A stretch of DNA of 64,000 bases. It comes from Leptotrichia sp. oral taxon 498 (GTDB lineage Bacteria; Fusobacteriota; Fusobacteriia; Fusobacteriales; Leptotrichiaceae). Of this stretch, positions 1 to 64,000 are shown one piece after another. The position numbers and the translations under genes are program-made. The DNA lies in assembly GCF_002240055.1 (NCBI RefSeq), contig NZ_CP016753.1, positions 1,488,001 to 1,552,000 on the forward strand, in the 5' to 3' direction. Below the pieces are notes generated by a model, which saw only the letters and a list, made by a program, of their open reading frames with translations, did not search any database and had not been told where the DNA came from. Numbering within the stretch: position 1 is the first letter of the stretch; each line of letters opens with the position of its first letter.

Positions 1-225
1 GAACTTGCAAAAAATAAGCTAAAGTTGAAAAGAACGCCGTTACTTTTGGAAAATAGTGATTATCATGGGTATATGTTTAATGAAGATAACACAGTCGTGT
101 TTATTGGTGGAAAGGAGCCGAAATATTATTACAAAGACTATAAAATTAATGTTGTGAAAAAACCAATTGAAGTTTTGGATTTGCTGAAAACTGATTCTAA
201 TTACTATGTTTCAGATTTTTTCTAA
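1..225 (+). CDS. C-terminal end of an unidentified protein (cut by window edge)
   Basis: The frame is open from the first base to a TAA at 223-225, so this is the 3' end of a longer gene that starts upstream of the window. The TTG at 25 has no ribosome binding site and is unlikely to be a start. The visible 74 residues are rich in Lys, Tyr and Asp and end in ...YYVSDFF. No family is recognisable. It ends 46 bases before the ABC transporter gene, so it could belong to the same transcript. It does not look like the end of a BMP-family binding protein, so the importer's binding protein is not identified here. Confidence 0.6.
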   Translation, partial: ELAKNKLKLKRTPLLLENSDYHGYMFNEDNTVVFIGGKEPKYYYKDYKINVVKKPIEVLDLLKTDSNYYVSDFF

Positions 226-271
226 AAAATAAGTAAATTTTGTGAATGAAATAATTTTAACAGGAGGAAAA

Positions 272-1810
272 ATGAGTGATTATATTTTGGAAATGAAAAA
301 TATTCGAAAGGAATTTTTGGGTGGAAAAATTGTTGCAAATGATGACATTACCTTGAAGGTTAAAAAAGGGGAAATTCACGCAATAGTTGGAGAAAACGGA
401 GCTGGAAAGTCAACACTTATGAAAATATTAAATGGGCTTTATGCACCGACTTCAGGTGAGATTTTTTACAAAGGGAAAAAAACTGAAATAATTAGTCCAA
501 CAATGGCAGCAAAACTTGGAATTGGAATGGTTTATCAGCATTTTATGCTAGTTGACACTTTAACGGTTGCAGAAAATATGGTGCTTGGATTTGAGCCAAA
601 AAAAGACGGAATATTTTTTGACTTGAATAAAGCTAGGGAAAAAGTTCGGCAAGTTTCTGAAAAATATGGTTTAAATATTGATCCTGACGCAAAAGTTTCA
701 GATTTATCGGTTGGAATTCAACAGAGAATAGAAATTTTGAAAGTTTTGTTTAAAGGAGCAGAACTTCTAGTATTTGATGAGCCAAGTGCCGTACTTACGC
801 CGCAAGAAGTAAAAGAGCTTTATGAAATTATGAAAAATTTGGTAAAAGAAGGAAAAACTATAATCTTTATTTCGCATAAATTGCAGGAAGTGCTGGATTT
901 GTCGGATAATATCACGGTTATCAGAAGAGGAAGCGATGTTGGAAGACTTGCAACAAGTGAAGCAACTAAAGAAAAAATTGCAAATCTTATGGTTGGAAGA
1001 GTCGTTTTGTTTGAAGTAAAGCGTCCTGAAGTAAAACTTGGGAATGTGCTTGTAAAAGTTGAACATTTAACTGTAAAAGATAAAAAGGGCGGAAAAGATG
1101 GAATTGAAAAAGTCAGCGATGTTTCTTTTGAAATAAGGGAAGGAGAAGTTCTAGGAATTGCAGGAGTTCAAGGAAATGGACAAACTGAGTTAATTGAAGC
1201 TCTGGCTGGGCTTGTAAAGATTGATGATGGAAAATATTCGATAGGAAATAAGAGTTTGGAAAATCAGACACCAAAGGAAATTAAAAACTCGGGATTTGCA
1301 CATATCCCAGAAGACAGACATAAAAGAGCCGCAATTGACAATTTTACCATGGAAGAAAATATGGCGCTTGGACTTCAAGATGAATATTCAAAAGGGTTTT
1401 TGATGAATTATGGAGAAATTGAAGCTAAAACTAAAAAATATATTGAAAAATATGATATTCGTCCGAATAATGGGAAAATTAAATTTGGCGGACTTTCTGG
1501 AGGAAATCAGCAAAAAGTTGTAGTTGCACGGGAATTAGAGCGGGAAAATAAGTTTATAATTGCGGCACAGCCAACCCGAGGAGTCGATATTGGTGCGATT
1601 GAAATGATACACAACACGATTTTGCAGGAAAAAACTAAAAAGAAAGCAATCTTGGTTGTTTCAGCTGAATTATCGGAAATAATGGCATTAAGCGATAGAA
1701 TTGCAGTTATGTATTCAGGAAAAATTGTAGGAATTTTGAACAGAAGTGAAGCAACAGCGGAAAAAATTGGGATATTAATGGCAGGAGGGAAATTAAATGA
1801 TGAAAAGTAA
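272..1810 (+). CDS. Nucleoside/simple-sugar ABC importer, ATP-binding protein with two ABC domains
   Basis: This is a duplicated ABC ATPase of about 512 residues, of the RbsA/NupO/YufO type that energises uptake of nucleosides or sugars at the inner membrane. The N-terminal domain has a full Walker A (GENGAGKST, about residues 39-47), a signature LSVGIQQR and Walker B (LLVFDEPS). The C-terminal domain has a degenerate Walker A (GVQGNGQTE) but a good signature (LSGGNQQK), as is usual in this family. An in-frame GTG at 242 exists, but the ATG at 272 directly follows AGGAGG (263-268) and is the better start. The gene overlaps the first permease by 14 bases. With the two permeases it resembles BMP-family nucleoside importers; substrate is inferred, helped by the purine genes and deoD nearby. 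Confidence 0.92.
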   Translation: MSDYILEMKNIRKEFLGGKIVANDDITLKVKKGEIHAIVGENGAGKSTLMKILNGLYAPTSGEIFYKGKKTEIISPTMAAKLGIGMVYQHFMLVDTLTVAENMVLGFEPKKDGIFFDLNKAREKVRQVSEKYGLNIDPDAKVSDLSVGIQQRIEILKVLFKGAELLVFDEPSAVLTPQEVKELYEIMKNLVKEGKTIIFISHKLQEVLDLSDNITVIRRGSDVGRLATSEATKEKIANLMVGRVVLFEVKRPEVKLGNVLVKVEHLTVKDKKGGKDGIEKVSDVSFEIREGEVLGIAGVQGNGQTELIEALAGLVKIDDGKYSIGNKSLENQTPKEIKNSGFAHIPEDRHKRAAIDNFTMEENMALGLQDEYSKGFLMNYGEIEAKTKKYIEKYDIRPNNGKIKFGGLSGGNQQKVVVARELERENKFIIAAQPTRGVDIGAIEMIHNTILQEKTKKKAILVVSAELSEIMALSDRIAVMYSGKIVGILNRSEATAEKIGILMAGGKLNDEK

Positions 1811-2876
1811 TGAGATAAAATCAAAAATAATAGATTTTATTCCAACAATAGTTTCAGTTTTTATTGCTCTAATTATCGGTGGAATAATAATGATTTCAAA
1901 AGGATTAAATCCATTTGTGGCATATTTTGATATGGTAAAGGCAGCTTTTTATCAGAGTTCACCTCGTTCACCATTTTTTAGTGGACTTGCCAAAACTTTA
2001 TTTATAGCGACACCGCTTATTTTTTCGGCACTGTCGGCAATGGTAGCTTTTCGTGCAGGGCTTTTTAACATAGGAATGCAAGGGCAAATGATTGCTGGAG
2101 GACTGACTGCAGCATTTTGGGCTGTTGCGTTTAAAAATCAGTTTTTGGGAAATGTTGTAATTGTAATAATTGTTGCGATGGTTGCAGGATTTATTTGGGC
2201 GGGGATCGCAGGGTTTTTAAAATCTAGATTTGGCGTAAATGAAGTAATTAGTACAATAATGTTAAATTATATAATTGTTGAAATTCAGAATTTTTTGATA
2301 AATGGACCGTTAAAAGATCCGTTATCACAGATTCCTCAAACTGTAAAAGTTGTGAAAAATGCAAGACTTCCACTGCTTTTTGCAAAAGTTACAAAACAAA
2401 ATTTAAATTTTGGATTTATCTTGGCAATCTTATTAATTATCGCACTTTACTGCTTTTTCAAATATTCGAAAAAAGGTTATGAGATAAAAGCTGTTGGACA
2501 AAGTGAAACAGTCGCTGAAAATGCTGGAATTAATCCAAAGAAGATAATGTTTTTAGCAATGGGAATTGCAGGAATTTGTGCTGGACTTGGTGGTGCGGAA
2601 AGAGTTTTAGGTGGAGCATCCCAGTATGCCTATACAGAGTTAATTATGGGAGACTACGGTTTTACTGGACTTGCGGTGGCTTTACTTGGAAAAAATAATC
2701 CTTTTGGAATTTTAGTTGCGGGAATTTTTTATGCGGCGCTTGAAGTTGGTGGACAGATGTTGCAGCAAAGATATCAAGTTGATAAGGACATTGTATATAT
2801 AATTCAAGCATTAATTATTATATTTGTAGCATCAGAAAATTTATTTAAGTTTTTTATAAAAAAAAAGAAAAAGTAA
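1797..2876 (+). CDS. ABC importer permease 1 (BMP/nucleoside type)
   Basis: A 359-residue integral membrane protein of the BPD_transp_2 family (RbsC/NupP-like). Many hydrophobic helices run through the whole length, and the family-typical stretch RAGLFNIGMQGQM follows the third helix. GGAGGG at 1783-1788 precedes tandem ATG codons at 1797 and 1800. The start overlaps the end of the ATPase gene, which suggests translational coupling. It would form the heterodimeric channel with the next permease. It ends in a lysine-rich tail. Confidence 0.9.
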   Translation: MMKSNEIKSKIIDFIPTIVSVFIALIIGGIIMISKGLNPFVAYFDMVKAAFYQSSPRSPFFSGLAKTLFIATPLIFSALSAMVAFRAGLFNIGMQGQMIAGGLTAAFWAVAFKNQFLGNVVIVIIVAMVAGFIWAGIAGFLKSRFGVNEVISTIMLNYIIVEIQNFLINGPLKDPLSQIPQTVKVVKNARLPLLFAKVTKQNLNFGFILAILLIIALYCFFKYSKKGYEIKAVGQSETVAENAGINPKKIMFLAMGIAGICAGLGGAERVLGGASQYAYTELIMGDYGFTGLAVALLGKNNPFGILVAGIFYAALEVGGQMLQQRYQVDKDIVYIIQALIIIFVASENLFKFFIKKKKK

Positions 2877-2931
2877 CTAAAAATTTTAAATATTAAAATT
2901 TAAATTTAAAAGGAAGGAAAAAATAAGAAAA

Positions 2932-3810
2932 ATGAAAGAAATAGGGAATTTAATACAGCAAACAATAATTATTGCGCCACCAATTTTAATAACAGCGGTT
3001 GGAGCGTGTATTTCAGAACGAAGTGGTGTTGTAAATATTGGTCTTGAAGGAATTATGTTAAGTGGAGCTTTTGCCGCAGCAGTTGTAAATATAGCCACAA
3101 GTAATCCATATTTAGGAATTGTGGCAGGAATGGCCGTAGGGGTTTTAATCTCGTTAATTCATGCAGTAATTAGTATAAATTTAAAAGGAAATCAGATTAT
3201 AAGCGGAGTTGCAATAAATTTATTTGCAGTCGCAGTAACTTCATTTTTAATAAAGGCACTATATAACACAGCTGGAAGTACTCCAATGGCAAAAGATGCC
3301 GCTGGAAATCCAATTCTTGCAAACCAGCCTCTGATGTTAATTATTATTTATGCAATCGCAATTTTGACACATTTTTTTCTGTATAAAACAGTTTTAGGAC
3401 TTAGAATAAGAACGGTTGGAGAGCATCCACTTGCAGCGGATACAGTTGGAATAAGTGTCTACAAGATAAGATATATAAGTGTACTTTTGTCGGGAGCACT
3501 CGCAGGACTTGGTGGAGCATATTTGACAACTGTACTGCTTCCATCATTTTCAAATAATATGTCAGCAGGTCGTGGATATATCGCATTGGCGGCGATGATT
3601 TTTGGAAAATGGAATCCAATTGGAGCAATATTAGCAAGTTTACTATTTGCCTTTGGTCAAGCATTTGCTGATTATGCCAAAGCGACAAGAATTCCAATAC
3701 CTCAGCAATTTTTGACGATGATACCGTACATTTTGACAATATTGGCATTAGTAGGATTTGTTGGAAAAGCTAGAGCGCCGAAGGCATCTGGTTTGCCGTA
3801 TGAAAAATAA
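2932..3810 (+). CDS. ABC importer permease 2 (BMP/nucleoside type)
   Basis: A 292-residue membrane protein of the same permease family as its upstream neighbour but shorter (NupQ/YufQ-like). The motif ERSGVVNIGLEGIMLSGAF near residues 25-43 is the family hallmark, and further helices follow to the C-terminus. It lies 55 bases after permease 1 with AAGGAAGG ahead of the ATG. Two permeases plus a double ATPase make a complete importer apart from the extracytoplasmic binding lipoprotein, which is not visible. Confidence 0.9.
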   Translation: MKEIGNLIQQTIIIAPPILITAVGACISERSGVVNIGLEGIMLSGAFAAAVVNIATSNPYLGIVAGMAVGVLISLIHAVISINLKGNQIISGVAINLFAVAVTSFLIKALYNTAGSTPMAKDAAGNPILANQPLMLIIIYAIAILTHFFLYKTVLGLRIRTVGEHPLAADTVGISVYKIRYISVLLSGALAGLGGAYLTTVLLPSFSNNMSAGRGYIALAAMIFGKWNPIGAILASLLFAFGQAFADYAKATRIPIPQQFLTMIPYILTILALVGFVGKARAPKASGLPYEK

Positions 3811-3840
3811 AAAATAAATTTTTAGAAAAGAGGTTGAAAA

Positions 3841-4293
3841 ATGGGATTATTTGATAATGGAAAAAAGGTAAAAGAAAAAAATTTAGAGTCTGTAGCTTCA
3901 AGTTCTGTCACTTCAGAAGAAGATGATTTAAACGGAGTGAGTATAATATCGATGGAAACTTCAATAAAAGGAACAATTGAGACAAATTCAATGTTTCAAA
4001 TCGATGGAGTTTTAGAAGGTGATATTAAAGCTGGAAGTTTAGTTCATGTAGGAACAGAAGGAAGAGTTAAAGGGAATATCACAGCAAAATCAGTTTTTAT
4101 TGAAGGCGAAGTTTCTGGAGATATAGTTGCTGATAAAGTTGAAATTGGTTCAAAAGGAAAAGTTCGATCGAATATTACTTCATTAACATTAGTTATTCAG
4201 GAAGGTGGAATGTTTGAAGGAAGCAAGAAAATGAAAGTAGCTTTAGTTAAGGATGAGCCGAAAGTAGAAGTTTTAGAAGATAAAGAATTATAA
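3841..4293 (+). CDS. Bactofilin family polymer-forming cytoskeletal protein
   Basis: A 150-residue protein with a central bactofilin (DUF583) domain at about residues 37-130. The repeated GDIKAGSLVHVG / GNITAKSVFIEG / GDIVADKVEIG turns form the right-handed beta-helix that polymerises without nucleotide. The tails are short and charged, as is typical, and there is no signal peptide. The ATG at 3841 follows AAAGAGG. Bactofilins scaffold shape or envelope enzymes; the partner here is unknown. It is followed by an intrinsic terminator, so it ends the unit that starts with the ABC importer. Confidence 0.9.
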   Translation: MGLFDNGKKVKEKNLESVASSSVTSEEDDLNGVSIISMETSIKGTIETNSMFQIDGVLEGDIKAGSLVHVGTEGRVKGNITAKSVFIEGEVSGDIVADKVEIGSKGKVRSNITSLTLVIQEGGMFEGSKKMKVALVKDEPKVEVLEDKEL

Positions 4294-4324
4294 GGAAAGT
4301 ATTTTAGTAAAAATATTGTGATTT

Positions 4325-4374
4325 AAAAAATCTGTTTCATAGATTTTTAAATAATTTATGGGACAGACTTTTTT
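4325..4374 (+). terminator. Rho-independent terminator after the bactofilin gene
   Basis: A-rich arm and TCTGTTTCAT (4325-4340) pair, with G-U wobbles, to ATGGGACAGA followed by a T run (4358-4374). It lies 31 bases past the bactofilin stop. Confidence 0.7.
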
Positions 4375-4408
4375 GTGTAAAAATTTTTATAGACTGGAGT
4401 ATAAAAAA

Positions 4409-4526
4409 ATGGTAATATTAGATGATGAAGAATATGATAAAGTTTGGGATATATGGAAAAAAATTGATTGAAGAATTTAAAAAAGCTGATTTAGAGGGAT
4501 TTAAGTTAATTGAGGAGAAAAATTAG
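4409..4526 (+). pseudogene. Small ORF split by a frameshift at an A7 run
   Basis: An ATG at 4409 with GGAG 10 bases upstream opens MVILDDEEYDKVWDIWKK and stops at 4471. The sequence continues coherently in the next frame as LIEEFKKADLEGFKLIEEKN to a TAG at 4524-4526. The switch lies at A7 (4457-4463); removing one A would give one continuous protein of about 38 residues rich in charged amino acids. No family is recognised. It could be a decayed gene, a sequencing indel or chance. Confidence 0.35.
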
Positions 4527-4544
4527 AGAGGAACATTGAAGAAA

Positions 4545-7370
4545 ATGAAAGACAACAAAATAAAGATTACTGGAGCTAGAGAGCATAATTTACAAAATAT
4601 TGATATTGAGATTCCAAAGAATGAACTGGTTGTAATTACTGGGGTTTCAGGAAGTGGGAAGTCTTCGCTTGCGTTTGATACGATTTATTCAGAAGGGCAG
4701 AGAAGGTATGTTGAGAGCTTGTCGGCTTATGCGAGAATGTTTATTGGGCAGATGCAGAAGCCTGAATTGGATAGTATTGAAGGGCTTTCTCCTGCGATTT
4801 CGATTGAACAGAAAAGTGTGTCAAAAAATCCTCGTTCGACTGTTGGTACAACTACTGAAATTTATGACTATATGAGGCTTTTGTGGGCACATATTGGAGA
4901 GGCACATTGTCCGATTTGTCATAGAAAAGTGGAAAAACAGTCGATTCAGGAAATTGTCGATAATTTGATGAGTTCTAGGAAAGAAAAGGATAAAATGATA
5001 ATTTTGTCGCCAGTTGTGATTGATAAAAAGGGAACTCATAAAAATTTGTTTTTGAATTTGCAGAAAAGAGGGTTTCAAAGAGTTCGAGTGAATGGCGATA
5101 TTCTTGACTTGAGTGATGAAATTGTTTTGGATAAGAATAAAAGGCATCATATTGAAGTTGTTGTTGATAGAGTTGTGTTTAAGGCGGATAATAAGGAGTT
5201 TTTGAGTCGATTGACAGAGGCGATTGAAACTGCGAGTGAGCTTTCTGATGGAAAAATAATTGTGAATATTAATGGAGAAGATAACAAATTTAGTGAGAAT
5301 TTTTCTTGTCCAGACCATCCAGATGTTGTATTTCCAGATGTTGTACCAAGACTTTTTTCGTTTAATGCACCTTATGGAGCTTGTGAAATTTGTAATGGAC
5401 TTGGTTCAAGGCTGGAAGTGGATGAAAATAAATTAATTGTAGATGAAAATTTATCAATTAATGAAGGTGGAATTGTGTTTCCAGGAGCGACTACGAAAAA
5501 GGGCTGGAACTGGGATTTATTCACGGCGATGGCAAAAGCACATAAAATCGACTTGGATAAAAAGGTGTCTGAATTGACCCGGAAAGAGAAGGATATAATT
5601 TTTTATGGAAGTAATAAGAAATTTAAGTTTTCTTGGAGCGGAGATAGTTTTAGTTATAATGGAAATAGGGATTTTGAGGGAATTGTGAATGGTATTGAGC
5701 GTCGATATAGAGAAACTGCTTCGGAGTCGGCAAAAGAAGAGATGGAAGCCAAATATATGACAGAGAGAACTTGTAAAACTTGTCACGGGAAACGGCTTAA
5801 AGATGTTGTATTGGCGATAACGGTTAATGGCAAGAGTATTATTGACTTAACTGAAGTGAGTATTGTTGATGCACTTGATTTTTATGAAAAAATTCAGCTT
5901 ACGGAAAAACAAATGCAGATTGCAGCTGAAATTTTGAAGGAAATAAAAGAGCGGCTAAAATTTATGATAAATGTCGGACTTGATTACTTGAGTCTTGCTA
6001 GAATGACGAAAACGCTGTCTGGTGGGGAATCGCAGAGAATTAGACTTGCGACTCAGATTGGAAGTAGGCTTACTGGCGTGATTTATGTGCTTGATGAGCC
6101 GAGTATTGGACTTCATCAAAGGGATAATGACAAGTTACTTGCGACTTTGAAGGATTTGCGTGATATTGGGAATAGTCTAATTGTCGTGGAGCATGATGAG
6201 GATACGATGAGAGAAGCTGATTATTTGATTGATATAGGACCAGGTGCTGGAATTAATGGAGGAAAAGTTGTAGCACAAGGAACGCCAAAACAAGTTATGA
6301 GAAACAAAAAATCATTGACAGCACAATATTTGAACGGAAAAATTAAAATTGAAGTGCCTGAAAAAAGAAGGAAAGCAACAAAAGAGATAGTTTTGAAAAA
6401 TGCAAAAGGAAATAATTTGAAAAATGTGACGGCACATATTCCACTTGAAGTTTTAACGGTTGTAACGGGGGTTTCAGGAAGTGGGAAGTCGACATTGATT
6501 AATCAGACATTGTTCACGGAGCTTCACAACAGGCTGAATAAAGGGAAACTGTATCCGCTTGAAAATGGTGGAATTGATGGACTTGAAAACTTGGAAAAAG
6601 TGATCGATATTGACCAGTCGCCAATTGGAAGAACTCCGAGATCGAATACTGCAACATATACGAAAATTTTTGATGATATTCGTGATTTATTTTCACAGAC
6701 AAACGATGCGAAAGTGCGTGGATATTCGAAAGGAAGATTTTCATTTAATGTAAAAGGTGGACGATGTGAAGCGTGTAGCGGTGCTGGAATTAATAAAATT
6801 GAAATGAATTTTTTGCCAGATGTTTATGTGGAATGTGAAGTTTGTAAAGGAAAACGATACAATCGGGAAACACTGGAAGTTCAGTACAAAGGCAAAAGTA
6901 TCGCAGATGTGCTAGAAATGACAGTTGAAGAAGCATACGAATTTTTTAAAAATATTCCATCACTTGAGAGAAAACTGCAAACATTGATGGATGTAGGAAT
7001 GAATTACATTCAATTAGGGCAACCTGCGACAACTCTTTCAGGTGGAGAAGCTCAACGGATAAAACTTGCGACTGAATTATCAAAAATGTCAAGAGGAAAA
7101 ACCATTTACATTTTGGACGAACCTACAACAGGACTTCACTTTGAAGATATCAGAAAATTATTAGAAGTATTAAATAGATTGGTTGATAAAGGGAATACAG
7201 TCTTAGTAATTGAGCATAATTTGGATGTAATCAAGGTTGCGGATCACATTATTGATATAGGACCTGAAGGTGGTTATAAAGGTGGACAGATTATTGCAGA
7301 AGGGACTCCTGAAGAAATTGCAGAGAATGAAGGGTCTTGGACTGGGAAATTTTTAAAGAAGTATTTGTAG
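4545..7370 (+). CDS. uvrA: Excinuclease ABC subunit A
   Basis: UvrA, the damage-recognition ATPase of nucleotide excision repair, full length at 941 residues. Both ABC modules are intact: Walker A GVSGSGKSSLAFDT near the N-terminus and GVSGSGKSTLINQT after residue 640, with signatures LSGGESQRIRLA and LSGGEAQRIKLA. Zinc ligands are visible as CPICHRKVE, as CEICNGLG / CKTCHGKR, and as CEACSGAG...CEVCKGKR in the second half. A TTG at 4536 is in frame but sits too close to the GAGAGGA site; the ATG at 4545 fits better. uvrB and uvrC are not in the window. Confidence 0.97.
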   Translation: MKDNKIKITGAREHNLQNIDIEIPKNELVVITGVSGSGKSSLAFDTIYSEGQRRYVESLSAYARMFIGQMQKPELDSIEGLSPAISIEQKSVSKNPRSTVGTTTEIYDYMRLLWAHIGEAHCPICHRKVEKQSIQEIVDNLMSSRKEKDKMIILSPVVIDKKGTHKNLFLNLQKRGFQRVRVNGDILDLSDEIVLDKNKRHHIEVVVDRVVFKADNKEFLSRLTEAIETASELSDGKIIVNINGEDNKFSENFSCPDHPDVVFPDVVPRLFSFNAPYGACEICNGLGSRLEVDENKLIVDENLSINEGGIVFPGATTKKGWNWDLFTAMAKAHKIDLDKKVSELTRKEKDIIFYGSNKKFKFSWSGDSFSYNGNRDFEGIVNGIERRYRETASESAKEEMEAKYMTERTCKTCHGKRLKDVVLAITVNGKSIIDLTEVSIVDALDFYEKIQLTEKQMQIAAEILKEIKERLKFMINVGLDYLSLARMTKTLSGGESQRIRLATQIGSRLTGVIYVLDEPSIGLHQRDNDKLLATLKDLRDIGNSLIVVEHDEDTMREADYLIDIGPGAGINGGKVVAQGTPKQVMRNKKSLTAQYLNGKIKIEVPEKRRKATKEIVLKNAKGNNLKNVTAHIPLEVLTVVTGVSGSGKSTLINQTLFTELHNRLNKGKLYPLENGGIDGLENLEKVIDIDQSPIGRTPRSNTATYTKIFDDIRDLFSQTNDAKVRGYSKGRFSFNVKGGRCEACSGAGINKIEMNFLPDVYVECEVCKGKRYNRETLEVQYKGKSIADVLEMTVEEAYEFFKNIPSLERKLQTLMDVGMNYIQLGQPATTLSGGEAQRIKLATELSKMSRGKTIYILDEPTTGLHFEDIRKLLEVLNRLVDKGNTVLVIEHNLDVIKVADHIIDIGPEGGYKGGQIIAEGTPEEIAENEGSWTGKFLKKYL

Positions 7371-7421
7371 TGTTTAAAAAAGATAATACATATTTTTTTT
7401 CATACTATTTTAATTGTTGTG

Positions 7422-7430
7422 TGATATAAT
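7422..7430 (+). promoter_or_regulatory. Extended -10 promoter before the first DUF1439 lipoprotein
   Basis: TGATATAAT at 7422-7430 is an extended -10 (TGn plus perfect TATAAT) 35 bases upstream of the ATG at 7465. No good -35 is seen, as expected for an extended -10 promoter. AAAAAGGAG follows as ribosome binding site. Confidence 0.6.
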
Positions 7431-7464
7431 AAACAAAGATAAACGTTAAAAAGGAGATGTAAAA

Positions 7465-8026
7465 ATGGGAAAAAAGAAAAACAGTTTTCTAAAAAAAATT
7501 GGCATTAATCATGATTCTAGTATTTGTAGTTGCATTAGGAATAGTTTCTTGCACTTTTTTGGAAAATAAAACTTTAAGTGTTCCAAAGTCTATAATACAA
7601 GGAAAAGTGGATAAGAAATTTCCAATTACAAAAAATTTCTTGTTTGCAAAGGTTACTTTGAAAAATCCTAAAGTTGATTTCAAAGGTGATAAAATGTATA
7701 TTGACGCTGATTATTCAGCTTCACTTGTTGGAAGTGGAATTAGTGGAAAAATGTATTTGAGTACAAATGTCAGATATGATACAAATAAAGAAGAATTATA
7801 TTTAGTGGATTTGTCGATTGATAAGATTTTAGATGAAAATGGTAAGGAAGTGGCAGATTCTTCGGAAGCAAAAATGTTGAAATCTTTATTGAGTAATTAT
7901 ATTGAGACTACGCCAGTGTATAAATATGGTGAAGAACATGAAGAGAAAAATAAAGATAGAATAAAAAAACATGTAAAAATTAAAAATATGTACATTAGAG
8001 ATGGTAAATTATTTGTTCAAACTTAA
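7465..8026 (+). CDS. DUF1439/YceB-like lipoprotein, N-terminus out of frame at an A8 run
   Basis: The body (from 7499) begins LALIMILVFVVALGIVSC, a lipoprotein signal core with a lipobox cysteine, and continues as a YceB-like DUF1439 domain ending GKLFVQT. There is no ATG start in that frame. An ATG at 7465 with a good AAGGAG site encodes MGKKKNSFLKK in the other frame, which is exactly the charged start the signal peptide lacks. Deleting one A from A8 (7491-7498) would join the two. An intact paralogue lies at 9756, so the true start is almost certainly 7465. Either the gene is frameshifted, is expressed by slippage, or the run length is wrong. The function of this periplasmic family is unknown. 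Confidence 0.75.
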
Positions 8027-8157
8027 AAAATATAAAAGTAGTGAAATTTTAGATTTATTTAGAAAAATGGTAATGGTTACAGCTATTTTATATTATTAAT
8101 TTTAAGTATTATGAAAAATAAATTTTAGAAAATTTAAGATCAAAAGGAGAATATAAA

Positions 8158-9444
8158 ATGGAAAAAATAAAACATGAGAAATACAAGATTTTAAAAAGAA
8201 ATATTATTGAAGATTCTGATTTTACAAAGGAAACAATGTTTATTCTGATTTGTGCAATGATTATAGCTTCAATAGGATTAAATACAAATTCTGTTGCAGT
8301 AATTATTGGAGCAATGTTGATTTCGCCGCTAATGTCGCCAATTCAGTCGCTAGGATTGGGATTATCAAATGGAAATTTAAAAAGAGTTTATGTGTCACTT
8401 TTTAGATTGGGAATTTTTATATTAATAAGTGTAGTAAGTTCCACTTTTTATTTTTTAGTAAGCCCTATAAATGATGCAACACCACAGATACTAGCAAGAA
8501 CTTATCCTACTTTATGGGATGTTTTAATCGCAATTTTTGGTGGAACTGCAGGAGTAATTGGAAAAACTGAAGAAGATGGTGGAAATGTAGTTCCTGGAGT
8601 AGCTATTGCAACAGCATTAATGCCTCCTTTGTGTGTAGTAGGATTTGGGATTGCTCATGGGAATCTGAAAATTTTTCTTGGAGCAGGATATTTGTTTATA
8701 ATAAATGTATTTTTTATAATGATAGCAACATTAGTTGGTTTGATAGTTTATTCTGGAAATATTTTTGAAGCAAGAAATAAAATTTCAATAAAAAAACAAA
8801 TAATATTTTATATAGTAAGTTTAATCATAATTATTCCAAGTATATATACAGCAACAACTTTAGTTCAAGATACAGCGAGAGAAAATTCATTAAAAAAATT
8901 TATTTCAAGGGAATTAAAAAATCATTATGTTTTTGATAATTCTATTAATAAAAAAGATAAAACTGTTACTTTAAAAATTGTAGGAGATGCCTTTAAAAAA
9001 CAGGATATTGAGAAATTAGAAAAAAAACTGGAAAAATATAAATTGAAAAACTATAAATTAAAAATACAGCAGTTATCCAATGAAAAGTATTTAACAGCAC
9101 AGGACTTATCAAAATATCTGAACGAAGAAAAAATAAAAGAAAATGCTGAAGATGTTTCATTACCGATTGAAAATAAAAATCGAGAAATTTTGGAAAATGA
9201 TTTAAAAACTGTTGAAAATATTTTATATAAAAATTTTTCAAATAATATTAGTGAAGTTAAAATTGGGAAATTGATAGATGCAAATAATAATGAGAACTTT
9301 GTTGTTTTAGTTGTTGGGAATGAAACAATGACAGATGAAATTTCTGAAAAAATAAAAAATCTTGAGTTTAATACTGAGAAAAAATATGAAATTATTGTAG
9401 AAAAATCAAAATCTATTTCAATGAATGAAGAAACATCAAATTAG
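8158..9444 (+). CDS. DUF389 family membrane protein
   Basis: A 428-residue protein. The first half holds about six membrane helices with the DUF389 hallmarks GLNTNSVAVIIGAMLISPLMSPI and a later VVPGVAIATALMPPLCVVGFG, and the second half is a hydrophilic, probably cytoplasmic region rich in Lys and Glu (about residues 240-428). AAAGGAG lies 9 bases upstream of the ATG. The transport or signalling role of DUF389 is not settled. It lies between two related lipoprotein genes, which may hint at a shared envelope job. Confidence 0.88.
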   Translation: MEKIKHEKYKILKRNIIEDSDFTKETMFILICAMIIASIGLNTNSVAVIIGAMLISPLMSPIQSLGLGLSNGNLKRVYVSLFRLGIFILISVVSSTFYFLVSPINDATPQILARTYPTLWDVLIAIFGGTAGVIGKTEEDGGNVVPGVAIATALMPPLCVVGFGIAHGNLKIFLGAGYLFIINVFFIMIATLVGLIVYSGNIFEARNKISIKKQIIFYIVSLIIIIPSIYTATTLVQDTARENSLKKFISRELKNHYVFDNSINKKDKTVTLKIVGDAFKKQDIEKLEKKLEKYKLKNYKLKIQQLSNEKYLTAQDLSKYLNEEKIKENAEDVSLPIENKNREILENDLKTVENILYKNFSNNISEVKIGKLIDANNNENFVVLVVGNETMTDEISEKIKNLEFNTEKKYEIIVEKSKSISMNEETSN

Positions 9445-9641
9445 AAAAAAATACTTGAAAAAAAATAAAAAAATTTATTATTATTATTATTATAGTTAAA
9501 AATTTTATTGAGAGAATATTAACTTTAAAGTTTTTGAAGAAGTATTTATAATGCAATTAACTTAAATATTTTGAGTTTTTGACTGGCTAAATTTTCTAAA
9601 AAAATTTTTTATAAAAAAATGAAATTATTGATAAAAAATAG
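9445..9641. other. AT-rich gap with a short TTA repeat
   Basis: No ORF of note. It contains a TTA microsatellite at about 9475-9494 and no clear terminator hairpin. The promoter of the next gene begins at 9642. Confidence 0.5.
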
Positions 9642-9670
9642 TTGAAATAATAAAAAAAATACGGTATTAT
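9642..9670 (+). promoter_or_regulatory. Sigma-70-type promoter for the second DUF1439 lipoprotein
   Basis: TTGAAA (9642-9647), 17-base spacer, TATTAT (9665-9670). The predicted leader is about 80 bases before the ATG at 9756. Confidence 0.65.
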
Positions 9671-9755
9671 AAGAGTAGAAGGATTTTAAAAAAAATTGTA
9701 TTTTAGTAAAAAAATCTGATGTTAAAGCGTTAATTTAAAATGAAAAGAGGTAAGA

Positions 9756-10265
9756 ATGAAAAAATCATTTTTCAAATTAATATTTCTTGTGGTAATTGTA
9801 GTTGCTGGAATTATATCTTGCGATTTTTTGGCAAATAAGACATTAAGAATACCAAATTCTATGATTACAAAGGAATTAAATAAAAAATTTCCAATTGAAA
9901 AAAATTTTTTACTTGGAAAAGTTGGACTTAAAAGTCCTGCGATGAGTTTTATAGGTAATAGACTTTATTTTTCAGCTGATTATGATGTTTCACTTTTGGC
10001 AGGAAAAGCGAAAGGTTCAATATTTTTAAACAGCCAAGTAAAATTTGATCCAAAAACAAATAAATTGTATTTAGTAGATTTAGACATCACTAAAATTACT
10101 GATGAAAAAGGTAATAAAATAGATGATTCAGTCATGGCACAGTCGCTAAAAGCACTTGTTTCAAATTATTTGGAAACTAACGAAGTTTATACTTATGATG
10201 AGGACAAAAAAGTAAAGGTAAAAAATATGTACATAAAAGACGGAAAATTGTTTGTGCAAACTTAA
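9756..10265 (+). CDS. DUF1439/YceB-like lipoprotein (intact paralogue)
   Basis: A 169-residue lipoprotein precursor. The charged start MKKSFFK is followed by a hydrophobic core and the lipobox AGIISC, so the mature protein would be anchored through Cys22. The rest matches the protein at 7465 closely (shared NKTL..PNS, KKFPI.KNFL, YLVDLDI, KNMYI.DGKLFVQT) and belongs to DUF1439. Its ATG follows AAAAGAGG. It has its own promoter at 9642. The duplication around the DUF389 gene looks local, and function is unknown. Confidence 0.85.
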   Translation: MKKSFFKLIFLVVIVVAGIISCDFLANKTLRIPNSMITKELNKKFPIEKNFLLGKVGLKSPAMSFIGNRLYFSADYDVSLLAGKAKGSIFLNSQVKFDPKTNKLYLVDLDITKITDEKGNKIDDSVMAQSLKALVSNYLETNEVYTYDEDKKVKVKNMYIKDGKLFVQT

Positions 10266-10781
10266 AAAAATTAGTTTTGGAAATTTTTTATAGTATAGAA
10301 AAAGTATGAGGAGGAATCTTTGTACTTTTTTATTTCAAAAAAAGTTGGGAAATGAAGAAAAATAAGGTATAATTAATAGAGAAGAATATTTAAAAATTAT
10401 AATAATAGTTGTATAAATTTTGTATAAAATATAATTTAATAAAATATTTAAAAAAATTAAAAAAAAGATTGCTTTATAAAAAAATTTAAGTTATAATTTT
10501 AAAGAATTAAAATTTTGCTATTTTGAACATTGGAATTTTATGTAAAATTTCATTATTTTGATAATTTTTAGAAATATTGAAAAGTTTCTGAAAGGGGTGA
10601 TGAAAATGGAGATAAAAAATTATTTAGATTGTATTTAAAAAATATATTGAATCGTAAATCAAAAAAATTATTATAATTTTTTTGAAATTGGAATAATAAG
10701 TGGGTTCTTGGTAAAAAATAAAAATTATTAAAATAAAAATATTGTAAAAAAAAGAAAATTTGAAGAAGGATAGGAAAAAAA
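10266..10781. other. 516-base AT-rich gap
   Basis: No convincing gene. The only notable item is a 12-codon ORF (10600-10638, MKMEIKNYLDCI) preceded by GAAAGGGG, which is too short to call. I see no clear hairpin terminator. Confidence 0.4.
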
Positions 10782-11507
10782 ATGGAATTTAGACTTATGA
10801 CATATAATATTTTTGGAGCGAGATTAACTGATGGACGAGAACTTGCACGAAGCATAAAAAAGTATAAACCTGATTTTATTGGGTTACAGGAAGTGGATAG
10901 AAATACAAAAAGAAGTAAATTTCGAGATGTTACTCAAGAAATGGCACAGGAATTGGGATACAATTATTATTATTTTCAAAAAGTGATGGATTTTGATAAA
11001 GGAGAGTATGGAATTTCCTTTATTTCAAAATATGATGTAAAAATTATATATATTCACGAATTGCCGGGAAAAAGCAAGGAAAAAAGACAAGTTTTGGCAG
11101 CCAAATTAAGTCTAGGGAAATTTAAAAGAAAAATTTTGGTTGTAAATACTCATTTGGACAATAAAATGGATAATAAACATGAGGAATTGGATGACTTGTT
11201 TTCAGTAATTAATAAATTTAGAGGAGATGTGAAGTTTTTGTGCGGAGATTTTAATCTTTTACCAACGACAGAACATTACGGAAAAATTAGAGAAACTTGG
11301 AATGATAGCTACTTTGAAGGAAAAGATTTACATGGAAACAAAAACGAAGCGACAAGGGACTTGGAAACGGCAAGAATTGATTATATAATGGCTCGGAAAG
11401 ATGCTAATTACAAGGTAAAAGAAAGTTTTTACATCAATGATAATTCTCGAGATTGGACAAAATTGTCAGATCACTTGCCTTATATGGCGGTTTTTGACGT
11501 GAAATAA
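10782..11507 (+). CDS. Endonuclease/exonuclease/phosphatase (EEP) family hydrolase
   Basis: A 241-residue protein of the EEP superfamily (DNase I / phosphodiesterase / sphingomyelinase fold). Metal and catalytic motifs are visible: MTYNIFGA at the N-terminus, GLQEVD (catalytic Glu), NTHLDNK, CGDFNLLP (catalytic Asp-Asn) and LSDHLPYMAVF (catalytic His). There is no signal peptide, so it is probably cytoplasmic. GAAGGATAGG precedes the ATG. The substrate cannot be predicted. Confidence 0.88.
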   Translation: MEFRLMTYNIFGARLTDGRELARSIKKYKPDFIGLQEVDRNTKRSKFRDVTQEMAQELGYNYYYFQKVMDFDKGEYGISFISKYDVKIIYIHELPGKSKEKRQVLAAKLSLGKFKRKILVVNTHLDNKMDNKHEELDDLFSVINKFRGDVKFLCGDFNLLPTTEHYGKIRETWNDSYFEGKDLHGNKNEATRDLETARIDYIMARKDANYKVKESFYINDNSRDWTKLSDHLPYMAVFDVK

Positions 11508-11586
11508 AAATTTGTAGATTGTTTAAAAGAAGAAGATATAAATAAAAAAGTTTGCAAAACAGAATAAAAAAACATCAGGAGAAAAA

Positions 11587-12072
11587 ATGAAAATTAGAAA
11601 TGCGACAATAAACGATTTGAAAGAATTGACAAAAATTGAGGCAAAGTGTTTTCCTTCTGAAGAAGCAGCAACAGAAGAAGATTTTAAGGCAAGATTAAAA
11701 GTTTATCCAAATTATTTCTGGATTTTAGAAGATGATTTTGGGAAAATAATCTCATTTGTGAATGGAATGGTAGCGGGTAGCAAAAATTTGATAGATGAAA
11801 TGTTTGAAAATCCTAATTTACATGATAAAAATGGGGACTGGCAAATGATTTTTGGAGTAAATACACTGCCTGAATATAGAAAAAATGGATATGCAGGTTT
11901 ACTTTTAAAACAAGTTATAAAAGATGCAAAAAAACAGAAAAGAAAAGGAGTTGTACTTACTTGTAAAGAAAAATTGGTCAATTATTATGAAAAATTTGGA
12001 TTTAGAAGTTACGGGATTTCAGAATCTTTGCATGGCGGCGCAGTTTGGTACGATATGAGAATAGATTTTTAG
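11587..12072 (+). CDS. GNAT family N-acetyltransferase
   Basis: A 161-residue GNAT domain. The acetyl-CoA loop is visible as YRKNGYAGLLLKQVIKDAKK (about residues 98-117), and the C-terminal VNYYEKFGFRSYG is the typical beta-strand/helix end. CAGGAGAAAAA precedes the ATG. It lies 79 bases after the EEP gene. Acceptor unknown. Confidence 0.87.
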   Translation: MKIRNATINDLKELTKIEAKCFPSEEAATEEDFKARLKVYPNYFWILEDDFGKIISFVNGMVAGSKNLIDEMFENPNLHDKNGDWQMIFGVNTLPEYRKNGYAGLLLKQVIKDAKKQKRKGVVLTCKEKLVNYYEKFGFRSYGISESLHGGAVWYDMRIDF

Positions 12073-12115
12073 AAAAAATAAAAAAAGATAATTTAATTTT
12101 TTTTAAATTTTTCTA

Positions 12116-12144
12116 TTGACTTATTATGTTTTTGAGGGTAAAAT
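12116..12144 (+). promoter_or_regulatory. Strong sigma-70-type promoter for hpf
   Basis: TTGACT (12116-12121), 17-base spacer, TAAAAT (12139-12144), giving a leader of about 25 bases with AAAGGGAG before the ATG at 12176. Confidence 0.75.
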
Positions 12145-12175
12145 ATTATTGACATAGATGAAAGGGAGTGATTTT

Positions 12176-12496
12176 ATGAAAATCATTATTAGCGGAAAAC
12201 AACTTAAAGTTACAGATGCAATCAGAAAATATGCGGAGGAAAAAATTAATAAAATTTCTAAATATTCAGACGCTATAACAGAAGTCGATGTTGTTCTGAC
12301 TGTAGAAGATACAAAATCTGAAGGACCAGTTCACAAAGCTGACGGTTTAGTTTATGCAAGTGGTACAAAAATAAAAATTGAAGCTGAAGACAAAGACTTG
12401 TATGCAGCAATTGATGAATTATCTGACAGATTGGAAAGACAAGTTAGAAAATATAAAGAAAGACAAAAAGACTACAACAAAAAAGGAACTCGTTAA
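12176..12496 (+). CDS. hpf: Ribosome hibernation-promoting factor (HPF/YfiA family)
   Basis: A 106-residue HPF/RaiA-type protein that binds the 30S subunit in stationary phase. The family pattern is seen from MKIIISGKQLKVTDAIRKYAEEKI through AEDKDLYAAIDELSDRLERQVRKYKE. An earlier in-frame ATG at 12158 overlaps the AAAGGGAG site, so the ATG at 12176 is chosen. It is short compared with long-form HPF and lacks the C-terminal dimerisation domain, so it resembles the short form. It has its own promoter and terminator, so it is monocistronic. Confidence 0.93.
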   Translation: MKIIISGKQLKVTDAIRKYAEEKINKISKYSDAITEVDVVLTVEDTKSEGPVHKADGLVYASGTKIKIEAEDKDLYAAIDELSDRLERQVRKYKERQKDYNKKGTR

Positions 12497-12533
12497 TTTA
12501 AATAAAACTTTGAAATAAAAAAATTTTATATAT

Positions 12534-12570
12534 AAAAAAGACTGTTTCATATTAGAGACAGTTCTTTTTT
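12534..12570. terminator. Bidirectional terminator between hpf and rnmV
   Basis: AAAAAAGACTGTTTC (12534-12548) pairs with GAGACAGTTCTTTTTT (12554-12570), with A and T runs on either side, so it can serve the two convergent genes. Confidence 0.85.
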
Positions 12571-12589
12571 ATTTTTTGTAAAAAAATAA

Positions 12590-13141
12590 CTACTTTAATT
12601 TTTTTAATGCGGAATCAAATTGTTCTTTTGTGATACTAAAGGAATTTAGTGCGTTTAAAAGTTGTTTTGAATTATAGTAGCCTATCTTTAAATAGTCTCC
12701 CAGTTCTATTCGACGTTCTTTAGCGTTTTTTCCCGAGCAAAGCTCATTTTCTATCAAATCTTGCATTGTAAATGTGTAACCGTTATTTTCATTTTTTTCT
12801 GTAATTAAATTTTTCAGTGCATCTAAAATAGCTTTGTCGTTTGCATTTTCCACGCCGACATTTTTATTTTTAGTTGCATCTTTTCTTGAGATAAAAGCAT
12901 GTTTTATATTCGGAATATATTTTCTTAACGTATCTCGAATTTTTTTTCCCGCATAATCTGGGTCGGTAAATAAAATCAGTTCATTTTCTTTAGACAAATT
13001 TACAATCTTATTTATTGTTTTTTTTGAGAGAGCAGAAAATCCATTTAATGCTATAATGTGTGCGTCAACAACCCTTTTTAGCGCCGTAATGTCATCTCTT
13101 CCTTCCACGATTATAATTTCTTTTATTTTAATCTTTTCCAT
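12590..13141 (-). CDS. rnmV: Ribonuclease M5 (5S rRNA maturation)
   Basis: A 183-residue protein with an N-terminal Toprim domain: IIVEGRDD (catalytic Glu), then FTDPDYAGKKIR, the Asp-x-Asp metal motif. The following HAFISRKDATKNKNVGVENA is characteristic of RNase M5 rather than primases. It trims 5S rRNA precursors with help from a ribosomal protein. No 5S gene is in the window. It is downstream of pepD (71 bases apart) and probably in its transcript. Confidence 0.9.
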   Translation of the reverse strand: MEKIKIKEIIIVEGRDDITALKRVVDAHIIALNGFSALSKKTINKIVNLSKENELILFTDPDYAGKKIRDTLRKYIPNIKHAFISRKDATKNKNVGVENANDKAILDALKNLITEKNENNGYTFTMQDLIENELCSGKNAKERRIELGDYLKIGYYNSKQLLNALNSFSITKEQFDSALKKLK

Positions 13142-13212
13142 TTTTTTATTTTTCTTTCTTTGCTTCTTTTTTTCTTTTTTTTAAACTTCAAACTTTAAAT
13201 TCAAAATTTTAA

Positions 13213-14685
13213 TTATTTAATATTATAATCTTTTAAAACAGTCAAAAGTAAATCCCAAGTTTTTCCAACTGAACTTATTTCCATTCTTTCTTCAGGCGTG
13301 TGAGCACCATAAATATTTGGTCCAATGGAAGTGATGTCCACATCCATATTTGCGTCAAAAATTCCACATTCAAGTCCAGCGTGAATCGCTTTTATTTCTG
13401 GCTCAGAATTATTAATTTTTTTAAATGAATTTATCATAAGTTCTCGTATTTTTGAATCCTTTCGGTATTCCCAAGATGGATATGGAGCGCTAACTTTCAT
13501 TTTCGCATCATATTTTTTACAAAGTTCTTTAATTTCTTCGATTAATTTTTCAAGTGAATGATTTACAGAACTTCTAGGTAGCGACTGAATTTTTATTCTT
13601 AATTGGTTTGAAATTTCTTCAGACTTTATAACGCCTAAATTAATTGATGTCTCCACAAGATTTTCGATGTCTTTGCTCATTGAAATTACGCCATTTGGAA
13701 ATTCGTGGAAAAATGAAAGAACTCTGTTTGTGTCAGCAGTTGATATTTTCTTGAAATTTTTAACATTGTTCATTTTTTTTATTTCTAAAACTGGGTTTTT
13801 GTCAATTACACCAAAATCAGTTAAAATATTTTTAAAAGCTAAATTTGCCAATTCTTCAAGTCTGTGTCCTGGTTCATCTAATTTTACGCTAATATGGCAT
13901 ATCGCTTCACGAGGAATTGCATTAGTTTTTTCACCGCCATCAAAGTCAATTAATTCCATAAAATATCTTTTGTTTAAATGATACAGCACTTCATTTAATA
14001 TCTTGTTTGAATTCCCAAGCCCCAAATGAATTTCGGCCCCAGAATGCCCTCCATCTAAGCCTTTTACTTCGATTGAGAAAACTGTGTCATCATTTTCACA
14101 GTCCTTTTTGATAAGATTAAATTCGTTTTCAATTCTAGCTCCACCTGCGCTGCTTACATACACTTGTCCGTATTCTTCAGTATCTAGATTAATCAAAGCT
14201 TTTCCTGAAAAAAGGCTGAAATCCAAATTATTTACTCCTGTCATTCCTTCTTCTTCATCAGTTGTTAAAATAACTTCAAGTGCTGGATGAGCTATATCAT
14301 CACTATCCAAAATTGCAAGAGCTATCGCAACAGCAATTCCATTATCGGCACCTAATGTGGTTCCATTCGCTGTTAAAAATCCATCTTTTACAGCAAGTTC
14401 AATTCCACAATTTTCAAAGTCAAAGTCAGTATTTTTGTTCTTCTCCCAGACCATATCCATATGCCCTTGTAAAATAAGGGGAGAAAAGTTTTCGTAGCCT
14501 TTTGTGGCTTCTTTTTTTATTAAAACATTTAATGCTTTATCTTGTATAACTTCAAGATTTCTTTTTTTTGCGAAATTTACAAGAAAATCACTGATTTTTT
14601 TTTCTCTTTTTGAACCTCTTGGTATTTTTGAAATTTCACTGAAATAGTGAAAAACTTTTTGAGGATATAAATTTTCTAATTCCAT
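13213..14685 (-). CDS. pepD: Aminoacyl-histidine dipeptidase (PepD/carnosinase type, M20)
   Basis: A 490-residue M20C metallopeptidase that cleaves Xaa-His and other dipeptides in the cytoplasm. The motifs LQGHMDMVWEKN (first metal His/Asp), TTLGADNGIAVA (bridging Asp), TTDEEEGMTG (catalytic Glu pair), NLDTEE and IHAGLECGIF fit PepD throughout, and the length is typical. It is followed by rnmV and preceded by a 49-codon ORF and deoD, all on the minus strand, which suggests one operon for nutrient salvage. Confidence 0.93.
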   Translation of the reverse strand: MELENLYPQKVFHYFSEISKIPRGSKREKKISDFLVNFAKKRNLEVIQDKALNVLIKKEATKGYENFSPLILQGHMDMVWEKNKNTDFDFENCGIELAVKDGFLTANGTTLGADNGIAVAIALAILDSDDIAHPALEVILTTDEEEGMTGVNNLDFSLFSGKALINLDTEEYGQVYVSSAGGARIENEFNLIKKDCENDDTVFSIEVKGLDGGHSGAEIHLGLGNSNKILNEVLYHLNKRYFMELIDFDGGEKTNAIPREAICHISVKLDEPGHRLEELANLAFKNILTDFGVIDKNPVLEIKKMNNVKNFKKISTADTNRVLSFFHEFPNGVISMSKDIENLVETSINLGVIKSEEISNQLRIKIQSLPRSSVNHSLEKLIEEIKELCKKYDAKMKVSAPYPSWEYRKDSKIRELMINSFKKINNSEPEIKAIHAGLECGIFDANMDVDITSIGPNIYGAHTPEERMEISSVGKTWDLLLTVLKDYNIK

Positions 14686-14715
14686 TTTAAATTCCTGCCT
14701 TTTTTATAATTTTGG

Positions 14716-14865
14716 CTATAAAATACTATCCAATAATTCTTCTAATTCATTCATTTCTCTTTGAGTCAAATCATAGCCACTTTTTAGTTTTTCTAAAAGT
14801 CTGTTGTCAGATCCAACCGAACTTTTTTCCAAAATTTTTATAATCAGTCTTTTATAAAATTCCAT
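14716..14865 (-). CDS. Small hypothetical protein (49 aa) between deoD and pepD
   Basis: An ATG at 14865 (minus) with AAGGAG 7 bases upstream opens MEFYKRLIIKILEKSS and ends ELEELLDSIL at a TAG (14716-14718). The gap is filled almost exactly: 9 bases from deoD and 30 to pepD. It is likely helical and acidic, without a signal peptide or membrane segment. The spacing, ribosome site and neat fit argue that it is real. No family is recognised. Confidence 0.65.
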   Translation of the reverse strand: MEFYKRLIIKILEKSSVGSDNRLLEKLKSGYDLTQREMNELEELLDSIL

Positions 14866-14874
14866 TTTTTCTCC

Positions 14875-15585
14875 TTAAAGCGATATTGCGGTTTCAAGTG
14901 CGACTTTTATCATATCGTTAAATGTTGTCTGTCTTTCCTCAGCACTGGTAACTTCGTGAGTTATAAACGAATCACTTATTGTGAGTATTGTTAGTGCGTT
15001 TGCTCCCAATTTTGCAGCGGTTGTGTAAAGTTGTGCAGTTTCCATTTCTACACACAACACTCCAAATTTTGCCCATTTTTTCCAAGCGTTAGGGTCATCT
15101 CCATAAAAAGTGTCACTTGTAAATACATTTCCAGCTTTTACATTAAGCCCTTTTTGTTTTGCAATTTCATACGCTTTAAAAAGCATTTCGGAATTTGCAG
15201 TTGGTGCGTAATCTGCTCCGTTAAATCTAAGTCTATTGATAGCTGAATCAGTTGAAGCCGACATGGCAAGTACGACATCTCTCACTTTTACATCTTTTTG
15301 ATAAGACCCCGCTGTTCCAACTCTGATTAAGTTTTTCACTCCAAATTCAGAAATAAGTTCGTGCAAGTAAATTCCAATTGAAGGAACTCCCATTCCAGTC
15401 CCTTGAACTGAGATTTTTTTCCCTTTATAAGTTCCAGTAAATCCCAACATTCCACGAACATTGTTATATTGAACAGCATTTTCTAAAAAAGTTTCTGCAA
15501 TATATTTTGCCCTAAGTGGATCTCCTGGTAGTAATATAGTTTGTGCAATATCTCCTTTATTTGCCCCAATATGTGGTGTAGCCAT
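14875..15585 (-). CDS. deoD: Purine-nucleoside phosphorylase, DeoD type
   Basis: A 236-residue hexameric-type purine nucleoside phosphorylase that converts purine (deoxy)nucleosides and phosphate to base and (deoxy)ribose 1-phosphate. The family start [20 protein letters not shown], the phosphate site [19 protein letters not shown] and the substrate segment [10 protein letters not shown], then ISDSFITHE (catalytic Asp), are all present. AGGAGGT precedes the ATG. The mRNA has a leader of about 320 bases with strong predicted pairing. It fits the nucleoside importer and purine genes nearby. Confidence 0.96.
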
Positions 15586-15907
15586 TTTTACCTCCTAAAT
15601 TTTTTATATCTATTAAAGTAGTATGTCTCTGTATTTTACAATATTTGGATTTAAAAATCAAATTATTTATTTTATTCTAGTATTTTTTTAATTTCTTGAT
15701 TTTTTCACTATAAAAATAATCGTTTCCCTGTGACAAGTCAATTTATGCTTTTTTTCTTTGAATTAATCTTTTTTGATGCCATAGTAAAAAAAATGGAAAT
15801 GTTTCCCAATTTATCACAGATGCTTTCAAAGCCAGATTTTAAATTATCGTCCAATTTAAAAGCATAAGTTGATTTTCCTATTTTTCATCACTTTTATATA
15901 ATAATAT
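15586..15907 (-). promoter_or_regulatory. Long structured 5' leader of deoD (candidate attenuator)
   Basis: There is no ORF of note. Arms at 15735-15752 and 15858-15876 can form a near-perfect 18-bp stem, the inner CTGTGA/TCACAG arms (15728-15733 with 15814-15819) can pair, and a terminator-like hairpin lies at 15786-15808. I could not match a known riboswitch consensus. Confidence 0.45.
15786..15808 (-). terminator. Terminator-like hairpin inside the deoD leader
   Basis: Read on the minus strand, TGGGAA and TTTCCA arms (with one G-U pair) enclose a 3-base loop and are followed by eight T residues. It lies about 100 bases after the predicted start of transcription and 200 bases before deoD. 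The stem is short, so it would be weak. Confidence 0.4.
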
Positions 15908-15913
15908 ATAATA

Positions 15914-15941
15914 ATTATACTATAAAAGTTATGAAAATCAA
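15914..15941 (-). promoter_or_regulatory. Promoter for deoD operon
   Basis: On the minus strand, TTGATT (15941-15936), 16-base spacer, perfect TATAAT (15919-15914). Confidence 0.6.
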
Positions 15942-16025
15942 ATTTTTTTAAATAAGTTATTTGACAAAATAAACTTTTAATTAAAGAAATAAAAAAATAA
16001 TCAGATTCTCTAAAGTTTTTTTTTC

Positions 16026-16054
16026 TTGAAAAATACCAAAATTTTTGTTATACT
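16026..16054 (+). promoter_or_regulatory. Promoter for the purine operon leader
   Basis: TTGAAA (16026-16031), 17-base spacer, TATACT (16049-16054). It lies 290 bases before purL and diverges from the deoD promoter 85 bases away. Confidence 0.65.
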
Positions 16055-16160
16055 TTTTATATATAAGTTTTTTTGCAAAAAAAGAAATCCATAATAATTT
16101 TTATCCAAAAATTTTTATCTTTGGTAAAATACTTAAAATTAGTTTTATTTGGAGGAAAAG

Positions 16161-16301
16161 ATGAAAAATAATTTTTTTATCAAAAGGGCAACAACTAAGA
16201 TAAATTTTATTGTCAGACAAATTATTACATTGTCTACTTTGTTATGGAGAAAATATATACTAAAATCTGAGCATTTTTGTTTGCTTGGATTTTTTTTGTA
16301 A
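16161..16301 (+). CDS. 46-residue leader ORF ahead of purL
   Basis: An ATG with a very strong site (TTGGAGGAAAAG) opens MKNNFFIKRATTKINF and runs 46 codons to a TAA at 16299-16301. The last third overlaps a terminator hairpin (16262-16297), so its translation could influence whether the hairpin forms. It ends 42 bases before purL. The peptide is basic and partly hydrophobic and matches no family I know. It may be a leader peptide or a decayed gene. Confidence 0.5.
   Translation: MKNNFFIKRATTKINFIVRQIITLSTLLWRKYILKSEHFCLLGFFL
16262..16297 (+). terminator. Intrinsic terminator in the purL leader (attenuator candidate)
   Basis: AAAATCTGAGCA (16262-16273) pairs over 12 bp (two G-U) with TGCTTGGATTTT (16282-16293) and runs into eight T residues. 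It stands between the promoter and purL with no gene boundary to serve other than the leader ORF, which is the geometry of an attenuator. Confidence 0.65.
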
Positions 16302-16343
16302 AAAAATTTTAAAAATTGTATTTAAACAAAAGGAGAGAAAAAA

Positions 16344-19300
16344 ATGAATTACAGAATCTTTGTTGAAAAAAAAGAAGATTTTAGAGTGGAAGCACAAAAT
16401 TTATTTAGTGATTTAAAAGAAAATATCGGACTTGCTGGACTTTTGGATGTGAGAGTTTTAAACATTTATGATATTTTTAATTTAGGTAAAAATGATTTGC
16501 AAAAATTAGAAAAAACTGTATTTTCAGAAATAAATATTGACAATGTTTACAAATCATTGGAAGAGAGTTTAGGGGCGCATAAAAATAAAAATTCAAAAGA
16601 AGTGTACTTTTCTGTTGAATTTTTGCCAGGGCAATACGATCAAAGGGCAGATTCTGCAATTCAATGTATAAATTTACTGATTGACCAAGATAATAACATC
16701 AATGTAAAAAGTGGAAAATTAATAGTTTTATATGGCAACATTTCTTCAGAAGAGTTAAATAAAATAAAAAAACATTGTATAAATAATGTAGAAGCCAGAG
16801 AAAAAAATTTAGATATCTTGTCTGAAAATGTTGAATTACCAAATAAAGATAAAGTCATTGTTTATGATGGATTTATCAAAAAAAACAAAGAAGAAATTGT
16901 TAAAATGAGAAATGATTTAGAATTAGCAATGACTGCAAAAGACTTACTGTTTATTCAAGAATATTTTAAAAATGAAGAAAAGAGAAATCCGACAGAAACT
17001 GAAATAAGAGTGCTTGACACTTACTGGTCAGACCACTGTAGACATACAACTTTTGAAACAATTATTGATGATATAAAAGTTGAGAATAAAGTTTACAGAG
17101 ATTTGTTTAATAAAGCAATAAATGAATATGTTGAAAGTAGAAAATATGTTTATGAGGAAAGAGAAGCTAAAAGACCGATGACTTTAATGGATTTGGCGAC
17201 TGTTTTTGGGAAAGAGCAGAGAAAAAATGGGTCACTTCCAGATTTAGAAGTTTCTGATGAAATTAATGCTTGTTCAATTTACATTGATGTTCCTGTGGAA
17301 AGAATTAATGAAGATGGAAAAGCAGAAGTAACTGAAGAAAAATGGATTTTACAATTTAAAAATGAAACTCATAACCATCCTACAGAAATTGAACCATTTG
17401 GAGGAGCTGCAACTTGTATTGGGGGAGCAATTAGAGACCCGTTATCAGGAAGAACTTTCATTTATCAAGCGGTTAGAATAAGTGGAGCTGGGGATCCAAC
17501 TGAAAGAATTGAAGATACGATAAAAGGTAAATTACCTCAAAAAGTTATTACAAAAACTGCTGCACATGGATTTTCATCTTATGGAAACCAAATTGGACTT
17601 GCGACAACTCATGTAAATGAAATTTATGATGAAGGTTATAAAGCGAAAAGAATGGAATTGGGACTTGTTGTAGGAGCTGCACCAGCTGAAAATATTATTC
17701 GTGAAAAACCTGAAGCGGGAGATATCGTAGTACTTTTAGGTGGAAGAACAGGAAGAGATGGAATTGGTGGAGCTACTGGCTCGTCTAAAGAACATACTAC
17801 AGAATCATCAGAAAAATCAAGTGCTGAAGTTCAAAAAGGAAATGCAGTTACTGAAAGAAAAATCCAAAGATTATTTAGAAATAAAAATGTTACGACATTG
17901 ATTAAAAAATGTAATGATTTTGGAGCTGGAGGAGTTTCAGTTGCGATTGGAGAATTGGCTGATGGACTGGTAATTGACTTGAATGAAATTAGAGTTAAAT
18001 ATATTGGACTTACTGGAACTGAATTGGCGATTTCTGAATCACAGGAAAGAATGGCTGTTGTAATTAGAAAAGAAGATTTAGATAAATTCGTTGAATATGC
18101 GACTGAAGAAAACTTGGAGGCTTACAAAGTTGCTGAAATCAATGATTCTAACAGATTGGTTATGACTTACAATGGAGAAACAATTGTTGACATTTCAAGA
18201 GATTTTTTGAATACAAATGGAGCGTCTTCAAATATCAATATTGAAATTGAAAATTCTGATAAATTGGTGTTGGATAGAAAAATTGCTGGAAATACATTTA
18301 AAGAAAAATTTGTTAATAACTTGAAAGACTTGAATGTAGCTTCTCAAAGAGGATTGGTTGAAACTTTTGATTCGACAATTGGAGCAAGTACAGTATTAAT
18401 GCCGTTTGGTGGGAAATATCAATTGACACCAGCTGAAGTTTCCGTGCAAAAAGTATCGGTAATGAACGCTGAAACAGATGTTGCATCAATGGTTGGATAT
18501 GGATACAATCCTTACATTGCAAAACAAGTTCCATTCCACGGAGGAGCTTATGCGGTAATTGAATCTTTAGCTAAAGTTGTGGCAGCTGGAGGAAATTACA
18601 AAAATGTAAGATTTACATTCCAAGAATATTTTGAAAGATTAGGAAATGAGGCTAAAAAATGGGGAAGACCATTATCAGCGTTATTAGGAGCGTTACACAT
18701 TCAAAAATCTTTTGGATTGTCGTCAATTGGTGGAAAGGACTCAATGAGTGGAACATTTAATGATATTTCAGTTCCGCCAACATTAGTTTCGTTTGCTGTA
18801 AGTGTTGTAAATGCTGAAGATGTTGTTTCGAGTGAATTTAAAAAAGCAGGAGATAATATTTACTTGATTACGACTAAATTAGATGAAAATGACTTGCCAG
18901 ACTTGAAAGAATTGAAAGAAAACTTTGATTTCATCGAAAAAAATATTAAAGATAAGAAAATTGTTGCGTCAGTAGCTGTTAAAAATGGTGGAATTGCTGA
19001 AAGCATAGCAAAAATGACATTTGGTAACAAGTTAGGTGTAAATGTAAACTTTGCAGAAAATGCAGAAAATGAATGGTTTAAAGTTAATTATGGAGCATTT
19101 ATAATTGAAACTCCTGAAAAGATTGATTATAAAAATGCTACATTGTTAGGAAAAGTTACTGAAGAAGCGAAAATTGTTATAAATAATGACACAGTGATGG
19201 ATTTGGATGAATTGATTGCTGAATGGGAAAAACCGCTTGAAAAAGTGTTCCCAACTAAAAAAGAAATTAAAAATAAAAAAGTTTCTTGCGGATTGATTTA

Positions 19301-20156
19301 TGAAAAATTGAAGAGAATTGAGCATGAAAATGTGATAAGCAATATCGCAAATAATTATGCAAAACCAAGAGTATTTATACCAGTATTTCCTGGAACAAAC
19401 TCAGAATATGACTTGGAGAGAGCTTTTAACCGAGAAGGAGGACTATCAAAAATTGGAGTGTTCAATAACTTGACACATAAAAATATTTTGAATTCAATAG
19501 ATACTTTTGTTAAAGAGATAAATAATTCTCAAATATTGATGTTGCCTGGTGGATTTAGTGCGGGAGATGAACCAGATGGATCGGCGAAATTTATGGTAGC
19601 TGTGTTAAAAAATAAAAAAGTTAAAGAAGCGGTGGAAAATTTACTGAAGAGAGACGGGTTGATTTTAGGAATTTGTAATGGATTCCAAGCGTTGATTAAA
19701 TCAGGATTACTGCCATATGGAGAAATCAGAGAATTAAATGAAGATTCGCCAACATTAACATTTAATACAATAGGAAAACATATGTCTAAAATCGTTCAAA
19801 CTCAACTTATGACAAATAATTCGCCTTGGTTATCAGATATGGAAGTAGGAGATATTCATTCTGTGGCGATTTCTCACGGGGAAGGAAGACTTGTTATAAC
19901 TGAGAATGAGTACATTAAATTGTTTGAAAATAACCAGATTGCAACAAAATATGTGGATTTGAATGGAAAAGTTACAATGGATTCGCAATTTAATCCAAAT
20001 GGTTCTTATTACGCAATTGAAGGAATGTTAGCTTATAATGGTAGAATCTTTGGTAAAATGGGACATTCTGAAAGAAAAGGAAAGAATGTTTACAAAAATA
20101 TTTATGGAAATAAAGAGCAGAATATTTTTAGAAATGGAATTAAATTTTTTAAATAG
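16344..20156 (+). CDS. purL: Phosphoribosylformylglycinamidine synthase, single-chain
   Basis: A 1270-residue FGAM synthase for the fourth step of IMP synthesis (FGAR + Gln + ATP). It is the single-chain form with a shortened N-terminus seen in Clostridia-like groups. The ATP/FGAR domains show YWSDHCRHTTF, FKNETHNHPTEIEPFGGAATC and GGRTGRDGIGGATGSS. The C-terminal class I glutamine amidotransferase (about residues 1010-1270) has GICNGFQAL (nucleophile Cys) and SHGEGRL (His). AGGAGAG precedes the ATG. No separate purQ or purS is needed or present. It is the first gene of the operon and sits behind the leader attenuator. Confidence 0.97.
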   Translation: MNYRIFVEKKEDFRVEAQNLFSDLKENIGLAGLLDVRVLNIYDIFNLGKNDLQKLEKTVFSEINIDNVYKSLEESLGAHKNKNSKEVYFSVEFLPGQYDQRADSAIQCINLLIDQDNNINVKSGKLIVLYGNISSEELNKIKKHCINNVEAREKNLDILSENVELPNKDKVIVYDGFIKKNKEEIVKMRNDLELAMTAKDLLFIQEYFKNEEKRNPTETEIRVLDTYWSDHCRHTTFETIIDDIKVENKVYRDLFNKAINEYVESRKYVYEEREAKRPMTLMDLATVFGKEQRKNGSLPDLEVSDEINACSIYIDVPVERINEDGKAEVTEEKWILQFKNETHNHPTEIEPFGGAATCIGGAIRDPLSGRTFIYQAVRISGAGDPTERIEDTIKGKLPQKVITKTAAHGFSSYGNQIGLATTHVNEIYDEGYKAKRMELGLVVGAAPAENIIREKPEAGDIVVLLGGRTGRDGIGGATGSSKEHTTESSEKSSAEVQKGNAVTERKIQRLFRNKNVTTLIKKCNDFGAGGVSVAIGELADGLVIDLNEIRVKYIGLTGTELAISESQERMAVVIRKEDLDKFVEYATEENLEAYKVAEINDSNRLVMTYNGETIVDISRDFLNTNGASSNINIEIENSDKLVLDRKIAGNTFKEKFVNNLKDLNVASQRGLVETFDSTIGASTVLMPFGGKYQLTPAEVSVQKVSVMNAETDVASMVGYGYNPYIAKQVPFHGGAYAVIESLAKVVAAGGNYKNVRFTFQEYFERLGNEAKKWGRPLSALLGALHIQKSFGLSSIGGKDSMSGTFNDISVPPTLVSFAVSVVNAEDVVSSEFKKAGDNIYLITTKLDENDLPDLKELKENFDFIEKNIKDKKIVASVAVKNGGIAESIAKMTFGNKLGVNVNFAENAENEWFKVNYGAFIIETPEKIDYKNATLLGKVTEEAKIVINNDTVMDLDELIAEWEKPLEKVFPTKKEIKNKKVSCGLIYEKLKRIEHENVISNIANNYAKPRVFIPVFPGTNSEYDLERAFNREGGLSKIGVFNNLTHKNILNSIDTFVKEINNSQILMLPGGFSAGDEPDGSAKFMVAVLKNKKVKEAVENLLKRDGLILGICNGFQALIKSGLLPYGEIRELNEDSPTLTFNTIGKHMSKIVQTQLMTNNSPWLSDMEVGDIHSVAISHGEGRLVITENEYIKLFENNQIATKYVDLNGKVTMDSQFNPNGSYYAIEGMLAYNGRIFGKMGHSERKGKNVYKNIYGNKEQNIFRNGIKFFK

Positions 20157-20176
20157 AGAAAAGGAGAAAATAAAAA

Positions 20177-20656
20177 ATGAAAGTAGCAATATTTTTTGGA
20201 AGTCAGTCAGATACTGACAAAATGAGAGGTGCAGCAAATTGCTTGAGAGAATTTGGAATTGAGTTTGAGGCTTATGTATTGTCGGCTCATAGAGTTCCTG
20301 AAAAATTGGAAGAAGTTTTAGCTGATGTAGAAAAAAGAGGTGCAGAAGTGATTATTGCTGGAGCTGGACTTGCGGCACATTTACCTGGAGTTATTGCTTC
20401 AAAAACCATACTGCCAGTAGTTGGAGTTCCTTTAAATGGAGCACTTGAAGGATTGGATGCACTTTATTCGATTGTTCAAATGCCAAAATCTATTCCAGTG
20501 GCAACTGTTGGAATTAATAATTCATACAATTCAGGAATGCTAGCTGTGCAAATTCTTGCGGTAAAATATCCTGAAATTAGAGAAAAATTGGTTACATTTA
20601 GAAAACAAATGAAAGCTAAATTTATTGCTGATAATGAGAAGAAAGTTGAATTATAA
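20177..20656 (+). CDS. purE: 5-(Carboxyamino)imidazole ribonucleotide mutase
   Basis: A 159-residue PurE. GSQSDTD, LSAHRVPEKL (active-site His), AGAGLAAHLPGV and LYSIVQMPKSIPVATVGINNS are all present, which matches the Clostridium-like form. It starts 20 bases after purL with AAAGGAG. PurE of this kind normally needs PurK to make N5-CAIR; no purK lies in this window, so PurK is either elsewhere or carboxylation bypasses it. Confidence 0.96.
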   Translation: MKVAIFFGSQSDTDKMRGAANCLREFGIEFEAYVLSAHRVPEKLEEVLADVEKRGAEVIIAGAGLAAHLPGVIASKTILPVVGVPLNGALEGLDALYSIVQMPKSIPVATVGINNSYNSGMLAVQILAVKYPEIREKLVTFRKQMKAKFIADNEKKVEL

Positions 20657-20712
20657 TTTATAATAGACTTATTTGGAAGTTATATGCATCTATGAATAAA
20701 AAAATATTTGAA

Positions 20713-20734
20713 GCAAGGGGTATTGACCCCTTGT
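20713..20734. repeat. Intergenic hairpin, copy 1 (purE-purC)
   Basis: CAAGGGGTATTGACCCCTTG (20714-20733) is a perfect 8-bp stem with a 4-base loop. There is no T run, so it is not a classical terminator. Copy 2 follows purC. Confidence 0.7.
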
Positions 20735-20816
20735 GGAAATAAAAAAAATTCAAGTTATTGAACAATATAATATTTATTTGATATGATTTAAAAATAAAAA
20801 AATGGAGGAAATAAAA

Positions 20817-21536
20817 ATGGAAAAAAGAGAAAAAATTTACGAAGGAAAAGCAAAATCAATTTTTGCAACAGATAATGCGGATGAAATAATTATGTATTTT
20901 AAAGATGATGCAACTGCATTTAATGGAGTTAAAAAAGATCAACTGGAAGATAAAGGGATTTTGAATAATAAAATTTCTACATTACTTTATGGATATTTGA
21001 TTAAACATGGTGTAAAAACTCACTGGATTAAAACTTTGAATGAAAGGGAACAACTTTGTAAAAAAGTGGAAATTGTGCCTTTGGAAGTAATTATTAGAAA
21101 TAGAGCAACTGGAAGTTTTGTAAAAAGATATGCGGCTGAAGAAGGAAAAATCTTTAAAAGACCTACTTTTGAATTATCTTACAAAAATGATGATTTGGGA
21201 GATCCGTTGCTAAATGATGATCATGCTTTGGCGTTGGAATTAGTTACTGAAGAAGAACTAGCTAAGATTAAAGAACAAACTTTCTTGATTAATGATTTGT
21301 TGTCTAAATTGTTTGACAAAATGAACTTGATTTTGGTGGATTATAAAGTTGAGTTTGGAAGAGATAAAGATGGAAATATTTTACTTGCAGATGAAATTAG
21401 TCCAGATTCAATGAGACTTTGGGATAAAGATACACTTAAAAAATTGGATAAAGATAGATTTAGACAAGATTTGGGAGATGTAATGGGTGCATATCGTGAA
21501 GTTTTAAGACGTTTAGAAAAAGCATTGGCAGAATAA
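20817..21536 (+). CDS. purC: Phosphoribosylaminoimidazole-succinocarboxamide synthase
   Basis: A 239-residue SAICAR synthetase joining CAIR and aspartate with ATP. YEGKAKSIF (P-loop-like N-terminus), VEIVPLEVIIRNRATGSF and LADEISPDSMRLWD are hallmark motifs. The ATG at 20802 lies in the ribosome binding site itself (ATGGAGG), so the ATG at 20817 is the start. Hairpins flank the gene on both sides (20713 and 21596), so its mRNA level or processing may differ from its neighbours. Confidence 0.96.
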   Translation: MEKREKIYEGKAKSIFATDNADEIIMYFKDDATAFNGVKKDQLEDKGILNNKISTLLYGYLIKHGVKTHWIKTLNEREQLCKKVEIVPLEVIIRNRATGSFVKRYAAEEGKIFKRPTFELSYKNDDLGDPLLNDDHALALELVTEEELAKIKEQTFLINDLLSKLFDKMNLILVDYKVEFGRDKDGNILLADEISPDSMRLWDKDTLKKLDKDRFRQDLGDVMGAYREVLRRLEKALAE

Positions 21537-21595
21537 ATTTTTAAAATCAATTTATGGTTCATATCTAAATAAAAAATTTTTTATAAGTTTTAAAT

Positions 21596-21621
21596 CGGCA
21601 AGGGGTATTAACTCCTTGTCG
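21596..21621. repeat. Intergenic hairpin, copy 2 (purC-purF)
   Basis: CGGCAAGGGG (21596-21605) pairs with CTCCTTGTCG (21612-21621) over 10 bp with G-U wobbles and loop TATTAA. The core is the same as copy 1 apart from compensating or wobble changes. No T run follows. Confidence 0.65.
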
Positions 21622-21714
21622 TAAAATAAATTAAAAAGTAATTTTTATGGTAAAAATATTGATAAAATTATAAGCTAGAATAGTTTATGATAAAAAATGG
21701 AGGAAACTAACAAA

Positions 21715-23166
21715 ATGATTAAGAGTTTGAATGAGGAATGCGGAGTATTTGGAGTTTTTGGACATCCTAATGCAGCAAGACTTACTTATTATGGACTTCA
21801 CAGTTTACAGCACAGAGGACAGGAAGCGGCGGGAATTGTGGTAAGTGATGGAGTTCGTGTAAATGGTCATCGTGGGCCTGGACTTGTGTCAGAAGTGTTT
21901 AATGATGACAGGATATTTAATAGATTGGAAGGGAACAGCGCTATTGGACATGTTAGATATGCGACTTCTGGAAGCAGCAGCGGTCGTAATATTCAGCCAT
22001 TCCTATTTCAATTTTTTGATGGAAGCATCGCTTTGGCACACAATGGAAATTTGATTAATGCGAAAACGTTAAAAAGAGAATTGGAAGAGCATGGTGCGAT
22101 TTTTCATTCTACATCAGATACAGAAGTGTTGGTTCATTTGATTAGAAGAAGTAAAGAAAAAGATTTTCTGAGCCAATTGAAAGATGCGTTAAGACAAGTA
22201 AAAGGTGGATTTTCTTTCTTAGTTCAAACTCAAAAAGAATTATACGGCGCAGTTGACCCTTTTGAATTTCGTCCTTTAATTTTAGGGAAAACAAAAAATG
22301 GAGCGTATATTTTGGCAAGTGAAACTTGTGCGTTGGAAATTGTCGGAGCAGAATTTGTTAGAAATATTAGATCTGGAGAAGTTGTAATCATTGATAAAGA
22401 TGGATATAAAATTGAAAAATATACTGACAATACTTCAACTGCGATTGCGGCGATGGAATATGTGTATTTTGCAAGACCTGATTCGGATATTTCAGGAGTA
22501 AATGTACATTCGGCTCGTAAAAGATGCGGAAGAAGATTGGCACAGGAAGCACCTGTTGAAAATGCAGATATTATAATCGGAGTTCCAAATTCTTCATTGT
22601 CGGCAGCAAGTGGTTATGCAGAAGAGAGCGGAAAACCTTATGAAATGGGATTAATCAAAAACCAGTATGTAGCAAGAACATTTATTCAGCCAACTCAGGA
22701 ATTGAGAGAACAAGGTGTTAGAATGAAACTTTCTGCTGTAAAAGGTGTTGTAAAAGACAAAGTTGTCGTTATGATTGATGATTCAATAGTTCGTGGAACA
22801 ACTTCAAGCCGTATCGTTCAGTTATTGAAAGAGGCTGGAGCAAAAGAAGTTCATGTAAGAATTGCCTCGCCAGAATTTAAGTTTCCTATTTTTTATGGAA
22901 TTGATGCATCGAATTCATCGGAATTAATTTCAGCAAATAAAACTGTTGAAGAAGTGAGAGAGTACATTGGTGCAGATTCATTGGCTTTCTTGACTATTGA
23001 CGGATTAATTGATTCGATTGGACTTAATTTTGATGCACCATATACTGGACTTTGCATGGAATGCTTTAATGGAGATTATCCAGCTGGATTAGGAGATTAT
23101 GAGGAAGAATTTTACGCTTTGTTGACACCGATTCAAAAAGAGGCTTTGAAAGAATTGAAGAAATAA
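21715..23166 (+). CDS. purF: Amidophosphoribosyltransferase (glutamine PRPP amidotransferase)
   Basis: PurF, the first committed enzyme of purine synthesis, 483 residues. The start [17 protein letters not shown] implies a short propeptide cleaved to expose the catalytic Cys9. [19 protein letters not shown], the PRPP loop [14 protein letters not shown] and C-terminal cysteines ([10 protein letters not shown], a possible iron-sulfur cluster site as in Bacillus) are seen. The ATG at 21697 is part of the ATGGAGG ribosome site; the ATG at 21715 is chosen. Confidence 0.97.
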
Positions 23167-23190
23167 AGAATTGAAAAATAAGGAGAAAAA

Positions 23191-23478
23191 GTGTATATAG
23201 TGAGTTTAAATTATGTAAAAGCAGTAGGTGAAGTTGAAAAATATTTAGAAGAACATATAAAATTTTTGGAAAAATATTATGGAATGGGAAAGTTTATTTG
23301 TTCAGGAAGAAAAAATCCTAGAACAGGCGGTGTAATTTTGCTAAATGCAGAAAATTTGGAAGAAGTTAAGAAAATAATTTCAGAAGATCCGTTTAATATA
23401 AATAGAATTGCGGAATATGAAATTACAGAATTTTTCCCTACAAAATATGCAGAAGATTTTGCAAATTTTGTAAAATAA
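23191..23478 (+). CDS. YciI-like family protein
   Basis: A 95-residue protein of the YciI/YCII dimeric ferredoxin-like fold. The conserved pattern L.YVK...EVEKYLEEHIKFLEKYYGMGKFICSG and PFNINRIAEYEITEF (family His/Asp positions largely present) supports this. GTG is the start, 8 bases after AAGGAG. It lies between purF and purM with spacings of 24 and 33 bases and so is cotranscribed with the purine genes. Enzymatic role unknown. Confidence 0.85.
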   Translation: MYIVSLNYVKAVGEVEKYLEEHIKFLEKYYGMGKFICSGRKNPRTGGVILLNAENLEEVKKIISEDPFNINRIAEYEITEFFPTKYAEDFANFVK

Positions 23479-23511
23479 ATAGAGATTTAATTTAAAACAG
23501 GAGGATAAAGA

Positions 23512-24510
23512 ATGTCAATTTCTTATAAAGATTCAGGAGTAGATAAAGAAGAAGGATACAGAAGTGTTGCAAAAATAAAAGAAAGAGTAAAAGCAACTTA
23601 CAACAAAAATGTTATGAACGAATTGGGAAGTTTTGGAGCTTTATACAAATTAGGAGAATACAAAAAACCAATTTTAGTGTCTGGAACTGATGGAGTTGGA
23701 ACAAAATTAAAAGTTGCATTTGAAACAAATAAATATGATACAGTTGGAATTGACTGTGTTGCGATGTGTGTAAATGATATTTTGTGTCACGGAGCACAAC
23801 CATTATTTTTCTTAGATTACCTAGCTTGTGGAAAATTGGACTCAAATGTTTCTTCTGAAATAATTAAAGGTGTTGTAGAAGGTTGTCTTCAAGGAGATTC
23901 AGCTTTAGTAGGTGGAGAAACTGCTGAAATGCCAGGATTTTATGCAGACGGAGAATATGACATTGCTGGATTTGCAGTTGGTGTAGTTGAAGAAGAAAAA
24001 ATGGTTAATGGAAGTAAAGTTCAAGAAGGAGATGTAATTGTTGCAATTCCTTCAAGTGGAGCTCACAGTAATGGATTCTCATTGTTAAGAAAATTATTCA
24101 CTAATTTTAACGAAGAATTCAATGGAAAAACAATTGGAGAACATTTATTGACACCAACAAAAATTTATGTAAAACCAATTCAAAAAGTTATGGAAAAAGT
24201 GCAAGTGAACGGAATGGCTCACATAACTGGTGGAGGACTTATTGAAAATGTTCCAAGAACTATACCAGACGGATTTTGTGCAAACATCGAAAAAGCGAAA
24301 GTAAAAGTTCATCCGTTGTTTAAACACGAAACATTCTCAAGAGTTCCAGAAGAAGAAATGTGGGGAACATTCAACATGGGAGTTGGATTTGTTGTTATCG
24401 TAAATAAAAATGATGCTCAAACAGTTATTGATATTTTAGCTGAAAATGGAGAAGAAGCCTATGAATTAGGAACTATTGTTAAAGGTGACGAAAAAATTAA
24501 TTTATATTAA
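23512..24510 (+). CDS. purM: Phosphoribosylformylglycinamidine cyclo-ligase (AIR synthetase)
   Basis: A 332-residue PurM that closes the imidazole ring of AIR using ATP. MSISYKDSGVDKEEGYR, VSGTDGVGTKLK, GETAEMPGFY and HITGGGLIENVPR are standard motifs. AGGAGG lies 8 bases before the ATG. Its end is 40 bases before purN. Confidence 0.97.
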   Translation: MSISYKDSGVDKEEGYRSVAKIKERVKATYNKNVMNELGSFGALYKLGEYKKPILVSGTDGVGTKLKVAFETNKYDTVGIDCVAMCVNDILCHGAQPLFFLDYLACGKLDSNVSSEIIKGVVEGCLQGDSALVGGETAEMPGFYADGEYDIAGFAVGVVEEEKMVNGSKVQEGDVIVAIPSSGAHSNGFSLLRKLFTNFNEEFNGKTIGEHLLTPTKIYVKPIQKVMEKVQVNGMAHITGGGLIENVPRTIPDGFCANIEKAKVKVHPLFKHETFSRVPEEEMWGTFNMGVGFVVIVNKNDAQTVIDILAENGEEAYELGTIVKGDEKINLY

Positions 24511-24550
24511 AAATAAAGATGATAAAAATAAATTTAAAGAGAGTGAAAAA

Positions 24551-25144
24551 ATGTCTAATAAAAATAAAAAAAGAATAGCAGTTTTAGTTTCTGGTGGAGG
24601 ATCAAACTTACAGTCAATCATTGATAACATTGAGTGTGGAAACTTGAATTGTGAAATTTCTTATGTAATTGCAGATAGAAAGTGTCATGGATTGGAAAGA
24701 GCAGAAAAACATGGCATAAAAAATATTTTGCTTGACAGAAAAGTATTAAAAGAAAAATTGTCTGACAAAATTAGCAGTGTGCTTGAAAATGATGACGAAA
24801 AGACAGATTATATCGTATTAGCAGGATATTTGTCGATTTTATCGCCAGAATTTATAAAAAAATGGTCAAGAAAAATTATAAATATTCATCCGTCATTACT
24901 TCCAAAATTTGGTGGAAAAGGAATGTATGGAATGAATGTCCATAGAGCAGTTATCGAAGCAAAAGAAACTGAAAGTGGTTGCACAATTCATTTTGTTGAT
25001 ACAGGAGTTGACACAGGAGAAATTATTTTGCAGATAAAGGTGCCTGTGCTTAGTGATGACACGCCGGAAGTTTTGCAGAAGAGAGTGCTTGAGAAGGAAC
25101 ATGTTTTATTGATTGAAGGGATTAAGAAGTTACTAGGAGAATAA
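24551..25144 (+). CDS. purN: Phosphoribosylglycinamide formyltransferase
   Basis: A 197-residue folate-dependent GAR transformylase. IAVLVSGGGSNLQSII (phosphate loop), the catalytic triad area INIHPSLLPKFGG and HFVDTGVDTGEII (Asp) fit PurN. The frame is open further upstream to 24476, inside purM, but the ATG at 24551 with GAGAGTG nearby gives a normal N-terminus. Confidence 0.96.
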   Translation: MSNKNKKRIAVLVSGGGSNLQSIIDNIECGNLNCEISYVIADRKCHGLERAEKHGIKNILLDRKVLKEKLSDKISSVLENDDEKTDYIVLAGYLSILSPEFIKKWSRKIINIHPSLLPKFGGKGMYGMNVHRAVIEAKETESGCTIHFVDTGVDTGEIILQIKVPVLSDDTPEVLQKRVLEKEHVLLIEGIKKLLGE

Positions 25145-25171
25145 TTTTAAAAGTAAAGGAATGAGCTAAAT

Positions 25172-25327
25172 ATGGATTTAGAAGATTTTTTGGCAATAGT
25201 AACATATCTTTTGATGATTATTGGAGGAGCTGTTGGAATAGGAATAATATTTTTATTTATTAGAAAAATAGGAAAAATTGAAAGTAAAGACAAATTAGAA
25301 GAAGAAAAATTAGATGATGAATTTTAG
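25172..25327 (+). CDS. Small single-pass membrane protein A (51 aa)
   Basis: An ATG at 25172, 10 bases after AAAGGA, encodes MDLEDFLAIVTYLLMIIGG and continues through a hydrophobic helix (about residues 7-30) into a charged tail rich in Lys and Glu. It starts 27 bases after purN and is followed 23 bases later by a second small ORF of similar plan. Function unknown. The GG motif in the helix and acidic N-terminus are shared with the next ORF, which suggests a duplicated pair. Confidence 0.6.
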   Translation: MDLEDFLAIVTYLLMIIGGAVGIGIIFLFIRKIGKIESKDKLEEEKLDDEF

Positions 25328-25350
25328 AAGATTTGGAGGTGAACAATAAT

Positions 25351-25455
25351 TTGGAAGAGGTATTAGTGATAATTGCGATGATTGTGGGAGGATTGACTGG
25401 ATTTTTGATGGTAAAATTTATTCAGAAAAAGTTAAAGGATAAAAATGGAAAATAA
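25351..25455 (+). CDS. Small single-pass membrane protein B (34 aa)
   Basis: A TTG at 25351, 8 bases after GGAGGTGA, opens MEEVLVIIAMIVGG, a single hydrophobic helix with basic tail FIQKKLKDKNGK. A GTG at 25339 is in frame but is inside the ribosome site. It resembles the 51-residue ORF just upstream (L-E-E/D, then helix with GG, then basic residues). Too short to assign; the strong ribosome site and position support expression. Confidence 0.5.
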   Translation: MEEVLVIIAMIVGGLTGFLMVKFIQKKLKDKNGK

Positions 25456-25460
25456 TTTAT

Positions 25461-25565
25461 TTGATACTATTCCTCATTTAAATAGCGAATGTTTAATAAA
25501 TTTTGAATTACATATTATTTAGCTAGGAATTAAAACTTCTAGTTTCTAATGGGGTTTAGTATCAA
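25461..25565. repeat. 105-base element bounded by a 9-bp inverted repeat
   Basis: TTGATACTA (25461-25469) and TAGTATCAA (25557-25565) are perfect inverted repeats; inner bases (TTCCTC / GGGGTT) extend the pairing imperfectly. No ORF lies inside. It could be a structured RNA or a MITE-like remnant. Confidence 0.45.
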
Positions 25566-25617
25566 TTTATCAATTTGTAATATAAACTAGGGAAATAAAA
25601 TAATTAAAGGAGCAGAA

Positions 25618-26166
25618 ATGAAAAAAATAATACTATTATTGTTATTAATGTTAGGAATTTTATCTTTTTCAAAGGAAAAAAAAGTTTATATGCCTAAAGT
25701 AGTCATAACTGTAATGGATGATAATTTTAAAAATCCGATTACAAGAGCTGTGGAGCAAAGTGGAATATTGACAAAGGCCCTTTCATTAGGGGATATGCTT
25801 TCTTTTAGATACAAAAGTGACGATAAGAAATTTGCAGAAAAATTGATTGAAGAAATTTGGAAAATGAATAAAACTCTTCCTAATAAATTAACTTTTTTGA
25901 TAGAGCAAAACGAAGAAAATACAATGGTTCAAATTTTACAGGTATTAAAAAAATACAGATACAGAGGTAAAGTTGAAGTGATTGAGTTGTCGTATCAAAA
26001 GAATGCTAAAATTTTGGAGCAGACAAATAAAAACGGCTGGGAATATAATCAATATTCTGACTTGAAAGATGTGACAGGAGAAGTGGAAATCGGAGGCGTA
26101 AAATACAATAAGAATGAATGTGTGGCAACACTTTTTATGCAAAAACATGACAATGTGAAAAAGTAA
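25618..26166 (+). CDS. Exported protein of unknown function in the purine operon
   Basis: A 182-residue protein with a clear signal peptide (MKK, then a leucine-rich core, cleavage expected near SFSK at about 17-20). No lipobox. The mature part is alpha/beta-like, hydrophilic and lysine-rich, with two short segments (LTFLIEQNEEN, RGKVEVIELSYQ) that could be beta strands. AAAGGAG precedes the ATG. I do not recognise the family. It lies 162 bases past the small membrane ORFs and 70 bases before purH. Confidence 0.7.
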   Translation: MKKIILLLLLMLGILSFSKEKKVYMPKVVITVMDDNFKNPITRAVEQSGILTKALSLGDMLSFRYKSDDKKFAEKLIEEIWKMNKTLPNKLTFLIEQNEENTMVQILQVLKKYRYRGKVEVIELSYQKNAKILEQTNKNGWEYNQYSDLKDVTGEVEIGGVKYNKNECVATLFMQKHDNVKK

Positions 26167-26236
26167 ATTTTAGATACAGATGTTAAATAGGATAGGAGAT
26201 TAGAAATTTTATTTTTAAGAAAGGAAAAACAAAAAA

Positions 26237-27760
26237 ATGAAAAAAAGAGCATTAATAAGCGCTTTTGATAAAACGGGAATTTTAGAATTTGCACAGTTTT
26301 TAGATAAAAAAGGTGTGGAAATTATTTCGACAGGAGGGACTTACAGATATTTGAAGGAAAATGGCCTTTCTGTAATTGATGTTTCAGAAGTTACAAATTT
26401 TAAAGAAATGCTGGATGGGAGAGTAAAAACTTTGCATCCGAATATTCATGGTGGAATTTTGGCGATTAGAGATAATAAGGAGCATATGGAAACAATAAAG
26501 GCTGAAGGGATTGAACCAATTGATTTTGTTGTTGTTAATCTTTATCCGTTCTTTAGAGAAGTTCAGACGGACAAAACTTTTGACGAAAAAATCGAATTTA
26601 TTGATATAGGTGGACCTACAATGCTTCGTTCAGCTGCAAAATCATTTAAAGATGTAACAGTTATTTGTGAAACTGAAGATTATTCAGTAGTCATGGAAGA
26701 AATGGAAAAAGATGGAGAAGTTTCTTATGAAACTAAAAAAAGATTGGCTGGGAAAGTATTTAACTTGACATCGGCTTATGATGCGGCAATTTCTGCGTTC
26801 TTGTTAGAAGAAGATTATCCAAAATATTTGAATGTTTCTTATGAGAAAAAATTTGACTTGAGATATGGGGAAAATCCTCATCAATCTTCAGCTTACTATG
26901 TTTCAACTACTGAAAATGGAAGCATGAAAGATATTAAGCAATTGAACGGAAAAGAATTGTCATTTAACAATATTAGGGATATGGACATCGCTTGGAAAGT
27001 GGTTGGAGAATTTGATGGTCCGGCAGCTTGTGCGATAAAACACTCAACTCCTTGTGGTGTGGCTGTTGCAGATGATATTTTCACAGCGTACAAAAAAGCT
27101 CACGATTGTGATCCAGTATCAATTTTTGGTGGAATTGTGGCACTTAACAGAGAAGTTAATAAAGAAACTGCCGAAGAATTGAAAAAAATCTTCTTGGAAA
27201 TCGTAATTGCACCTTCATTTACAGATGAAGCGTTGGAAATCTTGAAAACTAAGAAAAACTTGAGAGTTATCGAATGTAAAACTCCAAAACCTCAAGATAA
27301 ATTCGATTATGTAAAAGTTGACGGCGGAATTTTGGTTCAAGGAACAAATAACAAGATGATTGATGAAATGAATGTTGTTACTGAAAAACAGCCTACTGAA
27401 AAAGAAAAAGCTGATATGGAATTAGGAATGAAAGTTGTAAAATATGTAAAATCAAATGCAATTGTAGTCGTTAAAGACGGAATGGCAATCGGTGTGGGAA
27501 CTGGTCAAACTAACAGAATTTGGTCAACAGAACATGCATTACAGCACGCTCAAGAAAAAGTCGGAAAAGACTTGACAGGAGCAGTATTAGCATCAGACGC
27601 TTTCTTCCCATTCAGAGATTGCGTAGACACAGCTGCAAAAACAGGAATCAAAGCAATTGTACAACCTGGTGGTTCAATTAGAGATAAAGAATCAATTGAC
27701 GCTTGTAATGAACATGGAATAACAATGGTATTTACTGGAATTAGACATTTTAAACATTAA
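26237..27760 (+). CDS. purH: Bifunctional AICAR transformylase / IMP cyclohydrolase
   Basis: A 507-residue PurH that carries out the last two steps to IMP. The N-terminal MGS-like cyclohydrolase domain shows [20 protein letters not shown] and VNLYPF; the C-terminal transformylase has [24 protein letters not shown] (Lys-His active site) and the ending [22 protein letters not shown] precedes the ATG. Length and motifs are complete. Confidence 0.97.
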
Positions 27761-27766
27761 TTTTTT

Positions 27767-27802
27767 ATGCAGGGAGATTAAAAAAGTTTAGTTTCTCTGC
27801 AT
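27767..27802. other. Weak hairpin after purH
   Basis: ATGCAG (27767-27772) can pair with CTGCAT (27797-27802), with AGA/TCT inside after a bulge. No T run follows, so it may only be an mRNA end or processing structure. Confidence 0.35.
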
Positions 27803-27900
27803 AGCTTTAATATATTAAAAACCAATGTTATTTTCTAAATTAGTCAAATCATTTATAAAATAATTTAATCTTAAAAATAAAGAAACTAGGAGTTTAAAAA

Positions 27901-28677
27901 ATGATAGAAAAAATTTTAGAAAAATTTAAAAATGACGAAAGAGTAGAAGCAATAGCGCTTGGAGGTTCAAGAGCGGGAGAAAATTTTGATGAAAAGTCGG
28001 ACTATGATATCTATGTTTATTACAACGAAATGATACCTGAAAAAGAGCGTAAAGAAATTTATTTGGAAGTCTGTTCAAAAATTGAAATTGGCAATCATTA
28101 TTGGGAATATGAAGATAATGGAGTTTTGAATAACGGAGTGGAATTCGATGTGGTTTACCGAAAACTAGACGATTTTATAAATGGAATTTCTTATGTAGTC
28201 GATAAATGTAATTCTCATAACGGATATACAACTTGTATGTGGCATAATCTGATAAATTGTAAAATTCTTTTTGACAAAAACAAAAAGCTTGAAAAATATC
28301 AAAAACAGTACAGCATAGATTATCCTAAAAAGTTGAAAGAAAATATAATTTTACGAAATATGAATTTATTGTCTGATGCTCTTCCAGCGTATAAGGGTCA
28401 AATAAAAAAGGCTACTGGAAGAGCTGATGTTGTGAGTATAAATCATAGAATAACAGAATTTTTGGCTTCATATTTTGATATTATTTTTGCATTAAATGAA
28501 TTAACTCATCCAGGAGAAAAAAGACTTGTGGAAATTTCTTTGAAAAAATGTAAAAAATTACCGAAAAATTTTTCTCAAAATATAGAAAATTTATTAAAAA
28601 ATATTGCCGTCAATAATGAAAATGTAAATTTTTATGTACAAGAAATTGTGAGAGAATTAAAAGAGATTTTAAAATAG
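27901..28677 (+). CDS. Nucleotidyltransferase-fold protein (DUF4037-like)
   Basis: A 258-residue protein. The start VEAIALGGSRAGENFDEKSDYDIYVY is a nucleotidyltransferase core (GGSR plus D-x-D), with a third acidic residue near VEFDVVYR. The C-terminal half is helical, as in DUF4037 proteins. CTAGGAG lies upstream of the ATG. It is placed between purH and purD with a 140-base gap, and its substrate is unknown. Confidence 0.78.
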   Translation: MIEKILEKFKNDERVEAIALGGSRAGENFDEKSDYDIYVYYNEMIPEKERKEIYLEVCSKIEIGNHYWEYEDNGVLNNGVEFDVVYRKLDDFINGISYVVDKCNSHNGYTTCMWHNLINCKILFDKNKKLEKYQKQYSIDYPKKLKENIILRNMNLLSDALPAYKGQIKKATGRADVVSINHRITEFLASYFDIIFALNELTHPGEKRLVEISLKKCKKLPKNFSQNIENLLKNIAVNNENVNFYVQEIVRELKEILK

Positions 28678-28689
28678 GCGGGAGCAAAA

Positions 28690-29052
28690 ATGGAATTAAA
28701 AGTGTTGGAATGGACATTTTTTAGAGAGTGTAAAGTTTCAAAAGATATAGAAAATATTTTGGTGGATGGCGAAAGTGCCACGGTTGTGTATAAAACAATA
28801 CGGGATTTAGCGGTATTTACGAATAAAAGATTAATTGTAAAAGATAAACAAGGAATAACTGGACATAAATCTGAAATTTTTTCATTGCCATATAAATCAA
28901 TAATTATGTGGTCAATTGAGAATGCTGGGAAAATTGTAGATTTTAATTCTGAAGTTGTGCTTTGGACAAGAATTGGAAAATTTAAAATAAAACTTGGAGC
29001 AGATATAGATGTAAAAAAAATAGATTATTTACTCGCAAGTTATATTCTATAA
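28690..29052 (+). CDS. Bacterial PH-domain protein
   Basis: A 120-residue protein resembling bacterial pleckstrin-homology (bPH/PF08000-like) domains: VYKTIRDLAVFTNKRLIVKDKQG and SLPYKSIIMWSIENAGKI are the typical strand pattern. GGCGGGAG precedes the ATG, 12 bases after the DUF4037 gene, so the two are cotranscribed. No membrane segment. Role unknown. Confidence 0.8.
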   Translation: MELKVLEWTFFRECKVSKDIENILVDGESATVVYKTIRDLAVFTNKRLIVKDKQGITGHKSEIFSLPYKSIIMWSIENAGKIVDFNSEVVLWTRIGKFKIKLGADIDVKKIDYLLASYIL

Positions 29053-29149
29053 AAAAAATTGCTTAAAATTTATAAATTTATTAAAAAAATTTAAAATATA
29101 AATATAAAAAAGTAAATATGAAAAAATAAAAAAAGTTTAGGAGGCTTTA

Positions 29150-30412
29150 ATGAAAGTACTGATTGTAGGAGCAGGTGGAAGAGAACACGCAATTGCTTGG
29201 AAAATTTCACAAAATGAAAAAGTTGAAAAAATATTTATTGCACCTGGAAATGCGGGAGCGGAGTTATTGGAAAAAGCTGAAAATGTGAATTTGTCAAACA
29301 ATATTGAAGAATATGTAAAATTTGCAAAAAATAATAAAATTGATTTGACATTTGTTGGAAGCGAAGAATTATTAGTAGCTGGGATTGTTGATGAATTTAG
29401 AAAAAATAGATTAAAAATATTTGGTCCTGACAAAAAAGCGGCAATTCTTGAAGGAAGTAAAGCATTTTCAAAAGATTTTATGAAAAAATATGGAATAAAA
29501 ACAGCGGTTTATGAGATTTTTGACGATGCCAACAAAGCAAAAGAGTTTTTAAATAATTGGAGCGATTTCCCGGTAGTTGTAAAAGCGAGTGGACTTGCAG
29601 CTGGAAAAGGTGTTATTATCGCTCAAAATCACGATGAAGCAATTAAAGCTGTTGAAGATATAATGGTTGACGAAAAATTTGGAAGTGCGGGAAATCAAGT
29701 TGTAATCGAAGAATTTTTGGACGGAGTGGAAGCGTCAATTTTATCGTTTACAGATAGTAAAGTTATCGTGCCACTTTTATCGGCGAAAGACCACAAAAAA
29801 ATAGGAGAAAATGAAACTGGATTAAATACAGGTGGTATGGGGGTTATAAGTCCAAATCCTTATGTGACTAATGAAGTTTTTGAAAGTTTTAAAAACGACA
29901 TTATGAATCCGACTTTAAAAGGTATTCAAGCGGAAGAAATGGATTTTGAAGGAGTAATTTTCTTTGGACTTATGATTACGAAAAAAGGTGTTTATTTGCT
30001 GGAATACAACATGAGATTAGGAGATCCTGAAACTCAGGCGGTTTTGCCGCTTTTGGAAAACGATTTATTGGAATTGGTGGAATACTCATTTGACAAAAAA
30101 TTATCAGAATTAAAAGTTTCTTGGAAACCACTTCATTCTTGCTGTGTCGTAGGAGCAGCAAAAGGTTATCCTGAAAGTTATAAAAAAGGTGATGTGATAA
30201 CTGGAATTGAAAATGCTTCAGATGATGAATTGGTATTTATCGCAGGAGCAAAATTTGAAGACGGGAAATTCAAAACTAATGGTGGAAGAGTTTTAAATGC
30301 AGTTGCATTTGGAAAAACATTGGATGAAGCTAGAAAAAATGCTTATAAATTATTATCAAAAATTAAATTTGATGGAATGTATTTTAGAAAAGATATTGGA
30401 AATGTGAAATAA
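29150..30412 (+). CDS. purD: Phosphoribosylamine-glycine ligase
   Basis: A 420-residue GAR synthetase of the ATP-grasp fold: MKVLIVGAGGREHAI, VVKASGLAAGKGVIIA, NTGGMGVISPNP and LEYNMRLGDPETQ are present. AGGAGG lies 6 bases before the ATG. It is followed by an intrinsic terminator, so it closes the purine cluster begun by purL. Confidence 0.97.
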   Translation: MKVLIVGAGGREHAIAWKISQNEKVEKIFIAPGNAGAELLEKAENVNLSNNIEEYVKFAKNNKIDLTFVGSEELLVAGIVDEFRKNRLKIFGPDKKAAILEGSKAFSKDFMKKYGIKTAVYEIFDDANKAKEFLNNWSDFPVVVKASGLAAGKGVIIAQNHDEAIKAVEDIMVDEKFGSAGNQVVIEEFLDGVEASILSFTDSKVIVPLLSAKDHKKIGENETGLNTGGMGVISPNPYVTNEVFESFKNDIMNPTLKGIQAEEMDFEGVIFFGLMITKKGVYLLEYNMRLGDPETQAVLPLLENDLLELVEYSFDKKLSELKVSWKPLHSCCVVGAAKGYPESYKKGDVITGIENASDDELVFIAGAKFEDGKFKTNGGRVLNAVAFGKTLDEARKNAYKLLSKIKFDGMYFRKDIGNVK

Positions 30413-30421
30413 AAAAATTAT

Positions 30422-30474
30422 AAAAGTCCCTGAACTATTTTATTTTTGCTATAAAGTAGTTATGGGATTTTTTA
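30422..30474 (+). terminator. Terminator after purD
   Basis: AAAGTCCCTGAACTA pairs with TAGTTATGGGA followed by six T residues (30468-30473); it lies 10 bases after the purD stop. Confidence 0.8.
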
Positions 30475-30519
30475 TTTATCTGTATAAAAACTTTTTTTCT
30501 ATCAAAAATTAAAAATATA

Positions 30520-30528
30520 TGCTATAAT
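30520..30528 (+). promoter_or_regulatory. Extended -10 promoter before the lipocalin-like gene
   Basis: TGCTATAAT at 30520-30528 gives TGn and a perfect TATAAT, 32 bases before the TTG start. Confidence 0.55.
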
Positions 30529-30559
30529 TAATAAAAATTGAAATAAAAAGGTGAATATC

Positions 30560-31567
30560 TTGAAAAAAAATAAAATATATAAATTACTTTTGTTTTTTAT
30601 AATTTCAACGATAACAATACCGAAACAAAAGTCCGAAATCGACAAGCAAAATTTTAAGGATGGTGTCATAGATGTTGATATTATAATTAATAGAGATGAA
30701 AATTACAGAAAAAATGATAATGATGATGAAAATTATCCTGATGATGATTTGAATCGTGAGCCTGAAGATGGGGAGCTTATTTACTTAGATCAGATTCGGG
30801 AAGATGAAGAGGATATAAAAAAGGAAAAATCGGATAAATTGAATAGATTGGAAAAATTTATAAAAAAAATTGATTTGAAGGTCAATCCACTACTGAAATT
30901 TAAAGTTGAGAAAAGTTATGGTGCTTGGTATGTGATAAAGACAAGTGATCCGCAAGAAAAAGATTTTCAAAATATAACTTATAACTTTAAACAGGAACAA
31001 GATGGCTATAGATTGTCTAAAAGCTATTTGGATCCTCAAAGTAATATTTGGTCAGAGGATATAAAGAGGGCTTGGATTGAAGAAGCAAAAGGAAATGTTT
31101 ATTTAGATATTGAAAAAAAATATTTTAAACATTTTCAAAATCAAATTTTATTTTTTGATAAAAATTACAGATATATGATTATAGAATTTGCTGACGGAGT
31201 AACTCGAGTCTTATCCCGCTATCCGAATAATAATAAAATTTCGCTTGAAGGGGAGGAATTGAATGAGTTTGAAGATTTTTTGCAAAGCAGGAATGATTTA
31301 ATAAATGTTTATTATGATACAAAAATATTTGGCTTGGAACAGACTGAAGAAAATAGAAAAAAAGAGGCGCTAAGACAAAGAACAAGTCAGTTGGAAGAGC
31401 AGTTAAAAAAAGATCCATCAAGTGTTTTTCAAATTGACACAAAAGGGTATTGGAAGGCAAAAGAAAAAGAGCGAAAGGATCTTAAAAAAAATCCGAAAGA
31501 TCCAAATAATAAGTTGGATGGAGTGAAAGCTATTGAAATAAAAGATGGAAGTGAAATAAAAAAATAA
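30560..31567 (+). CDS. Exported protein with a lipocalin (Blc-like) domain
   Basis: About 335 residues. A TTG at 30560 follows AAGGTGA and opens a signal sequence (MKKNKIYKLLLFFII). Then comes an Asp/Glu-rich linker (about residues 35-95). Residues about 113-225 resemble bacterial lipocalins: YGAWYVIK (the G-x-W motif), DGYRLSKSYLDP and NYRYMIIEFADGVTRVLSRYP (second lipocalin signature). The C-terminal third is lysine-rich and likely helical. No lipobox, so it may be periplasmic rather than an outer-membrane lipoprotein like Blc. Assignment rests on motif reading only. Confidence 0.65.
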   Translation: MKKNKIYKLLLFFIISTITIPKQKSEIDKQNFKDGVIDVDIIINRDENYRKNDNDDENYPDDDLNREPEDGELIYLDQIREDEEDIKKEKSDKLNRLEKFIKKIDLKVNPLLKFKVEKSYGAWYVIKTSDPQEKDFQNITYNFKQEQDGYRLSKSYLDPQSNIWSEDIKRAWIEEAKGNVYLDIEKKYFKHFQNQILFFDKNYRYMIIEFADGVTRVLSRYPNNNKISLEGEELNEFEDFLQSRNDLINVYYDTKIFGLEQTEENRKKEALRQRTSQLEEQLKKDPSSVFQIDTKGYWKAKEKERKDLKKNPKDPNNKLDGVKAIEIKDGSEIKK

Positions 31568-31703
31568 TTTCTTGCTAAATTAAAAATATTTATAAATATT
31601 TATTAAAAAAATTTTTTAGATAAATAATAAATTTTTGTTTTTTTATAAATAAATTATGAAAAATTTTAAGAAAATAAAATTTAATGAAATAGGAGAAAAA
31701 AAT

Positions 31704-32651
31704 ATGAAAAATACAATAAAACTTTTTAATATATTTTTGTCTATATTGTTATTTCTGTTTTTAATATTTTTTTACAGTTTTTTTGTTTCAAAAAGAGAAT
31801 ACAAAAATGTAAATATTGATGTAAAAAGAGGTACTACTTTTAGTCAAATTTATAAAAATTTAAAGTTAAATTACGGTATTTTAGATAGAATATATTTAAA
31901 GTTAAGTGGAAGAAATAATTTAAAAATAGGTGTTTATCGTTTTGATGGAAAACTTTCCAAATATGAAGTTATAAGAAAAATTAAAAGAAGTGAAATTAGT
32001 GGTATAAGGCTTACTATTCCTGAAGGGTTTACTTCAAAACAAGTTTTTGAGAGAATGAATGCACTTGGACTTGGAACAGAAGAAGAAATCAAAAAAAATC
32101 TTGCGGAAATAAAGTTTCCATATCCACATAAAGATAACAATTTTGAAGGATACTTTTATCCAGAAACATATATTTTTGCGGAAACTGTTACAACTAAAGA
32201 AGTCTTAGAAACTGTATTAAAAGAATTTCTTAGAAGATTCCCGCCTGAAAAATATCCAGATAAACAAAAATTTTATGACAATCTGAAATTGGCTTCAATA
32301 GTTGAAGCAGAAGTTTCGGATAGGGAAGATAAGCCAAAGGTTGCTGGAATATTTTTAAAACGACTTCAAATTGGAATGAGATTGGAATCTGACGCAACCC
32401 TAAAATATGTCTTGCGAAGACAGGCTAAAAGTGGTGAATTAAAGGCAAATATGTCGCCCTACAACTCTTATAGATTTTCTGGACTTCCGCCAACTCCAAT
32501 TGGAAATCCGCCATACGAAACTTTTGAAGCAGTTGAAAACGCTGAAATAACTGACAATTTATTCTTTTTCACACATGACGGAAAAACCTATTATTCTAAA
32601 ACTCATGAAGAACATCTACAAAAAAGAAAAGAAAGTGGGCAAATGAAATAA
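31704..32651 (+). CDS. mltG: Endolytic murein transglycosylase MltG (YceG-like)
   Basis: A 315-residue inner-membrane lytic transglycosylase that cuts nascent glycan strands. One N-terminal membrane anchor is followed by a LysM-like part and the YceG domain: FEGYFYPETY, then ASIVEAEV (catalytic Glu), RLESDATLKYVL, and SPYNSYRFSGLPPTPIGNP. The frame is open to 31656, but the ATG at 31704 with AGGAG is better. It precedes tilS by 56 bases. Confidence 0.93.
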   Translation: MKNTIKLFNIFLSILLFLFLIFFYSFFVSKREYKNVNIDVKRGTTFSQIYKNLKLNYGILDRIYLKLSGRNNLKIGVYRFDGKLSKYEVIRKIKRSEISGIRLTIPEGFTSKQVFERMNALGLGTEEEIKKNLAEIKFPYPHKDNNFEGYFYPETYIFAETVTTKEVLETVLKEFLRRFPPEKYPDKQKFYDNLKLASIVEAEVSDREDKPKVAGIFLKRLQIGMRLESDATLKYVLRRQAKSGELKANMSPYNSYRFSGLPPTPIGNPPYETFEAVENAEITDNLFFFTHDGKTYYSKTHEEHLQKRKESGQMK

Positions 32652-32707
32652 GAAAAAGATAAAAAAATAAAAAAAGAAATCAAAAAGTGAAAGTTGGAAA
32701 AAAATAA

Positions 32708-34108
32708 ATGAATAATTTCAAAGAAAAGATAAGAGATTTGAGAAAAAGTGAGTTAATAAAAAAAGGAGATAAAATTTTAATCGCTTTTTCAGGTGGACCT
32801 GATTCTGTATTTTTATTTTTTTTATTAAGTTTTTTAAAAAAAGAATATGAGCTTAAAATTTCTTTGATTTATGTAAATCACAATTTGCGAGATGATGTAG
32901 AAAATGATTTAGAATTTGTAGAAAATTTTTCCAAAGAAAATAAAGTTAAAATTTTTATTGAAAATCTGGATGTTTTGGAATATTGTAAGAAAAATAAAAA
33001 ATCAGTTGAACTCGGTGCAAGAGAGTTGCGATACAAAGTTTTGAATGAAAAATTAAAAGAGTTAAATTTTGACAAAATTGCAACTGGACACAATTTGGAC
33101 GACAATGTGGAAACACTTGTTTTTAGACTTTTAAGAGGGACTTCGGTAAAGGGGTTAAAAGGGATTCCTGCCAAAAGAGAAAATATTATAAGACCGATTT
33201 TACAATTTGAAAAAATAGAGATTTTAAATTATTTGAAAAAAATTGACCAAAATTATATAGTTGATTATACAAATAATGAGAGCAACTATTCAAGAAATTA
33301 CATAAGGAATGAAGTTTTTCCAATGTTTTCAAAAATAAATAAAAATTTTAAAAATAAAGTGAATGACTTGATTTTGGAAATCAATGAGCGGGAAAATAAA
33401 TTTGGCAAAATTAATGTAAAAAATAAAAAAAAAGATGAGTTCGTCAAATTTTTGAACGAAAATGATGTGGAAATTTCAAGAAAAAAAATTGACCAAATTT
33501 TTTATTCTCTTTTTGATAATTTTGGAAATTTAAAAAATGATGGAGAAAAAGAATTTAATTTGGGAAAAAATAAAATTTTGAAAAAAAATTATTTTGGCTA
33601 TAAAATTGTTGAAAATGAAGAAAAAAATTTAAAAAATCAAAAGAAATTTGAAATTATAAAGAAAAATCAAAGTATAGAGTGGTATAATTCCAAGACAATA
33701 AGTTTTTTTGAAAATATATTGGAATTTGATAATTTTTTTGTTGAAAAAAAGGATTTTAAGTACACATTTCTTATTTTTGAAGACAATTTTGTGAGTGATA
33801 AAAGTAAAATAATTGTAAGGAACAGGGAAAATGGCGACAGAATTTGGCTTAGAAATTTAGGTCAAAAAAAAATAAAAAAAATTTTAATAGATAAAAAAAT
33901 ATCGAAAAGTGAGAGAGAGTTTGTTCCAATTGTAGAATTGGTTTTTGAAGATGAAAAGAAAGAAAATATTATTTTAACAATTTCAGATATAAAATTTTCA
34001 AAATTTGTAAAAAAAATTTTTAAAACTGATATAAAAAATTTTAAAAATAGTAATAAAATATTAGTAATTGGGAGGAAGAAATGGCAGACAGAGATAAAAA
34101 TGACATAA
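32708..34108 (+). CDS. tilS: tRNA(Ile)-lysidine synthase
   Basis: A 466-residue TilS that makes lysidine at C34 of the isoleucine CAU tRNA. The PP-loop is IAFSGGPDSVFL near the N-terminus; ATGHNLDDNVET and LRGTSVKGLKGI follow, and the C-terminal domain has RNRENGDRIW. Lysine and asparagine content is very high. It overlaps ftsH by 28 bases, a tilS-ftsH arrangement also known from Firmicutes. Confidence 0.93.
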   Translation: MNNFKEKIRDLRKSELIKKGDKILIAFSGGPDSVFLFFLLSFLKKEYELKISLIYVNHNLRDDVENDLEFVENFSKENKVKIFIENLDVLEYCKKNKKSVELGARELRYKVLNEKLKELNFDKIATGHNLDDNVETLVFRLLRGTSVKGLKGIPAKRENIIRPILQFEKIEILNYLKKIDQNYIVDYTNNESNYSRNYIRNEVFPMFSKINKNFKNKVNDLILEINERENKFGKINVKNKKKDEFVKFLNENDVEISRKKIDQIFYSLFDNFGNLKNDGEKEFNLGKNKILKKNYFGYKIVENEEKNLKNQKKFEIIKKNQSIEWYNSKTISFFENILEFDNFFVEKKDFKYTFLIFEDNFVSDKSKIIVRNRENGDRIWLRNLGQKKIKKILIDKKISKSEREFVPIVELVFEDEKKENIILTISDIKFSKFVKKIFKTDIKNFKNSNKILVIGRKKWQTEIKMT

Positions 34109-36396
34109 AGAAAAGATTGGAAGAATTGAGAAAAGACAACAACAGAAAAAATAAGCAAGGGAATGAAAATTCGCCGTTTTCTGGTTTTTTATTTGTTTTA
34201 CTTGTAGTTTTACTGTCTTTATTTACATTTTTGTTTCAAAGAGATATTCAAAGTTATTTCCAAGAAAAGAAAAATGTATCGTATTCTGAATTTTTAGACA
34301 GAACTAGAAGAGGAGAATTTAAGGAAATTGATGAAAAAGATGACAAATTGGTTGCAAAAGGTAGAGTTACTGGAAAAGATATTCTTTTTTATACTAAAAA
34401 AATTACTGATCGTGTGGGGAATGAGCCGCAAATAATTAACGCTGTTGAAGCAAAAAATGTAAAATTGAATTCAATGCCTCCATCAGGTGGCGGATACTTT
34501 TTAGCAATACTTTTAAATGCACTTCCGCTTATTATAATGATTGGACTTATGGTTTATTTGGCTAAAAAGATGAGCGGTGGTGGTCAAGGTGGACCTGGAA
34601 ATATTTTTGGATTTGGAAAATCTCGTGTGAATAAAATTGACAAAAAACCTGATGTAAAATTTGAAGATGTTGCAGGAGTTGACGGTGCCAAAGAGGAATT
34701 AAAAGAAGTTGTCGATTTTTTGAAAAATCCTGACAAATATACAAAAGCTGGAGCTAGAGTTCCAAAAGGTGTGCTTTTACTTGGAAGACCTGGAACTGGA
34801 AAGACATTACTTGCAAAAGCTGTTGCTGGGGAATCTGGAGCTTCGTTTTTTAGCATTTCGGGTTCGGAATTTGTGGAAATGTTTGTCGGAGTTGGAGCTT
34901 CTCGTGTGAGAGATTTGTTTGAAAAAGCAAAAGAATCTAGTCCATCAATAATTTTTATAGATGAAATTGATGCAATCGGACGAAAAAGAAGTGCGGGAAA
35001 AAATAGTGGAAGCAACGATGAAAGAGAACAGACATTAAATCAGTTGTTAGTTGAAATGGATGGATTTGATACAGATACAAAAGTAATTGTACTTGCTGCA
35101 ACAAACCGTGAAGATGTACTAGATTCTGCACTTTTAAGAGCGGGAAGATTTGATAGAAGAATTACAGTTGATGCACCTGATTTACAAGGAAGAATTGCAA
35201 TTTTAAAAGTTCATTCAAAAAATAAAAAATTGGCTAGTGATGTAAATTTAGAAGATATTGCAAAAATAACTCCTGGATTTGTTGGAGCAGATTTAGCAAA
35301 CTTATTAAATGAGGCAGCAATTTTAGCGGCTCGTCGTGCTACTGACACAATTACAATGGCAGATTTAGATGAAGCTGTGGATAAAATTGGAATGGGACTT
35401 GGTCAAAAAGGAAAAATAATAAAACCTGAAGAGAAAAAATTACTTGCATATCACGAAGCAGGACATGCTGTGATGACAGAACTAACTGATGGAGCGGATC
35501 CAGTTCACAAAGTGACAATTATTCCAAGAGGTGAAGCTGGAGGATTTATGATGCCGCTTCCAGAGGAAAAATTGGTTACTTCAAGTAAGGAATTACTTGC
35601 GGAAATAAAAGTTTTATTTGGTGGAAGAGCTGCAGAAGAACTTGTACTGGATGATGTAAGCACAGGTGCTTATTCGGATATCAAAAGAGCTACAAGAGTT
35701 GCCAGAATGTATGTGGAAAGCGTTGGAATGAGCAAAAAATTTGGACCTATAAATCTTGAAAATCCAGATGATGAATTTGCATTTATGACAAATAAAAGTG
35801 ATGAAACAATGAGAGAAATTGATTTGGAAGTTAGAAAAATTTTGATGAATGAATATTTGAATACATTTAATACATTACAAGAAAATATGCATATATTGGA
35901 AGGTGTCGCTCAACTTCTTCTTAAAAAAGAAACAATTACTGGAGATGAAGTTAGAAGAATTATCAAAGGTGAAACTTTTGAGGAAATTTTAGAAAAAGAA
36001 TTTGGAAATAAAAAAGAAGATAAAGAAGAAACTTTGGTTGTAGATGAAAAAAATTTAGAAGATGATTTTGATGCTAAATTTGGAGAATCGAAAGAAAAAT
36101 CTGAAATTGAAAAACTTGAGGAAACTGTAAAAGAGTTGACAAACGATGGCGAAACTTTGGAAGAAAAATTGAGAAAAGATGATTTTTTTACTAGAGATGA
36201 AGATAATAATGACGACGACGAAAAGGACAACCAGAAAGATAATGCTGAAGATGAGAAACAGAATGAAGATGAAAATAATGATAGTGGCGATGATGAAACT
36301 GATGATTTTGGAAGTTCTAAAAAAGACAATGATGATAGTTTTTCAAATGGAAAAAAGAAAAAAAATAATTTTAAATTGCCAAGTTTTATGGAATAA
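34081..36396 (+). CDS. ftsH: ATP-dependent zinc metalloprotease FtsH
   Basis: A 771-residue membrane AAA protease. Two N-terminal helices flank an extracytoplasmic domain. AAA motifs: Walker A LLGRPGTGKT (usually GPPGTGKT), Walker B IIFIDEIDAIG and the SRH ATNREDVLD. The zinc site HEAGH is at about residue 458. The last 130 residues are an extended acidic tail dominated by Asp, Glu and Asn and ending in a lysine cluster, making it longer than most FtsH proteins. GGGAGGA precedes the ATG, which lies inside tilS. Confidence 0.96.
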   Translation: MADRDKNDIKKRLEELRKDNNRKNKQGNENSPFSGFLFVLLVVLLSLFTFLFQRDIQSYFQEKKNVSYSEFLDRTRRGEFKEIDEKDDKLVAKGRVTGKDILFYTKKITDRVGNEPQIINAVEAKNVKLNSMPPSGGGYFLAILLNALPLIIMIGLMVYLAKKMSGGGQGGPGNIFGFGKSRVNKIDKKPDVKFEDVAGVDGAKEELKEVVDFLKNPDKYTKAGARVPKGVLLLGRPGTGKTLLAKAVAGESGASFFSISGSEFVEMFVGVGASRVRDLFEKAKESSPSIIFIDEIDAIGRKRSAGKNSGSNDEREQTLNQLLVEMDGFDTDTKVIVLAATNREDVLDSALLRAGRFDRRITVDAPDLQGRIAILKVHSKNKKLASDVNLEDIAKITPGFVGADLANLLNEAAILAARRATDTITMADLDEAVDKIGMGLGQKGKIIKPEEKKLLAYHEAGHAVMTELTDGADPVHKVTIIPRGEAGGFMMPLPEEKLVTSSKELLAEIKVLFGGRAAEELVLDDVSTGAYSDIKRATRVARMYVESVGMSKKFGPINLENPDDEFAFMTNKSDETMREIDLEVRKILMNEYLNTFNTLQENMHILEGVAQLLLKKETITGDEVRRIIKGETFEEILEKEFGNKKEDKEETLVVDEKNLEDDFDAKFGESKEKSEIEKLEETVKELTNDGETLEEKLRKDDFFTRDEDNNDDDEKDNQKDNAEDEKQNEDENNDSGDDETDDFGSSKKDNDDSFSNGKKKKNNFKLPSFME

Positions 36397-36405
36397 TTAA
36401 GCATT

Positions 36406-36449
36406 AAAAAAAATGGAAAGATGACGTAATGTTATTTTTCTATTTTTTT
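36406..36449 (+). terminator. Terminator after ftsH
   Basis: An A-run plus TGGAAA (36406-36419) pairs with TTTTCTATTTTTTT (36436-36449). The stem is A/T-rich but long. Confidence 0.55.
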
Positions 36450-36458
36450 AAAAAAAAT

Positions 36459-36486
36459 TTGATTTTTGAAAATCATATGGTATAAT
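36459..36486 (+). promoter_or_regulatory. Promoter for the ankyrin gene
   Basis: TTGATT (36459-36464), 16-base spacer, TATAAT (36481-36486), 19 bases before the start codon. Confidence 0.6.
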
Positions 36487-36505
36487 TATAAAGTGAGGTA
36501 TAGAA

Positions 36506-37249
36506 ATGAAATTTTTTTCTTTAAAAAGTGTTTTAGTAGGTATTCTAATGACTAATTTTCTTTCATTTTCGTCAATTTATGATTACAAAAGGGAAAGTTC
36601 AAGAAAAATAAATGAAATTAGTGATTCAAAAAAGCGAGAAAATAGATTAAGTGCTTTATTTAAAGCTATTAGACAACACAATAACAACTTTGTAAAATTT
36701 TCTTTGTTGACCAAGGAAAATATTGACAGAAGAAAAGAAGCAATTGAACAAAATACTCCTGGTAATGGAAAATATGGAGTTGCAATAAATGTTTTTGAAA
36801 TTTTTGGAATTGACGGTACATTGATAGATGTAAATGCCAGAGATGAAAAAGGATATACACCCATTATCGTGGCAATAGAATCTCAAAATAATGAAATTTT
36901 AGAATATCTTATAAAAAATGGTGCAAATTTGAGAGAAAAACATCCACTTTTTAAAAGAAGTGTGCTAAATGTGGCGTGTTATTATGAAAATGAAAAAGCT
37001 GTAGAAATGTTACTTTCTGCTAATCCAAAATTAATAAATGAACAAAGTGGAATTGATGGATGGACTGCACTACAAGATGCAACACTAAAAGCAAATATTG
37101 ATATAATAAAAGTTTTATTAAAAAATGGTGCAAATCCTCAGTTAAAAGATTACAATGGAGGAACCGCAATGGATATGGCAACAGATTTTGGAAAAGGTCA
37201 AATTGTTAAATTGTTTCGTGATAATGTAAAGGCTAATAGAAAATATTAG
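36506..37249 (+). CDS. Exported ankyrin-repeat protein
   Basis: 247 residues. The N-terminal signal sequence (MKFFSLKSVLVGILMTNFLSF) is followed by a linker and at least three ankyrin repeats at about residues 105-235: DEKGYTPIIVAIESQNNEILEYL, KAVEMLLSANP with DGWTALQDATLKANIDIIK, and NGANPQLKDYNGGTAMDMA. Start ATG with GTGAGGT. Ankyrins bind proteins; an exported one would act in the periplasm or outside. Partner unknown. It lies 55 bases before ptsI. Confidence 0.85.
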   Translation: MKFFSLKSVLVGILMTNFLSFSSIYDYKRESSRKINEISDSKKRENRLSALFKAIRQHNNNFVKFSLLTKENIDRRKEAIEQNTPGNGKYGVAINVFEIFGIDGTLIDVNARDEKGYTPIIVAIESQNNEILEYLIKNGANLREKHPLFKRSVLNVACYYENEKAVEMLLSANPKLINEQSGIDGWTALQDATLKANIDIIKVLLKNGANPQLKDYNGGTAMDMATDFGKGQIVKLFRDNVKANRKY

Positions 37250-37304
37250 TAAATATTATCAAAAAATGTTATTTATAATAAAATTTATACATAAGGAGAA
37301 AAAA

Positions 37305-39011
37305 ATGAAAAGATTGACAGGAATTGGTGCTTCTGAAGGAGTATCAATAGGAAAAGTATTACTTTTTGTAGAGGGAAATATAGTTATTCCTCAAGAGATA
37401 GACGCTAATTCAACTATTGAAGGAGAATTGGCAAAATTGGAAAATGGATTGAAAAAGTCAAAGACTCAATTAATTGCAATCAGAGAAAAAGTAAAAGAAA
37501 AAATGGGTGAGGATAAAGCTGCAATTTTTGATGGTCATATTATGCTTCTTGAAGATGAAGATTTGATTGAAGAAGTAGAAGCTAAAATAACAGGTGATAA
37601 ATTACCAGCAGCAAGAGCTCTAAGAGAAGGAATTGACGAATATTGTGAAATGATTTCTCAGTTAGACGATCCTTATTTGAGAGAGAGGGCAGCTGATTTA
37701 CAAGATATAGGAAAAAGATGGTTAAAAAATCTATTGGAAATTAAAATTAATGATTTTAGTAATTTAGAACCAAATACAATCGTTGTTACTAAAGATTTGA
37801 CACCGTCAGATACAGCTCAACTAGATTTGGAAAATTGTGTCGGATTTATTACAGAAATTGGAGGAAAGACAGCTCATTCGGCTATAATGGCTAGATCTCT
37901 TGAATTACCCGCAGTAGTTGGAGTAAAAGGTGTTTTAGGAGAAGTTAAAGACGGAGAATTAGTCATAATGGATGGAGAAACAGGAGAAATCTTCCTAGAA
38001 CCAACTGAAAAATTAGTTGAAGAATATAAAATAAAACAAGAAAAAATTAGAGTAGAAAAAGAAGAACTTAAAAAATTAATTCATGAAGAAGCAGTTACAT
38101 TAGATGGAAGAAAAGTAGACATTTGGGGAAATATTGGAAGTCCTAACGATGTTGATGCAGTAATCGAATCAGGAGCAACAGGAATTGGATTATATAGAAC
38201 AGAATTTTTGTTTATGAATTCTGATCATTTTCCAACAGAAGAAGAACAATATCAAGCATATAGAGTAGTAGCTGAAAAAATGCAAGGAAAACCTGTCACA
38301 ATAAGAACAATGGATATAGGTGGAGATAAGGAGTTACCTTATTTAGATTTACCAAAAGAAATGAACCCGTTTCTAGGATACAGAGCAATCAGAATATCAC
38401 TAGAAAATAAAGATATGTTTAAGACTCAACTAAGAGCTATTTTAAGAGCTTCTCAATATGGTCAAATTAAAATTATGTACCCAATGATAAGTTCTATAAA
38501 TGAAATTAGAAAAGCTAATGCTATTTTAGAAGAATGTAAAAAAGAATTAGATGAAATTGGTAAAATTTATGATAGAAATATAAAAGTTGGAATTATGGTG
38601 GAAACTCCTTCGACTGCAATAGTTGCTTATAAATTTGCCAAAGAAGTTGATTTCTTCTCAATTGGAACTAACGATTTGACTCAATATTTCTTGGCAGTAG
38701 ACAGAGGAAATGAATTGGTATCTAGTTTATACAATTCGTTTAACCCAGCTGTCTTGGAAGCTATTCAAAAAGTAATTGATGCTGCACATCATGCAGGGAT
38801 TAGTGTAAGTATGTGTGGAGAGTTCGCAGGAGATAAAAGAGCGACTAGATTACTTTTAGGAATGGGACTTGATTCATTTAGTATGAGTGCTTCATCAGGA
38901 CTTACAGTTAAAAAAATAATTAGAAATAGTAATTATGTGGATGCACAAAAGTATAGAGATTTAATTTTAAAACAGGATACACCTGAAGATGTAATTGAAA
39001 AATTGAAATAA
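37305..39011 (+). CDS. ptsI: Phosphoenolpyruvate-protein phosphotransferase (PTS enzyme I)
   Basis: A 568-residue EI, which moves phosphate from PEP to HPr for sugar uptake. Active-site GGKTAHSAIMARSLELPAVVG contains the phosphorylated His; GIGLYRTEFLFM and the catalytic Cys region VSMCGEFAGD follow. The frame is open from 37266 but the ATG at 37305 has AAGGAG 8 bases upstream. No ptsH lies beside it. Confidence 0.96.
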   Translation: MKRLTGIGASEGVSIGKVLLFVEGNIVIPQEIDANSTIEGELAKLENGLKKSKTQLIAIREKVKEKMGEDKAAIFDGHIMLLEDEDLIEEVEAKITGDKLPAARALREGIDEYCEMISQLDDPYLRERAADLQDIGKRWLKNLLEIKINDFSNLEPNTIVVTKDLTPSDTAQLDLENCVGFITEIGGKTAHSAIMARSLELPAVVGVKGVLGEVKDGELVIMDGETGEIFLEPTEKLVEEYKIKQEKIRVEKEELKKLIHEEAVTLDGRKVDIWGNIGSPNDVDAVIESGATGIGLYRTEFLFMNSDHFPTEEEQYQAYRVVAEKMQGKPVTIRTMDIGGDKELPYLDLPKEMNPFLGYRAIRISLENKDMFKTQLRAILRASQYGQIKIMYPMISSINEIRKANAILEECKKELDEIGKIYDRNIKVGIMVETPSTAIVAYKFAKEVDFFSIGTNDLTQYFLAVDRGNELVSSLYNSFNPAVLEAIQKVIDAAHHAGISVSMCGEFAGDKRATRLLLGMGLDSFSMSASSGLTVKKIIRNSNYVDAQKYRDLILKQDTPEDVIEKLK

Positions 39012-39018
39012 AATAAAT

Positions 39019-39046
39019 AAAAAAGGGCTATTTTTTAGCTCTTTTT
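39019..39046 (+). terminator. Terminator after ptsI
   Basis: AAAAAAGGGCT pairs with AGCTCTTTTT across a T-rich loop; one G-U pair. Confidence 0.75.
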
Positions 39047-39098
39047 CATTATTCTTCATGAAAAATAAAAAGATTAAAATAGAAAAGAGGAAAATATT

Positions 39099-39665
39099 AT
39101 GAGTAAAAAAGTTGCAGTTTTTTTGGCAGATGGATTTGAAGAAGTGGAAGCAATTGCTCCGATTGATTTACTTAGAAGAGCTGAAATTCAAGTAGATACA
39201 GTTTCATTAACAGATGAAAGTTTAGTGACAAGCGCAAGAAAAGTTAAAGTGGTCGCAGATAAAGTTATAAATGAAATTAACTTTGACAAATATGATATGT
39301 TAATTTTGCCGGGAGGACCAGGGCACGAAAATTATTTCAAATCACAGTTACTTTTAGATAAAGTTTTGGAATTTTCTAAAGATACTAAAAACAAAAAAGT
39401 TGGTGCAATTTGTGCGGCTCCGTTGATTTTATCAAAATTAGGGATTTTAGAAAATAAAAAAGCTATTTGTTTTCCAGCTTGTGAAAATGGCTTATTAGAA
39501 GGAAAACCTATTTTAACTCATGAAAGGGTTGTTGTAGATGGAAATATTGTAACTAGCAGAAGTGCGGGAACAGCTATAGATTTTGCACTTGAGATTATTT
39601 CGCAGCTTTTAGGCAGCAAAAAATCGAAAGAAATTAAAGATGAAATAGTTTATTCAAAAAAGTAA
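39099..39665 (+). CDS. DJ-1/PfpI family protein
   Basis: A 188-residue cytoplasmic protein of the DJ-1/ThiJ/YajL type. FLADGFEEVEAIAPID (conserved Glu), LILPGGPGHENY and AICAAPLIL with the nucleophile Cys are the diagnostic residues. Members act as deglycases, chaperones or redox proteins, and the exact role is debated. AAGAGG lies upstream of the ATG. It is flanked by a terminator upstream and a promoter downstream. Confidence 0.92.
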   Translation: MSKKVAVFLADGFEEVEAIAPIDLLRRAEIQVDTVSLTDESLVTSARKVKVVADKVINEINFDKYDMLILPGGPGHENYFKSQLLLDKVLEFSKDTKNKKVGAICAAPLILSKLGILENKKAICFPACENGLLEGKPILTHERVVVDGNIVTSRSAGTAIDFALEIISQLLGSKKSKEIKDEIVYSKK

Positions 39666-39721
39666 AAAGGTAAAATATTTATAAAAAATCAAAAGAACTC
39701 ATTGAAAAAAGTAAAAAAACC

Positions 39722-39750
39722 TTGACATAAAACAAAATTTAAAGTACAAT
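39722..39750 (+). promoter_or_regulatory. Strong promoter upstream of rsmH
   Basis: Perfect TTGACA (39722-39727), 17-base spacer, TACAAT (39745-39750). The predicted leader is about 180 bases and holds a hairpin (ATAATAC 39853-39859 / GTATTAT 39870-39876). Confidence 0.75.
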
Positions 39751-39935
39751 TAGCTAAATTGTTTATTATAATTTTGAATTTTAATACATTCTAGAAATAA
39801 AAATTAATACATTTATTTATTACTTCAAATAAGAATATAATGAACTTGTAGTATAATACAATAATTATAGTATTATTGTAATAATTTGTAAATTAGATTA
39901 ATTTAAAAGTGTAAAATTGAGGGAGGAAAAGTTTT

Positions 39936-40862
39936 ATGGAATATCATAAACCAGTGCTATATGATGAAGTTATTGGAAATATTGTAACGGATAAAGATAT
40001 AGTTTATGTTGACTGTACACTTGGTGGCGGAGGTCATACACAAGGTATTCTTGAAAACTCTTCAAAAAATTCAAAAGTTATTGCAATAGATCAAGATATT
40101 GAAGCAATTGAATTTGCAAAAAAAAGATTGGAAAATTATGATAATTTTACAGTATTTCATGATAATTTTAAAAATATAGACACAGTTGTTTATTTAGCAG
40201 GATTTGAAAAAGTTGATAGAATACTTATGGATATTGGAGTTTCTTCAAATCATCTGGATAATGCGAAGAGAGGTTTTTCTTACAGATTTTGTGCAGAGCT
40301 TGATATGAGAATGGATAAATCTCTAAAATTAAGTGCTTACGATGTTGTAAATACTTTTTCTGAAAAAGAAATAGCAGATATAATTTATAAATATGGGGAA
40401 GAGCCAAAATCTAGGAAAATTGCTAGAAATATAGTGGAATATCGTAAAGATAAAAAAATCGAAACTACGACAGAATTAGCTGATATTGTGATAAAATCAA
40501 TAGGAAAAAGTATGAAAAGGCATCCTGCAAAAAGAACTTTTCAGGCAATAAGAATTTTTGTAAACAAAGAATTAGAAGTTTTGACACAGACTTTGGATAA
40601 AGCTGTTAATTTGTTAAATGACAACGGAAAGTTTTTGGTAATAACATTTCATTCGCTGGAAGACAGAATAGTTAAGGAAAAATTCAGAGAGTATGAAAAT
40701 CCTTGTACTTGTCCAAAGGATATACCAATTTGTGTGTGTGGAAAAAAAAGTTTGGGAAAAGTTATCACAAAAAAGCCTATCGTAGCAAAGGAAATTGAAT
40801 TGAAAGAAAATAAGAGAGCGCATTCAGCTAAATTAAGAATTTTTGAAAGGAGAGAAAAGTAG
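39936..40862 (+). CDS. rsmH: 16S rRNA (cytosine-1402-N4)-methyltransferase
   Basis: A 308-residue RsmH (MraW). The start YHKPVLYDEVI, the SAM motif VDCTLGGGGHTQGIL, DIGVSSNHLD with FSYRF, and the ending LKENKRAHSAKLRIFER all fit. GGGAGGA lies ahead of the ATG. In most bacteria it opens the division and cell-wall (dcw) cluster; here only an FtsL-like gene follows. Confidence 0.96.
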   Translation: MEYHKPVLYDEVIGNIVTDKDIVYVDCTLGGGGHTQGILENSSKNSKVIAIDQDIEAIEFAKKRLENYDNFTVFHDNFKNIDTVVYLAGFEKVDRILMDIGVSSNHLDNAKRGFSYRFCAELDMRMDKSLKLSAYDVVNTFSEKEIADIIYKYGEEPKSRKIARNIVEYRKDKKIETTTELADIVIKSIGKSMKRHPAKRTFQAIRIFVNKELEVLTQTLDKAVNLLNDNGKFLVITFHSLEDRIVKEKFREYENPCTCPKDIPICVCGKKSLGKVITKKPIVAKEIELKENKRAHSAKLRIFERREK

Positions 40863-40864
40863 GA

Positions 40865-41287
40865 ATGAGTAATATTTCTAAAGAAAAAAAAATGCAAGTG
40901 TTGAAAGTTCCTAAAATAACTAATACAGCTAGAAAAATTGCAAAACAAAAAAAAGAAAAAGAGATTACAGTTCCTAGAAAAATGAACAAAAGACTTTCAA
41001 AAACTGCAGGACTTGATAGAGCAGTAATAAGTAAATTCGCTATTTATATTGGAATTGCAGTAATTGTAGCTTCGATAAAAATTGTAGCAGTAAACAGTGT
41101 TAGTTCTTTAGATAGACAGTATAAGGCAAAAAATAAGGAATTGAAAGATTTAAGAAGGCAAGTTTCAACTTTAGAAAATAAATTTTATGATGGAATTGAT
41201 AGAAAAAAATTAGAAAAAAAAGCATATGAAGATGGATTTGTCCCCAATGATCCAATAAGATATATAAAAATAGAAAATAAAAAATAA
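40865..41287 (+). CDS. FtsL/DivIC-like septum protein
   Basis: 140 residues: a basic cytoplasmic part (1-55), one membrane helix (about 57-76, FAIYIGIAVIVASI) and a short coiled coil (LDRQYKAKNKELKDLRRQVSTLE). This layout, and the position 2 bases after rsmH, match FtsL, which works with the divisome through DivIB/FtsB-like partners. Sequence similarity in this family is low, so the symbol is withheld. A terminator follows. Confidence 0.75.
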   Translation: MSNISKEKKMQVLKVPKITNTARKIAKQKKEKEITVPRKMNKRLSKTAGLDRAVISKFAIYIGIAVIVASIKIVAVNSVSSLDRQYKAKNKELKDLRRQVSTLENKFYDGIDRKKLEKKAYEDGFVPNDPIRYIKIENKK

Positions 41288-41312
41288 GATAAAACAAAAA
41301 AATATAAAAGAT

Positions 41313-41359
41313 AAAAGATATGCATTTTGATTTTAAATTGAATAATGCGTGTCTTTTTT
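41313..41359 (+). terminator. Terminator after the ftsL-like gene
   Basis: AAAAGATATGCATT pairs with AATGCGTGTCTTTTTT with G-U wobbles; the T run ends at 41359. Confidence 0.75.
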
Positions 41360-41394
41360 ATATAAATTTTTTCTTAAAAATTGATTGTTCAGAC

Positions 41395-41423
41395 TTGAAT
41401 AAGTAAAAAAATTATGATAAAAT
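41395..41423 (+). promoter_or_regulatory. Promoter for the lipoprotein-rny unit
   Basis: TTGAAT (41395-41400), 17-base spacer, TAAAAT (41418-41423) with TGA extension. Confidence 0.65.
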
Positions 41424-41451
41424 TAATAAGCGAAGTTTTGGAGGTAGAACT

Positions 41452-41853
41452 ATGAAAAAGTGTTTATGTCTAATAATTTTGTTAATTTTTGTAAGTTGTA
41501 CATCTTTGAATGGCTATAACAAAAATATTTCTCAAATTGAAATTAATGAAATTAATAATGAAATAACAAATGTTATAACAAATTTTAAAAAAGATGCAAA
41601 CTCAAATAGATACGATAAAATCAAAGAGATTTTTTTAACTACATTTAAAAATAATATTATTGTAAAAAAATTACAAGAATACGACCTTTCAAGATTAACA
41701 TTTATTTTTTCTGAACCAAAAGTAAAATCTAATAATAAAGCAACTAGTGTCATGGTTGTAAATTATGGCACAGAAAGTGATTATTTTAATATAACTTGGA
41801 AAAAGATGGATGATGGGAGCTGGAAGATTTCAAATGTAGCTGAAAAAAAATAA
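41452..41853 (+). CDS. Small lipoprotein, possibly NTF2-like
   Basis: A 133-residue lipoprotein precursor: signal MKKCLCLIILLIFVSC with lipobox Cys16. The mature part is mostly helical then has strands (FNITWKKMDDGSWKISNV), a pattern seen in NTF2-like/DUF4878 folds; this is only a suggestion. GGAGGT precedes the ATG. It lies 12 bases before rny and shares its promoter. Confidence 0.75.
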   Translation: MKKCLCLIILLIFVSCTSLNGYNKNISQIEINEINNEITNVITNFKKDANSNRYDKIKEIFLTTFKNNIIVKKLQEYDLSRLTFIFSEPKVKSNNKATSVMVVNYGTESDYFNITWKKMDDGSWKISNVAEKK

Positions 41854-41865
41854 GAAAGGAGAAAA

Positions 41866-43446
41866 ATGAGTGTAACAATAGTAGTATTTGTTTTATCAAT
41901 TCTTCTTTTTTCTATTTTAGTTTTTTTTATAGCTTATTTCTTGGTAAGTTCTGTATTTAAAAAGAAATATGGAGAGTTAAGTGAACTTGAACTAAGAATA
42001 GTTGATGTCAAAAGAAGACTTGAAACATCGAAAAGAGAAGTTGAAATAGAAATTGAATCTTTTAAGAAAGAAGAGACATTAAAAGTAAAAGAAGAATTGT
42101 TAAACGAAAAAAAAGTAGCAGACGATGAAATAAAAAAAATTAAATCAGAGTTGGCTATTAAAGAAGAGAGAATTGCAAAAAAAGAAGAGACATTGGAAAC
42201 AAAAATGGAGCGTCTGGAAGAAAAAGAAATAAGAAATGAAAAATATAAAGACAGACTTGCAAAAAAAGAAAAAGATTTAGATGAAATGATTGTGAATCAG
42301 GAGAAAGAATTGGAGAGAATTTCAGAGCTTACTCAAGATGATGCAAGAAAAATTATATTAGAAAAATTAGAAAACGAATTGGATCATGATAAAGCAGTGT
42401 TAATAAGAGATTATGAGCATAATTTAGACAGAGAAAAAGATAGAATTTCTAAAAGAATAATTTCTACTGCAATTGGAAAAGCTGCGGCTGACTATGTTGT
42501 AGATTCAACAATTTCTGTAATTCAACTTCCTAGTGAAGAAATGAAAGGTAGAATCATTGGAAGAGAAGGTCGAAATATTAGAGCGATTGAAGCTGTGACC
42601 GGAGTGGATTTGATAATTGATGATACGCCAGAAGCTGTTGTCCTCTCTTCATTTGATGGAGTTAGAAGGGAAGTTGCTAGAATCGCACTAGAAAAATTGA
42701 TTTCAGATGGAAGAATTCATCCTACAAAAATTGAAGAAGTTGTGGCAAAAGCGCAGTTAGAAGTGGAAGAAAGTGTATTAGATGCGGCAGAACAGGCAAT
42801 CTTAGAAGTTGGAATCCCAACTCTTCCAAGAGAAGTCTTAAAAGTGTTTGGAAGATTGAAATTTAGAACATCGTTTGGTCAAAATGTTTTGCAGCACTCA
42901 ATAGAAGTGGCTCATATCGCAGCTGCACTTGCAGCAGAAATTGGAGCAAATGTAGATGTGGCTAAAAGAGCGGCTCTTCTTCATGATATTGGGAAAGCAT
43001 TTTCACACGAACAGGAAGGTTCTCATGCATTAAACGGTGGAGAATTTTTGAGAAAATTTTCTAGAGAGACTGAAATTGTTATAAATGCGGTGGAAGCTCA
43101 TCACAATGAAGTTGAACAGTTGAGTATAGAAGCAGTATTAGTTCAAGCAGCTGATTCAATTTCAGCGTCAAGACCAGGAGCTAGAAGGGAAACGTTGTCC
43201 AATTATTTAAAACGATTGGAGCAATTGGAAGAAATAGCAAATAGTCACGAAGGAATTGAAAGCTCGTACGCTATTCAGGCTGGAAGAGAACTTAGATTAA
43301 TCGTTCATCCTGACAATGTTGACGATGACAAAGCTACAATTTTGGCAAGGGATGTTGCAAAAGACATTGAAGAAAAAATGCAGTATCCAGGACAGATAAA
43401 AGTAACAGTAATAAGAGAAACTAGAGCGGTAGAGTATGCAAAATAG
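41866..43446 (+). CDS. rny: Ribonuclease Y
   Basis: A 526-residue membrane-anchored endoribonuclease central to mRNA decay. One N-terminal helix, a long coiled coil rich in Glu and Lys (about residues 30-200), a KH domain (MKGRIIGREGRNIRAIE) and an HD domain (ALLHDIGKA). AAAGGAG precedes the ATG. YmdB is encoded shortly downstream, as in Bacillus. Confidence 0.96.
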   Translation: MSVTIVVFVLSILLFSILVFFIAYFLVSSVFKKKYGELSELELRIVDVKRRLETSKREVEIEIESFKKEETLKVKEELLNEKKVADDEIKKIKSELAIKEERIAKKEETLETKMERLEEKEIRNEKYKDRLAKKEKDLDEMIVNQEKELERISELTQDDARKIILEKLENELDHDKAVLIRDYEHNLDREKDRISKRIISTAIGKAAADYVVDSTISVIQLPSEEMKGRIIGREGRNIRAIEAVTGVDLIIDDTPEAVVLSSFDGVRREVARIALEKLISDGRIHPTKIEEVVAKAQLEVEESVLDAAEQAILEVGIPTLPREVLKVFGRLKFRTSFGQNVLQHSIEVAHIAAALAAEIGANVDVAKRAALLHDIGKAFSHEQEGSHALNGGEFLRKFSRETEIVINAVEAHHNEVEQLSIEAVLVQAADSISASRPGARRETLSNYLKRLEQLEEIANSHEGIESSYAIQAGRELRLIVHPDNVDDDKATILARDVAKDIEEKMQYPGQIKVTVIRETRAVEYAK

Positions 43447-43452
43447 ATAAAT

Positions 43453-43482
43453 TAAAGACTGAATTAGTTTTCAGTCTTTTTT
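43453..43482 (+). terminator. Terminator after rny
   Basis: AAAGACTGAA pairs with TTCAGTCTTT across a short loop, followed by T6. Confidence 0.85.
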
Positions 43483-43557
43483 ATAACAATTTTTGTTTTT
43501 TTCCTAAAATAATGAATATTATAAAATATAAATTTTTTTTTTAAGGAGGTTTATTTT

Positions 43558-44034
43558 GTGAAAATAAAAATTAGAAGAGCTAATAAAGATGATATTGATG
43601 GATTAAATATACTTTTATATCAAGTCCATGGAGTTCATGTAAATGGCAGACCTGATATTTTTAAAAAAGGCGAAAAGAAATTTAGTGACGAAGAATTGAA
43701 GAAATTATTAAAAGATGATACAAAGCCAATCTTTGTGGCAACCGATGAAAATAATAATATTTTGGGACATTGTTTTTGTGTCTTTCGTGAAGTGAAAAAT
43801 GATAAAAGTTTGTGCGACAGAAAAGTTTTATATATTGATGATTTATGTGTGGATAAAAATATTAGAAATAGTGGAATTGGAAAAAAGTTGTATGAATATG
43901 TGCTAAATTTTGCAAAAGAAAATAATTTCACTAGTATTACATTGGATGTTTGGAATTTTAACGAGAATGCGCTTAAATTTTATGAAAAAATAGGATTTTT
44001 GCCATTGAAAACATTGATGGAAAAACAAATTTAA
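43558..44034 (+). CDS. GNAT family N-acetyltransferase
   Basis: A 158-residue GNAT protein starting at a GTG with a perfect AAGGAGGT 8 bases upstream. LYIDDLCVDKNIRNSGIGKKLYEY is the acetyl-CoA-binding segment and NENALKFYEKIGF the end motif. It lies 20 bases before ymdB. Substrate unknown. Confidence 0.88.
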   Translation: MKIKIRRANKDDIDGLNILLYQVHGVHVNGRPDIFKKGEKKFSDEELKKLLKDDTKPIFVATDENNNILGHCFCVFREVKNDKSLCDRKVLYIDDLCVDKNIRNSGIGKKLYEYVLNFAKENNFTSITLDVWNFNENALKFYEKIGFLPLKTLMEKQI

Positions 44035-44053
44035 ATTTTGAGAGGAAGATAGA

Positions 44054-44833
44054 ATGAAATTTTTGATAATTGGAGATGTAGTTGGAGAGCCTGGAAGAAA
44101 TACTTTGTTTAAATTTTTGGAAAAAAGAAAGAAAAATTATGATTTTATAATTGTAAATGGAGAAAACTCAGCTGGGGGATTTGGAATAAATATAAAAATA
44201 GCTGAACAGATTTTTTCTCGTGGAGCAGATGTAATTACGCTGGGAAATCATAGCTGGGACAAAAAAGAAATTTATCCGTACATAAATAATCATAAAAATT
44301 TGATTAGACCGATTAATTTTTCAAAGGAAGCTCCGGGAAATGGATATACAATGGTTGAAAAAAATGGAGTAAAAGTGGCAGTTATCAATGCACAAGGAAA
44401 AATTTTTATGCCACCGATTGCCTGTCCGTTTTTAACCATAGAAGAAATTTTGCCTGAAATAAAAAAAGAAACAGATATAATCGTACTTGATTTTCATGCT
44501 GAAGCAACTTCGGAAAAACAAGCTATGGGATGGAATTTAACTGGAAAGTTATCTGTTGTATATGGAACTCACACACATACACAGACTGCTGATGAGAGAA
44601 TTTTACCAGGAGGAACAGCTTTTATCTCGGATGTTGGAATGACTGGTGGACACGATGGAGTTTTGGGAATGAATAAGAAAGAAAGCATTCAAAAATTTAA
44701 AGATGGAATGCCAAACAGATATTCAGTTTGTAAGGAAAATCCTAAAATAAACGGAATTGAAGTGGAAGTAAATGAAAAAACTGGAAAAGCAGTTGCGATT
44801 AAAAGAATAAATATGGGTTATGATGAAATTTAA
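44054..44833 (+). CDS. YmdB family metallophosphoesterase
   Basis: A 259-residue binuclear metallophosphoesterase of the TIGR00282/YmdB family. Metal ligands: GDVVGEPGR, NGENSAGGFG, LGNHSWD and DFHAEATSEK, then GTHTHTQTAD. Bacillus YmdB hydrolyses 2',3'-cyclic nucleotides and affects RNase Y-related regulation. Closeness to rny here supports the same assignment. Confidence 0.92.
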   Translation: MKFLIIGDVVGEPGRNTLFKFLEKRKKNYDFIIVNGENSAGGFGINIKIAEQIFSRGADVITLGNHSWDKKEIYPYINNHKNLIRPINFSKEAPGNGYTMVEKNGVKVAVINAQGKIFMPPIACPFLTIEEILPEIKKETDIIVLDFHAEATSEKQAMGWNLTGKLSVVYGTHTHTQTADERILPGGTAFISDVGMTGGHDGVLGMNKKESIQKFKDGMPNRYSVCKENPKINGIEVEVNEKTGKAVAIKRINMGYDEI

Positions 44834-44894
44834 AAAATGAATAGAAATAAAGAATTAAAAAATAAAAAATTTAAAAAAGAGGAAATAAAAATAG

Positions 44895-45824
44895 ATGAAA
44901 TGGATAAAAGTAAAAATCGATTATTTTTCAGACAGTTTGAAAGAGACAAAAGCAAAATTAATTAATATTTTTGAAGAAGTTGGGATAAAACAAGTAGAAT
45001 TTGTCGATTATTTTTCTGATAATTCTTTGGATTATAGCGTAAATTTTAAAAATGAAAACGATATTTGGAGTATGATTGGCTATGTTATTGACAATAGGTT
45101 TGCAAAGACTAAATTAAATATGATTTATAATAATATAAATGAAATTTCAAAAGATGACGAAAATTTTATGTCAGAAATTTATACTTCACGATGTTCTGAT
45201 GAAGATTGGCAAGATGAATGGAAAAAATATTTTCACACGGTAAATATAACAGAAAACATTGTAATTAAGCCAAGCTGGGATGATTATGAAGAAGATGGAG
45301 AAATTGTGGTTGAAATTGATCCTGGACTTGCTTTTGGGACTGGAACTCACGAGACGACTTCACTGTGTGTAGAATTTTTGGAAAAATATTCAAAAGGCAA
45401 AAGTAATTTGCTTGATGTTGGGTGTGGCTCTGGAATTTTGATGTTAATTGCTAAAAAGTTGGGAGTTCATAAAGTTACTGGAATTGATATTGATGACAAA
45501 GTTGAAAGAGTTGTCCATGAAAATTTTGAGAAAAATAAGATTGAAAATAATTATAAAGTTATAATTGGAAATTTGGTTGACAATATTTCTGAAAAGTATG
45601 ACTTGGTAGTTTCAAATATATTAGTCGATGTTTTGATAGAACTTTTGAAAAATATTGAAAAAACTTTGGAAGATGGTGCAGTAGTTATTTTTTCTGGGAT
45701 TTTGAAAGAAAAAGAAGAAATGTTTTTGAAAGAAACAGAAAAATATAATTTGAAAAAAATTGATAGAAATGAAAAAAATAACTGGGTATCTCTAGTTTTT
45801 GAATATAAAAAAATTTATAGTTAA
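44895..45824 (+). CDS. prmA: Ribosomal protein L11 methyltransferase
   Basis: A 309-residue SAM-dependent methyltransferase. The N-terminal L11-binding part (to about residue 120) is followed by WQDEWKKYFHTVNI, DPGLAFGTGTHETT and LLDVGCGSGIL (SAM site), then NILVDVL. Start ATG follows AAGAGG at a somewhat long distance (about 13 bases). It lies 14 bases before cmk. Confidence 0.93.
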   Translation: MKWIKVKIDYFSDSLKETKAKLINIFEEVGIKQVEFVDYFSDNSLDYSVNFKNENDIWSMIGYVIDNRFAKTKLNMIYNNINEISKDDENFMSEIYTSRCSDEDWQDEWKKYFHTVNITENIVIKPSWDDYEEDGEIVVEIDPGLAFGTGTHETTSLCVEFLEKYSKGKSNLLDVGCGSGILMLIAKKLGVHKVTGIDIDDKVERVVHENFEKNKIENNYKVIIGNLVDNISEKYDLVVSNILVDVLIELLKNIEKTLEDGAVVIFSGILKEKEEMFLKETEKYNLKKIDRNEKNNWVSLVFEYKKIYS

Positions 45825-45838
45825 GGAATGGAGAAAAG

Positions 45839-46546
45839 ATGATAATTGCAATAGATGGACCTGCTGGGAGCGGGAAAAGCACGATTGCTAAAAAGTTAGC
45901 AGAAGAGCTTGATTTTGTGTATTTGGATACGGGAGCGATGTATAGGCTTGTTACATTAAAAGCGTTAAATGAGAAAGTTTCCTTTAATTTGTTAAAAAAT
46001 ATTATAAATTTATCTGAAAGTAAAAATAATAATTCTGATTTTGAAATTATTCAAAATATGAAAAAAATTTTGGAAAATTTGAATATTGATATTAAAAAAA
46101 ATAGATTTTTTTTAGATGAAATTGATGTGAGCGATGAGATTAGAAAACCTGTAATTTCTGAAAATGTTTCGAATATTGCTAAAATTAAGGAAGTTAGAGA
46201 AAAGCTAGTCGATTTGCAGAGAAAATTTTCAAAGTCTGAAAATGTTATTTTGGACGGTCGTGATATTGGAACGGTTGTTTTTCCGAATGCAGAATTGAAA
46301 ATATTTTTGGTAGCAGATGCGATGGAAAGAGCTAAAAGGCGTTATAAAGAGCTGGTTTTGAAAAATGAAGATGTGACTTTGGATGAAATTTATAAAAATA
46401 TTGTTGAGCGAGATAAAATTGATTCCACAAGAAAGGAATCTCCGTTGGTAAAAGCGCAAGATGCAGTTGAAATTGATACAACTTTTAAAACAATCGAAGA
46501 AGTTAAGGAAGAAATAGAAAAAATTTTGAAAAATAAAATTAAATAA
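45839..46546 (+). CDS. cmk: Cytidylate kinase
   Basis: A 235-residue CMP kinase: IAIDGPAGSGKSTIAKKLA (P-loop), LDTGAMYR (nucleotide site) and VILDGRDIGTVVFP with RAKRRYKE are typical. It starts after AAGGAATGGAG. Size is slightly above that of most family members because of a lysine/asparagine-rich insert near residues 55-85. Confidence 0.95.
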   Translation: MIIAIDGPAGSGKSTIAKKLAEELDFVYLDTGAMYRLVTLKALNEKVSFNLLKNIINLSESKNNNSDFEIIQNMKKILENLNIDIKKNRFFLDEIDVSDEIRKPVISENVSNIAKIKEVREKLVDLQRKFSKSENVILDGRDIGTVVFPNAELKIFLVADAMERAKRRYKELVLKNEDVTLDEIYKNIVERDKIDSTRKESPLVKAQDAVEIDTTFKTIEEVKEEIEKILKNKIK

Positions 46547-46597
46547 ATTAATTTTAAATTAAAATTTTAAAAAAAATAAAAAAATTAAAAAAAATAC

Positions 46598-46625
46598 TGG
46601 ACAAATATTGAAAATAGTGTATAAT
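46598..46625 (+). promoter_or_regulatory. Promoter for the HU gene
   Basis: TGGACA (46598-46603), 16-base spacer, TATAAT (46620-46625); leader about 65 bases. Confidence 0.6.
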
Positions 46626-46698
46626 AACTAAGTAATTTAAAAACACGAAATAAAGTGTGAGTATTAAATTCAATTATAAAATTTGGAGGTTTGATAAA

Positions 46699-46980
46699 AT
46701 GTCAAAAAAAGAATTTGTAGATGCTTATGCAAAAGCAACAGGAGAAACTAAAAAAAGAGCTGAAGAATTAGTAAATCAATTTCTTGAAACAGTGGAAGAA
46801 TCTTTAGTGAAAGGTGAATCTGTTCAATTTGTTGGATGGGGAACATTTGAAGTAAAAGAAAGAGCAGCAAGAACTGGAATTAACCCTCAAACTAAAGAAG
46901 AAATTCAAATACCTGCAAAAAATGTAGTTAAATTCAAAGTGGGTAAAAAATTAGCTGATAATGTAGCGAATGCTAAATAA
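46699..46980 (+). CDS. HU family DNA-binding protein
   Basis: A 93-residue histone-like protein. MSKKEFVDAYAKATGETKKRAE (dimer helices), FVGWGTFEVKERAARTGINPQTKE (arm with Pro that intercalates DNA) and the C-terminal VVKFKVGKKLAD. Start ATG after TTGGAGGT. Its own promoter and terminator make it monocistronic. Confidence 0.95.
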   Translation: MSKKEFVDAYAKATGETKKRAEELVNQFLETVEESLVKGESVQFVGWGTFEVKERAARTGINPQTKEEIQIPAKNVVKFKVGKKLADNVANAK

Positions 46981-46984
46981 TTTT

Positions 46985-47035
46985 TAAAAAGGCTATTTTG
47001 ATGTGACAGCTGTCATTGAAAAATAGTCTTTTCTT
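46985..47035 (+). terminator. Terminator after the HU gene
   Basis: AAAAGGCTATTTT pairs with AAAAATAGTCTTTT, with a second inner palindrome TGACAGCTGTCA that extends the stem. Confidence 0.8.
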
Positions 47036-47070
47036 AATTTGATAAATAAAATTTATGGAAGAAGATAAAT

Positions 47071-48303
47071 ATGTTAATAATTTATAATTTAATAAGATTT
47101 TTTTTATATTTAGTCATAATGATATTGGCGTTATTTAATAAAAAATTACTTATATTTTTTAAAACTCGACTATTTCAAAAAATTTCAAATGAAAATTTTT
47201 GGGGAAAAGATGAGAAATCCATTTTAATTCATTTGTCATCAGTTGGAGAATTTAACTTGTCGGTTGAACTAATCAAAAAAATTTTATCAAGAAATGAAAA
47301 AATAGTCATTTCAGTTATGACAAATACAGGCTTTACAGCGATTACTAAAAAATATGGGAATAACAAAAATGTGAAAATTTTGTATTTTCCACTTGACGAT
47401 TTTTTTGCTTTAAAAAAAATTTATAAAAAATATAAAATAAAAAAGACAATTATTATAGAAACTGAGATTTGGATTAATCTATATTATTTGGCGGCAAAGT
47501 TTGGAGAATTGTTTATTGTAAATGGCAGACTTACTGATAAAAAAATGAAATCTTACAAAAAATTTAACTGGTTTATAAATTCAAGTTTGAATAGAGCTAA
47601 AAAAATTTTGGTGCAAAGCGAAAAAGATGCATTGAGATACGAGAGTTTAAAAATGAAAAATAAAAAAATAAAAGTTTTTAAAAATTTAAAATATTCAATA
47701 AAATATGACATTCTTTCTGAAGAAAAGAAAAATAAATATTTTGAAGAAATTTTGGACAAAAATAAAAAAATAATAGTTTGCGGAAGTACGAGAGAAAGCG
47801 AAGAAAAAATTTGGCTTGAAGTTTTAAAAAAAATAAATAAAAAAAATGAATATCAGCTTGTGCTGGTTCCTAGACATTTGGAGCGGATAAAAAAAGTGGA
47901 AGATGAAATTTTAAAATTATTCCCACGAGAAAGTTATTTACTGCTTTCAGATTTTGAAGTTTGGAAAAATCTAAAAAAAACTGAGATAGTTATTGTGGAT
48001 AAGATGGGAGTTCTTACAGATTTTTATCAAATGGCGGATTTTGTATTTGTCGGCGGAACGCTTGTAAATATTGGTGGACATTCGATTTTGGAGCCACTTT
48101 TTTATGGAAGAAAGCCGATAATTGGGAAATATTTCCAAAATATCGAAGAAATTGTAAATGATACAAAAAAACTTAATTTTGTGGAAATTGTGCAAAATGA
48201 AGACAAAATTATTGATTATTTAAAAAAAGAAGAAAAAATAAATACCAAAGAATTTTTTGAAAAAAATAACGAGATAGATAAAATAATTAGTGAAATATTT
48301 TGA
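47071..48303 (+). CDS. waaA: 3-Deoxy-D-manno-octulosonic acid (Kdo) transferase
   Basis: A 410-residue GT30 glycosyltransferase that adds Kdo to lipid A, so the organism should make lipopolysaccharide. One N-terminal membrane anchor, then the acceptor domain (WIHLSSVGE-like IHLSSVGEFN, with the family Glu) and the donor domain with VCGSTRESEE, VPRHLERI and FVGGTLVNIGGHSILEPLFYGRKPIIGK. GGAAGAAG precedes the ATG. trmB follows within 16 bases of its end. Confidence 0.93.
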   Translation: MLIIYNLIRFFLYLVIMILALFNKKLLIFFKTRLFQKISNENFWGKDEKSILIHLSSVGEFNLSVELIKKILSRNEKIVISVMTNTGFTAITKKYGNNKNVKILYFPLDDFFALKKIYKKYKIKKTIIIETEIWINLYYLAAKFGELFIVNGRLTDKKMKSYKKFNWFINSSLNRAKKILVQSEKDALRYESLKMKNKKIKVFKNLKYSIKYDILSEEKKNKYFEEILDKNKKIIVCGSTRESEEKIWLEVLKKINKKNEYQLVLVPRHLERIKKVEDEILKLFPRESYLLLSDFEVWKNLKKTEIVIVDKMGVLTDFYQMADFVFVGGTLVNIGGHSILEPLFYGRKPIIGKYFQNIEEIVNDTKKLNFVEIVQNEDKIIDYLKKEEKINTKEFFEKNNEIDKIISEIF

Positions 48304-48318
48304 TTTGGAGTGTGATTT

Positions 48319-48570
48319 ATGGATAATAAAAAAAGAGAAAATAAATTAAGAGAAAAGCAAATTAAAGCTGAAAAAAATAAAAAAATCTTGTCAAAAGAAG
48401 AGCTTGAGAGAAGAGAAAAAATAAAAAAAATAAATGATGAATTTAAAATAAAAAATTACGAGAAAAGTCAAATTATAAACGAAAAAGAAATTTGGAAATA
48501 TTTTTTGAAAAACCTAAAAAAAATTATAACAAATATATGTGTGAAATGTTGGATTATCCTGAATATTTAA
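48319..48570 (+). pseudogene. Out-of-frame N-terminal part of trmB
   Basis: An ATG at 48319 after GGAGTG opens a lysine-rich coiled segment (MDNKKRENKLREKQIK...) that reaches EIWKYF at T6 (48501-48506), after which this frame gives an unrelated tail and stops at 48570. In the -1 frame the sequence continues as FEKPKKNYNKYM into trmB. It is therefore most likely the N-terminal extension of TrmB separated by a one-base indel, or joined by a -1 frameshift. Confidence 0.55.
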
Positions 48571-49160
48571 TGTACGACAACGAAAAAATAAATGAGTTTC
48601 GTGGAAAATGGAATAAGTTTTTTAAAAATGAAAATGACATATATTTGGAAATCGGTTGTGGAAGTGGGAATTTTACAGTTCAAAATGCACAAAAATTTCC
48701 AGATAGAAACTATATTGCACTTGAATTGCGATTTAAAAGACTTGTTTTGGGAGCAAAAAAAGCTACTAAAAGAAATTTAAAAAATATACTTTTTCTGAGA
48801 AAAAGGGGGGAAACAATTTTAGAATTTTTTGGTGAAAAAGAAATTTCGGGAGTTTATATAAATTTTCCAGATCCTTGGGAAGGTGAAGAGAAAAAAAGGG
48901 TGATTAGCGAAAATTTGTTCAAAAAATTAGATGTTGTGTTAAAGTCAAAAGGGAAATTGTTTTTTAAAACGGATCATGAGCAGTATTACAGAGATGTTTT
49001 GGAATTAGTCGAAAATCTTGAAAATTATGAAGTCATTTTTCATACGGATGATTTGCATAATTCGGAAAAAGCACAGCAAAATATAAAGACAGAGTTTGAA
49101 CAGATGTTTTTGAGTAAACATAATATGAATATTAAATATATTGAAATACAAAGAAATTAG
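48492..49160 (+). CDS. trmB: tRNA (guanine-N7)-methyltransferase (TrmB)
   Basis: The in-frame portion is 222 codons from the TTG at 48492; an ATG at 48537 (MCEMLDYPEY) is a better independent start. SAM motif YLEIGCGSGNFT, AQKFPDRNYIALELR, YINFPDPWEGEEKKR (catalytic Asp area) and FKTDHEQYY show that the full methyltransferase domain is present. It makes m7G46 in tRNA. The N-terminal region belongs to the preceding frame; the domain itself should fold without it. Confidence 0.9.
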   Translation: MEIFFEKPKKNYNKYMCEMLDYPEYLMYDNEKINEFRGKWNKFFKNENDIYLEIGCGSGNFTVQNAQKFPDRNYIALELRFKRLVLGAKKATKRNLKNILFLRKRGETILEFFGEKEISGVYINFPDPWEGEEKKRVISENLFKKLDVVLKSKGKLFFKTDHEQYYRDVLELVENLENYEVIFHTDDLHNSEKAQQNIKTEFEQMFLSKHNMNIKYIEIQRN

Positions 49161-49234
49161 AGTTAAAAATTTAAAAATAAAGTTTATTTTTCAAAAAGAA
49201 TTTAGGTTAATTCTAACAAAATAAAAAAATTTCC

Positions 49235-49263
49235 TTGAATATTTGTGAAAATAATAGTATAAT
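49235..49263 (+). promoter_or_regulatory. Promoter for the coiled-coil protein gene
   Basis: TTGAAT (49235-49240), 17-base spacer, TATAAT (49258-49263). Confidence 0.7.
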
Positions 49264-49321
49264 AGTAGTTAGGAAGGTTTTTAGATAGTTTTTATTAGAG
49301 AAAATAAATCTGGAGGTTTTT

Positions 49322-49951
49322 ATGAAAAATAAAAAAAAATTAATTTTGATAAGTAGTTTGATAGTAGGAATACCACTGTTAGCAGTTGGTACAAATGTGA
49401 TATTAAAACAAGCAAGAGATAATTATTATAAAGAGCAAAAGATAAAGTTGGAACTGGAAAGAGCACAGCAAAAGGCGCAAAAAGAGCAAGAATTAGCACA
49501 GCAAAGAGCTCAAGAAGAAAAGTTGGCTGCTCAAGCTCAGGAGCAGGCAGAAAAAAATAAAAAAGAAATAAGAGTCGTTGAAGATAACTTAAAAAAGCAA
49601 AAAGATGTCGTACCACAAGCAAAGAAAAAAATGACTTCACAAGAAAAGGATAACGAAAAAGTAAAACAAGTTATAGCAAATGCAAGAAAAGAAGTAAAAC
49701 CTATGGTTGTTTACGAACCTGTGTCAAATGTCGTGGCAAAATCTGAGCTTACGGCAAAGGACCGAGCAAGAGCTCGAAAAGCTCTAAAAAATATAAGGGC
49801 GGAATATTTTGCAAAAAATAAATCTCAGAAAATAAAAAGCAATGAAAAACTTATAGTGAAAACTAGTACCGATGGAATTGAAACAAGAAAATATTCCAAT
49901 GCAGAAATCCGAAAAGTTTTAAAAGAAATTAGAGAAAATTATAAGAAATAG
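49322..49951 (+). CDS. Membrane-anchored coiled-coil protein of unknown function
   Basis: 209 residues. A signal-anchor (LILISSLIVGIPLLAVG) is followed by a Gln/Glu/Ala/Lys-rich coiled coil (about residues 30-105) with AQ.KAQKEQELAQQR repeats, then a basic C-terminal region with two copies of a short motif, ARKALKNIRAEY and IRKVLKEIRENY. No enzyme motifs. GGAGGT lies just before the ATG. I do not recognise the family; it could be a TolA/TonB-like spacer or an envelope scaffold. Confidence 0.75.
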   Translation: MKNKKKLILISSLIVGIPLLAVGTNVILKQARDNYYKEQKIKLELERAQQKAQKEQELAQQRAQEEKLAAQAQEQAEKNKKEIRVVEDNLKKQKDVVPQAKKKMTSQEKDNEKVKQVIANARKEVKPMVVYEPVSNVVAKSELTAKDRARARKALKNIRAEYFAKNKSQKIKSNEKLIVKTSTDGIETRKYSNAEIRKVLKEIRENYKK

Positions 49952-49958
49952 ACGTTTT

Positions 49959-50000
49959 TAAAGTACATTTTAAATATGAGTTTAAGATGTACTTTTTATT
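49959..50000 (+). terminator. Terminator before groESL
   Basis: AAAGTACATTTTAAA and TTTAAGATGTACTTTTT form a long stem followed by TTTT. Confidence 0.85.
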
Positions 50001-50037
50001 TTTTAAATAAAATTTTAGATTTTTTATAAAAAAAAAC

Positions 50038-50066
50038 TTGAAAAATTTTTAAAAATGTATTATTAT
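50038..50066 (+). promoter_or_regulatory. groESL promoter
   Basis: TTGAAA (50038-50043), 17-base spacer, TATTAT (50061-50066), immediately upstream of the CIRCE element. Confidence 0.7.
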
Positions 50067-50069
50067 ATA

Positions 50070-50096
50070 TTAGCAGTCAAGAATAAAGAGTGCTAA
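50070..50096 (+). promoter_or_regulatory. CIRCE operator (HrcA binding site)
   Basis: TTAGCAGTC (50070-50078), 9-base spacer, GAGTGCTAA (50088-50096). The right arm is perfect; the left arm differs from TTAGCACTC at one position. It predicts heat-shock control of groESL by HrcA. Confidence 0.92.
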
Positions 50097-50127
50097 AAAG
50101 ATACACAATATTTTAGGAGGTAAGGAA

Positions 50128-50391
50128 ATGAAAATTAAACCATTGGGAAAAAGAATTTTAATAAAACAAACTGAACAAGAAGAAGTAACTAAAAGCGGTA
50201 TTGTACTGCCGGGAACAGCTTCAAAAGAAAAACCTATAATTGGAGAAGTTTTGGCAGTTGGAAAAAAAATTGAGGAAGTTTCTGTTGGAGATAAGGTTAT
50301 TTTTGAAAAATATGCAGGAACTGAAGTTAAAGATGGGGAAGAAACTTATTTAATTTTAGAAAAAGATAATGTACTTGCCATTGTTGAATAA
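50128..50391 (+). CDS. groS: Co-chaperonin GroES
   Basis: An 87-residue Gro[19 protein letters not shown], the mobile loop [16 protein letters not shown] and [15 protein letters not shown] are clear. AGGAGGT lies 7 bases before the ATG. It is a little shorter than typical GroES (about 95). groEL follows after 62 bases. Confidence 0.96.
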
Positions 50392-50423
50392 AGACATAAA
50401 GGTGTTTAAATTTGAATTTTTGA

Positions 50424-52079
<1,656 letters not shown>

Positions 52080-52115
52080 TAATCTTAAAAATATAAATAA
52101 TTTAAAGTTAAGAAT

Positions 52116-52151
52116 AAATCACAGTTAAAAAATTAATAACTGTGATTTTTA
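52116..52151 (+). terminator. Terminator after groEL
   Basis: AAATCACAGTT pairs with AACTGTGATTT followed by T residues. Confidence 0.85.
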
Positions 52152-52313
52152 ATTATTTTATAATAAAATTAATGATAAAATAATTAAAAACAAATTTTAA
52201 TGGGTTAAACTATTAGTGAAATATATAATTTTTTTTCACAAAGAAAATAATATATTAGAAAACATCCTAATTAAAATATGTAGCAAAAATACAATTTTAA
52301 GGAGTGATATATT

Positions 52314-52550
52314 ATGAAAAAATTAATATTCGGAGCATTTTTGTTATTTAGTGTAATTGGATTTTCAAGATATGTGGAAAGATGTAGTATAACATCTGAA
52401 GATAGTTGTGTAAGTTTAGAAAGCGGTAAAAAATTTACATTCAGAGGTTATCCTTTTGAAGGATTTAGATATGGAGCTGTTTATAGAGTTTACTTTGAAG
52501 GTCAAGGAAATAGAAGACTGTACTATACAACTTCGACATATCTTTATTAA
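52314..52550 (+). CDS. Small secreted protein (78 aa)
   Basis: A signal peptide (MKKLIFGAFLLFSVIGFS, cleavage expected about residue 18-20) precedes a mature part of about 58 residues with two cysteines (RCSI and DSCV) seven residues apart, and a Tyr/Arg/Phe-rich C-terminal half. AAGGAGTG precedes the ATG. It has a terminator on each side, so it is a single-gene unit. Family not recognised. Confidence 0.75.
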   Translation: MKKLIFGAFLLFSVIGFSRYVERCSITSEDSCVSLESGKKFTFRGYPFEGFRYGAVYRVYFEGQGNRRLYYTTSTYLY

Positions 52551-52585
52551 AAATATATAAAATTAGGATGTTTAAAGTTTAAAAA

Positions 52586-52621
52586 TAAACTACACTCTTT
52601 AATTTATGTGTAGTTTTTTTT
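52586..52621. terminator. Bidirectional terminator (52314 gene and mvaA)
   Basis: AAACTACAC and GTGTAGTTT form a stem followed by T8; it overlaps the 3' end of mvaA on the minus strand. Confidence 0.85.
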
Positions 52622-53896
52622 GTATATATTCCTAATTTCTTTTAAAATTTTTTTTATATTTTCAGAATTAATTATAATCTTTTTTTCTAAAATTCTATTT
52701 ACCACTAAATCGACTTCACAGTCTTTTGCTCCAGAAAATAAAGCCAGAGTACGGGCCTGTAATTTCATATGTCCTTTTTGAATACCAGTTGTGACAAGCG
52801 CTTTTATGGCAGCAAGATTTTGTGCAAGTCCTACTGAAACTATTATTTTAGCTAATTTTATAGCATTTGGATTTTTTAAAATGCTAAAAGCTGCAGCCAC
52901 ATTGGGATTTAGACCGATGGAACCGCCGACACTTGCAACTGGCATAGGAAGTGTAAGTTCTCCTTTTAATTTATCAGAATTTTCGTCAAAAGTCCAAGAT
53001 GTGAGTCCTTCGTATTTTCCATTTTTTGCTGCAAAAGCATGTCCTGCTGCTTCAATTCCACGCCAATCATTTCCAGTCGCAATAACCACGGCATCAATTC
53101 CGTTAAAAATTCCCTTGTTGTGAGTAGCTGCTCTGTAAGTATCAATTTTAGCAAATTTGGAAGCTAAGCTGATTCTTTTTGCCACATGAATTCCACCAAG
53201 TAATTTAGAGTCTATTTCGCAAGTGGCGGTAACTAAAGACTTCGTTGCATAATTTGATAAAATTCCCATTAGTGCAGTTGAATTTGTAAGTTCTTCAAGC
53301 AGTGGCTTAATTCCTTCTAGCATCGTATTTAAGATGTTTGCACCCATTGCTTCTTTTACATCAACAGTCAAATAGACAACCAAAAATTCTTCCAATTTTT
53401 TAACTTCCAGACAAATCGCACCTCCACCTCTTTTTACAATTGATGGATAAGCTTCGTTTGCCATTTCTAAAATTTTATCTTCATTTTTCAAAATCAAATT
53501 TTTAGCTCTTTCAAAATCAATTATATCGTAAAGCGCAATTTCTCCAATCATTTTTCTATCTAAAACAGTCGTTTTAAAACCTCCACATTTCGCAACAATT
53601 TTTGCAGCATAACTTGCAGCGGCGATTACAGACGGTTCTTCAGTAATCATCGGAACGGCATATTCTTTTCCGTCAATTAAAAAATTTGGTGCAATTCCCA
53701 TTGGCAGTGAAAAAGTTGCGATGTTGTTCTCAGTTATCTGATTTGCAGTTTCCAGTGATAAATTTTCATTTTTTTTCAAAATTTGTTCAAATTCATCAGT
53801 TAAATAGCCATTGTCCTTTAACATCTGTATTCTTTCAATCCGTTCTTTTTTTTGAAATCCGAGCCATTTTAATTTTTTCTGATTTTCTTTTTTCAT
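52604..53896 (-). CDS. mvaA: Hydroxymethylglutaryl-CoA reductase, class II
   Basis: A 430-residue class II HMG-CoA reductase (mevalonate pathway). The N-terminal LSLETANQITENNIATFSLPMGIAPNF is the class II start, MITEEPSVIAAASYAAKI has the catalytic Glu, and GNDWRGIEAAGHAFA with ASVGGSIGLNPNV completes the site. The longer frame to 53941 begins at a TTG that falls within the promoter, so the ATG at 53896 (SD GGAAGGA about 14 bases away) is chosen. It is in the mvaS operon. Confidence 0.92.
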   Translation of the reverse strand: MKKENQKKLKWLGFQKKERIERIQMLKDNGYLTDEFEQILKKNENLSLETANQITENNIATFSLPMGIAPNFLIDGKEYAVPMITEEPSVIAAASYAAKIVAKCGGFKTTVLDRKMIGEIALYDIIDFERAKNLILKNEDKILEMANEAYPSIVKRGGGAICLEVKKLEEFLVVYLTVDVKEAMGANILNTMLEGIKPLLEELTNSTALMGILSNYATKSLVTATCEIDSKLLGGIHVAKRISLASKFAKIDTYRAATHNKGIFNGIDAVVIATGNDWRGIEAAGHAFAAKNGKYEGLTSWTFDENSDKLKGELTLPMPVASVGGSIGLNPNVAAAFSILKNPNAIKLAKIIVSVGLAQNLAAIKALVTTGIQKGHMKLQARTLALFSGAKDCEVDLVVNRILEKKIIINSENIKKILKEIRNIYKKNYT

Positions 53897-53930
53897 ATTA
53901 AAAATTAGTTCCTTCCATTTAGAGTTTATA

Positions 53931-53960
53931 ATAAAACCCAAGCACTTAAAAGATTGTCAA
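53931..53960 (-). promoter_or_regulatory. Possible internal promoter for mvaA
   Basis: On the minus strand, perfect TTGACA (53960-53955), 18-base spacer, TTTTAT (53936-53931). The -10 is poor. Confidence 0.4.
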
Positions 53961-53994
53961 ATTTTAATACCTGAGTGAATATATGTCTTAAATT

Positions 53995-54585
53995 TTAAGG
54001 CTTGTAACCAGTTTTATCTTTTTCTGTTATTTTTCTGATAACTTTGCACGGCACTCCTGCTGCAATTACATTATCTGGAATATCTTTTGTGACAACGCTT
54101 CCAGAGCCAATAATAGTATTGTTTCCGATTGTAACTCCTTGATTAATGTGGACTCCTGCACCAATCCAGACATTATTGCCGATTTTTACAGGTTTGGCAT
54201 AGCAGCCTCCATTTATTCGCTCTTCTACATCAATACTATGATTTGAAGTGTAAATTCCTACTCTTGGACCAAAAAGTACGTTGTTTCCGATTTCAATTCC
54301 GCCACCATCAAGCATTACACAGTCAAAATTTGCATAAAAGTTATTTCCAATTGTAATATTAAATCCAAATTCACATCGAAATGTTGGCTCAAAATGCACA
54401 TTTTTCCCAATTGACTTTAAAAGTTCCTTTAAGATTGCTTCACGCTCTTCAGATGGATTTCCAAAACTTTTGTTATATTTATTTGTCAAAAAAACAGTAT
54501 TTTCTCTAGCTTTTACAAGTTCCGGCGTTAAATCGTTATAGACTTTTCCTGATAAAATAAACTTTCGTTGTTCCTCTAAATTCAT
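53995..54585 (-). CDS. Sugar O-acetyltransferase (LacA/Maa-like left-handed beta-helix)
   Basis: A 196-residue hexapeptide-repeat acetyltransferase: the N-terminal helical cap (MNLEEQRKFILSGKVYNDLTPELV) is the Mac domain, followed by repeats such as IGNNVLFGPRVGIYTSNHSID (catalytic His) and IGNNVWIGAGVHINQGVTIG. AAGGAG precedes its ATG. It stands between mvaS and mvaA, and no role in the mevalonate pathway is obvious. Confidence 0.92.
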   Translation of the reverse strand: MNLEEQRKFILSGKVYNDLTPELVKARENTVFLTNKYNKSFGNPSEEREAILKELLKSIGKNVHFEPTFRCEFGFNITIGNNFYANFDCVMLDGGGIEIGNNVLFGPRVGIYTSNHSIDVEERINGGCYAKPVKIGNNVWIGAGVHINQGVTIGNNTIIGSGSVVTKDIPDNVIAAGVPCKVIRKITEKDKTGYKP

Positions 54586-54610
54586 ATTAATTTACTCCTT
54601 CCAGATAAAT

Positions 54611-55786
54611 TTATTTCATTTTTTTATAAATTCTTTTATGATTCTCAATTTTTTCCAAATAAAAAAGGCTGTCATCTTGTGGCAAATTAATACTGTTTCC
54701 ATCTTTATCAAGTTTTATTTGCTCAAAAAACATTTTTTCATATTCAGAAGTATTAAGTCTTTTTCTTTTGTCAAAATCCTTAATTCTATCGTTTGTCAAC
54801 TGATTTTTAAATCCATCGACAAGCGTAATACTAAAAATTTCACAAACTGCACCACTTCCGTAACTGTACATTCCGATTACATCATTAGATTTTAAATTTT
54901 GGCAATTTTCCAGTAATGAAAGTAAGCTTAAATAGAGAGAGCCTGTGTAAATATTTCCAATTCGTTTGCCGTAAATTATTGAAGAATAAAAATTATCTAA
55001 AAATTCTAATTTTTTTTCTTTTGTCAAATTTTCAGTTTTTGAAAAAAGTGAATTTAAACCTTTCAGTCCAAGTTTTGGGAAAGGCAAATGGAAACAGAAG
55101 GCGTTAAAATCAAGTAAATTTTTATTGTGGCGTTTTTTGTATTCGCAGAAAGTTGTAGTAAGGAAGTCCAAGTACTGTTTTGAAGAAAAATGTCCATCAA
55201 CAAATGGAAAGTCAGCATAATTGGGACGCCAAAAATCCATTATATCCCTTGTTTGACAGACGCTGTCATCATTTAAAACAGCAATTTTGGGGTCTTTTTT
55301 TATAAGCAGTGCTACACTTCCCGCACCTTGAGTGGATTCTCCAGCAGTACCAATGCCGTATTTGGCGATGTCCGAAGCTATGACTAAAACTTTTGATTCG
55401 GGATTTTCTAAAATGTGATTCTTTGCAAAGTTTAGTGCAGCAGTTGCGCCGTAGCAAGCCTCTTTTATTTCAACACATCTCGCAAAAGGCTGAATTTCAA
55501 GTAAATGATGAATAAAAACTCCAGAAGATTTGCTCTGGTCAATCCCCGATTCCGTTCCAACTATTATTAAATCAATGTCTTTTTTATCCTTTTCGTTCAA
55601 AATTTTGTCTGCGGCACTAGCTCCCAATGTCACAATGTCTTGAGTAATTGGAGCGATGCACATCTCACTTTGTAGCAGCCCTTTTGTGAATTTATTTTCA
55701 TTCTGTTCCCTAGAAACTGCTAAATCTCTGATGTCCAGAAAGAAATCTGGCATTGCAAATCCAATTTTATCTATTCCGATTTTCAT
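54611..55786 (-). CDS. mvaS: Hydroxymethylglutaryl-CoA synthase
   Basis: A 391-residue HMG-CoA synthase of the bacterial type, condensing acetyl-CoA and acetoacetyl-CoA. MKIGIDKIGFAMPDFFLDI at the start, IKEACYGATAAL with the nucleophile Cys, FHLPFPKLG (catalytic His) and IGMYSYGSGAVCEIFS are diagnostic. It implies isoprenoid synthesis through mevalonate. First gene of the mvaS-acetyltransferase-mvaA unit. Confidence 0.95.
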   Translation of the reverse strand: MKIGIDKIGFAMPDFFLDIRDLAVSREQNENKFTKGLLQSEMCIAPITQDIVTLGASAADKILNEKDKKDIDLIIVGTESGIDQSKSSGVFIHHLLEIQPFARCVEIKEACYGATAALNFAKNHILENPESKVLVIASDIAKYGIGTAGESTQGAGSVALLIKKDPKIAVLNDDSVCQTRDIMDFWRPNYADFPFVDGHFSSKQYLDFLTTTFCEYKKRHNKNLLDFNAFCFHLPFPKLGLKGLNSLFSKTENLTKEKKLEFLDNFYSSIIYGKRIGNIYTGSLYLSLLSLLENCQNLKSNDVIGMYSYGSGAVCEIFSITLVDGFKNQLTNDRIKDFDKRKRLNTSEYEKMFFEQIKLDKDGNSINLPQDDSLFYLEKIENHKRIYKKMK

Positions 55787-55866
55787 ATAAAATCCACCCT
55801 TCTATCCTTATTTATATTCTAAATTTTAAGTTTTTTTTACTAAATAATTCTATAATTATTTATTAT

Positions 55867-55895
55867 ATTTTACTACAAAAAAAATGAAATATCAA
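55867..55895 (-). promoter_or_regulatory. Promoter for the mvaS operon
   Basis: On the minus strand, TTGATA (55895-55890), 17-base spacer, TAAAAT (55872-55867). Confidence 0.6.
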
Positions 55896-56114
55896 ATATA
55901 TTCTTAGACAAGATGGAACATTTGCAAGAGAAAAACTTTAAAGTCTGAATAAATGATTTTTAAAGAGTTTGAAATAATATTAAAAAATTTTTTTATAAAA
56001 AGTTAGTTTATTTATTTTATTCGATAAATAAAGAGTTTTATAGAAAATGAGAGTGTAAACTTTTTTGTGTAAATAAACTAGAGAATTCTTATATTGCTGG
56101 ATTTATACATACAT
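55896..56114. other. AT-rich gap between mvaS promoter and the histidine kinase 3' end
   Basis: No ORF of note. GAGAGTGT near 56049 is complementary to ACACTCTC inside the kinase gene end near 56131, but no clear terminator forms. Confidence 0.4.
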
Positions 56115-57791
56115 TTACACAAAATTATGGACACTCTCAGGAATTTTTATAACTACTTCTGCTCCTTTGGTCTTGCTGTCTTTATTTATAAATACTCCGT
56201 AATTTTTGCCGTAATAGAATTTTATTCTTTTATCGACATTTTTTATTCCTACACCGCCTGTCTTGCTTTTTTTGAACTGTTTAGCTTTTTCAAAGCCTAT
56301 TCCGTTGTCTTTGACAGAGATATTGACAGTGCTGTTTTGTCTGTAAACGTCTATTGTGATGATTCCGTTTCCAGAAAGATTTTTTATTCCGTGATAGATG
56401 GAGTTTTCTACAATTGGCTGGATTATTATTTTTGGAACTTCAATGGAAAGAAGGCTTTCATCTTCTATGTTGAAAAAATAGGAAAGTTTTTCTTCATATC
56501 TCTGCTTTTGTATGAATAAATATTCTTTAGTGTGCATAATTTCATCTTTTAACGGTATTTTTTCGTGACCGTTGCTAAGGGAAAGCCTAAAATAGTTTGC
56601 AAGTGATTTTGTAATGCTGATTACTTTTTCATTGTCTTCAAATTCTGCCATCCAAATGATTGTATCTAGCGTATTATACAGAAAATGTGGATTAATCTGG
56701 CTGTGAAGAGCCTTTATTTCATATTCCCGCAAATATTTTATCTTTTCGACCATTACATTAAAATGTTCTACAAGGTTCTGAACTTCATAGCCTGTTTTTT
56801 CACTTAAATGAAATTCCCGTAGATTATTTTCAAAGTTTTGCATATGATTTTCCAGTTTTATTAAAGGTCTTAGAATCTTTGTTATTACGATAAATGTAAT
56901 AATGGAAGAAAAAGCTAGTGAGACTAGGAAAATAACGATAACTATGTGGGAAAAATTTTTCTTTAAGGTAACTAAGTCATTTGTGTTTGCAAGGCTTCTT
57001 AAATTCCAGTTTGTATTTTCAATCTGTGTTTCATATAAATATGTATCTTTATTTTTATTCTTTTCTGAAAATTTTGCAAGGCACTTTTTATCAGCAAAGC
57101 ATTTCACATCTTTGTAGTAAATAATATTGTTATTTTTGTCTACTATAATATTGTCGATTTGTTTTCCAAAAGAAATAGAATTTAAATATCTTTCAAGAAT
57201 TTCATATTTAATGTCAAAAACAATAACACCAAGATTTTCTCCCTTTGAATTTTTTATGTCACGGCTGATTGACAGAAACCAGAGAGCTGAATTCATAGAG
57301 GAGGTGGAATTTTTTCTGCTGGGATTAAAAACGGGCATATCTGAATTGTTTATAGCATCAACATACCATTTCTCTTTCATCATATTTTCTGATATTTTCA
57401 TATCATTATTTTTGTCACTGGATACAATGTTACCATTTTTTCCGATTACAGTAATACTTTTAATTCCTTTATTATATTCAAGAATCGAATAAATCATTTT
57501 TTCAATGCTCTTTTTTGAATCTTCATTTCCTGATATTAAAAAATTTCTAACATCGGTATCAACAGATAAGAGATTAATCATATTTTTCAATTTATCCGCA
57601 TAAAGAGTAATATAACGGGATGTATTTATAACATTTTCGTTAGTATACTCAATTTCCTTGTTCATTATGATGTATTTTGAAGTATAGTAAAAAATACTGC
57701 TTAAAAAAAGTACAAACAGAAGATTTCCAATAATATAATAAAAAAACAGCTGAAGCAGCATCGAGTTTTTCATAGTTCTTTTTAGTTTCAT
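56115..57791 (-). CDS. Sensor histidine kinase (YesM/LytS class)
   Basis: 558 residues: a first membrane helix (about 15-35), an extracytoplasmic sensor domain (about 40-285), a second helix (about 290-310), a HAMP-like part, then a His_kinase domain with HSQINPHFLYNTLDTIIW (phosphorylated His) and ATPase boxes (IQPIVENSIYHGIK, SVKDNGIGFE, GGVGIKNVDKRIK). It overlaps the response regulator gene by 4 bases. It is the last gene of the msrAB operon and probably senses an oxidative or envelope signal, by analogy with the ModRS system reported for the Fusobacterium nucleatum msrAB locus. Confidence 0.92.
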   Translation of the reverse strand: MKLKRTMKNSMLLQLFFYYIIGNLLFVLFLSSIFYYTSKYIIMNKEIEYTNENVINTSRYITLYADKLKNMINLLSVDTDVRNFLISGNEDSKKSIEKMIYSILEYNKGIKSITVIGKNGNIVSSDKNNDMKISENMMKEKWYVDAINNSDMPVFNPSRKNSTSSMNSALWFLSISRDIKNSKGENLGVIVFDIKYEILERYLNSISFGKQIDNIIVDKNNNIIYYKDVKCFADKKCLAKFSEKNKNKDTYLYETQIENTNWNLRSLANTNDLVTLKKNFSHIVIVIFLVSLAFSSIITFIVITKILRPLIKLENHMQNFENNLREFHLSEKTGYEVQNLVEHFNVMVEKIKYLREYEIKALHSQINPHFLYNTLDTIIWMAEFEDNEKVISITKSLANYFRLSLSNGHEKIPLKDEIMHTKEYLFIQKQRYEEKLSYFFNIEDESLLSIEVPKIIIQPIVENSIYHGIKNLSGNGIITIDVYRQNSTVNISVKDNGIGFEKAKQFKKSKTGGVGIKNVDKRIKFYYGKNYGVFINKDSKTKGAEVVIKIPESVHNFV

Positions 57792-58570
57792 AGTTTCTCC
57801 AGCACACTTTTCTTAAATTCTTTCGGTGTCATTCCAAAAGTTTTTTTAAATTTTGAATTGAAATAATTAAAGTTTTCCATTCCTACAAGCTCTCCAATTT
57901 GATAATTTTTCAGATCTGTTGTCAAAAGCAGCAATTTTGCCTTTTCCATCCGCATATTATTCAAATAGTCCTGAAAAGGAATACCAAACAAATTTTTAAA
58001 AAGTGAACTCAAATATCCAGAAGATAAACTCATTTCGTCAGCCAGAGAATTTAAGTTAAAGGAAATATCGCTGTATTTTTCTTCAATTTTTTTTGTTAAA
58101 ATATCTTTATACTTGCTATGAGAAATATTTTTATCAGACTTCTCAGCTTGGCTAATTTTATTAATAATTTTTCTTGCTTCGTTATATTTTCTATCTTCTT
58201 CCAGCTTATAGATAAGTTTTGAAATTATCTCATTTATATCTGTCTTTGAAACAGGTTTTAAAATATAGTCTTCAACTCCGATTTTTAAAGCCTTTTGAGC
58301 ATATTCAAAATAGTCATATCCAGAAATAATGGCTATTTTAACATCACTTTTCAGCTCTTTCATCTCCTCGGCAAGAGTCAGCCCATTTTTAAAGGGAATA
58401 TTTATATCCAGCAAGACAAGGTCAGGCAATACTTCAGAAAAAGTCTTAAAGGCAGAATTACCATCTTCTGCCTCATAAACATCACTTATCTTATATTTTT
58501 CAAAATCAATAAAGGTTTTAATACCTCTTCTTATAATCGGTTCATCATCAATTATTAAAATACTATACAC
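57788..58570 (-). CDS. Response regulator with AraC-type DNA-binding domain (YesN-like)
   Basis: 260 residues. The receiver (1-120) has SILIIDDEP, LVLLDINIPFKNG (phospho-Asp), ISGYDYFEYAQ and ILKPVS; the C-terminal domain (about 165-260) is a two-helix AraC type with GYLSSLFKNLFGIPFQDYLNNMR and FNYFNSKFKKTFGMTPKEFK. It starts at a GTG right after the tlpA stop, with AAAGGAG in the end of tlpA. It should control this operon or other oxidative-damage genes. Confidence 0.93.
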   Translation of the reverse strand: MYSILIIDDEPIIRRGIKTFIDFEKYKISDVYEAEDGNSAFKTFSEVLPDLVLLDINIPFKNGLTLAEEMKELKSDVKIAIISGYDYFEYAQKALKIGVEDYILKPVSKTDINEIISKLIYKLEEDRKYNEARKIINKISQAEKSDKNISHSKYKDILTKKIEEKYSDISFNLNSLADEMSLSSGYLSSLFKNLFGIPFQDYLNNMRMEKAKLLLLTTDLKNYQIGELVGMENFNYFNSKFKKTFGMTPKEFKKSVLEKL

Positions 58571-59041
58571 TTATTTAACAGCTCCTTTAATTTGTGCGGC
58601 AGTCAAATGTCCCGACAAAGTTTTAACAATATTCAAGTTCCCATCCAGTACAATATTTGAAGGATATCCCAAAACTTTTGCCCTTTTTAGCACTTCTCCC
58701 TTTTCATCCAGCAATACAGTAATATTTTTATAGTTAAGCCCTTTATACCACTGAATGAATTTAGCTGTTGGTTTTTCTCCTTTTTGTCCCGGAGAAGCAA
58801 TTGTTATAACTGTAAAATTCTTACTTTTATCTGCACTTAAAGAATTAATTTCGCTTAATCCCGAAAGACAGATAGGACACCATGAAGCCCACATTTTAAT
58901 ATATATTTTCTTACCTTTGTACTTGTTAAGGGAAACAGGTTTATTATTAATGTCCTTTAACTGAACTCCTTGCAATGTATTTCCAAATGAAATCGATCCC
59001 AAACTCAACAAAGTTACAATTGTTGCAATTAATTTTTTCAT
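58571..59041 (-). CDS. Exported TlpA/ResA-like thioredoxin
   Basis: 156 residues: a signal peptide (MKKLIATIVTLLSLGSISFG) then a thioredoxin fold with WASWCPICLSGLSEI (CPIC redox pair) and the cis-Pro area LGYPSNIVLDG. It likely relays electrons from CcdA to the periplasmic MsrAB. Separated from ccdA by 108 bases and directly adjoining the regulator gene. Confidence 0.92.
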   Translation of the reverse strand: MKKLIATIVTLLSLGSISFGNTLQGVQLKDINNKPVSLNKYKGKKIYIKMWASWCPICLSGLSEINSLSADKSKNFTVITIASPGQKGEKPTAKFIQWYKGLNYKNITVLLDEKGEVLKRAKVLGYPSNIVLDGNLNIVKTLSGHLTAAQIKGAVK

Positions 59042-59149
59042 AAAAATTACTTCCTTTCTGTATTATAGCAAATTTAAAATATTTTTTGTAATTATTTTTT
59101 TAAGTTATTTTGATTACTAATTGTTTTATAAATTTTAAAAATAAAATTA

Positions 59150-59788
59150 CTAAAACTTATTCATTATTAGCAAAATTCCCATAAATATAATTAGAAATCC
59201 TCCAAAGATTTTAAAATAGTTTGTGTATTGATTTAAAGCTCGTACTTTTTTTAATAATTTCTGAGAGAAAAAGGAAAATAGAACAAATGGAGTGGCAAGC
59301 CCTAAGACGTATATAAACATCATTAACCCTCCATAGACAGCAGATCCTTTTTCCCCTGCAAGAGCTAGCACTGAGGCAAGAATAGGACCTACACATGGAG
59401 TCCACCCTAGACTAAATGTCAGTCCTAGCAAAAAAGCCTGTAATGAAGAATTTTTACCAATTAAATCCAAATTTACAGATTTATTTTTTTCTAAAAAGTT
59501 AAATTTTAAAATTCCTGTCTGATGTAATCCCAGTATTATTACAATTATTCCTGCCAAAACTTTTATGGCATCATTAAAGAATATTCCCGTAAGGAAACTA
59601 AAACTAAAGCCTATACTTACAAAAGTAAGTGAAAGACCTGAAATAAATAAAAAGGTATTAAGCACAGTTTTTTTTCCTTTGCTTAAAATTCCCAAATATA
59701 CAGGAACAATGGGAAGAATACATGGAGATAGAAAACTTGCTACCCCTCCTAAAAATACACTTCCTACCAGTAATGGCTGATTAAACAT
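59150..59788 (-). CDS. ccdA: CcdA-type thiol:disulfide transmembrane reductase
   Basis: A 212-residue membrane protein with about six helices. Redox cysteines are visible in FLSPCILPIVPVYLG and LGWTPCVGPILASVL. It carries electrons from cytoplasmic thioredoxin across the membrane. It lies 24 bases downstream of msrAB, and the pairing with MsrAB and TlpA is a well-known arrangement in pathogens with surface Msr. Confidence 0.93.
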   Translation of the reverse strand: MFNQPLLVGSVFLGGVASFLSPCILPIVPVYLGILSKGKKTVLNTFLFISGLSLTFVSIGFSFSFLTGIFFNDAIKVLAGIIVIILGLHQTGILKFNFLEKNKSVNLDLIGKNSSLQAFLLGLTFSLGWTPCVGPILASVLALAGEKGSAVYGGLMMFIYVLGLATPFVLFSFFSQKLLKKVRALNQYTNYFKIFGGFLIIFMGILLIMNKF

Positions 59789-59812
59789 AAATTATCTCCT
59801 ATCTTGTTCATT

Positions 59813-60892
59813 TTACTGAACTAATTTTATTAAATATCCGTAATGTTCTTTTTCCATATCTTTTAATGGGATAAATTTAATTGAAGCACTGTTTATACAA
59901 TAACGAAGCCCGCCTTTATCTTTAGGTCCATCATCAAAAACATGTCCCAAGTGGGCTTTTCCGCTTCGACTAAGCACTTCTGTCCTTACCATATTAAAAC
60001 TTGTGTCATTTGCATAAGTTACAACATCTTTTGAAATAGGTTTTGTAAAACTTGGCCAGCCACAGCCAGAATCATATTTATCCTTTGAGGAAAATAATGG
60101 TTCTCCTGTTGTTATGTCCACATAAATTCCAGCTTCATGATTGTCCCAGTACTCATTTGAAAAAGAATGTTCAGTATTTTTTTTCTGTGTAACGCTGTAT
60201 TGCAGAGGAGTAAGCCGTTTTTTCAATTCTTCGTCACTTGGTTTTGGATAATCTTTTGGATCAATGATAACTTCATCTGCTTTAGTAATATCAATGTGAC
60301 AATATCCGTTAGGATTTTTTCTTAAATAGTCCTGATGGTATTCTTCTGCGAGAATATAATTTTTCAAAGGCTGAACTTCAACTTGAATTTTATCTGTATA
60401 TTTTTTCTGCTCTTCTTCAATTTCCTGTAAAATAATTTCTTTATCTTTGGGATTAGTATAATAAATCCCTGTTCTGTATTGTCTACCTCTATCATTTCCC
60501 TGCTGATTAATGCTAGTAGGATCTACAACTTGAAAATAATATTTAAGTAGCTTGCTCAAAGAAATTTTGTTTGCGTCATATTTTACGTGAACTGTTTCTG
60601 CGTGATCCGTTGATGCGACAATGTTGTAACTCGTTTTTTCAGTTTTCCCATTCGCATAGCCAACTGTAGCATCCTTTACCCCGTCGATTCTTTCCATATA
60701 TGCTTCAAGTCCCCAGAAACACCCGCCAGCAAGATAGATTTCCCTGATGTTTTCGTTTCCTGCCTGAATCATATTTTCTTTTTTTGTTTTATTTTCATTT
60801 CTGTTTTTACGATTTTTATTTTTATTTGACAATACTACTGAAAATAAAGCTAAAGATAGTATTAAAAATAATAGTAGACTTCTAGATTTCAT
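59813..60892 (-). CDS. msrAB: Exported fused methionine sulfoxide reductase MsrA-MsrB
   Basis: 359 residues. A signal sequence ([22 protein letters not shown]) is followed by MsrA (about 48-205) with [13 protein letters not shown] (catalytic Cys) and MsrB (about 220-359) with [29 protein letters not shown] and [14 protein letters not shown] (catalytic Cys). It repairs both epimers of methionine sulfoxide in envelope proteins. The ATG follows GGGAGG. The zinc cysteines of many MsrB proteins are not all present, and no lipobox is seen. Confidence 0.95.
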
Positions 60893-60941
60893 AAAACCGC
60901 CTCCCGATTTATATTTAAATATTTTTTGTATCTACAAGAAT

Positions 60942-60947
60942 AGTATA
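60942..60947 (-). promoter_or_regulatory. Probable -10 of the msrAB operon
   Basis: TATACT on the minus strand, about 50 bases before the msrAB ATG; no strong -35 is visible. Confidence 0.4.
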
Positions 60948-61194
60948 GCCCAAAAATTGATAAAAAAAAATGAAATATAGTAATATTTTTCTATAATTTT
61001 ATAATATTTGTTTATTTACTAATCAAATTTAATATAATTTTAAAAAAGTGTTAAGTTAAAATATAAAATCAATATTTTTAAAATAAAAAATAAAGGGTCT
61101 TGTGATATATTAAAGAACTATAATTAAAAAATAGATTAAAGAAAAATATTAATAAATAGTGTCTTGAAATATAGATTATCTAGGAGGAAGAATA
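60948..61194. other. Divergent AT-rich gap
   Basis: About 250 bases with no ORF and no clear promoter for the rightward gene; AGGAGG at 61183-61188 is the ribosome site for the GTG at 61195. Confidence 0.4.
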
Positions 61195-61274
61195 GTGGGT
61201 AACATCGCTTGTAGGAACACAGAGGTCGGGGGACTGATATTAAAAATACGTTAAATGCTGTAAAAGTAAAAATA

Positions 61275-62174
61275 GTGGCTTTGGGAAAAACAGGAAGTAA
61301 TGTAATAAATAAAATGATATTAAATAACATTGTAAAGGCTGATTTTATAACGATAGATACGGAAAAGCTGAATTTAGACAGTTCAAAAGCTCCCAAAAAA
61401 ATATTTGTGTCGTCAATAACTTCATTTGAAGCGATGGAGGATTTAAGAAAACAAACAGAAAAAGAATTTCAAAATGCAGATATGGTGTTTATAATAGCTG
61501 AAATGGGAGAAAAAACAGGAACGCTACTTTCATCAGCTGTGGCAGAAATTGCGAAATTTATGAATATACTAACGGTTGCAATAGTGTCAAAGCCTTTTGA
61601 TTTTGAAGACCTGAATAAAATAAAACTTGCTAAAAAGGGAAAGGAAAGATTAAAACATTTCGCTGATACAATAATAGTCATTCCATATCAAAGATTGAAT
61701 GATTTATACATAAATCTTCCAACGGCAAATATCTATGAAAAAGGAGAAAAAGCCTTTGTAACAATTGTAAAGGGAATATTGGACTTAATAAAAAAACAGG
61801 GGATTTTAAATTTGGACTTTGCAGACATTAAATCTATATTGCAAAATTCAGGCAAAACAGTATTAGGTTTTGGAAAATCAGATGGAGAGGACAGAGCAAA
61901 AAAGGCGGTAGAACAGGCATTAAATACCCCACTTTTAGAACGTTCAATAAAAGGTGCAGGAAAAATACTAATGAACATAACCTCGGGAAACGACATACGG
62001 CTTGAAGAAATTAGCCAAATTGCCACAGCAGTAGCCACAAGTACCGAAAATCCAGACTTATTTCTCGCATGGGGAACAGTCTTTGAAGAAACTAAATTTG
62101 AAAATTCTGAAGATTTTGAACAAAAAGGGAGCTGTGTAAAAGTATATTTGATTGCAACAGATTTTCGCAATTAA
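61275..62174 (+). CDS. Divergent FtsZ-like (tubulin superfamily) protein
   Basis: About 299 residues from the GTG at 61275, colinear with FtsZ: VKIVALGKTGSNVINKM (FtsZ GxGGxGxNxx, glycines lost), ADMVFIIAEMGEKTGTLL (FtsZ GGGTGTG lost), LTVAIVSKPFDFE, VIPYQRL, and T7 loop NLDFADI (intact catalytic Asp residues), then ILMNITSGNDIRLEEI and the end VYLIATDF. The T3 loop region is shortened, and there is no C-terminal linker or conserved tail. The frame is open upstream from 61215 without ATG; a GTG at 61195 with AGGAGG would supply a start (MGNIACRNTEVG) if one G were added to G5 at 61228. It is a paralogue, not the division FtsZ; function unknown. Confidence 0.78.
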   Translation: MALGKTGSNVINKMILNNIVKADFITIDTEKLNLDSSKAPKKIFVSSITSFEAMEDLRKQTEKEFQNADMVFIIAEMGEKTGTLLSSAVAEIAKFMNILTVAIVSKPFDFEDLNKIKLAKKGKERLKHFADTIIVIPYQRLNDLYINLPTANIYEKGEKAFVTIVKGILDLIKKQGILNLDFADIKSILQNSGKTVLGFGKSDGEDRAKKAVEQALNTPLLERSIKGAGKILMNITSGNDIRLEEISQIATAVATSTENPDLFLAWGTVFEETKFENSEDFEQKGSCVKVYLIATDFRN

Positions 62175-62216
62175 TAAAAATAATTTAAAAATTTATAAAT
62201 AAAAAAAGAAAAAGTA

Positions 62217-62244
62217 TTGACTAATCAATTAGATATGATATAAT
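62217..62244 (+). promoter_or_regulatory. Promoter for the short RNA at 62251
   Basis: TTGACT (62217-62222), 16-base spacer, TATAAT (62239-62244) with TGA extension. This is one of the best promoters in the window. Confidence 0.75.
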
Positions 62245-62250
62245 TACACT

Positions 62251-62335
62251 GAAAGAAAAGTTTAAAAACAGGTGTTGCACTACCTTAAAATGAAGCAACT
62301 TTAAATGCAAAGCTACCAATTATGGTAGCTTTTTG
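62251..62335 (+). ncRNA. Candidate small RNA or leader with terminator
   Basis: An 85-base unit from the promoter to a strong terminator and without an ORF. It contains a GTTGC/GCAAC hairpin (62274-62278 / 62295-62299) and two copies of CTACC (62280-62284 and 62313-62317), of which the second pairs with GGTAG of the terminator. Whether it is a separate RNA or an attenuator for the gene at 62449 cannot be told from sequence. Confidence 0.5.
62309..62335 (+). terminator. Strong intrinsic terminator
   Basis: AAAGCTACC (62309-62317), loop AATTAT, GGTAGCTTT (62324-62332) and a T run. Confidence 0.85.
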
Positions 62336-62448
62336 TTATTATTAGAAGAAAAGGCAAAATTGTATGAAAAATAGTAAAAAAATTTAACTGTATTTTGGGA
62401 AAATATGTTAAAATATAGAAAATTTTACAATTAAAGGAGATGGAGAAA

Positions 62449-63579
62449 ATGAGTAATGTAAAATTAGTTAAAAATGATGCTTTTTATAACGCTGAGTTTG
62501 ATATCGATATTTTTTTGTACTGGATGATAAAATGGTTAAATGTTGAGACTACAAATAATAGCAGTAAAATGGCTTTAAAAAATATGGCAAAAAAATTTAT
62601 TGAGGAAATTTTAGGAGAAAAATTAGATACAGAAGATATTGAGATACATTTTTCAAATAAAAATTATTATTCTGAAAATGGAAGTTTTATTGATAGAATT
62701 TTAGGTGATTGTTCGATTTTGTTAATTTTAAATAGGAATCAAAATGGAAACAGAAAATATATATTTTTTAGAGATTTTAGTTATTATGAGTATTCAAAAG
62801 ATTTTAATGAATACAATGAGAAATTAATTAAATTATTAAAAAAATATGAGAATTTAAAAGAAAACGAAGAGAATAATGTAAAAATTGTTCATTTTTCATC
62901 TGATTTAATTTCTAGGTATGAAAAGGAAGAAGTAGAGGAAATAAGTATTTTATACGATAAAGAAAAATTTTTAACTTTATTTGAAAATTCAAAAAAATAT
63001 ATTGATGACAGTATTTTTGACAGTTATTACAATCAAATTAAACAAGAAAATAAGAAAAATTTCGGTGTAAATATTAACGAAAATTTATCTTTATATTTAG
63101 TTTTAGAAAGTTATATAAATAAAAAATTTGAAGATTATGATGTATATCGTTGTTTTGATTATATAAAATGGTTGAAACATGAATTTTTTATAGAATGCTT
63201 TTGTGTAAATTTAATTGCAGAAGATAAAAAAACAAATAATTATTTTTTGTTAAAATGGTTTAATAATAATAAAGTCGAAGAAAAGACAATAAAATTAATT
63301 CAGAAAGAATTAAAAGATATATTTCCTGATTTTAAGGAAGTTAATTATGAAGATATTGATTGTGAAAATAATGAAATTCCATTAATGTGTTTTACAGTAA
63401 ATCTAGATAGTTCATTAAAAGATATAAAAAAAATGGTTGATAAAATAACGGAAAAAATTGAGAAATTTAATAAAATGAAAAATTGTAGAGACATAAGAGA
63501 GGAATATGTAGAATATTTTGAAGAAAAGAGATTAAAGAAAAGATTTCGAAGTAAAAGAAAAATTAGGAAAAAGTTTTAA
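62449..63579 (+). CDS. Hypothetical protein (376 aa)
   Basis: A soluble, Lys/Glu/Asn-rich protein with no signal peptide or membrane segment. The ATG at 62440 lies in the ribosome site AAAGGAGATGG; the ATG at 62449 is better. Cys, Trp and Phe/Tyr-rich segments (FIECFCVNLIAE, FFRDFSYYEYS) alternate with charged helices, and the last 20 residues are strongly basic. The N-terminal 150 residues have strands and an acidic cluster that vaguely recall PD-(D/E)xK nucleases, but I cannot find the catalytic set. It is followed by a WYL-type regulator. Confidence 0.7.
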   Translation: MSNVKLVKNDAFYNAEFDIDIFLYWMIKWLNVETTNNSSKMALKNMAKKFIEEILGEKLDTEDIEIHFSNKNYYSENGSFIDRILGDCSILLILNRNQNGNRKYIFFRDFSYYEYSKDFNEYNEKLIKLLKKYENLKENEENNVKIVHFSSDLISRYEKEEVEEISILYDKEKFLTLFENSKKYIDDSIFDSYYNQIKQENKKNFGVNINENLSLYLVLESYINKKFEDYDVYRCFDYIKWLKHEFFIECFCVNLIAEDKKTNNYFLLKWFNNNKVEEKTIKLIQKELKDIFPDFKEVNYEDIDCENNEIPLMCFTVNLDSSLKDIKKMVDKITEKIEKFNKMKNCRDIREEYVEYFEEKRLKKRFRSKRKIRKKF

Positions 63580-63582
63580 ATT

Positions 63583-63610
63583 TTGAAAAAGTGATAAATC
63601 GAGGTATAAT
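63583..63610 (+). promoter_or_regulatory. Promoter for the WYL regulator
   Basis: TTGAAA (63583-63588), 16-base spacer, TATAAT (63605-63610). Confidence 0.65.
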
Positions 63611-63653
63611 TAAAACGTTGAGAAGAATTTTTTAGAAAGGCTTAATCTTAATC

Positions 63654-64000
63654 ATGAAAAATGAAAATTCTGAGGAAAAATCGATTAGAATATTAAAAAT
63701 AATGAAAAGATTGAATCAAAAAGAGATAGTGAATAGAAGTGATTTAGCTAATGAATTTAGAGTCGATAAAAAAACGATACAACGAGATATAGCTACTTTG
63801 AGGAATTATTTTTTTGAAGAAGGCGAATCGGATATAAAATATTCTAGTTCAAAAAAAGGTTATTATCTTGAAAAGAATGACAAGATAGCTTTTACAAACG
63901 AAGAACTTTTGGCTATAAGTAAAATTATCCTTGAAAGTCGGGCTTTTAATAAAGAAGAAACTGAAAAATTAATAACAAAACTAGTTAACAATTCTTCAAT
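63654..64000 (+). CDS. WYL/HTH-type transcriptional regulator (5' part only)
   Basis: The first 115 codons are visible and the gene runs past the window. Residues 12-55 form a DeoR-like winged helix-turn-helix (RSDLANEFRVDKKTIQRDIATLRN), followed by the wing YSSSKKGYYLE and the start of a sensor region (FTNEELLAISKIILESRAF), as in WYL-domain regulators. The WYL motif itself is outside the window. Start ATG at 63654; its ribosome site (GAAAGG) is weakly placed. Confidence 0.82.
   Translation, partial: MKNENSEEKSIRILKIMKRLNQKEIVNRSDLANEFRVDKKTIQRDIATLRNYFFEEGESDIKYSSSKKGYYLEKNDKIAFTNEELLAISKIILESRAFNKEETEKLITKLVNNSS

Follow-up and report, generated by a model that had tools for sequence, protein, structure and literature searches.

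A conserved leader ORF running into an intrinsic terminator before purL in Leptotrichia: a candidate translation-coupled attenuator of purine synthesis genes

INTRODUCTION

Bacterial purine synthesis is usually controlled by PurR proteins and riboswitches, and we know of no described ribosome-dependent attenuator of purine synthesis in bacteria. A literature search of partial coverage, without bioRxiv preprints and most subscription papers, returned no title or abstract dealing with attenuation of purine genes by a leader ORF or with the purine leaders of Leptotrichia. In attenuators of the trp/his type, the leader open reading frame (ORF) ends before the competing segments. In the pyrBI (pyrL) attenuator of Escherichia coli, whose leader has a U-rich pause tract, the ORF overlaps an intrinsic terminator before a nucleotide-synthesis gene. 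A closely coupled ribosome prevents this terminator, a principle used for pyrimidines (PMC5021804). A study on the Salmonella mgtCBR leader presents the leader ORFs mgtM and mgtP as tandem attenuators, one of them ATP-responsive through adenines in the ORF (PMC3641672). Tandem guanine-PRPP riboswitches precede de novo purine genes in Firmicutes, according to another report, in whose main text the string "Fusobacter" does not occur (PMC5912903).

The leader before purL in Leptotrichia sp. oral taxon 498 shares with pyrBI a leader ORF, predicted to be translated from its Shine-Dalgarno (SD) sequence and the conservation of its open frame, that overlaps an intrinsic terminator before a nucleotide-synthesis gene. 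It differs in that it would serve purine rather than pyrimidine genes, it has no known NTP-sensitive pause, the Fusobacteriales leader ORF often stands behind a riboswitch, and the Leptotrichiaceae add a conserved inverted repeat inside the ORF. A pause tract rich in purines is lacking in the window ORF, and because the ORF is not purine-rich we class the leader as pyrBI-like in its working rather than as a pyrBI-type NTP sensor. As in the tandem guanine-PRPP riboswitches, de novo purine genes in Fusobacteriales can be preceded by a purine riboswitch and, behind it, another putative control element; that element, however, is an ORF (predicted to be translated) with its own terminator, and no ykkC/PRPP aptamer was found by Rfam in the window. 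The mgtCBR leader differs in genes and sequence, and the purL leader has one ORF; moreover, high ATP turns mgtM-controlled genes on, which is the opposite of what purine genes would need. The trp/his-type attenuators are similar in having a leader ORF, a terminator, and possibly an upstream hairpin, but the purL leader ORF has no run of control codons and extends into the terminator. No run for any one amino acid is shared among the peptides compared, which are K-rich only in genus g17 (our numbering) and some others.

RESULTS

A promoter, a short ORF, and an overlapping terminator precede purL. The window, that is, the whole 64,000-nt stretch that was analyzed, comes from a 2.15-Mb genome assembled as a single contig; its features are collected in Table 1. 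The preliminary description had reported a promoter followed by a 46-codon ORF whose end overlaps a 12-bp terminator hairpin with a T8 run, 42 bases before the first purine gene, and this observation of a promoter, an ORF, and an overlapping terminator before purL is confirmed. The ORF has a strong SD sequence, 5 nt from its ATG (position 16161). Its frame crosses the terminator hairpin, and the TAA (16299-16301) lies 5 nt past the stem and 42 nt before the purL ATG. The overlap and the 12 bp both hold (12 pairs, of which 3 are G-C and 2 are G-U, around an 8-nt loop); the T8 does not, since that run overlaps the stem and just 4 T (16294-16297) are unpaired when the full stem forms. One terminator-like hairpin was found in 15500-16500, compared with 0.1 ± 0.3 in shuffled sequence. 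Across both strands of the window, which hold 31 terminator-like sites and 85 SD-led starts of ORFs of 12 to 79 aa, no other short ORF with an SD sequence has its end at a terminator; this one is followed by a gene.

Table 1. Features of the purL leader, with positions in the window
Feature	Position	Strand	Basis
Sigma-70-type promoter TTGAAA-17-TATACT, with TG 5' of the -10 hexamer	16026..16054	+	Same hexamers and spacing in 17/18 Leptotrichiaceae leaders
SD sequence GGAGG of the leader ORF	16151..16155	+	Sequence read; GGAGG also precedes the ORF in relatives
Leader ORF, 46 codons (46 aa)	16161..16301	+	ORF calling; comparison with relatives; profile A1
In-frame inverted repeat AGACAA-N9-TTGTCT, then ACTTTG (codons R Q ... 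L S T L)	16215..16241	+	Conserved
Intrinsic terminator ("terminator 2"), arms 16262-16273 / 16282-16293, U tract 16294-16297	16262..16297	+	Hairpin search and pairing in relatives
purL (FGAM synthase, 1270 aa), first gene 3' of the leader	16344..20156	+	Pfam AIRS_C, FGAR-AT linker, GATase_5

Between the promoter and a divergent gene at 14875-15585, which we take to encode a purine nucleoside phosphorylase, lies a long AT-rich inverted repeat (15866-15944), perhaps a two-way terminator or a barrier.

The leader is conserved across the genus and beyond. Loss of the hairpin or the ORF in relatives had been named as evidence that would speak against the preliminary description; both are conserved. 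The leader was found in all 12 same-genus relatives examined, so that with the window 13/13 genus genomes have promoter, ORF, and terminator. SD sequence, open frame, and in-ORF motif are likewise retained in all 13, including those in which the leader is distant from purL. Five leaders from four other genera bring the Leptotrichiaceae set to 18. In the relatives the ORF starts with Met-Lys 4 to 5 nt after GGAGG and stays open for 35 to 46 codons, and an ORF with the motif in frame is present in 18/18. The promoter, in the form TTGAAA-17-TATA(C/A)T, was found in every leader except that of G022. The terminator is paired in all 18 (11/12 to 14/14 pairs), and some substitutions leave the pairing intact, for example G-C in place of A-T in G021. 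From the start codon to the terminator, the distance is 101 to 153 nt (101 nt in the window).

A profile (A1) of 15 homologues, searched against 33 genomes, gave one strong match, at the leader, in each of the 13 genus genomes, in G017, and in G019 (E values of 4e-12 to 2e-20, most of these matches being sequences already in the profile); the next-best match had an E value of 0.004. The ORF had no Pfam or NCBIfam match. Split DNA matches had raised the suspicion that it is the remnant of a larger gene; we rejected this because the ORF is about equally short everywhere and the extra DNA lies 3' of the terminator.

In 7/13 genus genomes the leader and purL are at least 450 nt apart. Six of these (G005 and G007 to G011) have about 450 to 810 nt between the ORF end and purL, and within 400 nt before purL in these six we found no consensus promoter of the tested form. 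In the seventh, G012 (leader L045), about 1.65 kb separates an intact leader from purL and holds a 390-aa ORF on the opposite strand, presumably an IS110-like transposase.

Leptotrichia lacks the purine riboswitch that precedes the same ORF in sister genera. The preliminary description had found no purine riboswitch consensus, and this holds well beyond the leader. No aptamer in the purL leader exceeded the gathering score of the purine riboswitch family RF00167 (37 bits), no Rfam family reached threshold in the window, and region 15580-16400 gave only four weak matches to unrelated RNA families (E values of 0.18 to 9.1). RF00167 is likewise absent from the whole source genome and from all 13 genus genomes. 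With leader, window, and genome negative, we rejected a riboswitch or other known RNA in the window leader. Across the order, RF00167 was found in 77/96 genomes, and 6 genomes outside the genus also have none. In five leaders (L022 to L026), from five genomes of four other Leptotrichiaceae genera, a purine riboswitch scoring 58 to 70 bits lies 5' of the same ORF, and in several of these a terminator-like repeat with a T run could be read between the aptamer and the SD sequence. Judged by this distribution of matches, Leptotrichia has lost the riboswitch, and the ORF and terminator have outlived it. The position of the ORF behind a purine riboswitch in relatives makes the leader look like an additional gate on purine synthesis, one operated by the ribosome.

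In the last 230 bases before purL in G023 (L079), the SD sequence of the leader ORF follows directly on the P1 strand of the riboswitch, with no terminator between them, an arrangement in which the ligand, once bound, might govern how far the leader ORF is translated.

The same order of elements recurs in other Fusobacteriales genera. Eight more genera have this layout, four before purL (g2, g3, g16, and g19) and four before a PurE-like gene (g14, g17, g21, and g22). The series comprises a riboswitch (recognized by eye in some of the eight), usually a first terminator, an SD sequence, a short ORF, a second terminator that contains or touches the stop codon, and the first gene. The leader peptides are unrelated in sequence between genera. 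A single rule, an SD-led ORF ending at terminator 2, was passed by 39 of 53 chosen purL or purE leaders (18 Leptotrichiaceae leaders that carry this family's ORF, 14 upstream regions of purL from elsewhere, and 21 leaders in which a riboswitch precedes a PurE-like gene); this is no frequency for the order, because possession of the ORF was the criterion for including the 18. Species within one genus are not independent. Among the failures, G000, G006, and G012, from the window's clade, miss by 1 nt, the frame running through the hairpin to a stop 5 nt past the stem; in G075 the ORF, by reading, ends about 11 nt past the stem; and G074 and G076 have the ORF, but terminator 2 was not matched or was below threshold. 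The three looser leaders among these failures are those of g14. No such ORF was found in the other 8 of the 53 (G027, G080, G025, G031, G079, G058, G087, and G061).

The same rule was passed by 1 of 19 control riboswitch leaders of other genes (L160), a count that was the same under a tighter SD rule (L159 had no gene called), and, among the 24 purL upstream regions left over, by L092 alone, which has a 21-codon ORF. The layout is therefore not general in the order; before purL it is lacking in g9, g15, g20, g23, g27, and others, and in 7/96 genomes no match to PurL turned up. Of the purE-type leaders, 6/21 pass the tighter SD rule, the difference being due to GTG starts and variant SD sequences. 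The chance of an ORF staying open to the terminator, estimated with shuffled ORFs, was 0.015 to 0.44 (below 0.1 in 31 of the 39 and at least 0.1 in 8), values that are somewhat optimistic per leader because each ORF is the best among several SD-led candidates. Recurrence of the layout before purE and purL with unrelated peptides favors a role for the position of the ribosome over a ligand-sensing peptide.

The control leader that passed (L160, in G087) has a purine riboswitch, then an SD-led ORF of 47 codons whose end lies in a terminator, and then a gene that we take to be glutamine-synthetase-like. In L131, L143, L145, L147, and similar g17 leaders, a GACCC-type segment (UUGACCC...GGGGAGUC) lies upstream and might base-pair with the SD sequence of the leader ORF, and in these Fusobacterium-like genomes translation of the leader ORF may itself be controlled. 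The terminator 2 loops of g14, g16, g17, g19, and g22 also invite comparison: many share an (A/T)AGTGT(A/G)CCC-like string closing a small inner hairpin, a likeness beyond what ordinary terminators need.

An inverted repeat is kept in frame inside the Leptotrichiaceae ORF. The leader ORF of this family contains AGACAA-N9-TTGTCTACTTTG. Its strict form matched exactly once per genome in the 13 genus genomes and in G021 and nowhere in the other 46 genomes searched; a backward control pattern also had no match. A collection-wide scan, which may omit records near the window, returned 3 Leptotrichiaceae records and 37 scattered matches in other taxa, which we take for chance. The motif is in frame 0 in all 18 leaders, though its distance from the ATG differs (54, 57, 63, or 69 nt), and two leaders with one codon fewer inside it retain the repeat. 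In register, 105/106 of the hairpin pairs form, compared with 37 to 52 of 106 when the arms are slid; we call this conservation rather than covariation, because G-U in place of A-U is the sole change that preserves pairing. A TCT codon is constant in 18/18 leaders, although nine window genes use TCT for 21% of their Ser codons, which hints at importance of the RNA itself. A short peptide core, RQ...LSTL, is shared within the Leptotrichiaceae only. The constant motif and this core suggest something more specific than coupling in this family, and the repeat may pause or synchronize the polymerase or the ribosome.

An antiterminator formed by TTGTCTACTTTG and the 5' arm of the terminator looked promising by eye; we dropped it, as the pairing-energy profile gives a better partner elsewhere. 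That partner is AGACAA with the segment just 5' of it, which has the best mean energy with the 5' arm (about -5.5 kcal/mol, versus about -2.5 kcal/mol elsewhere); this comparison is post hoc, with per-sequence p values of 0.03 to 0.55. The antiterminator signal is thus suggestive for the AGACAA segment and weak for TTGTCTACTTTG. A DNA operator seems unlikely to us: only one of the two halves is invariant (the 3' half, TTGTCT, in contrast to a variable 5' half), and each genome has a single strict motif.

DISCUSSION

We think it probable, if well short of certain, that the leader attenuates transcription through translation of its ORF, as a coupling attenuator of pyrBI-like design. Transcription would begin after position 16054, and a ribosome would load at the strong SD sequence at 16151 and translate the ORF. 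A ribosome close behind RNA polymerase would have reached the terminator, or its immediate vicinity, by the time the U tract is synthesized; while decoding the final codons or positioned at the stop codon, it would cover or crowd the stem, so that the hairpin would be blocked and purL, the presumed target by position and conservation, would be transcribed with the later genes. If translation were late, slow, or failing, or if the polymerase were ahead, the hairpin would form and transcription would end before purL. At a start-to-terminator distance of 101 to 153 nt this race may be undecided and tunable, most likely through purine-nucleotide-dependent polymerase speed or general translational capacity. 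In relatives with a riboswitch the ORF would act as a second gate behind it; in Leptotrichia, with the riboswitch lost, the ribosome-operated gate would remain. Of the two options in the preliminary description, attenuation by a leader peptide or by a ligand-binding RNA, an attenuator made of leader ORF and terminator is upheld by the comparison, and the interpretation as a whole is partly supported. To that description the comparison adds the riboswitch 5' of the same ORF in related genera, the recurrence of the layout with unrelated peptides, and the in-frame repeat.

Coupling is supported by conservation within the Leptotrichiaceae, where all 18 leaders retain the SD sequence, an uninterrupted frame, the motif in that frame, and terminator pairing, and 17 retain the promoter. 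In E. coli, Li et al. (PMC4824070) found that termination fell from ~90% to <10% when a stop codon 28 bp before a terminator was shifted to 5 bp before it, and that this repression of termination vanished without translation; the first ribosome is cited there as catching the polymerase within 100 to 200 nt. According to the same study, a terminator 30 bp into a frame retained most of its efficiency, and terminators within the first 100 bp were barely affected by translation. The window terminator, which begins 101 nt into its frame, stands close to this zone, and this counts against coupling, as do the 8/53 leaders and 23/24 further purL regions without the ORF; the gap of at least 450 nt in 7/13 genus genomes weakens the link with purL there.

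In a further elaboration, several Fusobacteriales lineages would have a two-input gate on their de novo purine operons, in which a riboswitch reads free purine base and a leader-ORF attenuator then reads the ATP/GTP supply by way of the polymerase-ribosome race, as a counterpart of pyrBI for purines; Leptotrichia would keep the second input alone, with the in-ORF hairpin as synchronizer. We regard this as possible but doubtful. A purine-rich ORF would be expected if polymerase speed at low ATP/GTP were the signal, and the window ORF is not purine-rich (clade relatives, 0.57 to 0.60; coding sequence, about 0.60). Purine-rich leader ORFs occur only in g17 (10/11 leaders at 0.68 to 0.77; coding sequence, 0.60 to 0.64) and g22 (0.71), and a general purine-rich pause tract was rejected, since it holds for these two only.

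The features peculiar to the Leptotrichiaceae also fit a specific stall, in which the RQ...LSTL peptide or the AGACAA/TTGTCT hairpin would halt the ribosome (or the polymerase) upon one purine-related signal, and the halted ribosome would free an upstream segment to pair with the terminator 5' arm or would hold the terminator open. The motif that is unique in each genome and in frame in all 18 leaders, the TCT codon that is constant despite its usage in window genes, and the AGACAA segment as best mean partner of the 5' arm all speak for such a mechanism. However, the peptide is unrelated in other genera that share the layout, the 5'-arm pairing is post hoc with the spread of p values given above, and the hairpin changes are just A-U to G-U. 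The caveat of the preliminary description that the peptide has no obvious stall motif stands, and to our knowledge it contains no known one. We consider a specific stall unlikely, though it is the alternative that we weigh most heavily.

A gene for an independent small protein with its own ordinary terminator could also lie beside purL by history, purL being transcribed by read-through or from elsewhere. The strong SD sequence, the ordinary-looking terminator at the ORF end, the single profile locus per genus genome, and the long gap to purL in seven of them are what such a gene would look like. Yet the ORF lies beside purL or purE wherever it is seen, with unrelated peptides in other genera, it matches no Pfam or NCBIfam family, and in six long-gap genomes the 400 nt before purL contain no consensus promoter of the form that was tested, so that we hold this to be improbable. 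Less probable still, and in our estimate quite unlikely, is a nonfunctional relic of a lost riboswitch leader: although none of the 13 genus genomes retains the riboswitch and in seven of them the leader has become separated from purL, the promoter, SD sequence, open frame, motif, and paired terminator are kept in all 13, even where the two are separated.

A leader in which a riboswitch is followed by a gate worked by coupled translation, together with a genus that keeps the gate but not the riboswitch, amounts to a natural deletion experiment. Comparing Leptotrichia with its sister genera could reveal what a coupling attenuator adds to ligand sensing, and would test whether transcription and translation in Fusobacteria are coupled tightly enough for gene regulation.
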